From: Methanolobus zinderi | GTDB taxonomy: Archaea; Halobacteriota; Methanosarcinia; Methanosarcinales; Methanosarcinaceae | Reading direction: 5' to 3' | Length of the DNA stretch: 64,000 bases | Assembly (NCBI RefSeq): GCF_013388255.1 | Contig: NZ_CP058215.1 | Coordinates: 558,001-622,000, forward strand | In this document: positions 1 through 64,000 of the stretch, one piece after another | Numbering within the stretch: the first letter of the stretch is position 1 | How the letters are laid out: every line of letters starts with the position of its first letter | Notes under the pieces: generated by a model | What the model saw: only the letters and a program-made list of their open reading frames with translations | The model's database searches: none | Told to the model about the DNA's origin: nothing | Program-made: the position numbers and the translations under genes

Positions 1-7
1 AGTTATC

Positions 8-1354
8 ATGTTTTCTCAAAAAAAGACAATTTACATACTTATATCCCTTTTATTCATCATCATAACATTCTTACCTCAGGTGTCTGCCACAAATGAACCG
101 GTCCCGATCAAGGTTTCTTATCCATCTATAACCAATGTACATACAATGGATTTTTCTCCTGATGAAAAGTTCCTTGTAATTGGGGACTATTATGGAGATA
201 TCCTTATCTGGAATCTCGAGACTGGAGAGAACATATCTGATCCTAACAATGTAACAGAAAAAGAGCGTTTAATGGCTCTTCTTGGTAAACATGACAAAAC
301 ACATGTGTATTCTGTAAAATTCTCTCCTGATGGAAAGTATGTTCTGACAGGAGGGACTCTATTTGATTTTGAATCATATGCTATAGGATACCGTGAACGT
401 GACAACCCTGGAATTTCTATATCCGAGGTCTACTTATGGGATGTTGAAACAGGCGAATATCTAAAACACTATATGAAAAATGATGTAGTAACAAGTGTAG
501 CATTTTCTCCTGATGGAAAGTACTATGCAGCTTCTTTTAGCAATGATATATCAAATGGAACTAACATTGTTAAAATTTGGTCAATATTGCCGCAAACATC
601 AATCGTATCTCTGGAAAGTAACAATGACGAGGTATCCTCATTAGCATTTACTCCAGATGGTCGTTACCTTTCTGTGAATTACCTTAACGATGAAAAACCC
701 TCAAAAACCATTTTTTGGGATTGGAAAAATGAAACTCCCAGCTTTAGTTTGAACACAGGGTCTCTAGAAGAGATTCAATTTTCAAATGATGGAAGTATAT
801 TTGCAGGTCGTTCCAGAAATACGAATTCAATACAAATATTCAATTCTACGAATGGAAATCTATATCGGGACTTTAAAATGTATGGGATGGCTGATTCATT
901 TGTTTCATATGACCTTTCTCCAGATGGGAAATATGTTGCAGTTGTTTACGATGGCAATCTGCTGGTATGGGATGTTGATACCGAGGAAAAGATTGCAGAC
1001 TTTTCTATGAGCTCAAATGCTTATTGGCTTGATTGTGTTTCTTTTTCTCCAAATATGACTTATCTTGCAAACGGTGGCGACCTTTTTGAGAGTTCGGAGT
1101 ACTATCAATCAGCTGAGAAGGCATTTTCAAATGCATATGAAGATGGAATTTTCTTTGAGGTTTATAGTACAATGCTAAGCGGTGATGCTGTTTTTCTCTG
1201 GGACTTTCAGGATATAAAGGAAAATGAGTATATAGAGGATACATTGGATACACTTTTTTATATCACCAGAATAGCTTTTGCTGTCACTTCTATTCTGGTT
1301 TTTTTCATAATATTCTTTATTGCCCCGATACGAAGAAAGAAAGCTGAAAAGTAG
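8..1354 (+). CDS. Exported WD40-type beta-propeller protein with C-terminal membrane anchor
   Basis: A 448-residue protein. Residues 1-27 form a hydrophobic signal peptide ending near VSA. The body carries repeated WD40-like blades with the pattern FSPDGKY...LWD/VWD (for example near residues 107, 164 and 310). Residues about 412-435 are a hydrophobic helix followed by RRKKAEK, so the propeller is predicted to face outward and be held by a C-terminal anchor. WD40 propellers are usually protein-interaction platforms; no catalytic motif is visible and the partner is unknown. It begins at the window edge, so its promoter and upstream neighbour cannot be judged. A second, related propeller gene lies just beyond argC. 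Confidence 0.85.
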   Translation: MFSQKKTIYILISLLFIIITFLPQVSATNEPVPIKVSYPSITNVHTMDFSPDEKFLVIGDYYGDILIWNLETGENISDPNNVTEKERLMALLGKHDKTHVYSVKFSPDGKYVLTGGTLFDFESYAIGYRERDNPGISISEVYLWDVETGEYLKHYMKNDVVTSVAFSPDGKYYAASFSNDISNGTNIVKIWSILPQTSIVSLESNNDEVSSLAFTPDGRYLSVNYLNDEKPSKTIFWDWKNETPSFSLNTGSLEEIQFSNDGSIFAGRSRNTNSIQIFNSTNGNLYRDFKMYGMADSFVSYDLSPDGKYVAVVYDGNLLVWDVDTEEKIADFSMSSNAYWLDCVSFSPNMTYLANGGDLFESSEYYQSAEKAFSNAYEDGIFFEVYSTMLSGDAVFLWDFQDIKENEYIEDTLDTLFYITRIAFAVTSILVFFIIFFIAPIRRKKAEK

Positions 1355-1445
1355 TGGTTTCATGTATCTTTTTTGAAATATGAAAAACATTTCAGGGCCG
1401 AAATATAGAATAACAATACAATAGTTAGGGTATCTGAGGAAGACA

Positions 1446-2387
1446 ATGTACAAAATATACGTGGACGGACAGCATGGAACCACTGGCTTACTGGTAAATG
1501 AACGTCTGGCGAACCATCCAGAGGTGGAGATTCTGGAAATTCCCTACGAAAAGCGCCATGACAGGGAACTAAGGAAGAATTTGCTCAACGAGGCTGACCT
1601 GGTATTCCTCTGCCTTCCGGATGAAGCGGTCGAAGATACCGTGGGTCTGGTCACAAATCCGAACACGAAGATCATCGACGCATCAACAGCTAACCGTATC
1701 AATGATTCATGGGCTTACGGATTACCCGAACTCTCCGCCGCACACAGGGAAAAGGTGGCCGGTGCAAGCAGGGTTTCCAACCCCGGCTGCCACGCAACGG
1801 CATCTATCGTTGCACTGTATCCACTGGTAGAGGAAGGCATCATTTCAAAGGAAACAGCTGTCCCGTTGTTCTCGATCACCGGCTACACCGGTGGCGGGAA
1901 GAAAATGATCGAAACCTATGAAACTACAGAATTGCAGGCCTACAAAGCACCAAGGCAATACGCATTGGGTCTTACTCACAAGCATGTGCCTGAGATCATG
2001 GTTCAATCCGGTTTAAAGGTGAATCCTATTCTCATGCCGGTAGTTTCTAATTTTCCAAGGGGACTGGCGGTCACATTGCCTCTGTCCGTGAAGGATCTGG
2101 AAATATCAGTTACAAAACAGGCCTTGTATGAGCTCTACCGGAAATATTATGGAGATTCCATATTCATCCGTGTTCACGTAGTTGATGAGACAGAGGATCT
2201 GGTGGATAATGCCTTTGATGTGCAGGGAAGCAATGATACAAACTATCTGGACCTTTACATTTACGGCAACGAGGAGCAGATACAGGTGATTTCCCGTCTT
2301 GACAATCTGGGCAAAGGTGCTTCAGGCGCAGCCATACAGAACATGAACATCATGCTTGGCATGGATGAGACGACCGGTCTTTTGTGA
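1446..2387 (+). CDS. argC: N-acetyl-gamma-glutamyl-phosphate reductase (short type)
   Basis: Catalyses the NADPH-dependent reduction of N-acetylglutamyl phosphate to the semialdehyde, the third step of arginine/ornithine synthesis. At 313 residues it matches the shorter (type 2) ArgC class. Visible features are the N-terminal dinucleotide-binding loop GQHGTTGLL (residues 9-16) and the catalytic cysteine in SNPGCHAT (Cys115). The start follows GAGGAAGACA-ATG, and an AAATATAG box lies about 45 bases upstream. It stands between two unrelated WD40 genes rather than in an arg operon; argF lies 53 kb away in this window. A terminator-like hairpin overlaps its stop codon. Confidence 0.95.
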   Translation: MYKIYVDGQHGTTGLLVNERLANHPEVEILEIPYEKRHDRELRKNLLNEADLVFLCLPDEAVEDTVGLVTNPNTKIIDASTANRINDSWAYGLPELSAAHREKVAGASRVSNPGCHATASIVALYPLVEEGIISKETAVPLFSITGYTGGGKKMIETYETTELQAYKAPRQYALGLTHKHVPEIMVQSGLKVNPILMPVVSNFPRGLAVTLPLSVKDLEISVTKQALYELYRKYYGDSIFIRVHVVDETEDLVDNAFDVQGSNDTNYLDLYIYGNEEQIQVISRLDNLGKGASGAAIQNMNIMLGMDETTGLL

Positions 2388-2402
2388 GGCCGGTTGTGTT
2401 TT
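2373..2402 (+). terminator. Terminator-like hairpin overlapping argC stop
   Basis: ACCGG (2373-2377) pairs with CCGGT (2390-2394), extended by a G-T pair, and is followed by TGTGTTTTT. The stop codon lies in the loop. The fold is inferred from sequence only. Confidence 0.5.
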
Positions 2403-2645
2403 TGGAATTATCATTTAGGTAGATTCCAAATATATAATTATAGAATCCCCCAGTTGAAAGGAAAATTCAGCTATGTCTATCTGGCAATCTTGTTGCTTAA
2501 ATAGGGGAAATATCTGTTTTTAAACCCAGTTTCAATCAATACGATAAAAATAAATATGATTCATTGATTTTATATATTCCTGTAATATTTTTTCAAATTC
2601 CATTGATATATTTGAAACTTGTTACCAACTTATGAGTTCATCACC

Positions 2646-3830
2646 ATGACAGAATACAAAAAGAAGATTGCTTCGATTATTTTCTTGTTACTCTTAATGT
2701 CCATAGTTCCAGGAGTAATGACAGATGTCTGGGATTTTGTCTCTCCAGCAAAATCACTTGACGAGTTTGAGCCCTATAAAACATCACTCGTAGCTGGAAG
2801 TGGTGTGAAAAATATAGACATTTCACCTGATGGAAAATTTGTTGTAAGCAGCACACTTGGGATAGTAAACCTATGGGATACAGCGGATCTCGACTTACTC
2901 TATGGTTATCATGTTATGAATGATGAAAGCGGTGCTACTGTAAAACAACGTGAACCATACTACAATCTTGTAGACATTGAGTTTTCTAAACCAGGAAACT
3001 ACTATTTAGTAGGTTCCAATAGCAATCATCCGCATTATGGCGGAATGACAGCATCACATCTGACACTTTACAACATGACACATAGCATAGGTGTTGCAAG
3101 CAGAACTTTCAGAACTCATCAGATAAACGATATTCTCATAGAAGATACCGCTATTTCCCCGGACGAAACTACCTATGCTGCCTGTACGGAAATGACTGCA
3201 AACCCTGAGAGTTGTACAATAACTTTATGGGATATTGAAACTGGCGAAGTTGTGAATTCAATTACAAGTGATAATTACAAAGCAACCTCGATCACATTCA
3301 CACCTGATGGAAAATATCTGGTTGCAAGTTTTGACAACAGTATCAACCCTGACAGAATAGTTGTTTTTGATCTGGAAAATGAAGAGATTGTCAGGACGAT
3401 AAAGGAAAGGGCGGTTGCTGACCTTCAATTCTCTGATGATGGAAATATCCTTGCGGCAGGTAGTATTTATCGCAGTGAGGTAATTGTCTGGGATGGAAAC
3501 TCTTACGAGGAACTGTACCGTTTGAGGGGATTGGAACTTTCACCTGACAGCACTGCATTGTCAAGGGATAGAAAGTATATCATGGCTATGGACTATTCCA
3601 GGCTTATCGTATGGGATATCGAGTCGAAAAGAAAGATTGTGAGTAGCAGACATCGAAAAATTGATTTTGTAGATTCATTCTCATCAGGTACGTTCTCAGA
3701 TGATGGAAAGTATGTTGTAATAGCATTAGTAGTAAAGAGAGGTTCCGAGTATACTATACAGCCCGATTATAACTCAGGAATGGTCTTTATCTATGATTTT
3801 GAAGAGATATTGGATGCTTATTATGAATAA
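2646..3830 (+). CDS. Exported WD40-type beta-propeller protein
   Basis: A paralogue in kind of the propeller gene at the window start. From the ATG at 2646 the product has 394 residues: a Lys-rich start (TEYKKK), a hydrophobic segment (about 8-26) that reads as a signal peptide or anchor, then WD40-like blades with the signatures ISPDGKF, LWDIETGE, FTPDGKY and VWDIESK. There is no C-terminal membrane helix, unlike the first propeller, so it may be released or held by its N terminus. An in-frame TTG at 2619 would extend it by nine residues, but the ATG places the basic residues directly before the hydrophobic core. A TTTATATATT box lies about 70 bases upstream. Function is unknown. Confidence 0.82.
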   Translation: MTEYKKKIASIIFLLLLMSIVPGVMTDVWDFVSPAKSLDEFEPYKTSLVAGSGVKNIDISPDGKFVVSSTLGIVNLWDTADLDLLYGYHVMNDESGATVKQREPYYNLVDIEFSKPGNYYLVGSNSNHPHYGGMTASHLTLYNMTHSIGVASRTFRTHQINDILIEDTAISPDETTYAACTEMTANPESCTITLWDIETGEVVNSITSDNYKATSITFTPDGKYLVASFDNSINPDRIVVFDLENEEIVRTIKERAVADLQFSDDGNILAAGSIYRSEVIVWDGNSYEELYRLRGLELSPDSTALSRDRKYIMAMDYSRLIVWDIESKRKIVSSRHRKIDFVDSFSSGTFSDDGKYVVIALVVKRGSEYTIQPDYNSGMVFIYDFEEILDAYYE

Positions 3831-3875
3831 GTATCCATGCGTTTACCCATTTAATCCCTCTACTCACATCCAATC

Positions 3876-3887
3876 TTTATATATAAA
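3876..3887 (+). promoter_or_regulatory. TATA box of the ADP-kinase operon
   Basis: TTTATATATAAA lies 36 bases before the ATG at 3923, so transcription should start near 3910 and leave a short leader that contains the Shine-Dalgarno GGGTG. Confidence 0.6.
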
Positions 3888-3922
3888 TTCCAGTCATATC
3901 CTATATTCACCGGGTGTGAGTT

Positions 3923-5410
3923 ATGGAAATAGAAGATTGGGAGAAGAAATACGCAAAAGCATTTGAGAATATCAAAGCTTCATTGGGCGATATCAGGGGA
4001 GTTTTCGTAGCCTATAATAGTAACATCGATGCTATCAAGCACATAAAAGAAGAGGAAATGAAGAAGCTTGTGGGCATCATTGGTTGCGGTTCCATCCAGA
4101 AGAGGGTTGTGGAGTATCCCCGTGTGATCGATGATCCGGTTGATTTCATGGCGAGGCTTGTAATCTCAATGCGTGACGGGAAGGCTGCGGAAGTGCCAAC
4201 CCATACTACTGATATCCATGACTGGCTCATGGACAATCTTGTCTTTGATTATGCCCGGATGGGGGGACAGGCTGGCATCATGTCCAACCTGCTGGCAAAC
4301 CTGGGACTGAACAACGTTATCACCTATGTGCCGTGGTTATCCCGGGAGCAGGCCGAATACTTCGTGGATTCACCCAACCTGAAATATCCTTTCATCGAGG
4401 ACGGAAAACTAATTCTAAGACACCCCATGCATATCCGGGACCGTGAGCAAAAGCCCAAGGTGAACTGGATAATAGAGTACTCAAAGGGAACCAAAGTCTG
4501 CTGTGCAGGGGAATGCTTCAAAGTGCCCAGGGACAACCGTCTTATTGTCTCATCCAGACCCGACTGGCTACGGATCAATATGGACAGTAAGATATACGAG
4601 AAGCTTCCCCAGATCCGGGATCAGATCGACGGAGCCATACTTGCAGGTTATCAGATCATCAGGGAGGATTACGGAGATGGCCTGAGCTATCATCACTATG
4701 TTGAGAGGGCTGTCAATGTTATCGAATCCCTCAAAGAGTGTAATCCCGACATGCCTATCCATGTTGAGTTCACGTCCATACAGAACAAGGTTATCCGAAA
4801 AGCAATACTGACCGATATAGTGAAAAAGCATGTAACTTCTCTTGGCCTTGATACGATCGAGGTTGCCAATGCCCTTAATGTACTGGGTTACGAGCGCCTG
4901 GCCTACGATGCCATGGGTAAAGATGAGGATAGCGTCATTGCCCTTTACAAAGGTGCGATCATACTCCTTGAAAAGCTTGAGTTGGAGGTAGTCAACATAC
5001 ACTCGCTCGGCCACTTCATGTCCCTTGTATCACAGGAAAGCCCGATTGATGTGGAGGACTACAGGGAAGCACTTCTGTTTGCTTCAATACTTGCTGCTAC
5101 CCAGGCATCAACAGGCGGTATCAGCAGTATAGAAGATGCGGAAATAGGTCTCAGGGTTCCTGTTTATGAAAAGGGATATGAGAATCTGTACAGCCTGGCC
5201 TCGTATCTTGTAAGGCAGGGTATCTGCACCATGGAAGATTTCGAGAACGGGTGTGTAAATGCTCTTGGACACAGTCTCGTGATCGTACCTACAAAAGTAG
5301 TAAAAGACCCTGTTGGCACCGTAGGCATAGGGGATGCTATCTCGGCAGGAACTTTTATTGCAATGCTGACCAAGATCAAAGAAAAGGGCAGAGTGAAATG
5401 CCCGGAGTAG
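3923..5410 (+). CDS. pfkC: ADP-dependent phosphofructokinase
   Basis: Uses ADP rather than ATP to phosphorylate fructose 6-phosphate in the modified Embden-Meyerhof pathway; in non-sugar-fermenting methanogens this serves glycogen turnover. The product has 495 residues, close to the family length. The ribokinase-like fold is shown by an N-terminal AYNSNIDAI motif, a glycine-rich GGQAGIMSNLLANLG segment (about residues 114-128) and the C-terminal catalytic VGIGDAISAG motif, with Asp as base. The NxxE magnesium motif appears as DTIE, whereas the next gene has NEDE. It follows a strong TATA box and is separated by 4 bases from a second kinase of the same family. Phosphofructokinase rather than glucokinase activity is a family-level inference. 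Confidence 0.9.
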   Translation: MEIEDWEKKYAKAFENIKASLGDIRGVFVAYNSNIDAIKHIKEEEMKKLVGIIGCGSIQKRVVEYPRVIDDPVDFMARLVISMRDGKAAEVPTHTTDIHDWLMDNLVFDYARMGGQAGIMSNLLANLGLNNVITYVPWLSREQAEYFVDSPNLKYPFIEDGKLILRHPMHIRDREQKPKVNWIIEYSKGTKVCCAGECFKVPRDNRLIVSSRPDWLRINMDSKIYEKLPQIRDQIDGAILAGYQIIREDYGDGLSYHHYVERAVNVIESLKECNPDMPIHVEFTSIQNKVIRKAILTDIVKKHVTSLGLDTIEVANALNVLGYERLAYDAMGKDEDSVIALYKGAIILLEKLELEVVNIHSLGHFMSLVSQESPIDVEDYREALLFASILAATQASTGGISSIEDAEIGLRVPVYEKGYENLYSLASYLVRQGICTMEDFENGCVNALGHSLVIVPTKVVKDPVGTVGIGDAISAGTFIAMLTKIKEKGRVKCPE

Positions 5411-5414
5411 ATGC

Positions 5415-6782
5415 ATGAATATTCTCTGCGCTTATAATGCCAATATCGATGCCATCTATAAGGTGGACGGTCAGAAGATGTCCGAAATTGCTGAAGGATA
5501 TAAGGAGGAAATAGCTGAGAAGATGAAAGATCCTCCGGGTCATATATCTTCTATACCTGATTTCTTTGCAGGGCTCTTTATATGCATGAGGCATGGAACC
5601 GGTGCCGAATGGTTGATTCGGGACAAAGAGGTATTCAACTGGCTTCGGACTAACTTTCTGAAAGCTTCGTTCATGAGGATGGGCGGCAATATGGGTATTA
5701 TGGCAAATGTCCTCTCTGAACTCGGCGCATCCAGGGTGGTTCCAAATGTGGCAAATCCATCCGAGTTGCAGATGTCTTTTTTCTCGGAAAGGGCAATATA
5801 CATTCCAGATGGAGGTGAAGCAGTAAGCAGCAGGGATCAGGAAATATTGGCAAAACATATTGGCGATGAAGGTGAGCTGATACATTTTGTCTTTGATTTC
5901 AAACAGGGTGACAGCTTTGTTTTTTCCGGGAATGGGATATCAGTACCCAGAGAGAATAGGTTCATTGCAAGCTATGATCCGCTAAATCTGGAACTTCACA
6001 TCGATGAACAGTTCAGGAACTATGCTCTTGAACATATAAATGAAATGGACGGGGCGCTTATCTCGGGTTATCATCTGCTCAGAGAAGAGTATCCTGACGG
6101 GAGCAGCTATAAGGAAAAGCTTAACAGATCAATAAAACAGCTGAGTGAGTGGAAAAAGCGAAACAAACACCTGCATATCCATGCTGAGCTGGGACATTTT
6201 GAATCGGAAGAAATGGCAAATGATGTGTTCAACAGTCTGGTTCCGGTTGTTGATAATATCGGATTGAACGAGGATGAGCTCGCAACACTGGCCCGTATGA
6301 ATGAACTGGATGCTGCGGGCATTCTTGAAATGGATTCAAGAGCCATAATTGAAACTGCAGTGTCCCTGTGCAAAGCTTCAGGTCAGAAAAGGCTACAGGT
6401 TCATACACACGAGTTTGTTTTGTCGGTGTCATCAGATACACGCTCAGAAGCGGAGCAGGTACTTGAGTCACTGCACTTCGGGGTGGACTGTGCTGCAACT
6501 TTTGCATGCTACGGTAAACTCTACAGCCGGGAAGAACTTCTGCAGATCGCTTCCAGTATAAGTGAAAGTAAGACCGGTAAAAAGCAGATGCAGAAGATCA
6601 TCGACTACATCCCTCCCGGTGAGTATGACATTACAAGAAGATACTCTGTTTTCAGGAAATACCGGGGATATTCCATATGTGCCGTTCCGACACGAATCTG
6701 CGCTGAGCCGGTAGCAACCGTAGGACTTGGAGACACGATCTCTTCCGCTATATTCTTAAGAGAACTCGAACTTAGAGCATGA
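5415..6782 (+). CDS. ADP-dependent phosphofructokinase/glucokinase family protein (second paralogue)
   Basis: A 455-residue divergent paralogue of the preceding kinase. It keeps the AYNANIDAI start, the GGNMGIMANVLSELG glycine-rich segment, an intact GLNEDEL (NxxE) metal motif and a C-terminal VGLGDTISS catalytic motif, so it should be active. Its sugar substrate cannot be told from sequence; glucose or another hexose is possible. The start is 4 bases after the upstream stop, with CCGGAG as ribosome site inside the upstream gene, and its own stop overlaps the next ATG by 4 bases. Translational coupling across all three genes is therefore likely. Confidence 0.83.
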   Translation: MNILCAYNANIDAIYKVDGQKMSEIAEGYKEEIAEKMKDPPGHISSIPDFFAGLFICMRHGTGAEWLIRDKEVFNWLRTNFLKASFMRMGGNMGIMANVLSELGASRVVPNVANPSELQMSFFSERAIYIPDGGEAVSSRDQEILAKHIGDEGELIHFVFDFKQGDSFVFSGNGISVPRENRFIASYDPLNLELHIDEQFRNYALEHINEMDGALISGYHLLREEYPDGSSYKEKLNRSIKQLSEWKKRNKHLHIHAELGHFESEEMANDVFNSLVPVVDNIGLNEDELATLARMNELDAAGILEMDSRAIIETAVSLCKASGQKRLQVHTHEFVLSVSSDTRSEAEQVLESLHFGVDCAATFACYGKLYSREELLQIASSISESKTGKKQMQKIIDYIPPGEYDITRRYSVFRKYRGYSICAVPTRICAEPVATVGLGDTISSAIFLRELELRA

Positions 6783-7624
6783 CAATGTACACACTTTTCC
6801 GTGAGAACTTCAACCTGGAATATACGCTTGATTGCGGCCAGGTTTTCAGATGGGATTATATCGACGGCTGGTGGACAGGGGTGGTCAACGGTGATGTGGT
6901 ACGCCTTCAGCAGGATCCAAAAAGCGGTGAGGTTCTGGTGGATTCAGGATTACCAGAGTCTTTTTTTGAGAATTATTTCCGCTTTGACGATGACCTCGAT
7001 ACAATCCTGCAGGAGGTCAATAAGGATGAGTTCATGGATGAAGCTATAAGGAAATACAGGGGTCTGCGTCTGATAAGACAGGATCCATGGGAATGCCTCA
7101 TATCCTATATACTTGCAACCGCCTGGAGTATTCCCAATATCAAACGCGGTATTTCCATGCTGTGCAAAAATTACGGGGAGGAAATAGAGGAAGGCTACTA
7201 TAGTTTTCCAGATCCTGCTTCACTTATACATGCATGTGACGAGGACATGAGGGCCTGCAAGCTTGGTTTCAGGGGCGGACGTGTTATAAAGGCAGCAAGG
7301 CATGTGGAGGAAGGGAACCTTGTGCTGGATGACATTTTCAAAATGGATTATGATGCTGCAAAACAGAGGCTGATGTTCCTTGAAGGCATAGGGGAAAAGG
7401 TTGCGGACTGCATACTCCTTTTTGCGTTTGAGAAAATGGAGGCTTTCCCGGTTGATACTCATGTGGAAAAGGTTGTAAGGACCATATACGGAAATCAGGA
7501 TTACTTCAACGGTGTTGTTACAAAAAGCAAGATAGGTAACTGGGGTCGTATGTATTTCGGAAGATACTGTGGATATGCACAGCAGTACTTCTTTTACCAG
7601 AAAAGACAGGAAGGCCTGCTTTGA
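6779..7624 (+). CDS. ogg: 8-oxoguanine DNA glycosylase (OGG1 type)
   Basis: A bifunctional glycosylase/AP lyase that removes 8-oxoguanine in base excision repair. The 281-residue product has the helix-hairpin-helix LEGIGEKVADC followed by PVDTH; Lys207 corresponds to the catalytic lysine and Asp226 to the activating aspartate of OGG1. The N-terminal domain (residues about 1-95) with DCGQVFRW is also OGG1-like. It starts at ATGACAATG overlapping the upstream kinase stop (ATGA), which places it in the ADP-kinase operon; a metabolic link is not obvious. The convergent cca gene ends 3 bases after its stop. Confidence 0.9.
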   Translation: MTMYTLFRENFNLEYTLDCGQVFRWDYIDGWWTGVVNGDVVRLQQDPKSGEVLVDSGLPESFFENYFRFDDDLDTILQEVNKDEFMDEAIRKYRGLRLIRQDPWECLISYILATAWSIPNIKRGISMLCKNYGEEIEEGYYSFPDPASLIHACDEDMRACKLGFRGGRVIKAARHVEEGNLVLDDIFKMDYDAAKQRLMFLEGIGEKVADCILLFAFEKMEAFPVDTHVEKVVRTIYGNQDYFNGVVTKSKIGNWGRMYFGRYCGYAQQYFFYQKRQEGLL

Positions 7625-7626
7625 GT

Positions 7627-9003
7627 TTATGGAATTCCGTTTTTTTGCCACTTTCTCATAAACACCCGGAAATCAGCATCTCTGATATTGCAGAGTTGTT
7701 TATTTTCAAGTATCATGTGTTCTTTTTTCACAGCTTTTGAAAGCTGCTTACCCATGGAACAGTCCGTCAGCCTGTTTTCAAGGACTTCTCTTGCAGTGGG
7801 GAACTTCCTTCTGATATCCGCAACATATCTTCCATCCTCAATGTAGAGTGCAAAAGTTTCATCTGCTCCTTCATACTTGGACCTGAAACCCTGTGAATGA
7901 TCGCGTACCCATATAGGGGGTCCATGATGCTTTTTCACCAGAGGGAGAGCTGATGAGAGTAACTCTATAACCACAACAGAATCTTCACCTGACCATGTGC
8001 CGCTATTTATTACGGTAAACTCATATTGCTCAAGAAGTGCCTTCACACTTATTTCCATTTTATCAAGCTGGGGATACAGGACGTCTTCGACAAGGTCCGG
8101 AGTCTTAAAGACAATTGCCAGAAAGGAGCTTCCACGCTCTTCTATGATTCCGGATATTTCATCGTCATTCAGGGGTTTTTGCGGTTTTGGAAAAAAGAAT
8201 TCCAGTGAAGGCCTGTCTAGATATGATCTGCATATTTCAATGAAGCGGGCAAATTTGTCAACTGAAAGTGCAGCAGCAACGTTTCTCCCGGGGTCAGTGG
8301 GGTCGACGACCACAAGAGGCTCTTCATGCTTAGCGGTCCCATGTCCCAGCAGATCGATGACCATTCCGGGCTTCCACTCGCATGCGTCTGAGACAACGTC
8401 CTTGAAAGAACCATAGTGGATTATCAGTAATTCAGCAAGGTAGCCGGAAAATCCCTGGGTGCGAAGTTCGGAACCATAGACGCCTGTACCCTTCATTAAC
8501 TGTTTTAACAGCAGTACCTCATCCTGGAGTTCATCTATATGTTCTTTTACAAAACTGTTATGGAAGGGTGTCCTGTCAACTGCCGATTTGATACAGGATG
8601 CCGAGTTGACCGCAAAGCATGGCACCAGATCCACGTCGAATCCCCTGTATCTCATATTAAGATACGGATGCTCGGCATATCTCTCTTCAAAAGCCTCCGC
8701 ATCTTTTGCGATCTCCCTTGAAATCAGAAGGCCGGATTCTTCAAGTTCCTCCCTGCTGGTCTCCTCAGGAAATGAGATAAAAATATCAAGATCATGGGTG
8801 CCTGATATCCACGTTCCTCTGGCAGCAGAACCCACAAGCATTGCTCTGCCAATGTCGATATCCATTTTTCGGGCAGTATCAGTTGCTTTTTCGAGCAGTT
8901 CATCCACTACCATGAAAAGTTTTCTTTTCTCCTCATCGGAAGGCTTGATCTTCTTCAGAACTTCCTTTTGGATATCCTCTCCAGGTTTATCTGCTGCGGT
9001 CAT
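7627..9003 (-). CDS. cca: CCA-adding enzyme (archaeal class I tRNA nucleotidyltransferase)
   Basis: Adds or repairs the 3' CCA of tRNAs from CTP and ATP without a template. The 458-residue length and the signature GSAARGTWISGTHDLDIF (GS plus DxD metal ligands, about residues 58-75) are those of archaeal class I enzymes. The start is preceded by GGGAG-AACC-ATG. It is the last gene of a minus-strand run proA-proB-cca. All four tRNA genes in this window already encode CCA, so for these the enzyme would act mainly in repair. Confidence 0.95.
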   Translation of the reverse strand: MTAADKPGEDIQKEVLKKIKPSDEEKRKLFMVVDELLEKATDTARKMDIDIGRAMLVGSAARGTWISGTHDLDIFISFPEETSREELEESGLLISREIAKDAEAFEERYAEHPYLNMRYRGFDVDLVPCFAVNSASCIKSAVDRTPFHNSFVKEHIDELQDEVLLLKQLMKGTGVYGSELRTQGFSGYLAELLIIHYGSFKDVVSDACEWKPGMVIDLLGHGTAKHEEPLVVVDPTDPGRNVAAALSVDKFARFIEICRSYLDRPSLEFFFPKPQKPLNDDEISGIIEERGSSFLAIVFKTPDLVEDVLYPQLDKMEISVKALLEQYEFTVINSGTWSGEDSVVVIELLSSALPLVKKHHGPPIWVRDHSQGFRSKYEGADETFALYIEDGRYVADIRRKFPTAREVLENRLTDCSMGKQLSKAVKKEHMILENKQLCNIRDADFRVFMRKWQKNGIP

Positions 9004-9095
9004 GGTTCTCCCAGTTGATATTGTTTTTCAGATACCAGGTTATGTGTGAATAAAGATAAGCCGGGCTGCTGCTAAGTGTATAATTCTCTGTGAAA

Positions 9096-10253
9096 TCAGG
9101 ACTGGGACTTTTCCTGACTATTTTCCCCATTAAAAAGCCCGATATTCTCTTTTTTGATAACATGGTTGTGGTTCTTATAACCAAGAATATCGGCTATCAT
9201 GTTTGTGTGCTTGCCCTTTATCTTTTCCAGTTCCCCGGAAGTGTAGTCTGTAATTCCCTTGGCAAAGGTTTCTCCATCACATTTTATCTCTATGATATCT
9301 CCCCGATCAAAAACACCTTCCACATTAACGATACCCGAGGGCAGCAGGCTCATGCTGTTAAGAATGGCATCCCTTGCACCGGTATCCACTTCAACCGATC
9401 CGCATGTTTTTGAAAGCAGTATCCATCTTATCCTGTTCTTATGGATTTCCTCATTGGCAACGAACAGAGTGCCTATTTCCTCGGCATCCAGGATATTTTT
9501 AACAACGTTCTCCACATTGCTGTTAGCAATTACCATGTTGCAGCCGGACATATGGCAGATCTTGGCAGCTTCGATCTTCGTTCTCATTCCTCCGACCCCT
9601 TTCATACTGGTCGGACTGCCTCCATAGCTTTCCACTTCGGGTGTGATCTCCTCTATAACACTTATGAACTTTGCATCATGATTCCGTTTTGGGTTCTTGT
9701 CATAGAGGCCATCGATATCTGACAGTATTATCAGAAGGTCGGCTTCGATCTTGCTTGCCACCATAGCAGAGAGCTTATCATTATCGCCGAAGGTAGCTTC
9801 GATCTCATTGACGCAGATCGGGTCGTTCTCATTGATTATAGGGATCACGCCATAGCTGAGCAATGTGGATATACTGTTTCTCAGGTTCAGGTAAGTGAGT
9901 CTGCTGGAAAATGATTCGTATGTAATAAGGATCTGCGCGACCTTGAGGTTATGTCTGGAGAAAGAATTGCTCCACTCCTGCATGAGCACACTCTGTCCCA
10001 CTGCTGCACAGGCCTGTCTTACCGGAATTTCCCGCGGTCTTTTCTCAAAGCTAAGCATATCGATGCCGATTCCTATGGCACCGGAGCTAACAAGGATAAC
10101 TTTCTTCCCCATCTCATGCAGAGCGGCAACCTGGGAAGCGATATTGTCCATGAAAGGGTGATTCAGCTTTTCCTCCTCTGTATTGATGGAAGAGGTACCG
10201 ATCTTAATTACGATTTTATCGATATCGTCAAAGATATCCTTCCGGTCGATCAA
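9096..10253 (-). CDS. proB: Glutamate 5-kinase
   Basis: Phosphorylates glutamate at the start of proline synthesis. The 385-residue protein has an amino-acid-kinase domain (IVIKIGTSSI near the N terminus, ILVSSGAIGIGID, INENDPICVNEIEATFGDND) and a C-terminal PUA domain from about residue 280. The start codon is TTG (ID RKDIF...), preceded by GAGGCG at 5 bases; no better ATG precedes the conserved lysine strand. It lies 38 bases downstream of proA. No proC is present in the window. Confidence 0.95.
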   Translation of the reverse strand: MIDRKDIFDDIDKIVIKIGTSSINTEEEKLNHPFMDNIASQVAALHEMGKKVILVSSGAIGIGIDMLSFEKRPREIPVRQACAAVGQSVLMQEWSNSFSRHNLKVAQILITYESFSSRLTYLNLRNSISTLLSYGVIPIINENDPICVNEIEATFGDNDKLSAMVASKIEADLLIILSDIDGLYDKNPKRNHDAKFISVIEEITPEVESYGGSPTSMKGVGGMRTKIEAAKICHMSGCNMVIANSNVENVVKNILDAEEIGTLFVANEEIHKNRIRWILLSKTCGSVEVDTGARDAILNSMSLLPSGIVNVEGVFDRGDIIEIKCDGETFAKGITDYTSGELEKIKGKHTNMIADILGYKNHNHVIKKENIGLFNGENSQEKSQS

Positions 10254-10291
10254 AGATACGCCTCTGTTCTGAAGTTGTTTCTGATAGCCAT

Positions 10292-11653
10292 TTATTCCAG
10301 TGTAGTGTCAAGTACGTCCGAGGCCTTCCTGTTGATCTTCCTGTGGGTGAACTTACGGGCCTCGGGTCCTGCGTAATCTGCAACCCTCTCACCATCACCC
10401 ACAAGTACATACTTATAGATAAGCAGACCTTCCATGCCAACAGGTCCCCTGGCATGAATTTTATTGGTACTGATGCCGACCTCAGCACCCTTTCCATACC
10501 TGAAACCGTCTGCAAATCTTGTGGATGCATTGATCATAACGCTGGATGAGTCCACAAGATCTGTGAAATCCTTCTTCTTGAACTTGTTCTCTGTGATGAT
10601 TGCATCTGTGTGATGTGAACCGTAGGTATTGATGTGCTCGATGGCCTCTTCCATGGACTCCACGATCTTAATGGAAAGTATCAGGTCATTATACTCCGTA
10701 CTCCAGTCCTCCTCAGTTGCCCTGAGAATACTCTTCAGGAAATCGATCATCTCAAGGATCGAATAGGACTGCTCGTCACAGCGCATCTCCACACCTGCTT
10801 CATCAAACCTTTTCGCCATTGTTGGGAGGAACTTCTCAGCTACCTTCTCATGGACAAGCAGGGTCTCCATTGCATTACATACTGCGGGATACTGGACCTT
10901 GGAATCAAAACAGACATCATATGCTTTTGTAAGGTCTGCATCTTCATCAACATATACATGGCATATACCATCCGCATGACCCAGGACAGGTATTTTGGTA
11001 TTATCCTGCATGTATTTTACAAAGGCATTGGATCCTCTGGGGATGAGCAGGTCGATATATGCATCCATGCTCAGGATATCATTTACCTCCTCCCTTGTTT
11101 CCATGAGCTGGAATGCGCCTGCAGGCATACCTTTTACGGATTCCGCAGCTTCTTTTAACAGATCGAATATCACGCGGTTGGAATTGAGTGCCTCGCTGCC
11201 ACCCTTGAATATGGTGGCATTCCCGCTTTTAAGACAGAGTGACATCACCTGTGGAACAACATCGGGGCGGGACTCGAATATAACGCCTATGAGCCCAATC
11301 GGACTACTTACCTGGAAGAGCTCCAGTCCCTGATCAAGTTCAAGTGCAGCGATGGTCTCACCAACCGGGTCTTTCAGTTCAATGACATCACGGATGCCGT
11401 CTATCATTCCGCTTATCTTGCTGTCACTGACCTTGAGCCTGTCCACAAGTGCCTGGGAAAGCTCGCCTTTTCTTTTGAGCTTCTCTGCAGTTTCCACGTC
11501 CTTCTGGTTTGCTGCCAGAATCTGATCACGATTATCATCAAGTGCCTGTGCCATTGCTTCAAGAGCAGCATTCTTTGTCCCGGTATTGACACTTGCAAGA
11601 ATAATGGATGCTTTTTTAGCCTCAATGACCTTTTCTTCAATTTCCTGAGCCAT
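10292..11653 (-). CDS. proA: Gamma-glutamyl phosphate reductase
   Basis: NADPH-dependent reduction of glutamyl 5-phosphate to the semialdehyde, the second step of proline synthesis; it works directly with ProB because the intermediate is labile. The product has 453 residues from the ATG at 11653, which has AGGTGG 8 bases upstream; an in-frame GTG four codons earlier overlaps that site and was not chosen. Aldehyde-dehydrogenase-fold motifs include IFESRPDVVPQV, KGGSEALNSN and the catalytic cysteine region YPAVCNAMETLLVH. First gene of the proA-proB-cca run. Confidence 0.95.
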   Translation of the reverse strand: MAQEIEEKVIEAKKASIILASVNTGTKNAALEAMAQALDDNRDQILAANQKDVETAEKLKRKGELSQALVDRLKVSDSKISGMIDGIRDVIELKDPVGETIAALELDQGLELFQVSSPIGLIGVIFESRPDVVPQVMSLCLKSGNATIFKGGSEALNSNRVIFDLLKEAAESVKGMPAGAFQLMETREEVNDILSMDAYIDLLIPRGSNAFVKYMQDNTKIPVLGHADGICHVYVDEDADLTKAYDVCFDSKVQYPAVCNAMETLLVHEKVAEKFLPTMAKRFDEAGVEMRCDEQSYSILEMIDFLKSILRATEEDWSTEYNDLILSIKIVESMEEAIEHINTYGSHHTDAIITENKFKKKDFTDLVDSSSVMINASTRFADGFRYGKGAEVGISTNKIHARGPVGMEGLLIYKYVLVGDGERVADYAGPEARKFTHRKINRKASDVLDTTLE

Positions 11654-11822
11654 GAAATGAACCACCTTGGGTTTCTTAAAAGAGGGATATGGGATTCTTA
11701 AGAGTCTTCATTATATAGTATAGTGATATTGCACATTACTCTTTGGTTTTATAGTTATCGATTATGATGCTACTTTCTTGTTTCACAACTCTTTTAAGTT
11801 TTAATTCACAAATATCATCTCA

Positions 11823-12560
11823 ATGCCAGAGCCGGGTATTCTCTTTATTATTGCCGCATTCTTCTCGGAGGTTCTCGGGACAATGGCGGGTTTCGGTTCA
11901 TCCACTGTCTTTCTTCCAATAGCACTGTTCTTCTTTGATTTCAGAACCGCTCTAATATTAGTAGCCATCTTCCATATGTCCGGAAATATTGGCAGGGTCA
12001 CTTTCTTCAGACACGGCTTCAACAGGGAACTGATCATCAGGTTCGGGATTCCCAGTGTTATACTGACTATTATCGGTGCCTTTCTTGTCAGCTATGTCTC
12101 ACAGTCTGTATTGAAAATGATACTCGGTGTATTTCTTCTGGTGTATGTGGTGATCTCAATATCCCGGCCCGACCTGTCAGTGAAGCCGACAACAGAGAAC
12201 ACTTTGCTTGGGGGGAGTATATCCGGCTTCTTTGCGGGATTGATTGGCACTGGCGGAGCTCTGCGGAGTTCGTTCCTTACATCCTATAATCTCGAAAAAT
12301 CGGTCTACATCTCCACTGCAGCAGCGATATCACTTGCAGTAGATATCTCTCGGATCCCTGTCTATTTTGCAAGCGGTTATCTTCCACAGGAGTATTACTA
12401 TTATATACCTGTTCTTTTTCTTGTAGCAATAGCTGGTTCTTTTGTCGGGAAGAGAGCTGTTTCAAGGATACCTCAGAAGAAGTTCAGGACTTTTGTGCTG
12501 ATCTGTATCGGGCTGGTGAGCCTGAAGTTTATTTATGACGGGCTTATTTTTATTCTCTGA
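11823..12560 (+). CDS. TauE/SafE-family membrane permease
   Basis: A 245-residue polytopic membrane protein with about eight hydrophobic helices and the internal duplication typical of TauE/SafE (formerly DUF81): the first half has GFGSSTVFLP, the second GLIGTGGALRSSFL. Family members export sulfite, sulfoacetate or other organic anions; the substrate here is unknown. It stands alone between proA (divergent) and iorAB, so context gives no substrate. Confidence 0.8.
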   Translation: MPEPGILFIIAAFFSEVLGTMAGFGSSTVFLPIALFFFDFRTALILVAIFHMSGNIGRVTFFRHGFNRELIIRFGIPSVILTIIGAFLVSYVSQSVLKMILGVFLLVYVVISISRPDLSVKPTTENTLLGGSISGFFAGLIGTGGALRSSFLTSYNLEKSVYISTAAAISLAVDISRIPVYFASGYLPQEYYYYIPVLFLVAIAGSFVGKRAVSRIPQKKFRTFVLICIGLVSLKFIYDGLIFIL

Positions 12561-12659
12561 ATTTTCATTCCCATGAATTAATTGTCACATTTTAGCACGA
12601 TTCTTGTTTTCAGATATCTTTATCAATAATCATTAAGTATACGCTGGCAGGAGATTCTC

Positions 12660-14489
12660 ATGGTAAAACGCGAGTACATGCTTGGAAACGTTGCAATCGC
12701 GCGCGGTATCGTTGAAGGGGGCGGACAGGTCATATCCGGCTATCCCGGAACCCCGTCTTCAGAGATCATCGGTACACTGGCAGGAATGAAGGAAAGGAAT
12801 TTTTACGTAGAATGGTCGGTCAATGAGAAGGTTGCCCTTGAGGTAGCGGCCGGCGCAGCCATGGCAGGTGTGCGCTCCGTGGTCACCATGAAACATGTGG
12901 GTCTGAACGTCGCAGCGGACCCTCTTATGACGCTGGCATATACGGGTGTAAAAGGAAGCATGGTTATCATCGTTGCTGATGATCCGTCATGTCACTCATC
13001 TCAGAACGAACAGGATACACGCAGGTATTCACAGTTCTCGCTGATCCCGTGCCTGGATCCATGCACACCCCAGGAAGCAAAGGATATGATGCCCTATGCG
13101 TTCGAAATTTCAAACAAGTTGCAGACACCTGTAATTTTCAGGCCGACAACACGCATATCCCATGGCAAGTCCGATGTGGAGCTGGGTCCTGTGAAAGAGG
13201 ATATGCCTGCAGCTGACTTCCAGAAGGATCTGGAAAGATGGGTCATGGTTCCCAAGAACGCCAGGATACAGCACCCTCATCTGCTGGAGCTGCAAAAGGA
13301 TATTCTTGCGGAACTTGAGAACTCGCCCTGGAATGAGCTTGAACTGAGCGAGGGTGCAAGTGTTGGTGTAATAGCATCGGGAATTGCTTCGGTCTATGCA
13401 AAGGAAGCTGTGATCAGACAGGGAATTGATGCTTCATTCCTGAAGATAGGAACCTATCCTGTTCCGGAGAAAAAGATACGTACTCTCATGGAGAACGCCG
13501 ATCGTATAATCATTTTCGAGGAAATGGAGCCTGTCGTCGAAGAGCAGGTTAGGATCATAGCACAGGAAACAGGCTCAGATGTTGAGATAATCGGTAAGAT
13601 GCCGGGTCCGATTCCGAGGATATTCGAGCTGAATACCGATGTATGTGCAGATGTCCTTGCGGAGGTGCTGGGACTTGGAAGGTCGGATGTCCCGGCTGAT
13701 ACGGGTGAGGACTTTGATTATGACAGATGCAGGGTTGAACTGCCAATGCGTCCGCCTGTCATGTGTCCGGGTTGTTCTCACAGGGCTACTTTCCATGTCA
13801 TGAAAAGGGTCTATGGGAAAAATGCAATATTCCCCAGTGATATCGGTTGCTATACCCTTGGAATCCAGAGTGGCACCGTGGATACGACGCTCTGTATGGG
13901 TGGAAGCATAACCGTTGCAAGCGGAATGTATCAGGCAGGAGAGACAAAGCCCATATGCTGCTCCATTGGTGATTCCACATTCTTCCACACGGGCATGAAC
14001 GGTCTTCTTAATGCTATCTATAATAAGGCGGATATTACAGTAACTATAGTAGATAACCGCACCACCGCAATGACCGGGCACCAGCCAAATCCGGGTATGG
14101 GTAAACTTGCAACAGGTGAGCAGACAACGGAGGTCTGTCTGGAAACACTCTGTAAGGGTATGGGAGCCGGCTTTGTAGAAACCGTTGATCCCTACGATCT
14201 CAATAAGGCCGAGGAGGTCTTCAGGAAAGCGAAGGATTATAAGGGAACTTCCGTTGTTATCACGGAACAGCTCTGTGTTATCGATGCAAAGCGCTCTGGT
14301 ATTCGCAGAAAACCATTTACCATTGACGCTGACAAATGTGTGGGATGTAAGAAATGTGTATATCTTGGCTGTCCGGCAATTGAATTTGACGTGGAGACCA
14401 AAAAAGCTTCGATTAATATGATGTGTACCGGCTGTGGGGTATGTGACCGCCTGTGCATGTTCGAGGCTATCTCGGAGGTGAAGAAATGA
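12660..14489 (+). CDS. iorA: Indolepyruvate ferredoxin oxidoreductase, alpha subunit
   Basis: Thiamine-diphosphate enzyme that converts aryl pyruvates to aryl acetyl-CoA with ferredoxin as electron acceptor, or the reverse for aromatic amino acid synthesis from aryl acids. The 609-residue protein contains an N-terminal pyrimidine-binding domain (GYPGTPSSEI), the TPP-binding segment IGDSTFFHTG...IVDNRTTAMTG (about residues 440-480) and a C-terminal ferredoxin domain with CVGCKKCVYLGC and CTGCGVCDRLC. The start follows GCAGGAGATTCTC-ATG. Its stop overlaps iorB by 4 bases. Confidence 0.95.
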   Translation: MVKREYMLGNVAIARGIVEGGGQVISGYPGTPSSEIIGTLAGMKERNFYVEWSVNEKVALEVAAGAAMAGVRSVVTMKHVGLNVAADPLMTLAYTGVKGSMVIIVADDPSCHSSQNEQDTRRYSQFSLIPCLDPCTPQEAKDMMPYAFEISNKLQTPVIFRPTTRISHGKSDVELGPVKEDMPAADFQKDLERWVMVPKNARIQHPHLLELQKDILAELENSPWNELELSEGASVGVIASGIASVYAKEAVIRQGIDASFLKIGTYPVPEKKIRTLMENADRIIIFEEMEPVVEEQVRIIAQETGSDVEIIGKMPGPIPRIFELNTDVCADVLAEVLGLGRSDVPADTGEDFDYDRCRVELPMRPPVMCPGCSHRATFHVMKRVYGKNAIFPSDIGCYTLGIQSGTVDTTLCMGGSITVASGMYQAGETKPICCSIGDSTFFHTGMNGLLNAIYNKADITVTIVDNRTTAMTGHQPNPGMGKLATGEQTTEVCLETLCKGMGAGFVETVDPYDLNKAEEVFRKAKDYKGTSVVITEQLCVIDAKRSGIRRKPFTIDADKCVGCKKCVYLGCPAIEFDVETKKASINMMCTGCGVCDRLCMFEAISEVKK

Positions 14490-15082
14490 GTGCAGAAGGA
14501 ATATCCATATTCGATCTAATAATTGCGGGTGTGGGCGGACAGGGTACCATCCTTGCATCTGATATCATAGGCAAGGCTGCTGTAAAGGAAGATATGTCCG
14601 TCAGAGCCGCAGAGACCCATGGTATGGCCCAGCGTGGTGGCTCGGTTGTGAACCATATCAGGCTCGGATGCGAGCTTGGTTCGATGATACCTCTGAAAGG
14701 TGCCGATGTCTTGCTTGCACTGGAACCAAGTGAAGCACTGAGATATATGGAATACCTTGCAGAGGACGGAGTGATATTGGTCAATACGGAACCGATACTT
14801 CCGGTCACTGTTACTTCAGGACTCTGTACTTATCCGGATATCGATGATATTCTCTCCGTGATGAAAGAAGAAAGGGAAGTCAAGGCCTTCAATGCTACGG
14901 ATCTTGCAAAGGAGGCGGGACATCCGCAATCCATGAACGTTGTCATGGTGGGTGCGGTATCAAACTATCTGCCTGTATCTGTTGATACCCTGCTTGAATG
15001 TGTTAAGGAACTGGTTCCTCCGAAAACAGTTGACATCAATATCAGGGCTTTTGAGATGGGCAGGTCTGTAATACAGGGATGA
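14486..15082 (+). CDS. iorB: Indolepyruvate ferredoxin oxidoreductase, beta subunit
   Basis: Partner of IorA, of the 2-oxoacid:ferredoxin oxidoreductase gamma family, 198 residues. The glycine-rich GVGGQGTILASDIIG segment near the N terminus and ETHGMAQRGGSV are typical. The ATG at 14486 overlaps the iorA stop (ATGA) and has CGGAGG upstream, so the two are translationally coupled. Its stop codon lies inside a perfect terminator stem. Confidence 0.95.
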   Translation: MSAEGISIFDLIIAGVGGQGTILASDIIGKAAVKEDMSVRAAETHGMAQRGGSVVNHIRLGCELGSMIPLKGADVLLALEPSEALRYMEYLAEDGVILVNTEPILPVTVTSGLCTYPDIDDILSVMKEEREVKAFNATDLAKEAGHPQSMNVVMVGAVSNYLPVSVDTLLECVKELVPPKTVDINIRAFEMGRSVIQG

Positions 15083-15108
15083 TCACAGCTCATCCCTGAT
15101 ATTTTAGC
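15074..15108 (+). terminator. Strong hairpin terminator after iorB
   Basis: CAGGGATGA (15074-15082) and TCATCCCTG (15090-15098) form a perfect 9-bp stem with a 7-base loop, followed by ATATTTTAG. It contains the iorB stop codon and separates iorAB from the convergent galU. Confidence 0.65.
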
Positions 15109-15118
15109 TAGTTTCATT

Positions 15119-16036
15119 TTACTTGCTTAGGATCTTCTTAGCAACATCCTTTTTTTCCGGACTTGAGCCAGGATCTATCTGCTTGCTTCTGATATGCTCC
15201 TCGATCTGTCCTCGCATATCTTTGTTTTTAAGTGCAAAATCAACTATCGCCTTGACGTACTCTACCTTGTCACCGGTATCGTATCTCTGGCCCCTGAACC
15301 TGTATGCATATATCATCTGTTCTTCGTTTAAAAGGCGTATGGCATCCGTGAGCTGTATCTCATTACCCACACCACTTGCTGTTTCTTTTATGCAGTCAAG
15401 TATCTCTGGAGTGAATACGTATCTTCCTATTGCTCCTATATTGGATGGAGCATCTTCAGCTTTTGGTTTTTCAACAATATTGTCCAGAGTGTATAATGAA
15501 TCATCTATGGGCTTACCTTTAATGATACCGTAGCTGCTGATCTTTTCCTGTGGTACTTCTTCCACAGCTATGGTGGACCTGCCGTATTTCACGAAGTTAT
15601 CGATCAACTGTTTGGTACAGGGTTCTTGATTCACAATTATGTCGTCACCAAGCAGTACCGCAAAGGGCTCGTCATTGATATGTTTCTTTGCCGTGTAGAT
15701 AGCATCCCCGAGTCCTCGGGGCTCTTTCTGCCTGATATAGTGTATATCTACCAGTGATGAGATGTCCTGCACTATCTTTAATAGGTTCTCTTTTTTCTTT
15801 TCCCTTAGATGATTCTCAAGTTCCGGGGAGTCATCGAAATAATCCTCAATGGATCTCTTGCTCCTGCCGGTAATGAATACGATGTCATCTATTCCGGATG
15901 CTATGGCTTCCTCCACTACATAGTGGATAACTGGCTTGTCTATTATAGGAAGCATTTCCTTTGGCATGGATTTTGTGACAGGGAGGAACCTTGTTCCAAG
16001 ACCTGCGACAGGGATTACGGCTTTTTTGACTTCCAC
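15119..16036 (-). CDS. galU: UTP-glucose-1-phosphate uridylyltransferase
   Basis: Makes UDP-glucose from UTP and glucose 1-phosphate for glycans and surface polysaccharide. The 305-residue length and the nucleotidyltransferase signature GLGTRFLPVTKSMPKEMLP near the N terminus are those of GalU. The start is GTG at 16036 with AAGGAG 7 bases upstream, and a TCATATAAG box sits about 50 bases further up. It is a single gene, convergent with iorAB and divergent from the ribosomal superoperon. Confidence 0.93.
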   Translation of the reverse strand: MEVKKAVIPVAGLGTRFLPVTKSMPKEMLPIIDKPVIHYVVEEAIASGIDDIVFITGRSKRSIEDYFDDSPELENHLREKKKENLLKIVQDISSLVDIHYIRQKEPRGLGDAIYTAKKHINDEPFAVLLGDDIIVNQEPCTKQLIDNFVKYGRSTIAVEEVPQEKISSYGIIKGKPIDDSLYTLDNIVEKPKAEDAPSNIGAIGRYVFTPEILDCIKETASGVGNEIQLTDAIRLLNEEQMIYAYRFRGQRYDTGDKVEYVKAIVDFALKNKDMRGQIEEHIRSKQIDPGSSPEKKDVAKKILSK

Positions 16037-16569
16037 TTTCTAACTCCTTGTTTTAGAATTCAGGTACGTATACAAGTACATTAATACTTATATGATTTTT
16101 CAATTAGCTTGCAGATTTTTCTGATGTTGCAGTCCAGCAGTAGAATCTTTATTATCGTGCAAAGAGTTTAAATAGTAAATATACGTTTAATGGCGCAACG
16201 TTAGATCAGGTGAAGATGATCTGACCAGATTAAACTTACAGTGCGAAAAAGTCGGATTTAACATGAAGTATAGGGCCTCTTCAGGAATGCCCGCAGTGTA
16301 CAATAAAGTTCACCACAATGCAGAGATGTTTAAATCTTTTCGAGATGACGCCGGAGTTTGCCCCAATAAGGGTATGCCAGGATCCACCAGATATAGTGGA
16401 AACGGCAGGTCGCTACGCTGAATGCGTGTACGCTAGTATACGTGGAGTTCACGTAGTGTATTAACGCTTGATTCAGGTCGATTCTGGTTGACTTGATGAC
16501 TTTTTTGCATCTTGGCCATACTTTGTGTGGTCTCACTTAAGAAGAAAATGTGTAATCAGGAGAATAAGA
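16037..16569 (+). other. Long region between galU and uL3: probable structured leader of the ribosomal superoperon
   Basis: 533 bases without an assured gene. It holds the galU promoter, two plus-strand TATA-like boxes (TTTAAATA at 16167-16174 and TTTAAATC at 16329-16336), a hairpin AGATCA-N8-TGATCT (16203-16222) and a perfect 6-bp stem TACGTG-GAGTT-CACGTA (16439-16455). A 52-codon frame (16263-16421, starting MKYRASSGMP) lacks a ribosome site and is doubtful. The leader to the uL3 start would be about 210-370 bases depending on the promoter used, long for an archaeal mRNA. Confidence 0.5.
16167..16174 (+). promoter_or_regulatory. Candidate TATA box of the ribosomal superoperon
   Basis: TTTAAATA preceded by AAAGAG (purine-rich, BRE-like). 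Transcription would start near 16198, leaving a leader of about 370 bases before the uL3 start at 16570. A second candidate, TTTAAATC, lies at 16329. Confidence 0.4.
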
Positions 16570-17583
16570 ATGGCAAAAGGGCATAGACCAAGACGAGGTT
16601 CACTCGCTTTCAGTCCGCGCAAAAGAGCACAAAGCCACATCCCAAGATTCAACTCATGGCCAGAGTCCGCAGGAGAACCAAAGCTCCAGGACTTTGCCGG
16701 GTATAAGGTGGGCATGACCCACGTGATATTGGTTGATGATGTGAAGAACAGTCTGACTGAAGGCATGGAGATCTCAGTACCTGTCACAGTTGTGGAAACA
16801 CCTGCTATTCGTGTTGCTGCTATCCGTGCTTATAATAACACTCACTATGGTGAGAAGGCTGTTGCTGATGCGTGGAGCTCCGATGTCGACGAAAGTCTTG
16901 GAAAGACAATCAAGTTACCAAAGGAGTCCAATACCGAGGAAGCTTTGGATAAGATCACTAAGATGATCGAAGAAGGTAGTGTTTCTGACATCAAGGTCGT
17001 AACCTACACCTTACCAAAGAAGCTCACAGGTATTCCCAAGAAGAATGCGGACATCATGGAAACCGCAGTCAACGGCTCAAGTGTGCAGGAAAAGTTCGAC
17101 TACGCAAAGTCCTTACTTGGATCCGAAGTGAAGATCAGCGACGTATTCAACAACGGTGAATTTGTTGACGTGGCAGCCATCACCACCGGAAAAGGAACAC
17201 AGGGCCCCGTAAAGAGATGGGGTATCAACCTTGCGAAGAACAAGCACTCCAGGCAGGGAAGTCTCAGGCAGATAGGAACCCTTGGTCCTTTCCACCCGGC
17301 ACGTGTCAGCTGGAGAGTTCCGCAGATGGGTCAGATGGGATACCACCAGAGAACAGAATACAACAAGCGTATTATGAAGGTCTCCACAGATGGCGAGGAG
17401 ATCAACCCTGAAGGTGGTTTCCTGAACTACGGTCTTGTAAGAGGGGACTATGTACTGCTCAAAGGAAGCATCCCGGGACCCTCCAAGAGGCTTGTAAGGC
17501 TCAGAGAACCAATGAGGTCAAAGGCGACTGCAATGGGTGAACCACAGCTCCTTCATGTGAGCACACAATCCAAACAGGGGTGA
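16570..17583 (+). CDS. rpl3: Ribosomal protein uL3
   Basis: Large-subunit protein near the peptidyl transferase centre and first gene of the S10-type operon. The product has 337 residues from the ATG at 16570 ([19 protein letters not shown]), preceded by AGGAG at 7 bases; in-frame codons further up lie in the leader and were rejected. The N terminus and the [10 protein letters not shown] loop are archaeal/eukaryotic-type. Confidence 0.97.
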
Positions 17584-17588
17584 AGTGA

Positions 17589-18350
17589 ATGGCCACAGCA
17601 AACATTATTGATTTATCCGGTAACAGCAAGGGCGATGTGCAGCTTCCTGCAGTATTCGATGAGGCATACAGGCCTGATCTTATCAAAAGAGCTGTACTTA
17701 CGGCACAGGCAAACAGGCTGCAGCCCTATGGTACCAAATTGTATGCAGGTATGGAAACCTCAGCAGAGTCATGGGGATCAGGCAGAGGTGTTGCACAGAT
17801 CCCGAGGCTCTCAAACGGTAGCCGTGCAGCAAGAGTTCCTCAGGCTGTCGGCGGTAGGAGAGCACATCCTCCGAAGACCGAAACCGACAGAACAGAGAAA
17901 GTAAACAGAAAAGAAAGGCGTATGGCAATCCGTTCAGCCATAGCAAGTACAGCTAACGCAGAAGTGGTAATGGGACGCGGACACAGATTCGATGCTCAGC
18001 TTCCACTGGTGGCAGAAAATGCCCTAGAAGACCTTGAAAAGACAAAGGACGTTGTCAGTTTCCTGCAGGCAGCAGGTGTCTATGACGATGTACTTCGCGC
18101 AAAGGACGGTAGGAACGTAAGGGCCGGAAGAGGAAAGCTCCGTGGAAGAAGATTCAAGAACAGAAAGAGCGTCCTCATTGTAGCGGCACGCGATTCCGCT
18201 CTTTTCAGATCTGCAAGGAACCTTGCAGGTGTGGATGTAATATCAGTGGATTCCCTTAATACCGAGATCCTTGCACCGGGAACACACGCCGGCAGGTTGA
18301 CAGTATGGACAGAATCTGCAATAGCTGCCCTGGAGGGAATGTTCGAATGA
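17589..18350 (+). CDS. rpl4: Ribosomal protein uL4
   Basis: Lines the exit tunnel of the large subunit. 253 residues with the archaeal [15 protein letters not shown] loop. It starts 5 bases after uL3 with GGGGTGAA as ribosome site, and its stop overlaps the uL23 start (ATGA). Confidence 0.97.
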
Positions 18351-18595
18351 GCGCAATCAAATACCCATTCATCACTGAAAAAGCAATGATGCTTCTGGAA
18401 GACAACAAACTCCAGTTTGTTGTCGATTCCCGCGCAAACAAGAATCAGATCAAGGCCGAGGTCATGAAACTTTATGGTTTCCCGGTTGCCTCGGTATGTA
18501 CTATGAGCACAATGAAAGGTCTCAAGAAGGCCATAGTGACTTTCGAAGGCACAGAGGCTGCCCACGAAATAGCTACAAGGATAGGTCTGATGTGA
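18347..18595 (+). CDS. rpl23: Ribosomal protein uL23
   Basis: 82-residue large-subunit protein at the tunnel exit, part of the docking site for SRP and SecY. Starts [14 protein letters not shown] at the ATG overlapping the uL4 stop; the longer frame upstream belongs to the uL4 reading region. Confidence 0.96.
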
Positions 18596-18606
18596 GGTGA
18601 ATTTGT

Positions 18607-19320
18607 ATGGCAAGAAGAATCATATCACAGAACAGAGGTCGTGGAACCCCTACTTACAGAGCACCATCACACAGGTATAAGGCTTCAATGAAGCACCCTC
18701 GTGTTGACTCGAATGACACTGTTTACGGTACAGTGCTTGAGGTCACACACGATCCGGCACGCTCTGCACCGGTAGTAAAGGTATCTTTCGATAACGGCGA
18801 GGAACGTCTGATCCTTGCACCGGAAGGCGTTGCGGTGGGCGACGAGATCGCCTGCGGAATATCCGCAGAAGTAAAACCAGGAAACATCCTGCCACTGGCA
18901 GAGATCCCGGAAGGTGTCCCTGTCTGTAACATTGAGGGTAAACCCAATGACGGAGGAAGGTTTGCACGTTCTTCAGGTGTATATGCAACAGTAATTTCCC
19001 ATGAACGTGGTAAGACAGTCCTTGAGATGCCTTCAGGTGAGATGAAATGGTTCAACCCGAGATGTCGTGCAACAATTGGTATTATTGCAGGTGGCGGAAG
19101 GGTTGACAGACCGTTTCTCAAGGCAGGAAAGAAGTATCACAAGTTGAAGACAAGAGCTGCAAAGTATCCCCGTGTAAGAGGTGTCGCCATGAATGTAATC
19201 GATCACCCGTTCGGTGGAGGTAACAGGCAGCATCCCGGAAGACCTACCACGGTCAGCAGGAATGCACCTCCGGGACGTAAAGTAGGCCAGATAGCAGCAC
19301 GCAGGACAGGAAAGCGTTAA
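18607..19320 (+). CDS. rpl2: Ribosomal protein uL2
   Basis: Conserved large-subunit protein needed for subunit association and peptidyl transfer. 237 residues with the C-terminal [14 protein letters not shown] motif, whose His lies near the peptidyl transferase centre. Ribosome site GAGGTG 7 bases upstream. Confidence 0.97.
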
Positions 19321-19336
19321 ACCGGAGGCTTAAATC

Positions 19337-19747
19337 ATGGCAAGAAAATCATCATCCAAATTACCAAAACGAAAAGGTGAATATACATACCGTGGCAAGA
19401 CGGTTGAACAGCTCAAATCCTTGAGCGTCGAGGAGTTTGCTGAACTTTTGCCATCCCGTGAACGCCGAACTATCAAAAAAGGCTTCACAGAAGGCAGAAA
19501 ACAGGTAATCCAGAATCTTCAGGACAAGGATAAGGTACGTACCCACTACAGGGATCTGATAGTTTTCCCTGACATGGTGGGAAAACATATCGAAATATAC
19601 AACGGCAAAACATTTGTGGAAGTAGAGATACAGCCGGAAATGATCGGACACAGGTTCGGGGAATTCGCAGCAACTCGCTCCAAGGTTAACCACGGAAGTG
19701 CAGGTGTCGGAGCAACCCGTTCAAGCAAGTTCGTTCCGTTGAAGTAA
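19337..19747 (+). CDS. rps19: Ribosomal protein uS19
   Basis: Small-subunit head protein contacting the A-site finger and P-site tRNA. 136 residues with the conserved [10 protein letters not shown] and [11 protein letters not shown] segments. Preceded by CCGGAGG. Confidence 0.97.
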
Positions 19748-19758
19748 GGTGATAATGT

Positions 19759-20214
19759 ATGGCAAGAATCGGATATACAATGGAGTTTGACCCGAAGACA
19801 TCTGCTAAGGCGATGGGTTCGGAGCTTCACATATCACCTAAGAAATCCCGCGAGGTCGGAACCGCGATCAAAGGTATGCGTATCGAAGTCGCCCAGAGGT
19901 ACCTCGAAGATGTTATAGGAATGAAGCAGGCAGTTCCTTTCAAGAGACACCATGAAGGATCAGGACACAGAAAGGGTCCCATGGCAACAGGCAGATATCC
20001 TGTCAAAGTTGCACAGGCCTATCTGAAGATCCTGGAGAACGTAAGGAGCAATGCTGAATATAAGGGGCTTGAACCTGACCAGATGTACATAGCTCATGTT
20101 GCTACAAAGCGCGGTCGTGTCATCCACGGAATGAGGCCAAGGGCACGTGGACGTGGTAGTCCCAAGAACACGGAAACTGTAAACATCGAGATTATTTTGA
20201 ACGAGGTGCGCTAA
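19759..20214 (+). CDS. rpl22: Ribosomal protein uL22
   Basis: Large-subunit tunnel protein, 151 residues, archaeal length, with the beta-hairpin region [17 protein letters not shown]. Its stop overlaps the uS3 ATG by one base. Confidence 0.97.
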
Positions 20215-21170
20215 TGGCAATAGAAAAGAAATTCGTTCAGGAAGGATACGTAAAGGCCTCCATGGATGAATTTTTCTCAAAACAGCTCAGCAGGGCAGGC
20301 TACGGTGGAATGGATATCAACCGTACTCCCATGGGTACACAGATCACAATATACTCCGAGAAACCCGGTATGGTAATCGGTAAGGCAGGTAAGGTCATTC
20401 GTAAACTTACCAGGGACATCGACAGACTTTATGATGTCGACAACCCGCAGATCGATGCGCAGGAAGTCAGAAAGCCCGAACTCAATGCACAGATGATGGC
20501 ATCACGCCTTGCATCCTCCATCGAGAGAGGATGGTACTTCAGGAAGGCAGGCCACAACACCATGAGGGCTATCATGAACTCAGGTGCACTTGGCTGTGAG
20601 ATCGTCATTTCCGGAAAACTGACCGGTGCAAGGTCCAGGGTAGAGAAACTCGTAAACGGATACATCAAGCACGCAGGAAAACCTGTGGATGATATCGTGG
20701 ACGAGGGCTTTGCAACCGCTGTAAGAAAACTCGGAACCCTTGGATGTAAAGTAAGGATCATTCCTCCTGGTGCTGTACTTCCTGACTCCTTCCATCTGAA
20801 GGACATCGTCGAAGAGGTGCCTGAAGAAGCAGCTGCTACTGAGGAAGAAGGCAGTGACATCGAGAAGCTTGTGGAGACAGAAGCTGAAGGTGAGGTTGCT
20901 GACGAAGAGGAAGCAGAGGAAGTTGTTGAGGAATCAGCTACTGAAGAAGCTGAAGAGCCGGCAGCAGAAGGGGAAGCTTCAGAGGAGACTTCTGAGGAAA
21001 CGGTCGAAGAGGCCACCGAAGAAGCACCTGAGAATGCTCCTGAGGAACCAGAACCTATGGAAGGTCTCGTTGACGAACAGCGCAGACTTATGGATGACGT
21101 CTGGCAGCACAAGCATGAAGGCTACGATTACTGGCATCCTATCGCACGTGTTCACAAGGAGGATAAGTAA
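20214..21170 (+). CDS. rps3: Ribosomal protein uS3 with long acidic C-terminal extension
   Basis: Small-subunit protein at the mRNA entry site. Residues 1 to about 200 are the KH domain ([14 protein letters not shown], with the GxxG loop) and the C-terminal domain. From about residue 200 to 290 there is a very acidic Glu/Ala/Thr-rich tail, followed by a short mixed end [19 protein letters not shown]. The total of 318 residues exceeds the usual archaeal length by roughly 80-100. The tail is in frame, with no frameshift. It overlaps both neighbours by one base. Confidence 0.96.
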
Positions 21171-21373
21171 TGGCAATTCTTCGCTTGAACGAGATCAGGG
21201 ACATGTCCCCTGAAGAAAGGATGGATGAACTTGACAAGATGAAGGACGAACTCACACGTGAGCGTGCACTTTCATCTGCAGGAGGAGCTCCTGATAACCC
21301 CGGAAGGATCGGGGAGCTCAGGCGTACAATTGCCAGGATCAAGACCATCCAGAGAGAAATGAAGGAGATCTGA
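21170..21373 (+). CDS. rpl29: Ribosomal protein uL29
   Basis: 67-residue helical-hairpin protein at the tunnel exit ([16 protein letters not shown]...). Starts on the uS3 stop (TAATG). No SUI1/eIF1 gene follows it, unlike in many Euryarchaeota. Confidence 0.95.
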
Positions 21374-21374
21374 A

Positions 21375-21686
21375 GTGGAAATCACTCCTTCAAAACTTAT
21401 ATTCCACGAATTAATCGGGCTGGTAGTTAAAATTGAAGACGCTACCAATCCCACACTGAGCAATATACGCGGCAAAGTGGTTGATGAAACGAGGAACATG
21501 ATCATTGTTCAAACAGAGGAAGGTCAGAAGAAGATGGTTCCAAAAACAGGCACGACCTTTGTGTTTCAGATACCCGGCCGCATATCGGGCAAACATGCCA
21601 GAAGGCATGTCAAAATAGAAGGGAACCTACTGCTCTCACAACCCGAGAACAGAACCAAGAACATTAGGAAAATACGCATGAGGTAA
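21375..21686 (+). CDS. rnp1: RNase P protein component 1 (Rpp29/Pop4)
   Basis: Protein subunit of archaeal RNase P, which trims tRNA 5' leaders. The 103-residue Sm-like fold shows the family pattern [29 protein letters not shown]...R. The start is GTG (21375), with GGAGAT 4 bases upstream inside uL29. Its position between uL29 and uS17 is the standard archaeal location. Confidence 0.93.
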
Positions 21687-21691
21687 TAATC

Positions 21692-22021
21692 ATGGCAAGA
21701 GATATTGGATTGGATGTCCCGGCTCCGGAAAAGGAGTGTAATGACGTTAATTGTCCATTCCATGGAGTACTGCCTGTTCGCGGACAGGTCCTTGTAGGGA
21801 CCGTTGTAAGCGATGATATGGACAGGACCGTGGTCATCCAGCGCAAGCATGAGATGCTTATCAAGAAATATCAGAGATATGAGAAAAGGCAATCTAAGAT
21901 CCATGCACACAATCCTTCCTGCATAGATGCAAAGGAAGGGGATGTTGTGACGATCGCAGAATGCAGACCACTGAGCAAGACCAAATCATATGTAGTGATT
22001 AAGGTGGAGGCTCAGGCATGA
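21692..22021 (+). CDS. rps17: Ribosomal protein uS17
   Basis: OB-fold small-subunit protein binding 16S rRNA; 109 residues with the archaeal N-terminal [10 protein letters not shown] segment and [14 protein letters not shown]. Overlaps uL14 by 4 bases (ATGA). Confidence 0.96.
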
Positions 22022-22416
22022 AAGGTGTCAGATCTAACATCCCGCGTTCTCTGAACGCAGGATCACAGATCGACTGCGTGGACAACACAGGTGCCCGTGT
22101 AGTCGAGATCGTATCTGTCAAGGGATACCGCGGTGTCAAGAACAGACACCCAAGAGCCGGTATCGGTGACATGTGCGTTGTATCTGTGAAGAAAGGGACT
22201 CCTGAGATGCGTAAGCAGATCCTTCTGGCAGTTATAGTCCGCCAGAGGCAGGAATTCCGTCGCCCGGATGGTCTGAGGGTCGCCTTTGAGGATAATGCTG
22301 TTGTCATAGTTGACAAGGACGGTGTCCCTAAAGGAACTGACTTCAAGGGACCGGTAGCAAGGGAAGTAGCTGAAAGGTATCCAAAGATCGGTACCACGGC
22401 ATCTATGGTTGCATGA
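22018..22416 (+). CDS. rpl14: Ribosomal protein uL14
   Basis: 132-residue large-subunit protein at the subunit interface, with [12 protein letters not shown] and [15 protein letters not shown]. Coupled to uS17 by an ATGA overlap. Confidence 0.96.
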
Positions 22417-22426
22417 GGTGTGAAAA

Positions 22427-22780
22427 ATGGTATCAAATCAGCCAAGAAAGCAGAGAAAAGCAAGATACAATGCTCCTCTTCATGTAAAACAGAAGTACAT
22501 GGGTGCTCCCCTTTCAAAGGAACTGCGTGAGAAGTACGGTTGCAGGTCTGCAAGAGTAATTGTAGGCGATACCGTGAAGGTCATGCGTGGAGACCACGCA
22601 GGCAGCACAGGAAAAGTCGAAGGTATCTCTCTCAAGCACGGTACCATCGTAATTGAAGGGGTCAGCGTGTCCAAGGCAGACGGAACAGAAGTTGCAAGAC
22701 CTGTGTATCCTTCCAATGTGGTTATCACAACCCTTAACATGAAGGATGAGCGCAGAGAATCAATAATCAGCAGGAAGTGA
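22427..22780 (+). CDS. rpl24: Ribosomal protein uL24
   Basis: 117-residue assembly-initiator protein with the KOW motif [21 protein letters not shown]. Preceded by GAGGTG. Confidence 0.96.
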
Positions 22781-22784
22781 TTCT

Positions 22785-23495
22785 GTGGCCAAACATCAAA
22801 AGAGAATATCTGTACCAAACAGCTGGCAGATATCAAAGAAATCTAATAAGTGGATCACTACTACAAGACCTGGTCCACATCACAAAGAACAGAGTATACC
22901 TCTCGGTATAGTACTGAGGGACATGCTGGGTATAGTTGACAACCGTGCAGAGGCAAAGCGTGTTCTCTCAGAGGGTAAGATACTTGTCGACGGTATAGTC
23001 AAAAAGGATCTCAGATTCCCTATCGGCTTACTTGACGTAATCTCAATACCCGATGCAGAGGTATCTTACCGTGTATTGCTTGATCGCAAGGGAAGACTCG
23101 AGCTCCATAAGCTTGAGGATGCCGATGTGAACAAGCTGTGCAGGATCAACGGTAAGACTGTAATCAAGGGCGGAGCCATACAGCTCAACCTCAGTGACGG
23201 ATCAAACGTTCTGGGATCCAACGATTACAGTACAAAGGATTCGATCATCCTTTCATTGCCTGACAAGGAAGTACTCAAACACATCAAGTACGAAGTAGGC
23301 AATATTGCAATGATCGTCGGTGGAAGACACACCGGTGAGATAGGCACAATAAAGGAGATCAATACAGTCCGCAGTTCAAGGAACAACACTGTTTCCATAT
23401 CCGGTGACTATGACTTCGAGACGATCGAAGACTATGTGGTGGTCATTGGTGAGGACGAACCAGAGATCAAACTGGGTGGTGAGGCAGTTGAGTAA
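22785..23495 (+). CDS. rps4e: Ribosomal protein eS4
   Basis: Archaeal/eukaryotic small-subunit protein of 236 residues with an S4-like RNA-binding domain ([17 protein letters not shown]) and a C-terminal KOW segment ([14 protein letters not shown]). The start is GTG (22785), 4 bases after uL24, with AGGAAGTGATTCT upstream. Confidence 0.96.
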
Positions 23496-23997
23496 TGTAA
23501 TGAGGACTCCTGTTGTTGATAAGGTCGTAGTCCACATGGGTGTGGGCGAAAGCGGTCAGCATCTTGTTGACGCCGAAGGTATACTCGGTGAAGTCACAGG
23601 ACAGAAGGTCATCAGGACATACGCCAAGAGGACCCTGCCTTCTTTCAGTATAAAGAAGAACGAACCTATCGGATGCAAGGTAACCCTCAGAGGAGAGCGT
23701 GCCGAGAAGTTCCTGACCACCGCACTGGACATTGTAGAGAAAGAGCTCCGTGCATCACAGTTTGATAAGAACGGCAATGTTACCTTCGGTATTGAGGAAC
23801 ACACTGACTTCCCGGGAATGAGGTACGATCCAAACATTGGTATCTTTGGAATGGATGTCAATGTAGTTGTCAACCGTCCCGGATACAGGATCAGTAAGAG
23901 AAGGATAACAAAGGCCAGAATCCCCGCATCACACAGGATAACAAAGGATGATACAATTTCCTTCTTTAAAGACAAATATTCAGTGGAGGTTATCTAA
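23488..23997 (+). CDS. rpl5: Ribosomal protein uL5
   Basis: Binds 5S rRNA and the P-site tRNA in the central protuberance; about 169 residues ([27 protein letters not shown]). Start choice: TTG at 23488 overlaps the eS4 end by 8 bases and has GGTGG 8 bases upstream, whereas the ATG at 23500 has no ribosome site at a normal distance. The residues SNVMRTP encoded between them also look conserved in this family, which supports the TTG start. Confidence 0.93.
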
Positions 23998-24149
23998 TGG
24001 TTCGAACCACAAAGAACTTCGGCAGGGGCGCACACGAATGCAAGAGATGCGGCAGAAAACAGGGACTTGTCAGGAAATATGATATTTACCTGTGCAGACA
24101 CTGTTTCCGTGAGATTGCCCACGATATGGGATTCGAGAAATATACGTGA
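23997..24149 (+). CDS. rps14: Ribosomal protein uS14 (zinc-binding form)
   Basis: A 50-residue gene easily missed because of its size. The translation begins [18 protein letters not shown] and keeps the zinc ligands Cys15, Cys18, Cys33 and Cys36 (CxxC...CxxC). The ATG overlaps the uL5 stop by one base, with GTGGAGGTT upstream, and uS8 follows after 10 bases, as expected for this operon. Confidence 0.96.
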
Positions 24150-24159
24150 GGTGAGATAA

Positions 24160-24552
24160 ATGGTATTATTAGATCCACTTGCTGATGCATTATCCACTAT
24201 AAAGAACGCTGAAGCTATAGGAAAGAGCTCCTGTAAAATTCAGCCCGCTTCAAAACTCATCGGAACTGTCCTCAAGGTTATGCAGTCCCGCGGATATATC
24301 GGTGAGTTCGAATTTATAGAAGATGGCAAGGCAGGTATTTATGAGGTAGAGCTTGTTGGTAGGATCAACAAATGTGGTGCTATCAAGCCACGTTATTCAG
24401 TAGGTGCTGCAGATTTCGAAAGATGGGAAAAGCAGTTTCTCCCTGCAAGGAACTTCGGTACGATTATACTGACTACATCCATGGGTGTAATATCACAGTA
24501 CGAAGCTCGTGAGAATAACGTAGGCGGACAGTTACTTGCTTATGTTTACTGA
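24160..24552 (+). CDS. rps8: Ribosomal protein uS8
   Basis: Primary 16S rRNA-binding protein, 130 residues, starting [16 protein letters not shown] and ending with the conserved [28 protein letters not shown] segment region. GAGGTGAG ribosome site upstream. Confidence 0.96.
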
Positions 24553-24567
24553 TGGAGAAGGGATATC

Positions 24568-25101
24568 ATGGCAAAAGAAATCAAAAAAGAGATCCCCATT
24601 CCCGAGGATGTCACAGTTACGTTCTCAGGGAAGATCCTCTCAGTGTCCGGACCAAAAGGCAAGAATGAAAGAATGTTCTGGTACCCAGGCATTAATATTG
24701 AGATTGCGGACTCTGAGATAATCATCGATACTCCATTCAGCAAGAAGACCCAGAAAGCAATGGTCGGAACCTTTGCTTCCCATGTCAGAAATATGCTACA
24801 TGGGGTAACTGAAGGCTTTGAGTATCGTATGAAAGTTGTTTACTCTCACTTCCCGATGCAGGTAAAAGCAGAGGGTAATAAGCTTACAATAGGCAACTTC
24901 CTCGGTGAAAAGAAGTCCAGATCAGCAAAGATACTTGGTGACACTACCGTTAAGGTAAGTGGTGATGAAGTGATCATCACAGGTGTCAACAAGGAAGATG
25001 TTGGCCAGACAGCTGCTAACATCGAGCAGGCAACAAAGATCAAAAGGTTTGACCCGCGTATATTCCAGGATGGAATATACATAGTGGAGAAGACAGCGTA
25101 G
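24568..25101 (+). CDS. rpl6: Ribosomal protein uL6
   Basis: 177-residue large-subunit protein near the factor-binding site, with two related domains ([44 protein letters not shown]). Start preceded by GGAGAAGGG. Confidence 0.96.
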
Positions 25102-25110
25102 GTGATTTGA

Positions 25111-25500
25111 ATGGAAGGAAAAATCAAACGCCTTTTTAAGGCAAGAAAGGTCCAGAAGGGCAAAAAGCCCAATTTCAAAAGGACAGATTCCCACAAGTAC
25201 AAGCGTCTGGATTCAAACTGGAGACGCCCGAGGGGTCTACGCGGTAAGCAGCGCAGACACTACAAGGCAAAGGGCGCTATTGCACAGGTAGGCTACGGTA
25301 GTCCGAAGGTTGTAAAGGGTTTCCACCCTTCAGGATACTCCGAGGTACTTGTGAACACGGTCAGTGATCTTGACAATGTCGATGCCTCCACTGAGGCAAT
25401 AAGGATCGCTGGAAAGGTCGGTGCAAGGAAGAAATCAATCATCCAGGCAAAGGCTTCAGAGCTTGGTATTAAAGTCCTGAACCCACTGAGGAGTGAGTGA
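25111..25500 (+). CDS. rpl32e: Ribosomal protein eL32
   Basis: Archaeal/eukaryotic large-subunit protein, 129 residues, with the conserved [12 protein letters not shown] and [13 protein letters not shown] segments. It follows uL6 after 9 bases. Confidence 0.95.
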
Positions 25501-25501
25501 G

Positions 25502-25963
25502 ATGACCGATCTTACAAATCAGAAAAGGATAGCTGCTCAGGTCCTTGGCTGTGGTGTTAACAGAGTATGGCTCAACCCGGAGGCTGCAGCTGATATTGCA
25601 GTCGCCATCACAAGAGCTGACATACGTGAGCAGATCGAGCTCGGCAACATCAAGGCAGTACCTGTAAAGGGTGTCAGCCGCGGACGTGCAAGAGTAAGGG
25701 ATGCCAAGCGTAAGTACGGACACCGCAAAGGATATGGTAAGAGGAAAGGTAAACAGGGTGCACGTAACCCAAGCAAAGAGCAGTGGATGAAGAAGATCCG
25801 TGCTCTGAGAAGAAGACTTAAAGAGCTGCGTGCAGACGGTTCACTTGACAAGTCCGCCTATTGCAAGGTCTACCGCAAGGCAAAGGGTGGCGAATACCGC
25901 AGTGTAGCTCACTTGGAAGCACACCTGGAGTCCGAGAAACTCATTAAACGTGGTGAGGAATAA
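25502..25963 (+). CDS. rpl19e: Ribosomal protein eL19
   Basis: 153-residue basic protein with the [20 protein letters not shown] and [19 protein letters not shown] segments typical of the family. The ATG at 25502 has GAGGAG about 9 bases upstream; an in-frame GTG at 25493 is adjacent to that site and less likely. Confidence 0.95.
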
Positions 25964-26003
25964 TAATGAATTATTTGTATCATAACTTCAGGGGGATCTG
26001 ATT

Positions 26004-26525
26004 ATGGCAACAGGACCCCGATATAAAGTCGCTTTCAGGAGACGAAGAGAAGGTCGCACGGACTATCACCAGAGACTCAGACTGCTCCTCTCAAAAGAGG
26101 ACCGTGTGGTCGTGCGCAGGAGCTCAAAGCATATGCAGGTCCAGCTCATCGCTCCGGAGCAGAAAGGGGACGTAACCCTTTCATCCACATTTTCAACCGA
26201 GCTCAAGAAGTACGGCTATGACGCATCCACCGGTAACACAACGGCTGCGTACCTGACCGGTCTTCTGTTCGGTTACAAGGCACAGAGCAAGGGATTCGAA
26301 TATGGTGTACTTGACCTGGGACTCCAGGCAGCATCTCCCGGATCACGTGTATATGCGACCCTGAAAGGTATTGTTGACTCCGGATTTGAGATCCCTCACA
26401 ATCCGTCAATTCTGCCTTCAGACGAGCGTATAAGAGGAGAACATGTAGCAGAGTATGTGGAAGGATCGAATCTGCCGGAACTGTTCGATGCAGTTAAGGA
26501 TAAAATCTCTGCTGACTTCAATTAG
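26004..26525 (+). CDS. rpl18: Ribosomal protein uL18
   Basis: 5S rRNA-binding protein, 173 residues (archaeal length), starting [20 protein letters not shown]. It follows a 40-base gap with a GGGGGAT ribosome site, the widest spacing inside this operon. Confidence 0.96.
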
Positions 26526-26533
26526 GTGATTAT

Positions 26534-27166
26534 ATGGCATACAACTATGAAGAAGAATGGGTTCCGCAGACAAGGCTCGGAAAACTCGTTCATGAAGGGC
26601 AGATCACTTCCATGGACGAGGCAATCGATTCCGGTCTTCCGGTAAGAGAATCCAAAGTTATCGATATTCTGTTACCTGATCTTGAAGATGAGGTGCTCGA
26701 TATCAACATGGTCCAGAGGATGACTGACTCCGGACGCCGTGTCAAGTTCAGAGCAACTGTTATCGTAGGAAACGGTGACGGTTTTGTAGGTCTTGGCCAG
26801 GCAAAGGACGTACAGGTCGGCCCTGCGATCAGAAAGGCAATTGATAATGCCAAGATCAATATCGTAAAGGTCAAACGTGGATGCGGCTCATGGGAATGTG
26901 CATGCGGCCGTGAACATACCGTACCATCCGAGGTTAGGGGTAAGGCAGGAAGTGTCATCGTAGAGCTTAAACCTGCTCCACGTGGACTTGGCCTTGCCGC
27001 AGGAGACACTGCAAGAAAGGTACTCGAGAAAGCAGGCATCAAGGATGTATGGACAAGGACCGAAGGTACCACAAGGACAACACTGAACTTCGCAAAAGCG
27101 ACTTTCAATGCACTGCACAACACCGGTACTGTAAGGCAGCCTGTCCGTCTTGAAGAGGAGGCTTGA
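26534..27166 (+). CDS. rps5: Ribosomal protein uS5
   Basis: Small-subunit protein at the mRNA tunnel and important for accuracy; 210 residues with the archaeal N-terminal extension and the RNA-binding core [25 protein letters not shown] ribosome site just after uL18. Confidence 0.96.
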
Positions 27167-27168
27167 AA

Positions 27169-27630
27169 ATGTACGCTCTTGTAAGAGTACGTGGTGACGT
27201 CAATGTCAGGCAGTCCATTCAGGACACACTTAAAATGCTCCGCCTAAACAGGATAAACCACTGCGTCCTTCTCAGCGACAACCCTCACAACAAGGGTATG
27301 ATCCAGAAGGTCAAGGACTTTGTAGCATACGGTCCCATCGATGTGGAAACTCTCACTGAGATGCTCAAGAACCGTGGAATGCTCCAGGGTGGCGTAAAGC
27401 TTACAGATGAGTATATTGCTGAGAACACGGATTTTGCATCCATTGAGGAATTTGCTCAGGCACTTATCGATGGCAATGCAACGATCAAGGATGTTCCGGA
27501 TCTTAAACCGGTTTTCAGGCTCCATCCTCCAAGGAAGGGCCACGCCGGCATAAAGAGATCCGCACAGCAGGGTGGTGTTCTTGGTAACAACGGCGAGGAC
27601 ATCAATCTCCTGTTAAAGAAGATGAGGTGA
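27169..27630 (+). CDS. rpl30: Ribosomal protein uL30
   Basis: 153-residue archaeal-length uL30 ([23 protein letters not shown]). The ATG at 27169 has GGAGGC upstream within uS5; an in-frame TTG two codons earlier is less likely. Confidence 0.95.
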
Positions 27631-27635
27631 TCTGC

Positions 27636-28073
27636 ATGTCAAAAAGTAACACTAAGAAATTCAGAGGATCACGCACCTGCGGCGGCGGTACCACAAAGAA
27701 CAGACGTGGTGCCGGAAACCGTGGTGGAAGAGGCAGATCCGGTGAGAACAAACACCACGCAACCCGTGCACTTCAGCTCGGTTACAGGCGTGGTCACCAG
27801 AAAGGTTTCAGCCGCCCGCCAAAGACCATCCGGGACACTTCCATCGTAAATGTGGGAGAACTGGATGAGCTCGCAGATCAGCTTGTTGAAGACGGTTTTG
27901 CGGAACTCGACGGAGAGGTCTATTCAATAGATCTCAATGGCCTTGGTATTGAGAAAGTTCTCGGTGCCGGCAGGGTTTCAAAGAAACTGACTGTGACAGC
28001 CTGTGAGTTCTCAGCTACCGCAAGGAGTAAAATAGAGAACGCAGGCGGGTCCTGTACAGAACCTGAAGAGTAA
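27636..28073 (+). CDS. rpl15: Ribosomal protein uL15
   Basis: 145-residue large-subunit protein with the glycine/arginine-rich N terminus ([22 protein letters not shown]). Start at the ATG at 27636, preceded by GAGGTGATCTGC. It is the last r-protein before a terminator-like repeat and the SecY promoter. Confidence 0.95.
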
Positions 28074-28115
28074 TGCCGTATAGGCATTACATATTTATTT
28101 ATGTATTTTATTCTT
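28071..28115 (+). terminator. Terminator-like inverted repeat after uL15
   Basis: TAATGCC (28071-28077) and GGCATTA (28083-28089) form a perfect 7-bp stem that contains the uL15 stop, followed by a T-rich run to about 28115. It may attenuate transcription between the ribosomal block and secY. Confidence 0.5.
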
Positions 28116-28120
28116 TTATA

Positions 28121-28146
28121 TTAAATATATAGAGTATATTTATAAA
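28121..28146 (+). promoter_or_regulatory. Internal promoter region of secY
   Basis: Two overlapping TATA-like stretches, TTAAATATAT (28121-28130) and TATATTTATAAA (28135-28146), lie 65-90 bases before the secY ATG. They suggest that the secY-adk-cmk part can be transcribed separately from the ribosomal block. Confidence 0.45.
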
Positions 28147-28212
28147 TGGTTAAGGCTATTTCAGGGTTGTTTTACCCCAAAAAATATGGATTTCCCAGTC
28201 AGGGTGGAATTA

Positions 28213-29691
28213 ATGAGTCTTAAGGAAAGTTTAAAACCAATTTTTAACAGATTGCCTGCGGTCGCAAGTCCCGAAGGGCACGTGCACTTCAAAAACAAGC
28301 TGATGTGGACGCTTGGTATACTTGTGCTATATTTCGCGCTTGCCAATGTACCGCTTTTTGGATTGTCCCCGGATTCGATCGACCTGTTCAAATCCTATCG
28401 AGCATTCTTTGCAGGAGCATCCGGATCATTGATGCTTCTTGGTATAGGTCCTATAGTCACTGCTTCAATCGTACTGCAGTTGCTGGTCGGTGCTGATGTA
28501 ATTAAACTCGATATGTCTAACCCGGACGACCAGGCATTCTTCCAGGGTGCCCAGAAGGCACTGGTTTTTGTTATGATCGTCCTTGAGGCTTTACCGCAGA
28601 TAGCCGGTGGTTATATTCAGCCCGATACGACACTTGCAGCAACACTTGGTGTTGGTACCGGTGTAATCACAGCCGTTCTGTTTATTCAGATATTCATTGG
28701 AGGCGTACTTGTACTCTTTATGGATGAAGTGGTTTCCAAATGGGGAATCGGTTCTGGTGTAGGCCTGTTCATCGTTGCCGGTGTATCCCAGCAGATCGTA
28801 ACAGGACTTTTCAACTGGACGGCGGACACCTCCGGTTTACCAACGGGTTTCTTCCCCAAATGGATATACATAATACAGAACGTAGGGGCTGACTATCTGT
28901 TTACAGGTGACGGCCTGATGTTCATGCTGGTCAACGGCGGTATACTTGCCCTTGTGAGTACGGTGATCATCTTCCTGCTGGTAGTATATGTGGAAAGTAC
29001 CCGTATTGAAATACCTCTGGCACACAGTGCCGTAAGAGGTGCAAGAGGTAAGTTCCCTGTAAAGCTTATCTATGCTTCAGTCCTTCCGATGATCTTGGTC
29101 AGGGCGCTGCAGGCCAATATACAGCTTATCGGGATCGTGCTCAGTGGAAGGGGGATAACCTTCCTCGGAGAATACGTGGGCTCGACCCCTGTCAGTGGTC
29201 TGATGTACTACCTTGCTCCGATCCACAGTCCGTATGACTGGATACCGTCACTTGTCAGAGAATCGTTCTCAAGTTACGGTGTAGCTGCCCCGGCAACATG
29301 GCAGATTGCTCTTCATGTGCTGACAGATGCAGTATTCCTCATAGCTGGTGGTATTGTATTCGCTCTGTTCTGGATCGAAACAACCGGAATGGGTGCAAAG
29401 CCCACTGCAAGGAAGATATTCAATTCCGGCATGCAGATTCCAGGTTTCAGAAGGAATATAGGCAGTATCGAGAAGGTAATGATGCGATACATCCCGAAGG
29501 TAACCGTTATCGGTGGTGCTTTCATAGGTTTGCTCACACTGGTAGCCAGTCTGCTTGGTACTCTTGGAGGTGCAGGAGGTACAGGTCTTCTGCTGACAGT
29601 GAGTATTGTGTACCGTCTCTATGAGGATATAGCATCCGAGCAGATGATGGAGATGCACCCGATGGTGAGGTCCTTCTTCGGACAGGAATAA
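28213..29691 (+). CDS. secY: Protein translocase subunit SecY (Sec61 alpha)
   Basis: Central channel of the Sec translocon, exporting and inserting proteins across the cytoplasmic membrane. The product has 492 residues from the ATG at 28213 (GGGTGG 6 bases upstream), with about ten membrane helices and the archaeal plug-helix start LKPIFNRLPAVASP. RGARGKFPVKLIYASVLPMI is the conserved cytosolic loop that binds ribosome and SRP receptor. The position after uL15 is universal in archaea. Confidence 0.96.
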   Translation: MSLKESLKPIFNRLPAVASPEGHVHFKNKLMWTLGILVLYFALANVPLFGLSPDSIDLFKSYRAFFAGASGSLMLLGIGPIVTASIVLQLLVGADVIKLDMSNPDDQAFFQGAQKALVFVMIVLEALPQIAGGYIQPDTTLAATLGVGTGVITAVLFIQIFIGGVLVLFMDEVVSKWGIGSGVGLFIVAGVSQQIVTGLFNWTADTSGLPTGFFPKWIYIIQNVGADYLFTGDGLMFMLVNGGILALVSTVIIFLLVVYVESTRIEIPLAHSAVRGARGKFPVKLIYASVLPMILVRALQANIQLIGIVLSGRGITFLGEYVGSTPVSGLMYYLAPIHSPYDWIPSLVRESFSSYGVAAPATWQIALHVLTDAVFLIAGGIVFALFWIETTGMGAKPTARKIFNSGMQIPGFRRNIGSIEKVMMRYIPKVTVIGGAFIGLLTLVASLLGTLGGAGGTGLLLTVSIVYRLYEDIASEQMMEMHPMVRSFFGQE

Positions 29692-29715
29692 ATCTAAATC
29701 AGGTGATGATTGATT

Positions 29716-30363
29716 ATGAATATAGTATTATTCGGTCCTCCGGGTGCGGGAAAAGGCACCCAGGCCAAGGAATTGTCACAGAAATATGACATTCCTCATA
29801 TTTCTACAGGTGATATCCTCAGGGCAAATGTCCGTGAGGGCACCGAGCTTGGTCTCAAGGCCAAGGAATATATGGACAAGGGAGAACTTGTTCCTGACCA
29901 GGTGCTGATCGGTCTTATCAAGGACAGGCTGGAAGAGCCTGACTGTGAGAAAGGTTATCTCCTGGACGGTTATCCTCGAACGATACCACAGGCTGATGCC
30001 CTTGAGGATATCCTTGGAGAGATCTCAAAGCCACTGGACGTTGTGATCAATATCGACGTATCCGATGAGGAAGTCGTAAAGAGGATCAGCGGACGCCGGA
30101 CATGTTCCTGTGGTGAGAGCTATCATGTCATGTTCAACCCTCCGGAGAAGGAAGGGCTCTGCAATGCATGCGGTGCACAGCTCTACCAGCGTGACGATGA
30201 CAGCGAGGATGTTGTCAGGCAGAGGCTTGCAGTATACAACGAAAAGACCAAACCTCTTATCAACTATTATGAGGAGAAAGGACTCCTTGTGAATGTAGAC
30301 GGAAACGGCTCCGTGGATAAAGTGTTTGAGACCATTTCCGAAATAATGGATCGCTACAAGTAA
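29716..30363 (+). CDS. adk: Adenylate kinase
   Basis: Interconverts AMP + ATP and 2 ADP. The 215-residue long form has the P-loop GPPGAGKGTQA (residues 7-17) and a LID domain with four cysteines (TCSCGES...LCNACG) that probably bind zinc. The ATG at 29716 has GGTGAT upstream. It sits in the standard archaeal secY-adk-DUF106-cmk order. Confidence 0.95.
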   Translation: MNIVLFGPPGAGKGTQAKELSQKYDIPHISTGDILRANVREGTELGLKAKEYMDKGELVPDQVLIGLIKDRLEEPDCEKGYLLDGYPRTIPQADALEDILGEISKPLDVVINIDVSDEEVVKRISGRRTCSCGESYHVMFNPPEKEGLCNACGAQLYQRDDDSEDVVRQRLAVYNEKTKPLINYYEEKGLLVNVDGNGSVDKVFETISEIMDRYK

Positions 30364-30384
30364 AATTTAAAATAAGGTGATGCT

Positions 30385-31005
30385 TTGGCAAATGCCGAAT
30401 TTAAGAATAAGCTGGAGCAGGTATTACTTGCTCTGGGTATATCATTGATGCTGGGTATAGTTATACTGGGGCAGGATTTCAGGAATTCCCTGGGGCAGTC
30501 CGTTGGCTTTATCATGGACCCTCTTGTGACTCTCTTGGGTGCCAGTAATTTCCACATTGTCTTGTTCATAATGGCATCGATAACTGCTCTTTACGCATCA
30601 CTGATCCAGAAATATACCATGGACTGGGAACTGATGCGCTCTACCCAGGAAAAGATGCGTGTGTTCCAGAAGCAGTTCAGGGAAGCTCAACTTTCCAATA
30701 ACACTTCACTGATGAAGAAGATGGAAGCTGAGCGGAGTGAAATGATGTCCCAGCAGATGGAGATGTCAAAACAGCAGTTCAAACCCATGGCATATATCAG
30801 TATAATATCGCTTCCGCTTTTTATGTGGGCGTATTATTATATCAGTGGTCATGAAGCTGCAACCATGGTTTTCCCCTTCTGGGGTGAACAGATACTGACC
30901 GATACCATCATCGGTCCTTTCCAGCACTGGATATTCTGGTACTTCATCGCTTCTCTGGCAGTGAGTCAGCTTATAAGAAAGGCACTGGACGTCGGTGGAG
31001 TTTAA
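30385..31005 (+). CDS. EMC3/TMCO1-family membrane insertase-like protein (DUF106)
   Basis: A 206-residue membrane protein with about three helices and a cytosolic coiled-coil (about residues 85-130, RSTQEKMRVFQKQFREAQL) between the first and later helices. This is the architecture of archaeal DUF106 proteins, distant relatives of YidC/Oxa1/EMC3, thought to help insert membrane proteins. The start codon is TTG (30385) with AAGGTGATGC upstream. Location beside secY supports the role; direct activity is inferred. Confidence 0.85.
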   Translation: MANAEFKNKLEQVLLALGISLMLGIVILGQDFRNSLGQSVGFIMDPLVTLLGASNFHIVLFIMASITALYASLIQKYTMDWELMRSTQEKMRVFQKQFREAQLSNNTSLMKKMEAERSEMMSQQMEMSKQQFKPMAYISIISLPLFMWAYYYISGHEAATMVFPFWGEQILTDTIIGPFQHWIFWYFIASLAVSQLIRKALDVGGV

Positions 31006-31536
31006 TTGCTGCTGACTATCAGTGGTCTTCCGGGCAGTGGTACTACCACTGTTTCCCGTATTCTTGCAGAGAAGCATGAGCTTGAGATGATCTCTGCGGG
31101 AGAGGTGTTTCGCTCCCTTGCAAAAGAATACGGCATGACACTGGCAGAGTTTGGTGAGCTTGCAGAGTCTGATGACTCCATAGATCTCAAGATCGATGAA
31201 CGCCAGAAGGAAATTGCCAATACAAGGGATAATGTGATCCTTGAGGGAAGGCTCGCAGGCCATATGGCAGACAGGGCACTCAGGGTCTGGATAAAGGCTC
31301 CTGTGGAAGTGAGGGTCAGCCGTATTGCAGGGCGCGAATCCGGTTCCTTTGATGAGAAGCTGCTGGAAACAAAAGAGCGGGAAGCATCAGAGGCCATCCG
31401 TTATAGCACAATTTATGATATTGATATAAATGACCTGTCAATATATGACCTGGTAATCGATTCTGACAGATGGGACCAGTTCAGTATCGCAGACATAATT
31501 TCCTGTGCGATCGAAAACTTTTCTGATAACAATTAA
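31006..31536 (+). CDS. cmk: Cytidylate kinase
   Basis: Phosphorylates CMP and dCMP. 176 residues with the archaeal P-loop ISGLPGSGTTTVSR at the N terminus, where the usual GKT is replaced by GTT as in archaeal Cmk. The start codon is TTG, immediately after the upstream stop. No eL34 gene lies between the insertase gene and cmk, and no eL14 between cmk and cbf5. Confidence 0.92.
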   Translation: MLLTISGLPGSGTTTVSRILAEKHELEMISAGEVFRSLAKEYGMTLAEFGELAESDDSIDLKIDERQKEIANTRDNVILEGRLAGHMADRALRVWIKAPVEVRVSRIAGRESGSFDEKLLETKEREASEAIRYSTIYDIDINDLSIYDLVIDSDRWDQFSIADIISCAIENFSDNN

Positions 31537-31551
31537 CCGGCAGGTTATCTC

Positions 31552-32565
31552 ATGACAGCTTCTGATATTTTACCATCCGAATATCCACGTGAACTAATTC
31601 AAAAAGCAGAGGCTATAACTGATCCTGAATACGGATGTCCTCCTGCAGAGCGTCCGATCAGGGATTATATCGAGATGGGAATTGTCAATCTTGATAAGCC
31701 GCGCGGTCCCACCAGTCATGAGGTGACTGCCTGGGTAAAGGATATTCTGGAATTGAACAGGGCCGGACATTCGGGCTCACTGGACCCTGGTGTGACAGGT
31801 GTACAGCCTATTATGCTTGGCAGGGCCACAAAGGCCGTTTCTGCCCTGCGTCTCTCAGGCAAGGAATATATCTGCCTGATGCGTCTGCATGAACCTGTTC
31901 CCGAGAAAAGGGTCCGTAGCATGTGCAGACAGTTCACGGGTCCCATTTTCCAGATGCCACCTGTGGTGTCTGCTGTAAAGCGTGAGGTGCGTGTAAGGAT
32001 GATCTACTATCTCGAGGTGATTGAGGTAAAGGATAGATCCGTGCTGATGAGGGTCGGATGTGAGGCAGGAACCTACCTGCGTAAACTCTGCCATGATATC
32101 GGAGCCGCACTTGGCTGCGGGGCTCATATGCAGCAGCTGCGCAGGACAAAGACAGGTCCTTTCAATGAAGATACTCTTGTTACACTACATCAGCTCAAGG
32201 ATGCCTATGTTTTCTGGAAGGAGGATGGCGATGAGTCTTACTTACGTAAGTACGTGCGTCCAATGGAAGAAGGTCTCAGTCATCTCCCGAAGATCATTAT
32301 CCGGGACAGTGCCGTTGATGCGGTATGCAGGGGTGCGGAGTTTGCGACTCCCGGCATAGTAAGCGTCGATAGTAATATAAAAAAGGATAATACTATCTGT
32401 CTCTTTTCTTTAAAAGGTGAGGCTGTTGCCCTGTGCAAGTCCCGGATGGATGCTGAAGAAATGCTCAATCAAGAGCATGGAATTGCAGCAGTGACCGAAA
32501 GAGTAATAATGGATGCTGGCACTTATCCGCAAGGCTGGCACAGCAAGCCAGAAAAAACACAATAA
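31552..32565 (+). CDS. truB: tRNA/rRNA pseudouridine synthase Cbf5 (TruB family, H/ACA RNP catalytic subunit)
   Basis: Catalytic subunit of H/ACA ribonucleoproteins; also able to make Psi55 in tRNA. 337 residues. The catalytic aspartate lies in HSGSLDPGVTG (about residues 77-87), and VVSAVKREVRVRMIYY is the conserved Cbf5 segment. Residues from about 250 form the C-terminal PUA domain. Preceded by CAGGTTATCTC; last protein gene of the superoperon, with tRNA-Ser 9 bases behind it. Confidence 0.94.
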   Translation: MTASDILPSEYPRELIQKAEAITDPEYGCPPAERPIRDYIEMGIVNLDKPRGPTSHEVTAWVKDILELNRAGHSGSLDPGVTGVQPIMLGRATKAVSALRLSGKEYICLMRLHEPVPEKRVRSMCRQFTGPIFQMPPVVSAVKREVRVRMIYYLEVIEVKDRSVLMRVGCEAGTYLRKLCHDIGAALGCGAHMQQLRRTKTGPFNEDTLVTLHQLKDAYVFWKEDGDESYLRKYVRPMEEGLSHLPKIIIRDSAVDAVCRGAEFATPGIVSVDSNIKKDNTICLFSLKGEAVALCKSRMDAEEMLNQEHGIAAVTERVIMDAGTYPQGWHSKPEKTQ

Positions 32566-32574
32566 ATCATGCGT

Positions 32575-32661
32575 GCCGAGATAGTCTAGCGGTAGGGCGC
32601 AAGCCTGGAAAGCTTGTGGGGCATCCGCCCCTCGGGAGTTCGAATCCCCCTCTCGGCGCCA
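32575..32661 (+). tRNA. tRNA-Ser (GGA), CCA encoded
   Basis: Class II cloverleaf: acceptor GCCGAGA/TCTCGGC, anticodon arm CAAGC-CTGGAAA-GCTTG with anticodon GGA, long variable arm GGGGC-ATCC-GCCCC, T loop TTCGAAT, discriminator G and encoded CCA (32659-32661). The T stem GGGAG/CCCCC has one A-C mismatch at positions 52/62. A T-rich stretch follows. Confidence 0.95.
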
Positions 32662-32779
32662 ATCTTTTCTATAGAATTAAGATACATTAAGCTATAAGCT
32701 AATAGTATAGTTATTTTCTAAGATTACTATTTGCCAATGTGTCAAAAATAATAATGGCTAATTTCATTTCTGGTATTTG

Positions 32780-32820
32780 AAAAAATAAAGAACAAAAAAT
32801 AAAAAAGGGAAAGAAAAAAA
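32780..32820 (-). terminator. T-rich terminator of the actin-like operon
   Basis: Read on the minus strand this is a run of T tracts directly after the stop codon of the actin-like gene. Archaeal RNA polymerase stops at such oligo-T tracts. Confidence 0.45.
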
Positions 32821-32822
32821 GA

Positions 32823-33887
32823 TCAAGCTGTGGCTGCCTTTTTGGCTTTCTCTGTCTTTTCTTCTTCGGGTTCCTCCACAACTTCAGCTTCTTCTCTTGT
32901 AAGAGATGCGATCAGGCATCCTCTTGCGATGGAGTAGATAGGATCTTTTGAGTCTGAGTTTGTGTATTTGTTCTTCTTTACCTTGGAGATGTTTATGGGC
33001 AGGTTTGCTTCTGATATCCTCTTTTCGAACATCTCAAGGAATCCCTTAGCACGGCTGCTGCCTCCTGCGATAGCGATCGGGAACTCTGCATCAGGTGGTG
33101 CAACCTCGAGAAGTTTTTTCTTCAGGTTTGCAATAAGATAGGTTATCAGTGCATCGTAGTACAGAGCAAGTGCACCCTGGACGCTTCCTATCTCGTATTC
33201 TGAGTCAAGTGAAAAATCACTCTCTTTTATTGCCGTGATTCTTTCATTTGCAACACCTGTGGCACTGGATACCTGTTCATCGATCCAGTCTCCACCTCTT
33301 GCAATACTGAAGGAGACTATCGGAGTTGCAAGGTAGGCAACGGTTATGTTGGTCATACCTGCTCCTACACTTATTCCGATACCTGTGAAATTAAAGTCTC
33401 CAAGCTCTGAGAATACGACTGCCAGACCTTCATCTATCAGGTTTGTCTGGTAACCAAGTCTCTGTGCCAGAGCCTCAACGGTCTTGCTGTGGTAGAGCAC
33501 GTTGACATTACTGTCCACAGGGCTTGCGGGAACTGAGATATATGCGATCTCTCCGTCCTTTTCAGGCTGTCCGAGCACCCTTTCAATGATCAGCTTGATC
33601 ATCGGGATGGATTCCTTCTCATCAGGACTGATAATTCCCTGTTTCATCGGTCTTCTGATAGGTTTGTTGAATACGTTGGAGAATTTAAAGGCATCTTCAC
33701 CAAGTACGTTAATTATGTCTCCCTTCTGGGTGTATAATATCTTGGCACTGTTCAGCATATTCTGTGCCAGATCACCTGCTTCCATTTCCAAAAACGCGTT
33801 TCTCTGCTGTGCAAAGGATATGGAGTCACCTTTTCCTTTTTCCGCACATATGATATTCATAGTTCCAACATCAAGTCCTTTAGCCAT
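32823..33887 (-). CDS. Actin-like ATPase (MreB/FtsA/Hsp70 superfamily)
   Basis: A 354-residue protein with the three nucleotide-binding motifs of the actin fold: phosphate-1 LDVGTMNIIC (residues 5-14), phosphate-2 GISVGAGMTNITV (about 172-184) and the adenosine motif IAIAGGSSRAKGF (about 267-279). It ends in a charged, disordered Glu/Lys/Ala-rich tail. It is neither a typical MreB nor a DnaK. The ATG lies 2 bases after the stop of an upstream membrane-protein gene and has AGGAG inside that gene, so the pair is translationally coupled. A filament or scaffold tied to the membrane by that partner is my inference; the family role in methanogens is not known to me. Confidence 0.82.
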   Translation of the reverse strand: MAKGLDVGTMNIICAEKGKGDSISFAQQRNAFLEMEAGDLAQNMLNSAKILYTQKGDIINVLGEDAFKFSNVFNKPIRRPMKQGIISPDEKESIPMIKLIIERVLGQPEKDGEIAYISVPASPVDSNVNVLYHSKTVEALAQRLGYQTNLIDEGLAVVFSELGDFNFTGIGISVGAGMTNITVAYLATPIVSFSIARGGDWIDEQVSSATGVANERITAIKESDFSLDSEYEIGSVQGALALYYDALITYLIANLKKKLLEVAPPDAEFPIAIAGGSSRAKGFLEMFEKRISEANLPINISKVKKNKYTNSDSKDPIYSIARGCLIASLTREEAEVVEEPEEEKTEKAKKAATA

Positions 33888-33889
33888 TT

Positions 33890-34675
33890 TTATCTCCTCA
33901 TCGAATTAAGTTTGGTTTTAAGTTTACTGGACAAACTCTTGTCCTGTACCTCTGCGTTCTGTTTCATCGTTGCGCTTAACATTTTTGTTGTCAGATCGAT
34001 GCCATAATCGTCCACTTTGACCTTCCCACTAATAGTATTCTGCAGACATTCGACTTCCCGGATGCTATCCTTTACTTCAATCCTGTCCTGTTTAGATTCT
34101 TTCAGGGTTTTTCCGGGGACAAAATCCGATTTCTCCTCTTTTATGCCCAGGTTGAATTTGGAAAAACTGGTAGCATCTGAAAAGGATCTGTTCAGGGTTT
34201 TCTCAACTTCCTTTTCGATATCCTCTATGGAGTACTGGTTAACTGAACCCGTTTCAGCCAGCTGTGTGGAACGCTCTTCTATAAGTTTTAGAACAGCGTT
34301 CGCAAAAGCATTCCCTGAAAGCAGGCAGATCCCGGCAGCATATGCAAAAGATACATAGCTGACATTTGGATATGCCCACCCTCCTGGATAGAGTGATGCA
34401 AAGAGTGTTACACCGAAGATCGAAGACAGGAATCCGAATATCATTACCCAATTACTATAGAGTCCGTAAGGTCTACGCTGACTCACCATCAGGTTAATTC
34501 CCAGTAATATGAAGGAAAGTCCAGCGCCCAGAAGGCCATAGGTGGTTATTATTTCAGAAGGATCAGATGTCCTTTTGAGATTAACCATTATAGCAAATCC
34601 AATTGCACTTATGGACAATATAAGGCCAGAAAGGAACACCATCGACCCAAAATAGTATCTGAGTTTTGATTCCAT
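33890..34675 (-). CDS. Four-helix membrane protein with cytosolic tail, partner of actin-like ATPase
   Basis: A 261-residue protein with four predicted membrane helices in the first half (about 9-30, 44-64, 74-96, 104-128) and a hydrophilic C-terminal half of about 130 residues with several charged helices. No enzyme motif is visible. It is the first gene of a two-gene unit with the actin-like ATPase, and the soluble tail is a natural candidate to bind that protein at the membrane (inference). A perfect palindrome lies in its promoter. Confidence 0.75.
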   Translation of the reverse strand: MESKLRYYFGSMVFLSGLILSISAIGFAIMVNLKRTSDPSEIITTYGLLGAGLSFILLGINLMVSQRRPYGLYSNWVMIFGFLSSIFGVTLFASLYPGGWAYPNVSYVSFAYAAGICLLSGNAFANAVLKLIEERSTQLAETGSVNQYSIEDIEKEVEKTLNRSFSDATSFSKFNLGIKEEKSDFVPGKTLKESKQDRIEVKDSIREVECLQNTISGKVKVDDYGIDLTTKMLSATMKQNAEVQDKSLSSKLKTKLNSMRR

Positions 34676-34707
34676 CGCGTTAATTATATCTTGCTATTAA
34701 TATATAG

Positions 34708-34721
34708 TTTATGGCCATAAA
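34708..34721. repeat. Perfect 14-bp palindrome TTTATGGCCATAAA
   Basis: Placed between the putative minus-strand TATA stretch and the start codon at 34675, about where transcription of the actin-like operon should begin. Probable operator for a dimeric regulator; the regulator is not known. Confidence 0.5.
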
Positions 34722-34882
34722 TATATATTTTATAATGCGTTTTTAATTTATATTTATTTATTAATATGTGTTTATTATTTTGTGTAACTTTATCGCAGCA
34801 AGTTCGTGCAGGAATCTCTATTGCCAAACCATCCATTTTGTTCACAAATCATTTCCTGTTTAACACGATTATTAGTCATTTT

Positions 34883-34901
34883 TCATGATTGTTTGTCATG
34901 A
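34883..34901. repeat. TCATGA-N7-TCATGA repeat upstream of the MFS gene
   Basis: Two copies of the self-complementary hexamer TCATGA (34883-34888 and 34896-34901), spaced 13 bases centre to centre, upstream of the probable TATA box of the permease gene. Possible operator. Confidence 0.35.
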
Positions 34902-34999
34902 ATTATCAAAATCAGGAGGCTTAGTGTCATTATTTACTTACCTAAAATTATATGTACATAGTTTAAAATACTCTGCTGCGTTTTGGGTCCGCAACCACC

Positions 35000-36106
35000 A
35001 TGAAAATCAATACGATCCAATTCCTGGCAAGCTCTTCACACACGATGTCACACCTCTTTATCCCCATATTCGCCAAGTCCCTTGGTGCTTCTTTCTTAGA
35101 GGTGGGGATAATAACCGCAGCATTTGGTGCTGCTTCCTTCCTGTCATCCTTCATATTCGGCAAAGCCGCGGATATAAATCGTCTGCGCCCCATAGTACTT
35201 GCCGGTCTGATAATGTCGGCACTGTCTTTCTTCCTTCAGATATTTGCATACGATGCCGTCTCGCTTACGCTCATTAGAGCCCTGGCCGGTTTCAGTATGA
35301 GTATATACCCTGCCGCACTGATAGTCTACATTTACTACCAGAAGGGAAGTATCGGGAAGTTCAGCTCCTATGGCTCCCTCGGATGGATGGCAGGCTTCCT
35401 GCTGGCAGCGTTCGTTGAGGATGTACAGTATCTTTTCATGCTGTCCTCGCTCTTTTACTGCGTTGCCTTTGTCACCGCCCTGGGTCTGAAGGATGTACAG
35501 AAGCCTTCTGTCAATGTAAGTTATTTCTCAGTGGAAACTTTTGTAAATAACAGCCCCACCTATATTTCTGTCTTCATTAGGCACGCAGGTGCCGGAGCGG
35601 TCTGGATAGCCCTGCCCCTCTATCTGGCAGAAATGGGAGCATCCAGTTTCTGGATAGGTATCATCTTTGCCATAAATCCCTTCATTCAGTTCCTTGTGAT
35701 GCGCAGACTTGATAGTCTCAGGAACGAATGGCTCGTGAAATGGGGTTTTATCCTGACAGGCATGGCATTTATGGTATATTTCCTGGCACCTGGTTTTGTC
35801 TTCATGGTCCCGGGAATGTTGCTCATAGCCTTTGGATGGTCCTTCCTCTTTGTAGGCGCCAACCAGTTGCTGGTCCAGCGCAACAGGGAAAAAGCCACAG
35901 CTTCCGGAATCCTCAACTCTGTAATTGCCGCAGCAAGTATTGCAGGTTCTGTGGCCGGAGGTCTGATCCTTGAATTCTCAGGTTACAAGGAAACGATGAT
36001 ATTTGGTGTGGTGTGTGCATTTGTCGGAATGTTCATCTTCAAATCGAAAGATGTTCCTCTGGAAGTTGTTGGCAAATTGCCTTCAGGTATGCTCCTAAAA
36101 GACTGA
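35000..36106 (+). CDS. Major facilitator superfamily transporter
   Basis: A 368-residue integral membrane protein with about 10-12 hydrophobic helices. The cytosolic loop motif FIFGKAADINRLRPIVLAG (about residues 51-69) is a variant of the MFS motif between helices 2 and 3. The substrate is unknown; multidrug or metabolite efflux is possible. The ATG has no Shine-Dalgarno site, and the probable TATA box lies only about 35 bases upstream, so the mRNA may be nearly leaderless. Single gene with a hairpin at the stop codon. Confidence 0.8.
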   Translation: MKINTIQFLASSSHTMSHLFIPIFAKSLGASFLEVGIITAAFGAASFLSSFIFGKAADINRLRPIVLAGLIMSALSFFLQIFAYDAVSLTLIRALAGFSMSIYPAALIVYIYYQKGSIGKFSSYGSLGWMAGFLLAAFVEDVQYLFMLSSLFYCVAFVTALGLKDVQKPSVNVSYFSVETFVNNSPTYISVFIRHAGAGAVWIALPLYLAEMGASSFWIGIIFAINPFIQFLVMRRLDSLRNEWLVKWGFILTGMAFMVYFLAPGFVFMVPGMLLIAFGWSFLFVGANQLLVQRNREKATASGILNSVIAAASIAGSVAGGLILEFSGYKETMIFGVVCAFVGMFIFKSKDVPLEVVGKLPSGMLLKD

Positions 36107-36120
36107 TCAAAAGATTGATC
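36105..36120 (+). terminator. Hairpin at the end of the MFS gene
   Basis: GATCAA-AAGA-TTGATC, a perfect 6-bp stem with a 4-base loop starting within the stop codon. A second stem, CGGAGG/CCTCCG (36127-36132/36146-36151), follows. The rest of the stretch to 36270 shows nothing recognisable. Confidence 0.4.
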
Positions 36121-36275
36121 TATTGTCGGAGGGCTGCCATCCAGTCCTCCGTCACAGTCATTATCCTGGTTTCGGCATCCTGTAATGCAAATACTCACAT
36201 TTGAGGTGACAAAGTATTTAAGCAATAAACATATAGTGAATCCTCGCTTGCATTACTATTTCTTGCATGAATAAT

Positions 36276-36284
36276 CTTAAATAC
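36276..36284 (+). promoter_or_regulatory. TATA box of the uS13 operon
   Basis: CTTAAATAC, with transcription predicted to begin near 36308 and leaving a leader of about 100 bases. Confidence 0.5.
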
Positions 36285-36334
36285 AAAAAATAGTATATAC
36301 AGCCGAGTCACGTTCTATCATTAGAATATCATTA

Positions 36335-36391
36335 CCCCTAATTCGGGGTGTGCCGGGTGTTTATCCCGGGGCTACGGGATGCGTTGCATCC
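36335..36391 (+). promoter_or_regulatory. Three consecutive hairpins in the uS13 leader
   Basis: Stem 1 CCCC/GGGG (36335-36338/36345-36348); stem 2 CCGGG/CCCGG (36353-36357/36365-36369); stem 3 GGATGC/GCATCC (36377-36382/36386-36391) with a 3-base loop. Stem 3 ends 5 bases before the Shine-Dalgarno AGGAGG (36395-36400). The arrangement fits translational autoregulation by a product such as uS4, which is inferred. Confidence 0.5.
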
Positions 36392-36407
36392 TTAAGGAGG
36401 AAAGTAA

Positions 36408-36854
36408 ATGGCAGACGAAGAAATTAGACATCTTGTCCGTATCATGAATACTGACTTGCAGGGTAATCAACCTGTAATATATGCACTGACAGGTATTCGT
36501 GGTATTGGTATAAGGACATCAAAGATCATTGTGGACAGTACCGGAATCGACCCGAACGGGCTCATCGGATATCTTTCAGATGAGGACGTTGCAAAACTCG
36601 ATTCAGCAATTAACAATTTTGAGGGCAACATGCCCAAGTGGATGCTCAACAGGCAGAAGGATCCGCTGACCGGGGACGACAAGCACCTGTTGGGACAGGA
36701 CATTATGCTTACACTTAGAGAGGATATCAACACTCTCAAGAAGATCAGGGCATACCGTGGTCTAAGACACGAGAGAGGCCTGAAGGTCAGAGGCCAGAGA
36801 ACAAAATCCACCGGCAGGCGTGGTTCAACCATCGGCGTTAGCAAGAAGAAGTAA
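36408..36854 (+). CDS. rps13: Ribosomal protein uS13
   Basis: Small-subunit head protein at the subunit bridge. 148 residues, archaeal length, with the [20 protein letters not shown] helix-two-turn-helix and the basic C-terminal tail [22 protein letters not shown]. Strong ribosome site AAGGAGG. Confidence 0.97.
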
Positions 36855-36867
36855 TTGAGGTGATCTT

Positions 36868-37434
36868 ATGGGATATCCAGGTAAAAAGAGAAAGAGTTAC
36901 GATACTCCAAAGCACCCCTGGCAGGCTACCAGGATGGCCGGTGAGGTTGAACTTGTCAAAAAGTACGGTCTCCGTAACAAGAAGGAGCTCTGGAAGGCAC
37001 ACAGTATTCTGAGAAGGTACAGGGCAGACGCCCGCAGACTTCTGGCAGAATCTGCAGAAGGAGAACTCACAGGTCACCTTAAGACAGAGTCTGACCAGAT
37101 CCTTGCAAGGCTCATTCGCTATTCAATAATCCATGGCGATGCAAATATCGATGATATTCTCGGTCTGGAGACAAACTCCATTCTGGAGCGCAGGTTACAG
37201 ACACAGGTCCACAGGCTCGGACTTGCACGCACTCCAAAGCAGGCAAGACAGTTCATTACCCATGGTCACATTGCCATCGACGGTAAGAGAGTAACTGTTC
37301 CTGGTATGCTGATCTCAAAAGAAGAGGAAATGCGTATCGATTACTATGGTACGTCTCCGCTTGCCAGTGAGAGCCATGCAGAAAGGCCGGCACAGGTAGC
37401 ATCATCTGTAGCAGGAGTAGAGAAGGAGGAATAA
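36868..37434 (+). CDS. rps4: Ribosomal protein uS4
   Basis: Primary 16S rRNA binder and assembly nucleator, 188 residues with the S4 RNA-binding domain [21 protein letters not shown] near residues 112-132. In many prokaryotes uS4 represses its own operon by binding the leader. GAGGTGATCTT upstream. Confidence 0.97.
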
Positions 37435-37438
37435 AGAC

Positions 37439-37822
37439 ATGGCCACAAACGGAATCTGGGGCATTGCCCACATCAAATGTTCATTTAACAATACAATCAT
37501 CACCGTGACAGATATCACAGGTGCCGAAACACTGGCAAAATCATCTGGTGGTATGGTCGTAAAGGCTGCACGTGATGAAAGCTCACCATATACTGCAATG
37601 CAGATGGCAAGTCAGCTTGCTGACGTACTCAAGGACAAGGGAATCGAAGGCGTTCACATCAAGGTACGTGCACCTGGTGGAAACAAGCAGAGAAGTCCGG
37701 GTCCGGGAGCACAGGCTGCTATCAGGTCATTTGCCAGGGCAGGTATCAAGATCGGAAGGATACAGGATGTAACTCCTGTGCCACACGACGGAACCCGTCC
37801 AAAAGGCGGAAGAAGAGTATAA
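37439..37822 (+). CDS. rps11: Ribosomal protein uS11
   Basis: Small-subunit platform protein, 127 residues ([39 protein letters not shown] end). Starts 4 bases after uS4 with GGAGG upstream. Confidence 0.97.
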
Positions 37823-37842
37823 TCTAAGCGGATAAGAAACTC

Positions 37843-38640
37843 ATGACAATGGAAATAGACGTACTGGAGATATCTGAGAGGTCTGCAAAATTCGTATTGT
37901 CCAATGTAAGTGCAGCCTTTGCGAACGGTATAAGGAGAGCGGCCCTCTCCGATGTACCTACACTTGCAATTGACGATGTCAACATATACAACAATACGTC
38001 TGTCCTCTTTGACGAACAGCTTGCATTAAGGCTTGGTCTTATCCCTCTGGCTGCGAACATGGACGAACTTGTACCCATGGAGGAGTGTAGCTGCGGCGGC
38101 ACAGAATGTCCTGCGTGCAAGGTCTCCCTGACTCTCAGTGCCGAAGGGCCCAAAATAGTATACTCAGGCGACCTTATTTCCTCTGATGAAACGGTACAGC
38201 CTGCAGATTCGAATATTCCCATCATTGACCTGAGAGAAGGTCAGAAGGTAGTGCTTGAAGCAATAGCCCATGTGGGTTATGGCTACCAGCATGCTAAATG
38301 GCAGGCAGGTGTTGCCTGTGGATACAAGAACATGCCAGTCGTCACGTTCAACAACTGTGACATGTGTACTGCATGCATCAAGGAATGTCCGCAGAGCATC
38401 ATCAAGATGGGGCCTGAAGGAGCTGAGATATCCGAAGAGGATATTTTCAAGTGTATACTCTGCAAACTCTGTGCTGAAAAGTGTGATATCGATGCGATCA
38501 CAGTTTCCCAGGATGAGAATTCTTTCATTCTGACTATGGAATCGGATGGCTCTTACACTATCCAGGAGTTAATTATAAATGCAGGGAAGAACATTAAGGA
38601 CAAAGCCGCCCGGATGGGGGAAATCTTAGATTCCCTGTAA
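37843..38640 (+). CDS. rpoD: RNA polymerase subunit D with two [4Fe-4S] cluster motifs
   Basis: Archaeal counterpart of eukaryotic Rpb3, which nucleates assembly with subunit L. The 265-residue protein has the alpha-like dimerisation segment (NGIRRAALSDVPTLAID, about residues 28-44) and an inserted ferredoxin-like domain with two complete sets of cysteines: 172/175/178/182 and 204/207/210/214. Both clusters therefore look intact, as known for the Methanosarcina enzyme. ATG at 37849 is an alternative start two codons in. Here the operon ends with rpoD and a hairpin; eL18-uL13-uS9 do not follow. Confidence 0.95.
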   Translation: MTMEIDVLEISERSAKFVLSNVSAAFANGIRRAALSDVPTLAIDDVNIYNNTSVLFDEQLALRLGLIPLAANMDELVPMEECSCGGTECPACKVSLTLSAEGPKIVYSGDLISSDETVQPADSNIPIIDLREGQKVVLEAIAHVGYGYQHAKWQAGVACGYKNMPVVTFNNCDMCTACIKECPQSIIKMGPEGAEISEEDIFKCILCKLCAEKCDIDAITVSQDENSFILTMESDGSYTIQELIINAGKNIKDKAARMGEILDSL

Positions 38641-38646
38641 GCCGGC

Positions 38647-38664
38647 CAGGAGATTTTTCTCCTG
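38647..38664 (+). terminator. Perfect hairpin between rpoD and tRNA-Leu
   Basis: CAGGAGA-TTTT-TCTCCTG, a 7-bp stem with a 4-base loop, 6 bases after the rpoD stop. Confidence 0.55.
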
Positions 38665-38687
38665 AACATTTATTTGACAATGCTCGT

Positions 38688-38775
38688 GCGGGGGTTGCCC
38701 AGCCAGGCCAAAGGCGCTAGGTTGAGGGCCTAGTCTCGTAGGAGTTCGTGTGTTCGAATCACACCTCCCGCACCA
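38688..38775 (+). tRNA. tRNA-Leu (GAG), copy 1, CCA encoded
   Basis: 88-base class II tRNA. Acceptor GCGGGGG/CTCCCGC with a G6-U67 wobble, anticodon arm CTAGG-TTGAGGG-CCTAG (anticodon GAG), long variable arm, GTGTGTTCGAATCACAC T arm, encoded CCA. Confidence 0.95.
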
Positions 38776-38845
38776 TATTTTCTATCATAGGCTGCTTTGT
38801 CAGATAAATACTATCCAGAGATAACTTTCCCGGTCATTATCATGT

Positions 38846-38933
38846 GCGGGGGTTGCCCAGCCAGGCCAAAGGCGCTAGGTTGAGGGCCTAGTCTCGTAGG
38901 AGTTCGTGTGTTCGAATCACACCTCCCGCACCA
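38846..38933 (+). tRNA. tRNA-Leu (GAG), copy 2, CCA encoded
   Basis: Identical over all 88 bases to the copy 158 bases upstream, while the sequences between and around them differ. A tandem duplication limited to the gene body is the simple reading. Confidence 0.95.
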
Positions 38934-39100
38934 TACTTTCAACATCAGTTTTCACGACTTTTGACCGCATTTTTTTGTGTACTACAGTGAAATATGTCTT
39001 TTTCTATTATAATCTAAAGATATCAAATTTTAACTAAAAGACCAATCGTCTGAACTATTTTTGTTATCAGAAGGCATTTTACTGAGCTTAGGTGCCGAAT

Positions 39101-39110
39101 GAATATATAC
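39101..39110 (+). promoter_or_regulatory. TATA box of the small-protein/PRC-barrel unit
   Basis: GAATATATAC; transcription should start near 39133, at the palindrome GGGTATACCC (39133-39142). The stretch 38934-39100 before it shows nothing recognisable apart from T-rich sequence behind the tRNA. Confidence 0.5.
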
Positions 39111-39132
39111 TTATGAACCCTCATTTTGAATT

Positions 39133-39235
39133 GGGTATACCCCATTATAGCCAGCAGAATTAAAATGCGTAGAATCGGGTTTCTGTTTGAATTATGTTTA
39201 AACCCGTGATCAGGTCTACGCTGAATAGAGGGGAG
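39133..39235 (+). promoter_or_regulatory. Highly structured 5' leader before a 46-residue gene
   Basis: Contains the perfect palindrome GGGTATACCC (39133-39142) and a long two-part stem: GCGTAGA/TCTACGC (39167-39173/39215-39221) outside CGGGTTT/AAACCCG (39176-39182/39200-39206). The outer stem ends 6 bases before the Shine-Dalgarno GAGGGGAG (39228-39235). Such nested perfect complementarity over 55 bases is unlikely by chance and suggests an RNA control element (inference). Confidence 0.55.
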
Positions 39236-39240
39236 TAAAT

Positions 39241-39381
39241 ATGGCTAAGAAATTTAAAGAAGATGAAGAAAGGATCGAAAATATACGTGCTGAGGATACG
39301 ACAGCAAAATCGAGAAGAGAGGCAATTGAGGACATAGAAAATAAAGAAAGAGAAGATATCGAACGTCAGAATAGAAAATAA
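39241..39381 (+). CDS. 46-residue charged coiled-coil-like small protein
   Basis: Short gene not reached by normal length cut-offs. Translation begins MAKKFKEDEERIENIRAED and ends IERQNRK. About half of the residues are Lys, Arg, Glu or Asp, with no Cys, Trp or membrane segment; the whole should be helical, possibly a coiled coil. Support for it being real: an excellent ribosome site GAGGGGAG-TAAAT-ATG, a TATA box and structured leader upstream, and a PRC-barrel gene 74 bases downstream. I do not recognise a family. Confidence 0.72.
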   Translation: MAKKFKEDEERIENIRAEDTTAKSRREAIEDIENKEREDIERQNRK

Positions 39382-39455
39382 GGTCAGAGTTTAATTTTCT
39401 ACATAAATCTGGCAAACAGATATTTTAAGAAGATGAAATTCAGGGAGTGATAGCA

Positions 39456-39827
39456 TTGACAGTTCCAAAGGTATTATCTGCCAGTAGTGTTGAAGGAGAT
39501 TCCGTGACAAATCCAGAGGGTGAGGATCTGGGGAAGATCGAGGAAGTTATGCTCGACCTGGATGAAGGAATGGTTGCATATGCCGTACTTTCGTTCGGAG
39601 GTTTCCTTGGAATCGGTGACAAGTTATTTGCGGTCCCGTGGCAGGCGCTGAGCAAAAAGCCGGATTCACATAGCTTTGTCCTTGATGTTGACAAGAATAC
39701 ACTTGAGAATGCTCCGGGATTTGACAAGGCCAACTGGCCGGGCACCGGTACAAAAGAACACAGGGATTATATTACAAGAATCTCCGAATACTATGGCTAC
39801 AAACCATACTGGATACATAATCCGTAA
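39456..39827 (+). CDS. PRC-barrel domain protein
   Basis: A 123-residue cytosolic protein. Residues about 10-75 form a PRC barrel (GDSVTNPEGEDLGKIEEVMLDLDEG...AYAVLSFGGFLGIGDKLFAVPW), followed by a conserved tail with NAPGFDKANWP and EYYGYKPYW. Proteins of this exact layout are widespread in bacteria and linked to stress, though their molecular role is unclear. Start: TTG at 39456 has AGGGAG 8 bases upstream and gives the usual MTVPKVLSAS start; the in-frame GTG at 39447 overlaps that site. Its bacterial character suggests past transfer. Confidence 0.87.
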   Translation: MTVPKVLSASSVEGDSVTNPEGEDLGKIEEVMLDLDEGMVAYAVLSFGGFLGIGDKLFAVPWQALSKKPDSHSFVLDVDKNTLENAPGFDKANWPGTGTKEHRDYITRISEYYGYKPYWIHNP

Positions 39828-39899
39828 ATGTACAAAAAATGAATAATTCTTTTTGAGGAAGTAATCCCATACTTCCTTTCTATTTTGAATTCTCTGAGC

Positions 39900-40793
39900 T
39901 CAATGTTGAGCTTTTCCTTTCCTGGAAAGTTTTCTCATATCATTGACCTCTGTTTTACCAAGAACTTTCAGGAAATGGGCTGCACGAAGTGCAGTCTGTT
40001 GTTTTCTCTCTTCCGCACGGGTCTGGTATACCCTTATTGAACGAAGGAAATCTATCTTACGAAACTCCGGCCAGAAAGGTGCACAGAAATAGGATGCACA
40101 TTCATTACCATTGGCCTGCCATGGCAGGAAATTCGAAACCCTTTCATCTCCTCCCGTCCTGATGATAAGATCCACGTTGGGAAGTGCTGTTCCATCCGCG
40201 GGGTAGAGGTGATTTGAAATTGTTTCCTCATTGATATCTTCCAGGGAGATCTCTCCCCTTTCAACCTTTGATGCGATCTCGCGGACAGCCTGGACGATTT
40301 CCTGTCTGCCTCCATAGGCAATTGCAACATTGAGGTTGAATTTGTCATAAACAGATGTTACAAGTTCCACGTTCTTGATGGACTCCTGAAGTTGATCCGG
40401 CAGCTTTTCAATATCGCCAATGGCATGGACGCGCATTTTTCTTTCATGGGTCCTTTCGTCCTCTCCGATCTCATCGAACTTGACCCTTATCAGATCGAAA
40501 AGATTTTCTTTTTCATCATTTGATCTGTTGAAATTCTCAGTGGAAAATGCGTAAATTGTGAGATGTTCTATGCCCAGCTCACAGGACCATTCTATCACTT
40601 TTTCGGTAATACTCGCACCCTGGCGATGCCCGAAATTTGTGATCTGGCCCAGTTTACGGGCATACCTGCGGTTACCATCCATTATGATTGCTACGTGCCT
40701 TGGAATAGGGGCGTTTTTGACTTCCTGTGTAAGGAGATGTTCATATCCTCGATAGATCAGTTGAGGTATGTGTTTCAATATTTTAAACACCAC
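39900..40793 (-). CDS. uppS: Polyprenyl diphosphate synthase, cis-type (UppS family)
   Basis: Builds long cis-polyprenyl diphosphates that carry glycans for N-glycosylation and cell-surface polymers. 297 residues with the signature HVAIIMDGNRRYARKLG (about residues 33-49), in which Asp binds magnesium, and the C-terminal DLIIRTGGDERVSNFLPWQ. Archaeal enzymes of this length usually extend geranylgeranyl diphosphate. Single minus-strand gene. Confidence 0.93.
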   Translation of the reverse strand: MVFKILKHIPQLIYRGYEHLLTQEVKNAPIPRHVAIIMDGNRRYARKLGQITNFGHRQGASITEKVIEWSCELGIEHLTIYAFSTENFNRSNDEKENLFDLIRVKFDEIGEDERTHERKMRVHAIGDIEKLPDQLQESIKNVELVTSVYDKFNLNVAIAYGGRQEIVQAVREIASKVERGEISLEDINEETISNHLYPADGTALPNVDLIIRTGGDERVSNFLPWQANGNECASYFCAPFWPEFRKIDFLRSIRVYQTRAEERKQQTALRAAHFLKVLGKTEVNDMRKLSRKGKAQH

Positions 40794-40875
40794 ATATTTT
40801 CGATTGGCTGCTAAGCAATGGGAATTTTTACGTTTTTTATAAGTGCATCTATAATAATAACGGGGTTTTTAGTGA

Positions 40876-41187
40876 TCAGTAATTCTCTAGAACAGATTTA
40901 ACTATGTCCCTGTAATCTTCCTTCAACAGGTATATGTTATGATCGCCGGTAACATCAATGCTGAGTATTCCAAGCCTGGTGTTCATAAGACCTACCATTG
41001 CTGAAACTCCTCTGTAACTGACATCAAAATCTGCATTGTGGAGATGTTCGTAAACGTCACCTGTAGTGAATTTACCACCTTTTAGGAATAATTTAAGAAC
41101 TACTTTACGTATGCCTGTGTCATCGCGACTAAGATATTTTATGAGCCTGTCCCTTACTCGCTCTTCTATCGTTTCCAGTACAAACAC
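40876..41187 (-). CDS. DUF2551-family protein
   Basis: A 103-residue protein with a winged-helix-like pattern (RKVVLKLFLKGGKFTTGDVYEHL...DVSYRGVSAMVGLMNTRLGILSI), matching the methanogen family DUF2551 as far as I recall it. A DNA-binding or regulatory role is suggested by the fold only. The start codon is GTG (41187) in a stretch AAAGAGGTG where start and ribosome site partly coincide. Confidence 0.72.
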   Translation of the reverse strand: MFVLETIEERVRDRLIKYLSRDDTGIRKVVLKLFLKGGKFTTGDVYEHLHNADFDVSYRGVSAMVGLMNTRLGILSIDVTGDHNIYLLKEDYRDIVKSVLENY

Positions 41188-41300
41188 CTCTTTTTTTTAT
41201 ATGTTATTTTATCTTATAAAACTATTGTACTTGTAATCGTAAACCGCAAGGCAACGAAAATCGTTCTACTTATCTCATTCTAACATATATAATTTAGCTT

Positions 41301-42356
41301 TCAAACAGGTATCTTTTCAACAATTAATCCCTTTTCAAAAGGATATCTTTCCACTATGAACATCTCATCAGTATTTTCCCTGATCATGTCCGCCAGCTCT
41401 TCCAGTATCCACCACGCTGTCTGCAAGCCGGATTCTGTGATTTCTGACATATCTTCCGGAACTTCCTCTTCCATAAAACACTCTATCACATTTTCCCTGC
41501 AGCTATCATTCAGGCAGGTGATCTCGCCGTAAACAATGGTTCCGTCATCGGTGATCTCATCAAAGTCCCTTGCCACATTCCGGGCGATACGTATCAGACG
41601 CTCCCTTAGTTGCACAGCGTCCTTATAAGTGGATGAACAAAAATGCATTTTACCGGCAATGGGAACAATTCTGTTTGCAGTCTCACGGGAGCCTTCAACA
41701 GCATTTGACAGGTCGCTTTCAAGCACAAAACCCTTACTTTTCATCTTTTCAGCATTGGAGTCCGAGAACTCCAGCTCATTTAAATTGAGGAAGCAATCAT
41801 ATTCTTTAGCAAATTCTGCTACCTTTTCAATCCCGTTAATTGCAGGAATCTCTATCCCGACATCAAGCCCATGCTCTTTTGAATTAGTTATGGATTCTGA
41901 GTACTTGCTTTCCCTGATCTCACCCCACATATCAACCGGAGGGTGAAACCTGATCTCGTCCAGACCGGCTTGCGCAAGCTTTTCTATGGTTTCCTTTTCA
42001 GGGGCCATTGAAGTGTAAAGGTGGACATGATGCTCTTTTCCGAACTCAGATTTAAGCAATTCTATGTAGTGAAGAACATTTTCACGTCTGAGAAGTGGCT
42101 CTCCTCCGGTTATTCCCGTGCCAAGTGCATCCATCTGCCTTGCTTCTTCGATAATATCCCTGTCGGAGCTCACAGGTCTTTCGTTGGCATAGACCACCTC
42201 GTTTCTTCTCTCTATGGACACCGGACAATAAAAGCAATCCCTTGGACATATCCCTGTAACAAAAAGCACCATCTTGGCTCCGATATGACATAATTTACAG
42301 CCCTCGGGCAGGAATGTATGAAAAGAACCTGTCTCACTCTGCTTCGCTTCACTCAT
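41301..42356 (-). CDS. Radical SAM protein of unknown function
   Basis: A 351-residue iron-sulfur enzyme. Cys37, Cys41 and Cys44 (CPRDCFYCP) form the CxxxCxxC site for the [4Fe-4S] cluster and S-adenosylmethionine; GITGGEPLLR is the SAM-binding GGE motif. Two further cysteines precede it (CKLC, 20 and 23). The domain fills about residues 25-250, with a C-terminal part of about 100 residues of unknown fold rich in Glu. The substrate is unknown. A dicluster ferredoxin gene is divergent from it, which could supply electrons. Confidence 0.83.
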   Translation of the reverse strand: MSEAKQSETGSFHTFLPEGCKLCHIGAKMVLFVTGICPRDCFYCPVSIERRNEVVYANERPVSSDRDIIEEARQMDALGTGITGGEPLLRRENVLHYIELLKSEFGKEHHVHLYTSMAPEKETIEKLAQAGLDEIRFHPPVDMWGEIRESKYSESITNSKEHGLDVGIEIPAINGIEKVAEFAKEYDCFLNLNELEFSDSNAEKMKSKGFVLESDLSNAVEGSRETANRIVPIAGKMHFCSSTYKDAVQLRERLIRIARNVARDFDEITDDGTIVYGEITCLNDSCRENVIECFMEEEVPEDMSEITESGLQTAWWILEELADMIRENTDEMFIVERYPFEKGLIVEKIPV

Positions 42357-42445
42357 TGGCGCAATCTAGCTTTTACATGTATATAAGGCTTGGTAAAATT
42401 CTACTTACAACAATTTAATGTAAAATAGTCCCCTCTTCTAAGTCA

Positions 42446-42631
42446 ATGAATGAGATAGAAGGCCATATCGCAGTGATAGGCTGCAGGAAATGCGGGAAAT
42501 GTAATAATATCTGTCCGCATGATGCTCTTTACAGGGTAGATGGTGTGGTTCGTGTGAACTATGATCTGTGTACCGTATGTATGGAATGTGTCAGGACCTG
42601 TCCCAACAAGGCCCTGGTTTATATCGAGTGA
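42446..42631 (+). CDS. 2[4Fe-4S] ferredoxin-like protein
   Basis: 61 residues with two complete cluster motifs: Cys13/16/19/23 and Cys42/45/48/52 (CxxCxxCxxxC twice). Low-potential electron carrier of the cytosol. It is divergent from the radical SAM gene by 89 bases and convergent with the flavoredoxin-like gene by 10 bases. Confidence 0.9.
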   Translation: MNEIEGHIAVIGCRKCGKCNNICPHDALYRVDGVVRVNYDLCTVCMECVRTCPNKALVYIE

Positions 42632-42641
42632 GCATTCCAGC

Positions 42642-43214
42642 TCACTTCTTGCTAATCTCTCTGCCGATTGAGAATGCTTTTCCAAGTACTTTTCCTATGG
42701 CATGGTAGTTTCTGGTCTCAGGTGCAAATACTACAGGTTTAACCTTTTCAATGTCGGGTGTCCCTTTGTTAAGTACTGATTCATCTGCCTTGATGTCGAC
42801 TATCTCCCCGATGAACTGGGTGTGAAGTCCGATCTCAAAACTATGTATGAGTTTGCACTCCAGTATCAGGGGAAATTCTTCGATGTACGGTGCATACACA
42901 TTATCACTTTTTACGGGTGTGAGCCCGCTGACTTCGAACTTATCCTCGTCCTTACCGCTTGCCATGCCAAAGTAATCAGTTTCCCTGGCATACTTTTCAG
43001 AGGGTATATTAACGGTAAAGGCCTCTTTTTCCATGATATTCTTGTAACTCTGGGTTGCTTCCCTCAGCGATATGCCGATGCACGGGGGGCTGGAACATGT
43101 GATCCCTCCCCACGCGACGGTTGCAGCGTCAGGTTTTCCGAACATATCATACGTACCGATCACCCATGCCGGGGCCGGGAATGCAAGTGGTTTAGCTCCT
43201 ATTGATTGTTTCAT
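42642..43214 (-). CDS. Flavin reductase-like / flavoredoxin family protein
   Basis: A 190-residue FMN-binding split-barrel protein. Typical segments are PAPAWVIGTYD near the N terminus, the NIPSEKYARETDYFG region (about 79-93) and the C-terminal VVFAPETRNYHAIGKVLGKAF. Members bind FMN and transfer electrons, in methanogens often with ferredoxin as partner; the neighbouring ferredoxin fits this, but the link is inferred. Confidence 0.87.
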   Translation of the reverse strand: MKQSIGAKPLAFPAPAWVIGTYDMFGKPDAATVAWGGITCSSPPCIGISLREATQSYKNIMEKEAFTVNIPSEKYARETDYFGMASGKDEDKFEVSGLTPVKSDNVYAPYIEEFPLILECKLIHSFEIGLHTQFIGEIVDIKADESVLNKGTPDIEKVKPVVFAPETRNYHAIGKVLGKAFSIGREISKK

Positions 43215-43278
43215 GAATGTAACTCCCTTTTAAAAAAGAGGCTATTGAATATTTAAGCTTGCGGAAGGTGATTCCAAA

Positions 43279-45228
43279 TCACACAAGTCCCCTGAATATT
43301 ATTCTTGACACCACAGTGGACAGCGTGAAAACAATAGCTGAGATGGGAAGTACCTGTCCGAGATCGTACATTAATCGGTCCCTGTCGCCTCCATACTCGA
43401 TGGTCCCTGCAAAGCGTGTAAGTATGACCGTGATCAATATCAGGTACACACCGATCGAGAGCATGAACAGGTCCGAAGGGATGGATTGTTCAAGGTTTGC
43501 AGGTGAGATCTGGGCAGATCCGGGTATCATGTCAGCAGGAAGGCGTGAGATGCTGTTCGATATATTCTGGAGTATCTTTGTGATAACTTCCGAAAGTGCC
43601 ATTGTAACACCTGCGATAAGTGGTGCGAATATGGCTGCTGTGGACCTCATGGTGGATGTCATATCATAGAGTGATTGCTTGATATTCAGCTCCACGTCCT
43701 GGAGTTCCTTCAGGTGGTCTGCAAGCTTGACCACGGCAACACCTGCAGCCTCGTGACTCTTGTGAGCGCTCTCAACAAAGAGCATCATGGTAGTTCGTAT
43801 TCGATCCGAGTAGATATCCCTGAAGGCGCCGATCTCATCGTCGAATATTGCAGTAAGTATGTCGGCTCTTACACTAATGAGATTCAGGGAGATCCTTTCA
43901 AATGCCGTTGCTATCTCTGAGCCCTGCATCGTACTGGCAGCATGCATGAAGGCTTCTTCTGTTGCCCTTCCCTCGGATATTCTCCTTCCCAGGACAAAGA
44001 GCGCGTCCGAGAACTCGGATTCCATTCTCCTGATCTCATCCCTTATTTTCTTGTATGGCATGTAACTCGTATTCAGGTAAAATGAAACTGCAAAAACAAA
44101 ACCCAGTATTACCAGCAGACCTGATGGCAGGATTCCTTCAAGTGTTGCCGTGCTTATGATATTGCCGGGATTTCCGATTAAGTTCCAGAGATACCCGGAA
44201 GATGCTATGAGTACGCCCATGCAGATTGAAATGACCATCGCCAGTGTCTTTTTCTTTCTTATGTGCCTGAGTTCCGGATGGCTGTCCGGTATGCTCTGGG
44301 GAACAAATGTGGCCGGCCTTTGCAGCAGTATATACTCAGCATATCCGAAAGTGAGCAGAGGAAGTATTATGTTATATAGTGCCACAAGCGTCCCTATCCC
44401 GAAGCGAATACCGACCACTGTTATGGCTGGCATCAGGGCTACAAGTGCAAGTGGTATTAGGATAAAAACCGAGTAGAGGATATATGTGGGATTCTTCAGT
44501 TTCGAGGCAAAGGTCTCCATCAGCCTTTTCGTACTTTCCAGGACTATATCAAGTGCCCTGTTCAGGGTAATGATTCTCTGTGCCTCGTCGGGCTCGCTTG
44601 TTGAGCTCTTGACCAGGTGAAGTGATCTTTTGAAATACTCACTGTTCCTGCCCCATATCTCCGCAAATCCTATCATTGCATCTTCCATGCCCTTGTATTC
44701 CCTGACATGCAGGTTCCATAACATCTTCCTCAGGTCCTTTGCCAGGGGTCTTGTGGAATGTTCCGCAGCAAATCGTATGGCAACTTCCATGTTCGGTACG
44801 ATCTTCATGGACATGACCATATAGCTGAGTATCTCGGGCATATCCCCGAGCGAGCTGACCTTCATCCACCTTGCGTATATCTTGATGTATTCGCTGAGAT
44901 ATGCAAGTGCAATTATCGGTATCAATAAACTCAGTACAATGGTTATTTTTATTGTTGCGGATTCAAAGCTTATGAGTCTGAATATGATAAAGTCGATCGC
45001 GAGTATCAATATCAGCATAGAACCGGCAACAAAGTAGGAAAAGAAGGCAGTCTCATATGGTTCAAGGTCGAATCCTGTGTATATTATCGAGTTCCTGTAC
45101 TCTTCGCTTACTGCTTTTTCGGATCTTCTTCTGAAACCGGCAATGTCCTGTATAAGCCAGCTGAAATGACTGAAAGTATACTTACAGCCATTATAATACC
45201 AGTTCTCAGCATTGCTCAGAAAGATCAC
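43279..45228 (-). CDS. Archaeal type IV pilus/secretion platform protein (type II secretion F-domain duplicated, TadC/FlaJ-like)
   Basis: A 649-residue membrane protein with two T2SS-F-like halves (soluble helical bundles around residues 95-215 and 390-550), each followed by groups of hydrophobic helices, eight to nine in all. Such duplicated platform proteins anchor the assembly ATPase of archaeal pili. The GTG start at 45228 overlaps the upstream ATPase gene by 23 bases; the exact start is uncertain, because the first ~25 residues before FRRRSEKAV are not family-like. No pilin or prepilin peptidase gene is nearby. Confidence 0.85.
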   Translation of the reverse strand: MIFLSNAENWYYNGCKYTFSHFSWLIQDIAGFRRRSEKAVSEEYRNSIIYTGFDLEPYETAFFSYFVAGSMLILILAIDFIIFRLISFESATIKITIVLSLLIPIIALAYLSEYIKIYARWMKVSSLGDMPEILSYMVMSMKIVPNMEVAIRFAAEHSTRPLAKDLRKMLWNLHVREYKGMEDAMIGFAEIWGRNSEYFKRSLHLVKSSTSEPDEAQRIITLNRALDIVLESTKRLMETFASKLKNPTYILYSVFILIPLALVALMPAITVVGIRFGIGTLVALYNIILPLLTFGYAEYILLQRPATFVPQSIPDSHPELRHIRKKKTLAMVISICMGVLIASSGYLWNLIGNPGNIISTATLEGILPSGLLVILGFVFAVSFYLNTSYMPYKKIRDEIRRMESEFSDALFVLGRRISEGRATEEAFMHAASTMQGSEIATAFERISLNLISVRADILTAIFDDEIGAFRDIYSDRIRTTMMLFVESAHKSHEAAGVAVVKLADHLKELQDVELNIKQSLYDMTSTMRSTAAIFAPLIAGVTMALSEVITKILQNISNSISRLPADMIPGSAQISPANLEQSIPSDLFMLSIGVYLILITVILTRFAGTIEYGGDRDRLMYDLGQVLPISAIVFTLSTVVSRIIFRGLV

Positions 45229-47728
45229 CTGCTATTATTCCCTGGGTCCTGGCCAGAGCCTCCTGTTCAGACGTATCATTTGAAAGGGAAGAATTGTCCA
45301 GTGCAAACTCCCTGAACCAGTCCAGCCATCTGCTGTACATCCTCTGAAGGTTGGCTCCGCCATTGAGGGATACCTCTTCATCCATCAGCAGCCATAACAT
45401 ATTGTTACATGCGCTAACTGTGGAAGCCCTGACAAAGAAAGGATCTGTTTTTCCGTATTCTGCCAGAAGTCCTTTGATCTTTGCCCGCAACTGTATATGG
45501 CTCAATGCCTGGTCTATGGTGATCTCCCATTTGTCCGCGATCTTTGCTATCAGGGCGGACTGGCCCCTGTCCAGTATATCCTCAGGAAGCAGCGAATCCG
45601 CAGAGGCGTCGTATCTGAATATATCGGAAAACACGGTGTCCATGTCATCCTCATCCCAGCTCCTGTTCACTTCGGATATCTGAATGACCCTGCGTTTTGA
45701 GCTCATACTCCCGGAAATGCGGGTATTGCTGCATACGATGACCGCATCCGTTGATTTGAACGATGCGGGAGGTACTTCCAGTGTATGTACTATTCTTTCA
45801 TACACCGACCTGGCCGAGGACCCGTGTATGGTTCCGATAACGGAATTGCCGGCAGCACCAACCTGCATTGCCTCATACAGGACCGCAACCTCAGGTCCTC
45901 TTACCTCTCCCATAACAAGGGAGGAGCTACCCAGTCTCAGGGAAGCACGCAGAGCCGTGGATGGTTCGATCTCAATACCATACTTGACGATAGCCGACTG
46001 TGAGTTGAGTCCCTGCACCTTCCAGCCGAGATCCTGCAGATCCTCTATGGGAATCTCAGGTGTATCCTCGATTGTAAGTATCCTGTATTTCTGGGGAATC
46101 TCAAGTAGCATTGCACTCAATAGCGATGTCTTGCCGGCACCGACTCCACCTGCAACAAGTACGGATGCCTGCCCGTCCATCAGAAAACTAAGCATTCCCG
46201 CAGCAAGCGGGGATATGGATCCTGTGTTGATGAGCCGTGGCAGTGTCCAGGGATCACTGGCATGTTTCCTGAAGGCATATGCTATTCCCTTTGCACTCAA
46301 TGGGTCGCCTATTACCGATACCCTTACATCGTAGTCCTTGAGGAACATCTCCAGTACAGGTGTTGCTTCTCCAAAGGGGCGACCGCTTATGGATCTAAGT
46401 CTGGAGACCATGGAGTCCATGTCTTCCTGTGACAGAAAGATGTTACTTATGCATTCCTCGCCGTCCATAACAACATGAACAGGATTCCGGTCCGCAGGCG
46501 CGTTGACATATACATCGGTGATCCTGTCATCCGCTAGCAGGTCCTCGAGTATCCCCAGTCCTGTTGTGTACTTGACCAGAATATCAGAATAGAGTTTCGA
46601 TCTGGACGGCTCAAGCTTGCTTCTGTTTATTTCGGCTTCCTCTGCCAGTAAACGCTTTCCGAGCAACCTGAAATAGTTCCTTGAATTTGCAGGGTTTGCG
46701 AAGTGAAGGTCCTTTGGACGGTGGCGGATCATCTTCTTTCTGACAGCTTCCAGGATTTCCAGATCATCTGATTCCAGAAAATATTCCACCGGGTTTATGA
46801 TGTACATTTTCTCGGGGCGGTCTGTTAGCTGGTAGATGGAAACAGGTAGGGATCTTTCATCTCCGTGACTGATATCGTAGCATTCAAGGAAAACGGTATT
46901 CTCGGGAGGTTCCGTATATATCCTCGAAGTGGAGAAGGGAGGCCTGACATAGGACCGCAGGTATCGTTCGTATTCCGGTTTTTCCGGGTCTGTGATATCT
47001 GCATTTAACTTTCTTCGGATATCCATCGTGTAATGGTTCATTTCTTCCAGGGCATCGATGAATCCCAGCAGACAGCTATCACATTCAGTATATTCTCCAT
47101 AGAGCTTATTGTTCAGTCCGAATCGCTCTGTACACTTCTCCGTAATTGCACAGGCTTTCAATGGGTCAGATTCCGAACTTTCTATGATGGTATCCAGCAG
47201 TTCTCTGCGATAGTTTTCACATCTTTTACTGATGGTATCATCCGGACAGCAAGTGTCAACAAGTTCTGCGGTGGAATATGCATTTAATCTCTCATACAAA
47301 TGTGCCAGAGCATAGATCGAATCCAGGTCCCTGCCTTCATAGTCTCTTTCATAAAGTCTTGATAATACGAGCCTGTCAGCCGCCGGCTCTTTTCTTAGTA
47401 TTCTGAATATGCTCTTCCTGCAATTTTCACTCTCAAAACTGGATCCAAAGGTACATTCACTGCAATTCAGTATTATCGTCCTGTGTCTTCTGGATGACCT
47501 TATCCTGTAAGGACACTCAATATCATCTTCTTTTTTCCGGTCTTTTGACAGGGATATTCTGGAACTGATACTTCCTATCAAGTCTCCGAATCTGATTTCT
47601 CTGATTCTGTGAGGTATTAAAGTTCTCTTTGCCGGAGACGGGGATACTGTATCATTACAGGATACTATTTCCGTATCCTGTTCTTTTGGGGTGGGTTGTA
47701 TTATAGTATCAGATCCTTCTGGCATCAC
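45206..47728 (-). CDS. Type IV pilus/type II secretion assembly ATPase (VirB11/TadA-like)
   Basis: An 840-residue protein. The N-terminal third contains the cysteine motif CPYRI...NCSECTFGSSFESENC (about residues 52-86), probably a metal site, and a long linker. The ATPase domain follows, with Walker A VLVAGGVGAGKTSLL (around residue 525), the Asp-box region ILTIEDTPEIPI and the Walker B/His box SSLVMGEVRGPEVAVLYEA with GTIHGSSARSV. It powers pilin or secretion-filament assembly. GTG at 47728 and ATG at 47725 are both possible starts; GGAG lies 8 bases before the GTG. It is coupled to the platform gene. Confidence 0.9.
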   Translation of the reverse strand: MMPEGSDTIIQPTPKEQDTEIVSCNDTVSPSPAKRTLIPHRIREIRFGDLIGSISSRISLSKDRKKEDDIECPYRIRSSRRHRTIILNCSECTFGSSFESENCRKSIFRILRKEPAADRLVLSRLYERDYEGRDLDSIYALAHLYERLNAYSTAELVDTCCPDDTISKRCENYRRELLDTIIESSESDPLKACAITEKCTERFGLNNKLYGEYTECDSCLLGFIDALEEMNHYTMDIRRKLNADITDPEKPEYERYLRSYVRPPFSTSRIYTEPPENTVFLECYDISHGDERSLPVSIYQLTDRPEKMYIINPVEYFLESDDLEILEAVRKKMIRHRPKDLHFANPANSRNYFRLLGKRLLAEEAEINRSKLEPSRSKLYSDILVKYTTGLGILEDLLADDRITDVYVNAPADRNPVHVVMDGEECISNIFLSQEDMDSMVSRLRSISGRPFGEATPVLEMFLKDYDVRVSVIGDPLSAKGIAYAFRKHASDPWTLPRLINTGSISPLAAGMLSFLMDGQASVLVAGGVGAGKTSLLSAMLLEIPQKYRILTIEDTPEIPIEDLQDLGWKVQGLNSQSAIVKYGIEIEPSTALRASLRLGSSSLVMGEVRGPEVAVLYEAMQVGAAGNSVIGTIHGSSARSVYERIVHTLEVPPASFKSTDAVIVCSNTRISGSMSSKRRVIQISEVNRSWDEDDMDTVFSDIFRYDASADSLLPEDILDRGQSALIAKIADKWEITIDQALSHIQLRAKIKGLLAEYGKTDPFFVRASTVSACNNMLWLLMDEEVSLNGGANLQRMYSRWLDWFREFALDNSSLSNDTSEQEALARTQGIIAGDLSEQC

Positions 47729-47944
47729 TTTTTAATCTCCATAATAAAGTTTTGAAAACAAATATGATAAAATATTAAAAGTTTGCGAATTTGGTTTGAC
47801 GATTATTTTATTGAATATGTTATTATTTACAGAGTGTACAAAAATCCGGGAACGCTTAATATAAATGTTAATACAATACTTTCACACAGCTTCCTTCAGA
47901 ATATAATAGCATTACAACATTCTCAAAACAGCCGGAGTACAAGA

Positions 47945-49147
47945 ATGGGAATCTATACGGTATCACAGTTAAACGATCACATCAGGCAATTGCTGGTAAA
48001 TGATCCGCAGCTGGGTCAGATATGGGTTAGGGGTGAGATCTCCAACCTTACCAAACATAGCTCCGGGCACTTCTATTTCACGCTGAAGGACAAAGGAAGC
48101 CAGCTAAACTGTGTCAGTTTCCGATCAACTAACAGATCCCTGAAATTCGATCCCGAATCCTCCATGCGCGTGCTGATATTCGGCTCGCTGGATGTCTACA
48201 CGGTCCGGGGACAGTACCAGCTCCGGGTTCTTGATATGCGACCGGACGGTATAGGTGAGTTATATAAAGCATATGAGCAACTCCGGATAAGATTACAGGA
48301 CGAAGGTCTGTTCGATGTGTCCCGCAAACAGCCTATCCCTAAGTATCCGCTCAAGATCGGGGTTACCACATCTGCTACGGGAGCTGCCATACATGACATC
48401 CTGAACGTGCTCAGACGCAGGTATCCTGTTGATGTACTCCTGGCTCCGACCATCGTTCAGGGTGAGATGTCCTCTGCAAGTATTGTATCTTCCATCGAGT
48501 GGCTCAACCGGACAGATGTGGATGTGATAATTCTCGGAAGAGGCGGAGGCTCTCTGGAAGATCTGTGGTCCTTCAATGAGGAAGTGGTTGCAAGGGCAAT
48601 TGCGAAATCCCGGGTTCCGATAATATCCGCAGTGGGTCATGAGACCGACTATACTATTGCTGATTTTACCGCGGATCTCAGGGCTCCGACACCTTCTGCT
48701 GCAGCGGAGCTGGCAGTACCTGACAGCATGGATCTGAAAAGACATGTCCTGTCACTTTCGCAGCGTATGGAACAGGCTGCAATACGTTCGGTCTCAGACT
48801 ATTCGGACAGGCTTGACTACCTTTGCAGCAGGATCGAGCCGGAAAAGCTGAACGATTTTCTGCGCCAGAACTCTCAGAGAGTGGATGAGCTGACGCTCAG
48901 GATGGGGCGGCTTTCCGAAAGGATAATAGAGTCAAAACAAAACCAGCTCTGTGGTCTTGCAGGACGGCTGAATGCAGTGAGTCCTCTCAAAACACTGGAG
49001 CGAGGATACGGCATTGCGATCCGGACAGAAGACAATAAAGTTATTCGCAGCAGAGAGGATGTATCCGAAGGTGATGATATCGGTGTTATAGTCAGTGACG
49101 GGAAGATCCGGTGTAAAGTGGAAGGAATTTCTGATGATCATGTTTAA
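47945..49147 (+). CDS. xseA: Exodeoxyribonuclease VII, large subunit
   Basis: Nuclease that degrades single-stranded DNA from both ends in bacterial repair. The 400-residue product starts at the ATG at 47945 (MGIYTVSQLNDHI), with CGGAG 7 bases upstream; the longer frame upstream lacks homologous content. It has the N-terminal OB fold (IWVRGEISNLTKHSSGHFYF), the signature GRGGGSLEDLWSFNEE and SAVGHETDYTIADFTADLRAPTPS of the catalytic core, then coiled coils. ExoVII is mainly bacterial, so this is a likely old acquisition. Confidence 0.94.
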   Translation: MGIYTVSQLNDHIRQLLVNDPQLGQIWVRGEISNLTKHSSGHFYFTLKDKGSQLNCVSFRSTNRSLKFDPESSMRVLIFGSLDVYTVRGQYQLRVLDMRPDGIGELYKAYEQLRIRLQDEGLFDVSRKQPIPKYPLKIGVTTSATGAAIHDILNVLRRRYPVDVLLAPTIVQGEMSSASIVSSIEWLNRTDVDVIILGRGGGSLEDLWSFNEEVVARAIAKSRVPIISAVGHETDYTIADFTADLRAPTPSAAAELAVPDSMDLKRHVLSLSQRMEQAAIRSVSDYSDRLDYLCSRIEPEKLNDFLRQNSQRVDELTLRMGRLSERIIESKQNQLCGLAGRLNAVSPLKTLERGYGIAIRTEDNKVIRSREDVSEGDDIGVIVSDGKIRCKVEGISDDHV

Positions 49148-49170
49148 TGTAACTGTAAAAGGAAGGTACA

Positions 49171-49461
49171 ATGAAAAAACCTGAAGATACCGGAGAAGGC
49201 CAGGAAGGCGGGGATGAAGAGATCTGTGATGATACGAGTTTCGAGGAATCACTGGATCAGCTTGAATCTCTGGTTGACAGGCTGGAAAGGGGCCAGTTGC
49301 TTCTTGATGAAAGCCTTGAGTTGTTTGAAAAGGGTATGAAGCTTGCAAGAATATGCAACAGCAAACTGGCCAGGGCTGAGAGGAAGATCGAAGTTCTCAT
49401 CGAGGAGAATGGCAAACTGAAAACTGAAGATTTTACTGAGAAGGACCAGGGAGGCCGCTAA
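49171..49461 (+). CDS. xseB: Exodeoxyribonuclease VII, small subunit
   Basis: 96-residue helical partner of XseA with the typical FEESLDQLESLVDRLERGQ and SLELFEKGMKLARICNSKL segments. An acidic N-terminal extension of about 25 residues precedes the core. It lies 23 bases after xseA, with AAAGGAAGG upstream. Confidence 0.93.
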   Translation: MKKPEDTGEGQEGGDEEICDDTSFEESLDQLESLVDRLERGQLLLDESLELFEKGMKLARICNSKLARAERKIEVLIEENGKLKTEDFTEKDQGGR

Positions 49462-49465
49462 TTCT

Positions 49466-50245
49466 ATGGGATGCGGTTTTGATGGTAAGAAGTATGAGAG
49501 TTCTTCTTTACATCAGAAAGAATGGGGCGAGAAAGTCATTGAAGAGCTTGGACTTAAGGGTTCGGAGCATATACTCGATCTGGGTTGTGGGAATGGCCTG
49601 ATCACGAAAGCCCTTGCTGAAAGAGTGCCCGAAGGAAGGGTCGTCGGGGTTGACAGTTCCCATTCGATGCTTGAAAGAGCCCGCTTCCATAAGCTTGAGA
49701 ACATGGAATTCCTGCTGTCGGATATCAATGACATAAACTTCAAAGAGGAATTCGATATTGTATTCTCCAATGCGGCCATGCACTGGATTAAAGATCATAA
49801 TAGTGTGCTGCATAAAATACATGCTTCTCTCAAACCTAATGGTATTCTAAGGATGCAGTTCGCAGGAGAGGGCAACTGTCCTACACTTATAAGAATACTG
49901 AAGGAATCCATGGATAGTAGTGTGTTCGGGGAGATCGTGCATGATTTTGAATGGCCGTGGTATATGCCTCATGCAGAAAGTTATGAAGAAATCCTGTCCT
50001 CAGCAGGATTCAGGGAGTACAGGGTCTGGATGGAAGATGCAGACCGTTATTTCCCTGATGAACAATCGTTTGCAGGCTGGATCGAGCAGCCAAGTCTGGT
50101 TCCTTTCATGAATGCTTTGCCGGAAGATAACTCCGCTCTTTTCAGGGACATGGTGATTGAAAAGGCAAAAGAGGCTGCTCTACAGTCAGATGGTACTTAT
50201 TTTGAGGCTTTCAGAAGGATCAATGTATCTGCTGTCAAAGAATAA
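49466..50245 (+). CDS. SAM-dependent methyltransferase (trans-aconitate methyltransferase-like)
   Basis: A 259-residue class I methyltransferase with motif I ILDLGCGNGLITKAL (about residues 36-50), the acidic GVDSSHSML and the motif IV region DIVFSNAAMHWIKDH. The general layout resembles trans-aconitate or small-acid methyltransferases (Tam); the true substrate is unknown. It is 4 bases behind xseB, so transcribed with it, but a functional link is not evident. Confidence 0.8.
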   Translation: MGCGFDGKKYESSSLHQKEWGEKVIEELGLKGSEHILDLGCGNGLITKALAERVPEGRVVGVDSSHSMLERARFHKLENMEFLLSDINDINFKEEFDIVFSNAAMHWIKDHNSVLHKIHASLKPNGILRMQFAGEGNCPTLIRILKESMDSSVFGEIVHDFEWPWYMPHAESYEEILSSAGFREYRVWMEDADRYFPDEQSFAGWIEQPSLVPFMNALPEDNSALFRDMVIEKAKEAALQSDGTYFEAFRRINVSAVKE

Positions 50246-50279
50246 AAAATGAAATAAAAGCAGTAGTAGAGTCTGAGGG

Positions 50280-51344
50280 TTATTCCTCATCCTCAAAGTA
50301 CCTTCTTGCAAGCAGGACCACACTGCTGCCTGTCAATACCACAAGGAAGATAGCTATTACCAGTCCCTCAAGGCTGAAATCCTGCCATGAATGAACCGAT
50401 GCCCACATTCCGCTTCTGGTAACAAAGGTTGCGAATATCACCAGTATGAACGAGAGTACCGCAAGCAGGGGTGCAAGGAACTGGTATTCTCCGTAAGTTG
50501 CACGTGTTCTTGCATGCAGGAAAGCGGTGGCTGTGATCCAGGGAATGAGTGACGAGGTTTCCACGGGATCCCAGGTCCAGTACCATGCTCCCCATCCAAG
50601 TACTTCATATGCCCAGAAACCGCCAAGGCCGATTCCCAGTGTAAGGAAAAGCCATGCCACACGCATCCAGTCCCTTGCTATATCCGTCCATCTCTCATCC
50701 TTTATGACAAGGTTTGCAATTGCTGCTGCAAAGGGTATCGTGAATGCGGCATATCCCAGGAAAAGTACAGGTGGGTGTACTGCCATCCAGGGGTTGCGGA
50801 GCAGGGGGTTCATGCCCTGGCCGTATGCCACATCATAGAGTGTGACAAAGGGATTCCAGTTTGTCAGCTCAACCCCGACATCCTGAACTACATGGTATGC
50901 TGCAAAGGGGTTCTTCAAAACCAGTAACAGCAGTAAGACTGATGTGATTCCAAGGGATGTCATCCTGGTAAGGTCCATCAACCGGGTACCTGCAAGCTGC
51001 TTTGTTGAGCCGGTATACTGGACCACAAGAAGTATCATCGTTATTGCCCAGGCCCAGAGCAGCATTGATCCTTCCTGGCCGGCCCATAATGCCGATATCC
51101 TGTAATACCAGGCAAGATCAGTGCTTGAGTGGCTGAACACATAGTCATAGGATGCATTCACGGAGAGTAACTGTAAAATAAGTGTAAGCATTGCCAGTGT
51201 CACTGTTACGGCACATGCGATCTCCAGTTTCTTTGAGAGCATACCGAATTTCTGCCTGTCGGTCCTTATCTTCAAGAGAGAATATGCCGTGGCTCCCAGA
51301 GCTGTGATGAACGCAAGCCAGATGAGTATCATTCCAAAATTCAT
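50280..51344 (-). CDS. ccmF: Cytochrome c maturation protein, CcmF N-terminal half (CcmC/CcsA superfamily)
   Basis: A 354-residue membrane protein with about nine helices and the heme-handling WWD-type motif WGAWYWTWDPVE (about residues 252-263), the GSMLLWAW segment, and conserved His residues (AVHPPVLFLGY; HARTRATYG). This corresponds to the N-terminal part of bacterial CcmF, which attaches heme to apocytochrome c outside the membrane. The gene overlaps by 4 bases with the upstream gene that encodes the rest of CcmF. ccmA, B, C and E are not in the window. Confidence 0.88.
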   Translation of the reverse strand: MNFGMILIWLAFITALGATAYSLLKIRTDRQKFGMLSKKLEIACAVTVTLAMLTLILQLLSVNASYDYVFSHSSTDLAWYYRISALWAGQEGSMLLWAWAITMILLVVQYTGSTKQLAGTRLMDLTRMTSLGITSVLLLLLVLKNPFAAYHVVQDVGVELTNWNPFVTLYDVAYGQGMNPLLRNPWMAVHPPVLFLGYAAFTIPFAAAIANLVIKDERWTDIARDWMRVAWLFLTLGIGLGGFWAYEVLGWGAWYWTWDPVETSSLIPWITATAFLHARTRATYGEYQFLAPLLAVLSFILVIFATFVTRSGMWASVHSWQDFSLEGLVIAIFLVVLTGSSVVLLARRYFEDEE

Positions 51345-52300
51345 TTTCTGGCTCCCTTTGTCTTTTTCTTCTCATTTTCCTGTTTTAGCCTGCCGTCTTT
51401 GTGACGGTCGCTTATCAGGAGAAGGACGATTCCGATGACCATGAGATACATACCACCCCAGAGGAAATTTATGAAGGGTACGGTCCGCATATAGATGTCT
51501 GTTCTGCCTTCCTGAAGGTCAACTACCCTGGGAGCAATGAACAGCTCTTCCGTGAGTCCTCTGTGGATATAAGTCGTGGTGTAGCTCTGTCCCCACTTGA
51601 AGTCAGTGATATATTCCATCTCACCCTCCCGGAAGTATTCTCCTCTCTTGTAGATGTCAAAGTCGATCCGGGTAACATAGGATGATCCGGGATATTGCTG
51701 ATATGCTTCTCCCCTGTACGAAGAATCCATGCCTGTGATCCTGAGTACGTAATCCTGTCCTTCAAAATGGGCAACTTCTTCCAGGGATGCCACGCCTGTT
51801 CCTTCTACTTTCATGTTCGAGCTAAGCACGATGCCGAGTAGTATGAACAGTATCCCCAGGTGTATCAGGTGTGCACTCACACCGCGTGCCTTTCCCCGGA
51901 ATGAATCTCTGCCGAGGGCTTTTCCGATCTTATAGATCGTCGCCATCAGGGCAACAGAGATGATAGGGACGGATACGTCAATTGGAAGATTTCCGAAAGG
52001 CGATATGATGGCAAAGAAAACTGATAGTAAAGCATAACCACCTACCACTACAAGTGTGTTCTTCTGTCCCATGTATCCCACAAGAAGACAGGTGCTGAGT
52101 AAGAGTACCAGCGCAGCGGTAGGTAAAGCTGTCCTGTTGTTAAAATAATCGGGTTCAAGGCTGACCTCCACTCCGGTTGTGAGTTTTGCGATAAGGGGGG
52201 TGATCATTCCCATCATGATTATTGTTGCCAGCAGCAGGAATACAAGCACAGTGGCAAACATTGTGTTCTTTGATGTAAGAAGAGGTTTTTTACCTTTCAT
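51341..52300 (-). CDS. Cytochrome c maturation protein, CcmF C-terminal half
   Basis: A 319-residue membrane protein equivalent to the C-terminal domain of CcmF: helices with EPDYFNNRTALPTAALVLL, then HLIHLGILFILLGIVLSS, a periplasm-facing beta-rich domain (about residues 170-280) and a final helix with FINFLWGGMYLMVIG. It is transcribed before the N-terminal half, so the two genes are in reverse order relative to the fused protein. The AGGAAAGAG-ATG start and an AGATATATATATCT TATA-type element (52323-52336) are close upstream. Confidence 0.85.
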   Translation of the reverse strand: MKGKKPLLTSKNTMFATVLVFLLLATIIMMGMITPLIAKLTTGVEVSLEPDYFNNRTALPTAALVLLLSTCLLVGYMGQKNTLVVVGGYALLSVFFAIISPFGNLPIDVSVPIISVALMATIYKIGKALGRDSFRGKARGVSAHLIHLGILFILLGIVLSSNMKVEGTGVASLEEVAHFEGQDYVLRITGMDSSYRGEAYQQYPGSSYVTRIDFDIYKRGEYFREGEMEYITDFKWGQSYTTTYIHRGLTEELFIAPRVVDLQEGRTDIYMRTVPFINFLWGGMYLMVIGIVLLLISDRHKDGRLKQENEKKKTKGARK

Positions 52301-52322
52301 CTCTTTCCTGCCAATGTCTACA

Positions 52323-52336
52323 AGATATATATATCT
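52323..52336. promoter_or_regulatory. TATA-like palindrome in the divergent ccmF/carS promoter region
   Basis: AGATATATATATCT is self-complementary and is suitably placed as a TATA box for the minus-strand ccmF pair. The plus-strand carS gene has its own TTTATATATT near 52361. Confidence 0.45.
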
Positions 52337-52418
52337 AAAGTCTGAGTTGGATATTGCGACAATTTATATATTGGTTATGCTCTCATGCAGAGCATTGGAT
52401 TATTATTTAAAACGAGTT

Positions 52419-52985
52419 ATGATTAATATGATCGATATTGTGCTTACTGCGATGTGGCTTATGCTTCCGGCCTACATCCCTAACTCGACTGCTGCTGTAT
52501 TTGGTGGTGGTAAGCCAATTGATGGTGGCAGAAAGCTTGGAGACGGGCGCCGGATACTCGGTGACGGGAAGACCTACAGGGGACTTCTGGCAGGAACCAT
52601 ATGCGGAATGCTTCTTGGCCTGCTTCAGACATATTACCTGACAATCAACGATTTCTTATTCGGGGTTGAGCTACCCTCATTCGGAGAACTTCCCGGTGCT
52701 CTTGTGGTCCTCTTTACACTTGCCTTCGGTTCTCTTTTCGGTGACATGTTCATGAGCTTTTTCAAGCGAAGAATTGGTTTCAAAAGAGGTGCTCCCCTGC
52801 CGGTGATAGACCAGCTTGATTTTGTGCTGGGAGCATGGCTGCTAACATATCTTGCCTCCCCTGTATGGTTTTCTGAGAATTTCACCTATCAGGTTATCCT
52901 TGCGGTGCTGATAATCACTCCGTTGCTGCATTTTGTGACCAATGTAATAGGATATCTTATCGGTGTGAAAAAGGAACCGTGGTGA
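52419..52985 (+). CDS. carS: CDP-archaeol synthase
   Basis: Transfers CMP from CTP to the unsaturated archaetidic acid precursor, giving CDP-archaeol for archaeal phospholipids. About 188 residues with five hydrophobic helices. The family hallmarks are MLPAYIPNSTAAVFGGGKPIDGG and GRRILGDGKTYRG near the N terminus and PLPVIDQLDFVLGAW in the middle. The start is ATG at 52419 or 52428; neither has a clear ribosome site, and a TTTATATATT box about 55 bases upstream points to a short leader. Longer in-frame extensions run into the ccmF gene and were rejected. Confidence 0.92.
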   Translation: MINMIDIVLTAMWLMLPAYIPNSTAAVFGGGKPIDGGRKLGDGRRILGDGKTYRGLLAGTICGMLLGLLQTYYLTINDFLFGVELPSFGELPGALVVLFTLAFGSLFGDMFMSFFKRRIGFKRGAPLPVIDQLDFVLGAWLLTYLASPVWFSENFTYQVILAVLIITPLLHFVTNVIGYLIGVKKEPW

Positions 52986-53108
52986 TATGTTACTTTTATC
53001 AGGCAGGATATGAAATTAAATGGTGAGACTTATATTCGACATCAACCTAGTAACTGGAACCAGATAGATCGAAATTATAGATGGAACTTATTCAGAGTTG
53101 TGTTTATC

Positions 53109-53657
53109 ATGCAGGAATCCTTGAATAGCAAACAGTCACTTATAAATGCCCTGAAAGAATGCGGGGCTGTCAGGTTCGGAGATTTTACACTTGCTTCCGG
53201 AAAGAAAAGCAGTTATTATGTGGACATCAAAAAGGCGAGTACGGATCCGGTGACCCTGAAAAAGATTGCAAGGGAAGCCAGCACGGTCATCCGCGGGATG
53301 CATGCGGATGCTGTGGGCGGGGTCGTGCTTGGCAGTGTTCCGCTGGCAACTGCAGTATCCCTTGAATCAGGACTTCCTCTGGTGCTGATACGCAAGTCCG
53401 ATAAAAGTTATGGGACTGGCGGTCGTTTTGTCGGCGATGTCCGGGAAGGCTCCAGGATTGTGCTGCTTGAGGATGTAACCACAAGCGGGGGCTCTGTCAG
53501 TGATGCCATTAAGGCGATTCGTTCAGAAGGTGCGATAGTGGAAGCTGTGGTGACTGTAGTGGACCGTGAATCCGGCGCATCTGAAAACCTGGATTCCATG
53601 GATGTACGGCTTATTCCCCTTGTCAGGGCAGGTGAACTCGTTTCATCCTCGCAATAG
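53109..53657 (+). CDS. pyrE: Orotate phosphoribosyltransferase
   Basis: Joins orotate and PRPP to give OMP in pyrimidine synthesis. 182 residues from the ATG at 53109 (QESLNSKQSLINALKECGAV), the normal length; a frame extending 33 residues upstream lacks family features. The substrate site FTLASGKKSSYYVDIK and the PRPP-binding loop IVLLEDVTTSGGS (about residues 118-130) are present. Confidence 0.93.
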   Translation: MQESLNSKQSLINALKECGAVRFGDFTLASGKKSSYYVDIKKASTDPVTLKKIAREASTVIRGMHADAVGGVVLGSVPLATAVSLESGLPLVLIRKSDKSYGTGGRFVGDVREGSRIVLLEDVTTSGGSVSDAIKAIRSEGAIVEAVVTVVDRESGASENLDSMDVRLIPLVRAGELVSSSQ

Positions 53658-53814
53658 TCCTGTAAGTAAAATGGTAAATTATTTATTTTAAGAAATTGAA
53701 CTTTGTGCTATTCTAATTCCTACTAAGCAATAAGGTAAAGAAATCACATTCTGGCATCTGGCAGGTTATTATTAAACGTTTGATATCAATATTTTTAAAA
53801 CGAGGTCTTAAGGC

Positions 53815-55119
53815 ATGAACATTCTAGTAGTCGGTGGCGGCGGAAGGGAGCACGCCATAACAGCAGCGCTCGCAAGGAGCAGGAAAGACCCTTATATCTA
53901 TGCAGTGATGTCCAAGAAGAACCCCGGAATTGCACACTTATGTGAGGATTTCCTTCTGGAGAAGGAAACCAATGTGGAGAAGGTAGTTGAGTTTGCTGTC
54001 AGGAACAATATCCAGATAGCAGTGATAGGTCCGGAGGCTCCTCTTGCAGCAGGGCTTGCCGATGCGCTCGAGGATGCGGGTATCAGTACCGCAGGTCCGA
54101 AAAAGGCAGTTGCAGAGATCGAGTTCAACAAGGCATGGGCGCGTAATTTCATGAAGGATAACAATATTGCAGGCTGCCCTGAGTTCGAGGTCTTTAATGA
54201 AAAGGAAGCGATGTTTGCTTTTATCGAAAAGCTCGGCGATGTTGCCATCAAACCTGCGGGTCTTACCGGCGGAAAAGGTGTTAAGGTCATGGGTGACCAG
54301 CTTCCTGATATCGATGCAGCCAAAGAATATGCCGCAGGTCTTCTTTCCGGGGATCGTGTAGTTGTCGAGGAGAACCTTAAGGGTGAGGAATTTACACTTC
54401 AGGCATTTGTTGACGGTGAACATCTTGCTTTCATGCCCACAGTACAGGACCATAAGCGTGCCTTTGAAAGTGACCTTGGTCCCAACACGGGTGGCATGGG
54501 CTCATACAATGCACCGGGTGAATTGCTGCCTTTCCTGATCGAGGATGATGTCATCCAGGCAAAACAGATCATGAAGGATACAGTGGCCGCACTGAAAAAA
54601 GTTACAGGCGTGGGTTACAAAGGAACCCTCTATGGCCAGTTCATGATAACTGCCAATGGCCCGAAGGTGATCGAATTCAATGCCCGTTTCGGTGATCCGG
54701 AGGCAATGAACGTACTTCCGCTTCTTGAAACCGATTATGTGGATGTGCTCTCTGCAATGGTTACCGGAACCCTTGACAAACTGGATGTAAAGTTCAGCGG
54801 AAAAGCCACCGTATGTAAATATGCCGTTCCCGCAGGATATCCGGACAACCCTACGAAAGACCGGGAAGTAGTTGTGGGTGATATCGGCGATGCATTGTTA
54901 TTCTATTCAAGTGTTTATGAAAAGGACAACAAGGTCTACACCACCGGATCCAGGGCTGTGGCCGTTGTAGGTATGGCCGACTCAATTGCCGGGGCTGAGG
55001 AGATCGCCCAGAACGCGCTTGAGAACATAAGCGGTGACCTGCATTCAAGGCGGGATATAGGTAAAAAGGATCTTATACAGAGACGTATCGACCATATGAA
55101 GGCGATACGCGGAAACTGA
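53815..55119 (+). CDS. purD: Phosphoribosylamine-glycine ligase (GAR synthetase)
   Basis: Second step of purine synthesis, ATP-grasp enzyme of 434 residues. N-terminal [13 protein letters not shown], the ATP-grasp segments [14 protein letters not shown] and [15 protein letters not shown], and the metal site [20 protein letters not shown] are all present. GAGGTC lies 7 bases before the ATG. It is 24 bases upstream of argF. Confidence 0.96.
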
Positions 55120-55143
55120 TTACATGATTTACGGAATGATACC

Positions 55144-56049
55144 ATGAAGCACCTGCTATCGATGACCGATCTTTCCCATGAAGAGATAATCGAATTGCTT
55201 GACATGGCAGCGGATATGAAAGAAAAGCGCCTGAAGGGAAAGGTTACGGACCTTCTCAAGAATAAGAGTATGGGGATGATATTTGAGAAATCATCCACAC
55301 GTACCAGGGTTTCCTTTGAGGTCGCCATGTCGGACCTTGGAGGTCATGCATTATATCTTAACACCAGGGATATGCAACTTGGCAGAGGTGAGACCGTGGC
55401 AGATACTGCTGCTGTGCTTTCAAGGTATCTGTACTGTATAGTTGCCAGGGTTTACAGTCATGATACGGTGAAGGAACTTGCCGAGCATTCAGCTGTACCT
55501 GTTGTAAATGCTCTTTCGGATCTTGAACACCCATGCCAGATACTCGCTGACCTGCTGACCATACGTGAATACAAGAACAGGCTCCAGGGTCTTAAATATG
55601 CCTGGATTGGTGATGGTAACAATGTCTGTAATTCCGCAATACTCGGATGTGCACTGGTGGGTATGGAGATTTCAGTGGCATGTCCGGCCGGATACGAGCC
55701 TGATGAGGATATAGTGGAGCAGGCAAGGAAACTGGGTGGCAAGGTCACGATAACTCAGGATCCCGCAGAAGCTGCAAAGGATGCGGATATTCTGTACACC
55801 GATGTGTGGATTTCCATGGGCGATGAGGATGAGCGTGAAAAACGTCTGAAGGAACTCATGCCATACCAGATCAATTCAGAACTGGTGGATCTTGCAATGC
55901 AGGATGTAATAGTAATGCACTGCCTTCCGGCACATCGTGGCGAGGAGATCTCTGCGGATGTCATGGATGGTCCTCATTCCGTGGTTTTCGACCAGGCTGA
56001 GAACCGCCTGCATGCCCAGAAGGCTCTGCTGTTGAAATTAATGTGCTGA
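55144..56049 (+). CDS. argF: Ornithine carbamoyltransferase
   Basis: Makes citrulline from ornithine and carbamoyl phosphate. 301 residues with the carbamoyl phosphate site [10 protein letters not shown] (about residues 49-58), HPCQILADL and the ornithine-binding [10 protein letters not shown]. It follows purD closely, probably in the same transcript, and precedes a tRNA-Leu gene. Confidence 0.96.
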
Positions 56050-56108
56050 ATTGCTTTTTCAAACACAAACTTTAACTAGAAAAAGCACTACTAAACAGCA
56101 TTCACTTT

Positions 56109-56196
56109 GCGGGAGTTGCCCAGCCAGGCCAAAGGCGCTAGGTTCAGGGCCTAGTCTCGTAGGAGTTCGTGTGTTCGAATCACACCTCCCGCACCA
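56109..56196 (+). tRNA. tRNA-Leu (CAG), CCA encoded
   Basis: 88-base class II tRNA, anticodon arm CTAGG-TTCAGGG-CCTAG. It differs from the two tRNA-Leu(GAG) genes at only two bases: position 6 (A, giving A-U instead of G-U in the acceptor stem) and the first anticodon base (C for G). Confidence 0.95.
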
Positions 56197-56240
56197 TCAA
56201 TTTTACGAATTATTGTTTTAGCCTGAGTTCTCTCTCTCTC

Positions 56241-57032
56241 TCAAATATCTTCTACTGGTACTGGTGTAGATTCTTTACAGTAATGTTCAAAGAGTTCTTT
56301 TGCCCATTCCAGTGAACTCTGACTGAAACTCAGAAGATATTTATTATCGTATCTTATATTCTGGTTAAATAAAAGTAAAAAGAATGCACTATCCGTCAGA
56401 CCGAATTTCATAAACCGGATCTCTTCCGGATATAGAAAGAGTTTGACATAACCGCTTTTTATGAAAGTTCTGAACACATCTGCATAACTATCCCTTATTT
56501 TCTCCAGTAATCCTTTATCAACAATGATTGATACATTCGTTCTGTTCTTTATCCATTCCTTGCCCAGTTGTCCAAAGTTCGGATATACGAATCTGCAGAT
56601 AAAGTATACATTTTTAGAATCCAGAGACCTCTCATAGAATTCATGGTTTATGTCATGTATATCCATGGATTCAGGTTCTGTTATCATGCTGTCTGAAAGC
56701 TCACCGATCCTTTCCAGAAGGTGCTCGGGAAGAAAATCCAGCTTACGGCTTCCCCAGTAATCAATATCCTCGTCCAGGACATCAACGGTAAGCAAAAGTG
56801 GCTCGACCTGTCTTATCAGCAGCTTTCCTATAGTTGTCAGCTGGTAAATATCATCAAACTGGGTTATTAGATGATGGTCTTCCAGTATCCTTGTTTGAGG
56901 CAATAATGCGGGCCTGGTGGTTTTTAGATGGTCGAGTATGGTCTCCATCTTTTTGGGTCCGCTGCCAAGAAGCAGCAGCACGTTCTTTCTCTTCTCGGAT
57001 GCGAATATAACATCAAGTAAGGGTTTTTTCAT
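56241..57032 (-). CDS. Winged-helix transcriptional regulator, methanogen DUF1724-type
   Basis: A protein of 263 residues from the ATG at 57032 (MKKPLLDVIFASEKRKNVLLLL). Residues about 10-90 form an ArsR-like winged helix (RKNVLLLLGSGPKKMETILDHLKTTRPALLPQTRILEDHHLI). The C-terminal half resembles the sensor/response domain of methanogen regulators of the DUF1724 type. A longer frame to 57119 and a GTG at 57041 are possible starts. Targets are unknown; the neighbours are a Cys-rich protein and a nitroreductase-ferredoxin. Confidence 0.78.
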   Translation of the reverse strand: MKKPLLDVIFASEKRKNVLLLLGSGPKKMETILDHLKTTRPALLPQTRILEDHHLITQFDDIYQLTTIGKLLIRQVEPLLLTVDVLDEDIDYWGSRKLDFLPEHLLERIGELSDSMITEPESMDIHDINHEFYERSLDSKNVYFICRFVYPNFGQLGKEWIKNRTNVSIIVDKGLLEKIRDSYADVFRTFIKSGYVKLFLYPEEIRFMKFGLTDSAFFLLLFNQNIRYDNKYLLSFSQSSLEWAKELFEHYCKESTPVPVEDI

Positions 57033-57286
57033 TATCTGCACACATCTCCGATAGATCACCCCTCCAGATCTTAATTGCATTTTGTAACAATTATCAATTA
57101 TTTCAGGATTTAATGACATTTAAACATATTGATATTTTATCTAAAATAAATAATATACATGTGTTATAATTTGTAATGTCAATTTAAGGCCACAGCAATC
57201 GTTATTGCTATGTTCTCATCCTCAACAGTATTTGTAAAATAAAAAAAGAGCTGAAAGGTATGCAACGGGACAGAACTAAATAGTGA

Positions 57287-57523
57287 TTAGTAAGCCTTGC
57301 CCTCGAGATAAGGGCAGTAGCTGCAACTTATCGGTCCGAGTTTTATCTGCTTACAGGGAAATTCCTTACATTCGGTAAATAGTTGCGCATAGTTTTCATA
57401 ATCCGGGTTAATGGATTGCTCAGGATCTTCTTTCAGGATGGAATATACCTGTTCTATGCTCTGGCATTGTCCGCCTGACATATTCGGACATCTTTCACAG
57501 TTTTCATTTAATATCGTTTTCAT
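57287..57523 (-). CDS. Small seven-cysteine protein of unknown function
   Basis: A 78-residue protein with Cys at 9, 12, 20, 52, 57, 67 and 70, including two CxxC pairs (CERC, CSYC) near the ends. This pattern suggests a zinc or iron-sulfur site. It has a clear ribosome site (GGAGAATAAATCCAT-ATG) and lies 25 bases downstream of the ferredoxin-nitroreductase gene on the same strand, so it is likely co-transcribed. I do not recognise the family. Confidence 0.7.
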   Translation of the reverse strand: MKTILNENCERCPNMSGGQCQSIEQVYSILKEDPEQSINPDYENYAQLFTECKEFPCKQIKLGPISCSYCPYLEGKAY

Positions 57524-57548
57524 ATGGATTTATTCTCCTGTAATGTGT

Positions 57549-58370
57549 TTACTTCCAGCTTATTCTGGCAGGTTCTCTTCCGGGTATGTTCTGTACTTTG
57601 TACTTCGGATATCCAAACATCATTGCATACTGGACTACATGTCCTTCGGGCAGGTCCAGTTCCTTAATAAGTGGCTCATGTTCTGATGCAGCCATTTTCA
57701 GAAATCCTGCCCAGCAGGTCCCCAGATCAAATGCCGGGGCTACAAGCTCAAACCATGAAAGGGCTATTATGCTGTCCGTAAAAGCCATGGGGTTTGCCTC
57801 GGCGGCGTGTGCTATTGCTACATGTGGTGCTCCGCGACATATGGGATCCTTTCCGGCTTCGTAGGCTTCAATGAGTGAAGGCACCACGGGCTTCAGTGGG
57901 TGCATTTGCTCACTGTCATGGATTTTACGCATCCATTCGATGCTAAGGCGTGTAAGCTTGCGCACTTCATCAGGGTCATGGATAATAAGCCAGTGTACGG
58001 GCTGGTTATTCATTGCCGATGGTGAGTAGCGGACTATATCAAGAATCTCCTCTATCGTTTCCCTGTCTGCCATCCTGTCTTTGTAATTACGAATTGATCG
58101 ACGTTGCCGCATGTAGACTCCCATTTGACCGGGCGTAATTGCATGCACGTCATCTTCAGATATTATTGGGTGTGTGGTTTTAAATTGAGGTGTAATCGCA
58201 CCTTCAGGACAAAAAGCTTCACAATTGCCACATTTCGTGCAATACGCTCCCACTTCGTCCGGCATGAAAGGCATGCCCTCACTGCCCGGGATGATCAGGC
58301 TCAGTGGACATATTTCCATGCAGGTGCCACAATTCGTACATGTCTGGGGATCAATGGAAATGGATTTCAT
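57549..58370 (-). CDS. Ferredoxin-nitroreductase fusion protein
   Basis: 273 residues from the ATG at 58370, chosen because GGAG lies 9 bases upstream and the ferredoxin domain begins there; a longer frame reaches the divergent gene. Residues 1-60 hold two [4Fe-4S] motifs (Cys11/14/17/21 and 44/47/50/54). Residues about 85-270 form an FMN-dependent nitroreductase domain (RRSIRNYKDR, SPSAMNNQPVHWLII, the C-terminal YPKYK). The fusion can move electrons from low-potential donors to FMN and an unknown acceptor. First gene of a two-gene unit with the Cys-rich protein. Confidence 0.87.
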   Translation of the reverse strand: MKSISIDPQTCTNCGTCMEICPLSLIIPGSEGMPFMPDEVGAYCTKCGNCEAFCPEGAITPQFKTTHPIISEDDVHAITPGQMGVYMRQRRSIRNYKDRMADRETIEEILDIVRYSPSAMNNQPVHWLIIHDPDEVRKLTRLSIEWMRKIHDSEQMHPLKPVVPSLIEAYEAGKDPICRGAPHVAIAHAAEANPMAFTDSIIALSWFELVAPAFDLGTCWAGFLKMAASEHEPLIKELDLPEGHVVQYAMMFGYPKYKVQNIPGREPARISWK

Positions 58371-58475
58371 GCTATTAAACTCCATCAATAATCTGCAAGC
58401 CTGCGTGATAAACATTTGTACTGCCCAGTCGTTTAACTGCAATACTTCTATATTCTCTGACTGTATAGCAACATC

Positions 58476-59249
58476 ATGGCAAGTTATCGGGCATTGGTCA
58501 TGGATGTGATCAGGCGGGCAGACATACTTCTGGAAGTAGTTGATGCCCGCTTTCCTGACGAGACTAGAAACAATTATGTCGAAGAGCAAATAATTCGCGC
58601 AGATAAACCCTTCATTATCGTTCTCAATAAATGTGACCTTGTTTCAAAAGAGAAACTTGAAAAGACAAAAAGTAGGTTTTCAAAGTTTGTCCCTGCAGTA
58701 TTCGTATCAGGGAAAGACAGGTTCGGCACGACCATCCTGCGACACAAGATCCTGGAAGTTGTGGAGGCTTCCACAATCATGGATCGTGATATCCTTGTAG
58801 GCTGCCTTGGCTATCCCAATACGGGCAAATCCTCGGTAATCAACGGTGTAAGTGGAAAACATAAGGCAGGAACCTCTTCTATATCAGGCCACACAAAGGG
58901 TGTGCAACATGTAAATGCAGGTTCCCGTATCAAGTTCATCGACACTCCGGGGGTAATTCCCTCAAATGAGTTCGACGAGATTATGCAGGGTCTTCTGGGC
59001 ATAAAAGATGCCACTCACTTAAAGGATACTGTCGGTGTGGCGATGAAGATAATAGAAGTCATGTGCTCTGAGAACAAAGCTGAACTGGAATCATTCTATA
59101 AGGTCGATATAGGGGACCTGGATGTCTATGAATCCCTTGAGGCTATAGGCAAGCGCAACAATTTCCTGAAGAAAAAAGGAGAGATTGACGAAACAAGAAC
59201 TGCCATCAGGATTATAAACGACTGGCAGAAAGGACAGTTCGTTGTATGA
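58476..59249 (+). CDS. Circularly permuted GTPase (YlqF/RbgA family)
   Basis: A 257-residue GTPase in which the G4 motif NKCD (residues 51-54) precedes G1 GYPNTGKSS (112-120) and G3 DTPG (156-159). Permuted GTPases of this type assist ribosome subunit assembly. The C-terminal part (about 165-257) is short and differs from bacterial RbgA. The start at 58476 lacks a clear ribosome site; ATG at 58500 is an alternative but would remove the first eight residues only. A 9-cysteine protein follows after 18 bases. Confidence 0.87.
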   Translation: MASYRALVMDVIRRADILLEVVDARFPDETRNNYVEEQIIRADKPFIIVLNKCDLVSKEKLEKTKSRFSKFVPAVFVSGKDRFGTTILRHKILEVVEASTIMDRDILVGCLGYPNTGKSSVINGVSGKHKAGTSSISGHTKGVQHVNAGSRIKFIDTPGVIPSNEFDEIMQGLLGIKDATHLKDTVGVAMKIIEVMCSENKAELESFYKVDIGDLDVYESLEAIGKRNNFLKKKGEIDETRTAIRIINDWQKGQFVV

Positions 59250-59267
59250 ATACTGAGGAGGATATTC

Positions 59268-59489
59268 GTGTCTGATAAACAGGGAAAATATTTCGGAGTT
59301 TGCACTTCCTATCATCATTCAAAGGGCTGCAGATGTCCTTCATGCCCCTCGTATCCTGAAAAAGGGAAGTACATGTTCTGTTCAAAGGGCAAAAGTCCGG
59401 CCTTTGGTAAGAAAGCAGGATGCCTTTGTAAGGATTGTGAGATCTACCGGAAGTTCCGGTTCGAGGGAGAGTACTTTTGTACTGAGTAA
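59268..59489 (+). CDS. Small nine-cysteine protein (DUF2769-like)
   Basis: A 73-residue protein with Cys at 12, 21, 23, 26, 38, 52, 54, 57 and 71. The CxCxxC pattern occurs twice (21-26 and 52-57), probably for two metal sites or an iron-sulfur cluster. It resembles the methanogen family DUF2769 in size and pattern, but the assignment is from memory. GTG start with AGGAGG 6 bases upstream, directly behind the GTPase. Confidence 0.75.
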   Translation: MSDKQGKYFGVCTSYHHSKGCRCPSCPSYPEKGKYMFCSKGKSPAFGKKAGCLCKDCEIYRKFRFEGEYFCTE

Positions 59490-59550
59490 TATAGGTAAAT
59501 GTCCAAAAAGTGTTTAAAATGCTGCTGATTATGGATACGAGTGGATTGCA

Positions 59551-60291
59551 ATGAGGATACATTGTTTACAGCATCTTGAATTCGAGACTTTAGGTAATAT
59601 CAATCAGTGGGTCCTGAGCAGAGGTCATACCCTTTCAAAGAGTATGCCATATGCGGGTGATACCTTTCCCGACCCGGATGAATTTGATCTGCTTGTTATA
59701 ATGGGAGGTCTTATGAGCGTATACCAGGAAGACAGTTTTTCCTGGCTGAAACCGGAGAAGGAATTCGTGAAAAAATGTCTCGATACTGGTAAATCAGTTT
59801 TTGGTATCTGCTTCGGGGCACAGATGCTTGCTGAAATACTTGGCTCGAAGGTAACACAAAACAGATATAAGGAGATAGGCTGGCATAAAGTAAGATTGAC
59901 AGGGAAATATGAAGTAGCTGGTCTGCTTTCCGGCTTTCCCGATGAGTTCACTGCATTCCAGTGGCATGGTGATACCTTTGAACTTCCCGAAAAAGCCATC
60001 CGTCTGTTTGAAAGTGACGCATGCAGGGAACAGGGCTTTATTTATGGTGCTAATGTGCTTGCTGTACAGTTTCATCCTGAGACTGACGAAAAAAGTATTC
60101 ATGATCTGGTGGAAAACTGCAGGAACGATCTTGTGGATGATCGGTATATCCAGAATGAGGATGCTATAATTTCAAAACAAGATTTTGTCAAAGGATCTGC
60201 ATCTCTGATGTTCTCCATTCTTGACTGGTTTGAGTCAGGTGTTCAATCAGGAACAGGTAGCAAGGTTCAATCTATGACTTGCAGGAGCTAG
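59551..60291 (+). CDS. Class I glutamine amidotransferase-like protein
   Basis: A 246-residue protein of the GMP-synthase-like amidotransferase group. The nucleophile Cys87 lies in GICFGAQMLAE and the His-Glu pair in VQFHPETDE (about residues 171-179). There is no synthase domain or gene beside it, so it may be a stand-alone hydrolase of gamma-glutamyl compounds. A C-terminal tail of about 50 residues follows the catalytic part. The next gene starts 3 bases after its stop. Confidence 0.84.
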   Translation: MRIHCLQHLEFETLGNINQWVLSRGHTLSKSMPYAGDTFPDPDEFDLLVIMGGLMSVYQEDSFSWLKPEKEFVKKCLDTGKSVFGICFGAQMLAEILGSKVTQNRYKEIGWHKVRLTGKYEVAGLLSGFPDEFTAFQWHGDTFELPEKAIRLFESDACREQGFIYGANVLAVQFHPETDEKSIHDLVENCRNDLVDDRYIQNEDAIISKQDFVKGSASLMFSILDWFESGVQSGTGSKVQSMTCRS

Positions 60292-60294
60292 ATA

Positions 60295-60762
60295 ATGGCA
60301 AATGAATTTGATAGTGAAAAAATAGAAAAAATGAAAGAGATGTGCAGAACGCGTCCGGTCCTGTATTCCGATCTTGATCATATGAAAAAAGGATCAACCG
60401 GCTTTCTTTATGAGCAGGGTTATTCCAATGAGGAAATAGCTGCTGCTCTGGAGCTGGATTTGCATGAGGTTGAAAACAATCTTGAGGGAACAGGATATCC
60501 ACTTGAGCTCCGTAAGGTTGAAAAATTCAAAGACATGCTTCCTCCGAATATCGGTGATGTAATAAAAATCAGAATACCCGAATGGGGATCAAAGGGTGCT
60601 CCTGTGGAAACAAAAGCAAGTGTGGTCCAGTATATTCTGAAAGGTGAAAGCTGCGGGTTGATCGTGCAACTCCTGGAGGATGTTGATACAGGCTATCCTA
60701 TAATGGCTGAAAAGAAAAAGAATGACGAAGCGGTGATCCCGCTTGACTGGTATGTACCTTGA
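60295..60762 (+). CDS. Uncharacterised 155-residue protein
   Basis: No family recognised. The first half is helical and contains a helix-turn-helix-like stretch FLYEQGYSNEEIAAALELDLHEV (about residues 37-59 in parts), while the second half looks beta-rich (GDVIKIRIPEWG; SCGLIVQLLEDVDTGYPI). There is no signal, membrane helix or Cys pattern. It has GGAG 7 bases upstream within the amidotransferase gene and is surely co-transcribed with it. Confidence 0.65.
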   Translation: MANEFDSEKIEKMKEMCRTRPVLYSDLDHMKKGSTGFLYEQGYSNEEIAAALELDLHEVENNLEGTGYPLELRKVEKFKDMLPPNIGDVIKIRIPEWGSKGAPVETKASVVQYILKGESCGLIVQLLEDVDTGYPIMAEKKKNDEAVIPLDWYVP

Positions 60763-60773
60763 AATAGATTTCC

Positions 60774-61685
60774 TTATACTTTTTGCAGGACACGCTCTTT
60801 GTTTGCGGATTCCGTAAATGATCCGATGCCGGTTCTTTTTATGCGGAGCATGTCGATCAGTCTCTGCTGGTTGTAATTGATTCCGTATGTGTTGTATCCT
60901 CCAAGTGAGCAGCGACCCTTTCTTGCATGCCCGTGAAAGTCAGAGCCCCCTGTCATCAGAAGATCATGTTTCCTGCAGATATTATACATAGTTTCTATCT
61001 GTTTCTTTGTACTGTTACCATAGAATACTTCAAATCCGTCAATGCCGCCATGGATCAATGACCCGGCTACAGTGGACAGCATCTGCGTACTTCCAAACAT
61101 GTCCAGACTCCTTAACAGGTGTGCACAGATTGCCTTTCCACCTGCTTCATGTATTGTTCTGATAGCTTCCTCGGCTTTGAATTTTTCTATTTCAACATAG
61201 AACCTTGAATTTTCACCCAGCCACTCGTTATGGAAATCGTAGTTAGTTATGTCGCCTTTAAGAACAGATGTACAGATGTCGTGTTTTGTTAATATCCCGC
61301 TGGCGTTTTCAAGTACTGAGTAATCGATTGTCCAGTCGTAGGATTCCAGCATAGAACATACCTTTCTGGCATATTTGAAGGCATTGTTCCTGGCTTCATC
61401 TGTTTTTTTGAGAAGCTCCGTGTCCTCCCTGTCAAAACCATAACCGAGAATATGTAATTCCATTTGTGGGATGTCAAGTTTTGTGGTAAATTCTATACCC
61501 GGTATGAATTCAATTCCTCTGCCTTCACATTCCTTTTCAGCAATGTCAAGACCTTCCACAGTATCATGGTCCGTGATACTTAATGCCTTCAACCCCAGTT
61601 CTGAAGCATACCCCACCAGTTCCCCGGGTTGCATATCACCATCGGAAAATGTCGTGTGTGAATGTAAGTCTACTATTGTCTTGAT
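60774..61685 (-). CDS. PHP-domain phosphoesterase with non-canonical start codon
   Basis: PHP-superfamily metal-dependent phosphoesterase. The first ATG (61634) lies downstream of the metal ligands: the in-frame codons before it encode IVDLHSHTTFSDGD, the conserved HxH motif of PHP proteins. From ATC at 61685 the product has about 303 residues, with His8/His10, then ITDHD (about 39-43), AICAHLLRS, TGGSDFHGH. AAGGTG lies 5 bases before this ATC, an ideal site if ATC (or ATA at 61676) is the initiator. A start codon changed by mutation or a sequence error is the alternative. Substrate unknown, possibly a small nucleotide. Confidence 0.82.
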   Translation of the reverse strand: MKTIVDLHSHTTFSDGDMQPGELVGYASELGLKALSITDHDTVEGLDIAEKECEGRGIEFIPGIEFTTKLDIPQMELHILGYGFDREDTELLKKTDEARNNAFKYARKVCSMLESYDWTIDYSVLENASGILTKHDICTSVLKGDITNYDFHNEWLGENSRFYVEIEKFKAEEAIRTIHEAGGKAICAHLLRSLDMFGSTQMLSTVAGSLIHGGIDGFEVFYGNSTKKQIETMYNICRKHDLLMTGGSDFHGHARKGRCSLGGYNTYGINYNQQRLIDMLRIKRTGIGSFTESANKERVLQKV

Positions 61686-61800
61686 TGTGACACCTTCATT
61701 AATGTATGCAGAAATTATTCTGCTTTATAAAATATGTATTTTTCCTATGGAATCTATATTCCATCTGGAATATATGTGTATGCTGTAAAAAAGATAGGTT

Positions 61801-61819
61801 TGTGGGTTTTCACCCACAT
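61801..61819 (-). terminator. Terminator hairpin after glnK
   Basis: TGTGGGT/ACCCACA (61801-61807/61812-61818), a perfect 7-bp stem with a 4-base loop; on the minus strand it is followed by a T-rich run (ATCTTTTTT). Confidence 0.6.
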
Positions 61820-61826
61820 GTTAAAT

Positions 61827-63366
<1,540 letters not shown>

Positions 63367-63367
63367 T

Positions 63368-63433
63368 TCAGATCACCCGCACACAGTTTCTAACTGCTTT
63401 TTTGAAAATCCTGCCAAAATTCGTTTCTTCCAT
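63368..63433 (-). CDS. Possible 21-residue upstream peptide of amtB
   Basis: ATG at 63433 has GGTGA 5 bases upstream and opens a 21-codon frame ([20 protein letters not shown]...) that stops one base before the amtB ATG. The peptide is basic and amphipathic. The position and good ribosome site suggest a leader ORF coupled to amtB translation; the product is otherwise unknown and chance is not excluded. Confidence 0.4.
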
Positions 63434-63656
63434 AGTTTTCACCATCTTTTTATCTTATTGGAACGGTTATATGAAACGTCTTTCCTTTTTCCTACTAGCT
63501 TATATTTATAATAATCGGTGTTTTTACATTAATATTTACAAGTTAAAATCATACAAACTCTTATAATTTTATTTCATAAGTAGATAACAATGCTTTTAAA
63601 CCTGAACTGTGACCCTTTTTTTTCTAAAATGGTGGATCCTTAAAGGAGTGAACCGG

Positions 63657-64000
63657 ATGGTCTCTAATAACGATGATACAAAACACAAAAATTGTTAAAA
63701 TCCCGGGATTAAGATAATTGTTGTAGCGTTTGCAGCGATTCTTTTTGTAATTCTATCTCTTGCTGCAGCTTCAGGTATGGTATATGTTCCAGGACGACAG
63801 AACTGATGGGAACGGACGAAGCAGTAGATCTGGGTGTGGAAGTGAACCCTGTGATATTTGATGAGCTTATTGAAGAACAGGGTGTCACATTGAACGATCC
63901 GGTCTCAGCTTATACACTCACAAGCAACATTCAATATTCCGATACTTCTCCCATGGACCTGAGCCTTTCAAGCTCCCAGCTCAGTTCGTATCTTCAGGCA
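63657..64000 (+). pseudogene. Disrupted gene for an exported or membrane-anchored protein (runs off the window)
   Basis: ATG at 63657 has AAAGGAG at a good distance but meets TAA after 13 codons. The same frame continues with a signal-type helix (IIVVAFAAILFVILSLAAAS, 63714-63773) and then a TGA at 63804. A different frame from about 63795 encodes a normal-looking acidic sequence (TELMGTDEAVDLGVEVNPV...) to the window end. The simplest reading is one gene with an early stop and a frameshift, so decayed or wrongly sequenced. The family is not recognised. Confidence 0.6.

Follow-up and report, generated by a model that had tools for sequence, protein, structure and literature searches.

Long leaders are common in methanogens, and few of them have been explained. 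The locus described here lies in a 64-kb window (the whole stretch of DNA that was analyzed) of a Methanolobus genome, to be referred to as G000. It raises the question of whether the leader of a gene for a 46-residue, highly charged protein is a regulatory RNA. An earlier note on this DNA had proposed a switch, responding to temperature, salt or a ligand, which would govern a small stress module made up of this gene and a PRC-barrel gene that follows it. The sequence elements behind the proposal are all in place (Table 1): the TATA box, the palindrome, the strong ribosome site and the two nested perfect 7-bp stems. The best explanation of the locus is a different one, a lineage-restricted Methanolobus small-protein gene with its own TATA promoter and an ordinary leader. 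We hold this explanation to be moderately probable when its parts (the gene, the leader, a probable passive hairpin, and the PRC gene as a neighbor) are taken jointly.

Table 1. Features of the tRNA-Leu/uppS region, in order of their positions in the window.
Feature	Position	Strand	Basis or remark
Tandem pair of tRNA-Leu(GAG) genes, identical copies	38688-38933		Upstream border of the slot
TATA-like box ATATATAC	39103-39110	+	Sequence
Palindrome GGGTATACCC at the predicted transcription start	39133-39142	.	Sequence
Possible hairpin, two nested stems	39167-39221	+	Sequence; folding; relatives
Outer stem, perfect 7 bp, GCGTAGA with TCTACGC	39167-39173 with 39215-39221		
Inner stem, perfect 7 bp, CGGGTTT with AAACCCG	39176-39182 with 39200-39206		
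Ribosome-binding site GAGGGGAG of the small gene	39228-39235	+	6 nt past the stems
Small gene, 46-residue highly charged protein, predicted single helix	39241-39381	+	46 codons, ATG at 39241; orthologues, selection, helix model
PRC-barrel protein gene, TTG start	39456-39827	+	PF05239, E 2e-16; relative of PDB 3htr
Terminator-like hairpin, then T-rich tail	39855-39878	+	Pattern scan; between the PRC gene and the convergent uppS

The small gene of the earlier note is genuine and under purifying selection, because its orthologues share the same tRNA-Leu/uppS gap and their substitutions favor third codon positions. Orthologues are found in three further species among 27 Methanolobus genomes. Their proteins are 50-87% identical to the window protein, with 87% identity for the nearest relative (Methanolobus sp. 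UBA118, G048) and about 50% for both G051 and G063. Between the window gene and that of G048, dN is 0.064 and dS is 0.24, and codon position 3 holds 26 of the 43 differences between the genes of G051 and G063. When 238 genomes of the class are searched with a profile, no other convincing match appears, and the protein is covered by no Pfam, NCBIfam or PHROGs family. Membership in DUF3892 (PF13031) was rejected, as the window protein scores 14.9 bits against a cut-off of 22.3 and the three orthologues give no match. A viral origin was also rejected, with no match in viral contigs or PHROGs.

The protein is predicted by AlphaFold, from the single sequence, to form one continuous helix (pLDDT 91.7). 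Most likely, it is soluble and binds to another protein as a partner. The proteins of G051 and G063 carry a TANWxK motif at the C-terminus, which is absent from the window protein. Lineage-restricted small ORFs with their own ribosome sites are likewise found in the same archaeal family, among the small proteins (up to 70 residues) detected by Ribo-seq in Methanosarcina mazei (PMC11456600). In comparison, the search of the class found no homologue of the window protein outside Methanolobus, and the protein is predicted here from its sequence.

The gap between the tRNA-Leu(GAG) pair and uppS (to 39899) is a variable gene slot, since its inserts differ among the Methanolobus species. In 17 of the 27 genomes, the gap does not exceed 157 bp. 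In G000 and G048 it holds the small gene together with the PRC gene, and in G051 and G063 the small gene without the PRC gene. M. halotolerans SY-01 (G041) has another helical protein together with a PRC gene at this position, and a gene of about 287 codons, whose product looks like an HD-domain protein, is located in the gap of G042 and G059. Both the leader and the small gene are present in G048; in M. halotolerans, remnants of either were looked for and none was found. What the locus contributes is a real small-protein family that is confined to Methanolobus and, next to tRNA-Leu, a slot whose gene content varies.

Several minor features of this region were also observed. The terminator-like hairpin has a counterpart in G048. 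Upstream of the tRNA pair, the gene for RNA polymerase subunit D (37843-38640) retains 4Fe-4S binding domains. A stretch of 263 bp (38934-39196) has no substitutions between G000 and G048, with one 1-base indel, and its flanks differ by 2-13%. This identity would reflect either recombination or some constraint. A constraint on the RNA was rejected, as the stretch takes in untranscribed spacer as well, and the reading is weakened further by a nearby 400-bp coding tract that is also free of substitutions.

Transcription of the small gene is predicted to start at about 39129-39133; TATA elements are located 19-22 nt before the start in M. psychrophilus (PMC5378194). The resulting leader of about 110 nt had been read as a hint of a switch, but this length is within the ordinary range for Methanolobus. 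The 5' UTRs of M. psychrophilus have a median length of 55 nt, with 51% of them longer than 50 nt and 24% longer than 150 nt (PMC5378194). The ribosome site of the small gene is kept as GGRGAG in all four species that carry the gene. Moreover, GTCT is found at the same distance upstream of the ATG (27 nt) in all four, and the proximal leaders therefore look homologous.

Chance estimates for the nested stems were obtained both from shuffles of the leader and from a count over the window. When the 107-nt leader is shuffled, 0.23% of the sequences contain nested 7+7 stems (P = 0.002), and such stems are found at 10 separate places across the 64-kb window, so that one such place is unremarkable by itself. 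Over its whole length, the leader has no folding advantage over its shuffles (z -0.6 to -0.9). The 59-nt hairpin region beats its own shuffles with z -3.3, for a region that was picked after being seen. In the energy model of the full window transcript, the nested fold as drawn is not the best fold. A competing fold, which also pairs the start codon region (39148-39152 with 39243-39247, AGCAGAA with TTCTGTT), is preferred there and lowers the pair probabilities of the two stems to about 0.1 and 0.01. In the window transcript, the best fold pairs the start codon; in G048, the best fold contains both the start-codon pairing and the nested stems.

Few relatives are available for comparison of the leader itself. 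A DNA search with the leader finds the sister species G048 (97%) as the sole match, the remaining hits being chance matches of 15-33 bases. A covariance model of the G000 and G048 leaders finds no further such element in the 27 genomes. The best other match to this model, in G056 (E 9e-4), falls within an acetyltransferase-like reading frame and was rejected as chance.

The most serious alternative to a leader hairpin is that the complementarity of the stems arose by chance in a leader of ordinary, AT-rich sequence, with functional RNA structure absent. This explanation is given considerable weight, though rather less than even, and the recurrence of nested stems across the window agrees with it. 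The check that the earlier note had named, for compensatory changes in the stems, gives a mixed result. Three substitutions separate G000 and G048 in the 55-nt stem region, of which two are at unpaired positions and one converts a U-A pair to U-G. This is a wobble and not a compensatory change, and it counts in favor of chance. The outer stem is also not kept in G063, which has four of the seven pairs at those coordinates and forms a different, shorter hairpin, and RNAalifold predicts no shared structure from the automatic alignment of the four leaders.

The evidence against chance comes from G051, where the outer stem is re-formed exactly, at identical coordinates (ATTTGGG/TCTAAAT, 7 of 7 pairs), with three double changes and two G-U pairs. 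Such a stem arises in 0.1% of shuffles (P 0.001) and in 0.12% of random 55-mers from the window, or 0.8% if the arm may slide by 3 nt, for a match that was spotted by eye before testing, with several comparisons possible, and whose 5' arms are set out of register by MAFFT. When the G051 region is folded alone, the outer stem returns, together with an inner TCGGG/TCCGA stem.

A hairpin in the leader is possible, with modest support from this one distant orthologue. In the explanation that we prefer, a hairpin probably forms in the leader, a short distance before the ribosome site of the small gene. The likeliest role for this hairpin would be a passive one, in which the 5' end of the mRNA is protected and the ribosome site is kept free, because roughly 6 nt separate the stems from that site downstream, and the site is conserved. 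A more ambitious version is unlikely, in which translation of the orphan protein, charged and helical, is controlled in Methanolobus by a genus-specific two-tier hairpin directly upstream of the ribosome site that compensatory changes have maintained. Proof that the hairpin controls translation would make it one of the few cis-acting RNA elements of a methanogen that are understood.

Control could also be exerted on the DNA and not the RNA, with GGGTATACCC as an operator for a DNA-binding repressor. The palindrome is positioned at or just past the predicted transcription start, and it is identical in the sister species G048. However, a 10-bp palindrome is expected by chance in 11% of shuffles of this leader, and GGGTATACCC is not seen upstream of the small gene in G051 or G063. 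In addition, GGGTATACCC is not enriched in the genome, which has no set of similar sites, and its candidacy as a regulon site was dropped for this reason. An operator at this position is considered improbable.

The switch itself is the least probable explanation. In it, temperature, salt or a ligand would move the leader from the nested hairpin to the start-codon-paired fold or back. Two competing folds of similar energy are predicted for the window leader, and for the same genus there is a description of an Hsp20 leader whose ribosome site is buried (PMC5378194). Against this, the two pairings are not mutually exclusive in the best fold of G048, the ribosome site of the small gene is not covered by the stems, whole-leader folding does not exceed that of shuffles, and the leader has neither an Rfam match nor a similar element elsewhere in the 27 genomes. 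The switch is not supported. Sensing of any signal is not indicated: leaders as long as this one are frequent in Methanolobus, and the outer stem is retained by one of the two distant orthologues. For Rfam 15, a test that covers described RNA families and has undescribed elements outside its reach, the leader gives no match at gathering score, and the region 38934-39460 gives chance matches only (E 3-5). The Hsp20 leader (Mpsy_0075), one of the long 5' UTRs of M. psychrophilus R15, is of similar length and has a predicted stem-loop near the ribosome site (PMC5378194). In that leader, the stem hides the ribosome site, and a temperature-dependent choice of start was measured, whereas the site in the window leader is outside the stems and the likeness is drawn from sequence.

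The PRC-barrel gene was correctly recognized in the earlier note. Its protein (123 residues) scores 60.1 bits against PF05239, with a curated cut-off of 21.2, and is a member of this family by sequence, with a solved structure (3htr) among its relatives and others in many bacteria and methanogens. The start of the gene is moved from GTG 39447 to TTG 39456, most likely the better choice, since the corresponding codon in M. halotolerans is ATG and follows the same GGGAGTGAT, the PRC gene's own ribosome site.

In the window, 74 bp separate the small gene from the PRC gene, and the two could perhaps be co-transcribed. The PRC gene is a neighbor and not a fixed partner, because each gene occurs in relatives without the other. 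The PRC protein has no match in G051 or G063, two of the four small-gene carriers, and M. halotolerans has a PRC gene in this slot with the small gene absent. The small stress module is contradicted by this distribution; the tie of the PRC protein to the leader and the small gene is adjacency alone, in two near species.

In the spacer that separates the small gene from the PRC gene (39409-39440), G048 has a 10-bp tandem duplication (TTTAAGAAGA), which the window does not have. In genus g13 of the same family, PRC-barrel domains are in tandem (for example G074:C1:737099-739764), with several copies per reading frame of 270-850 codons, and these frames are clustered.
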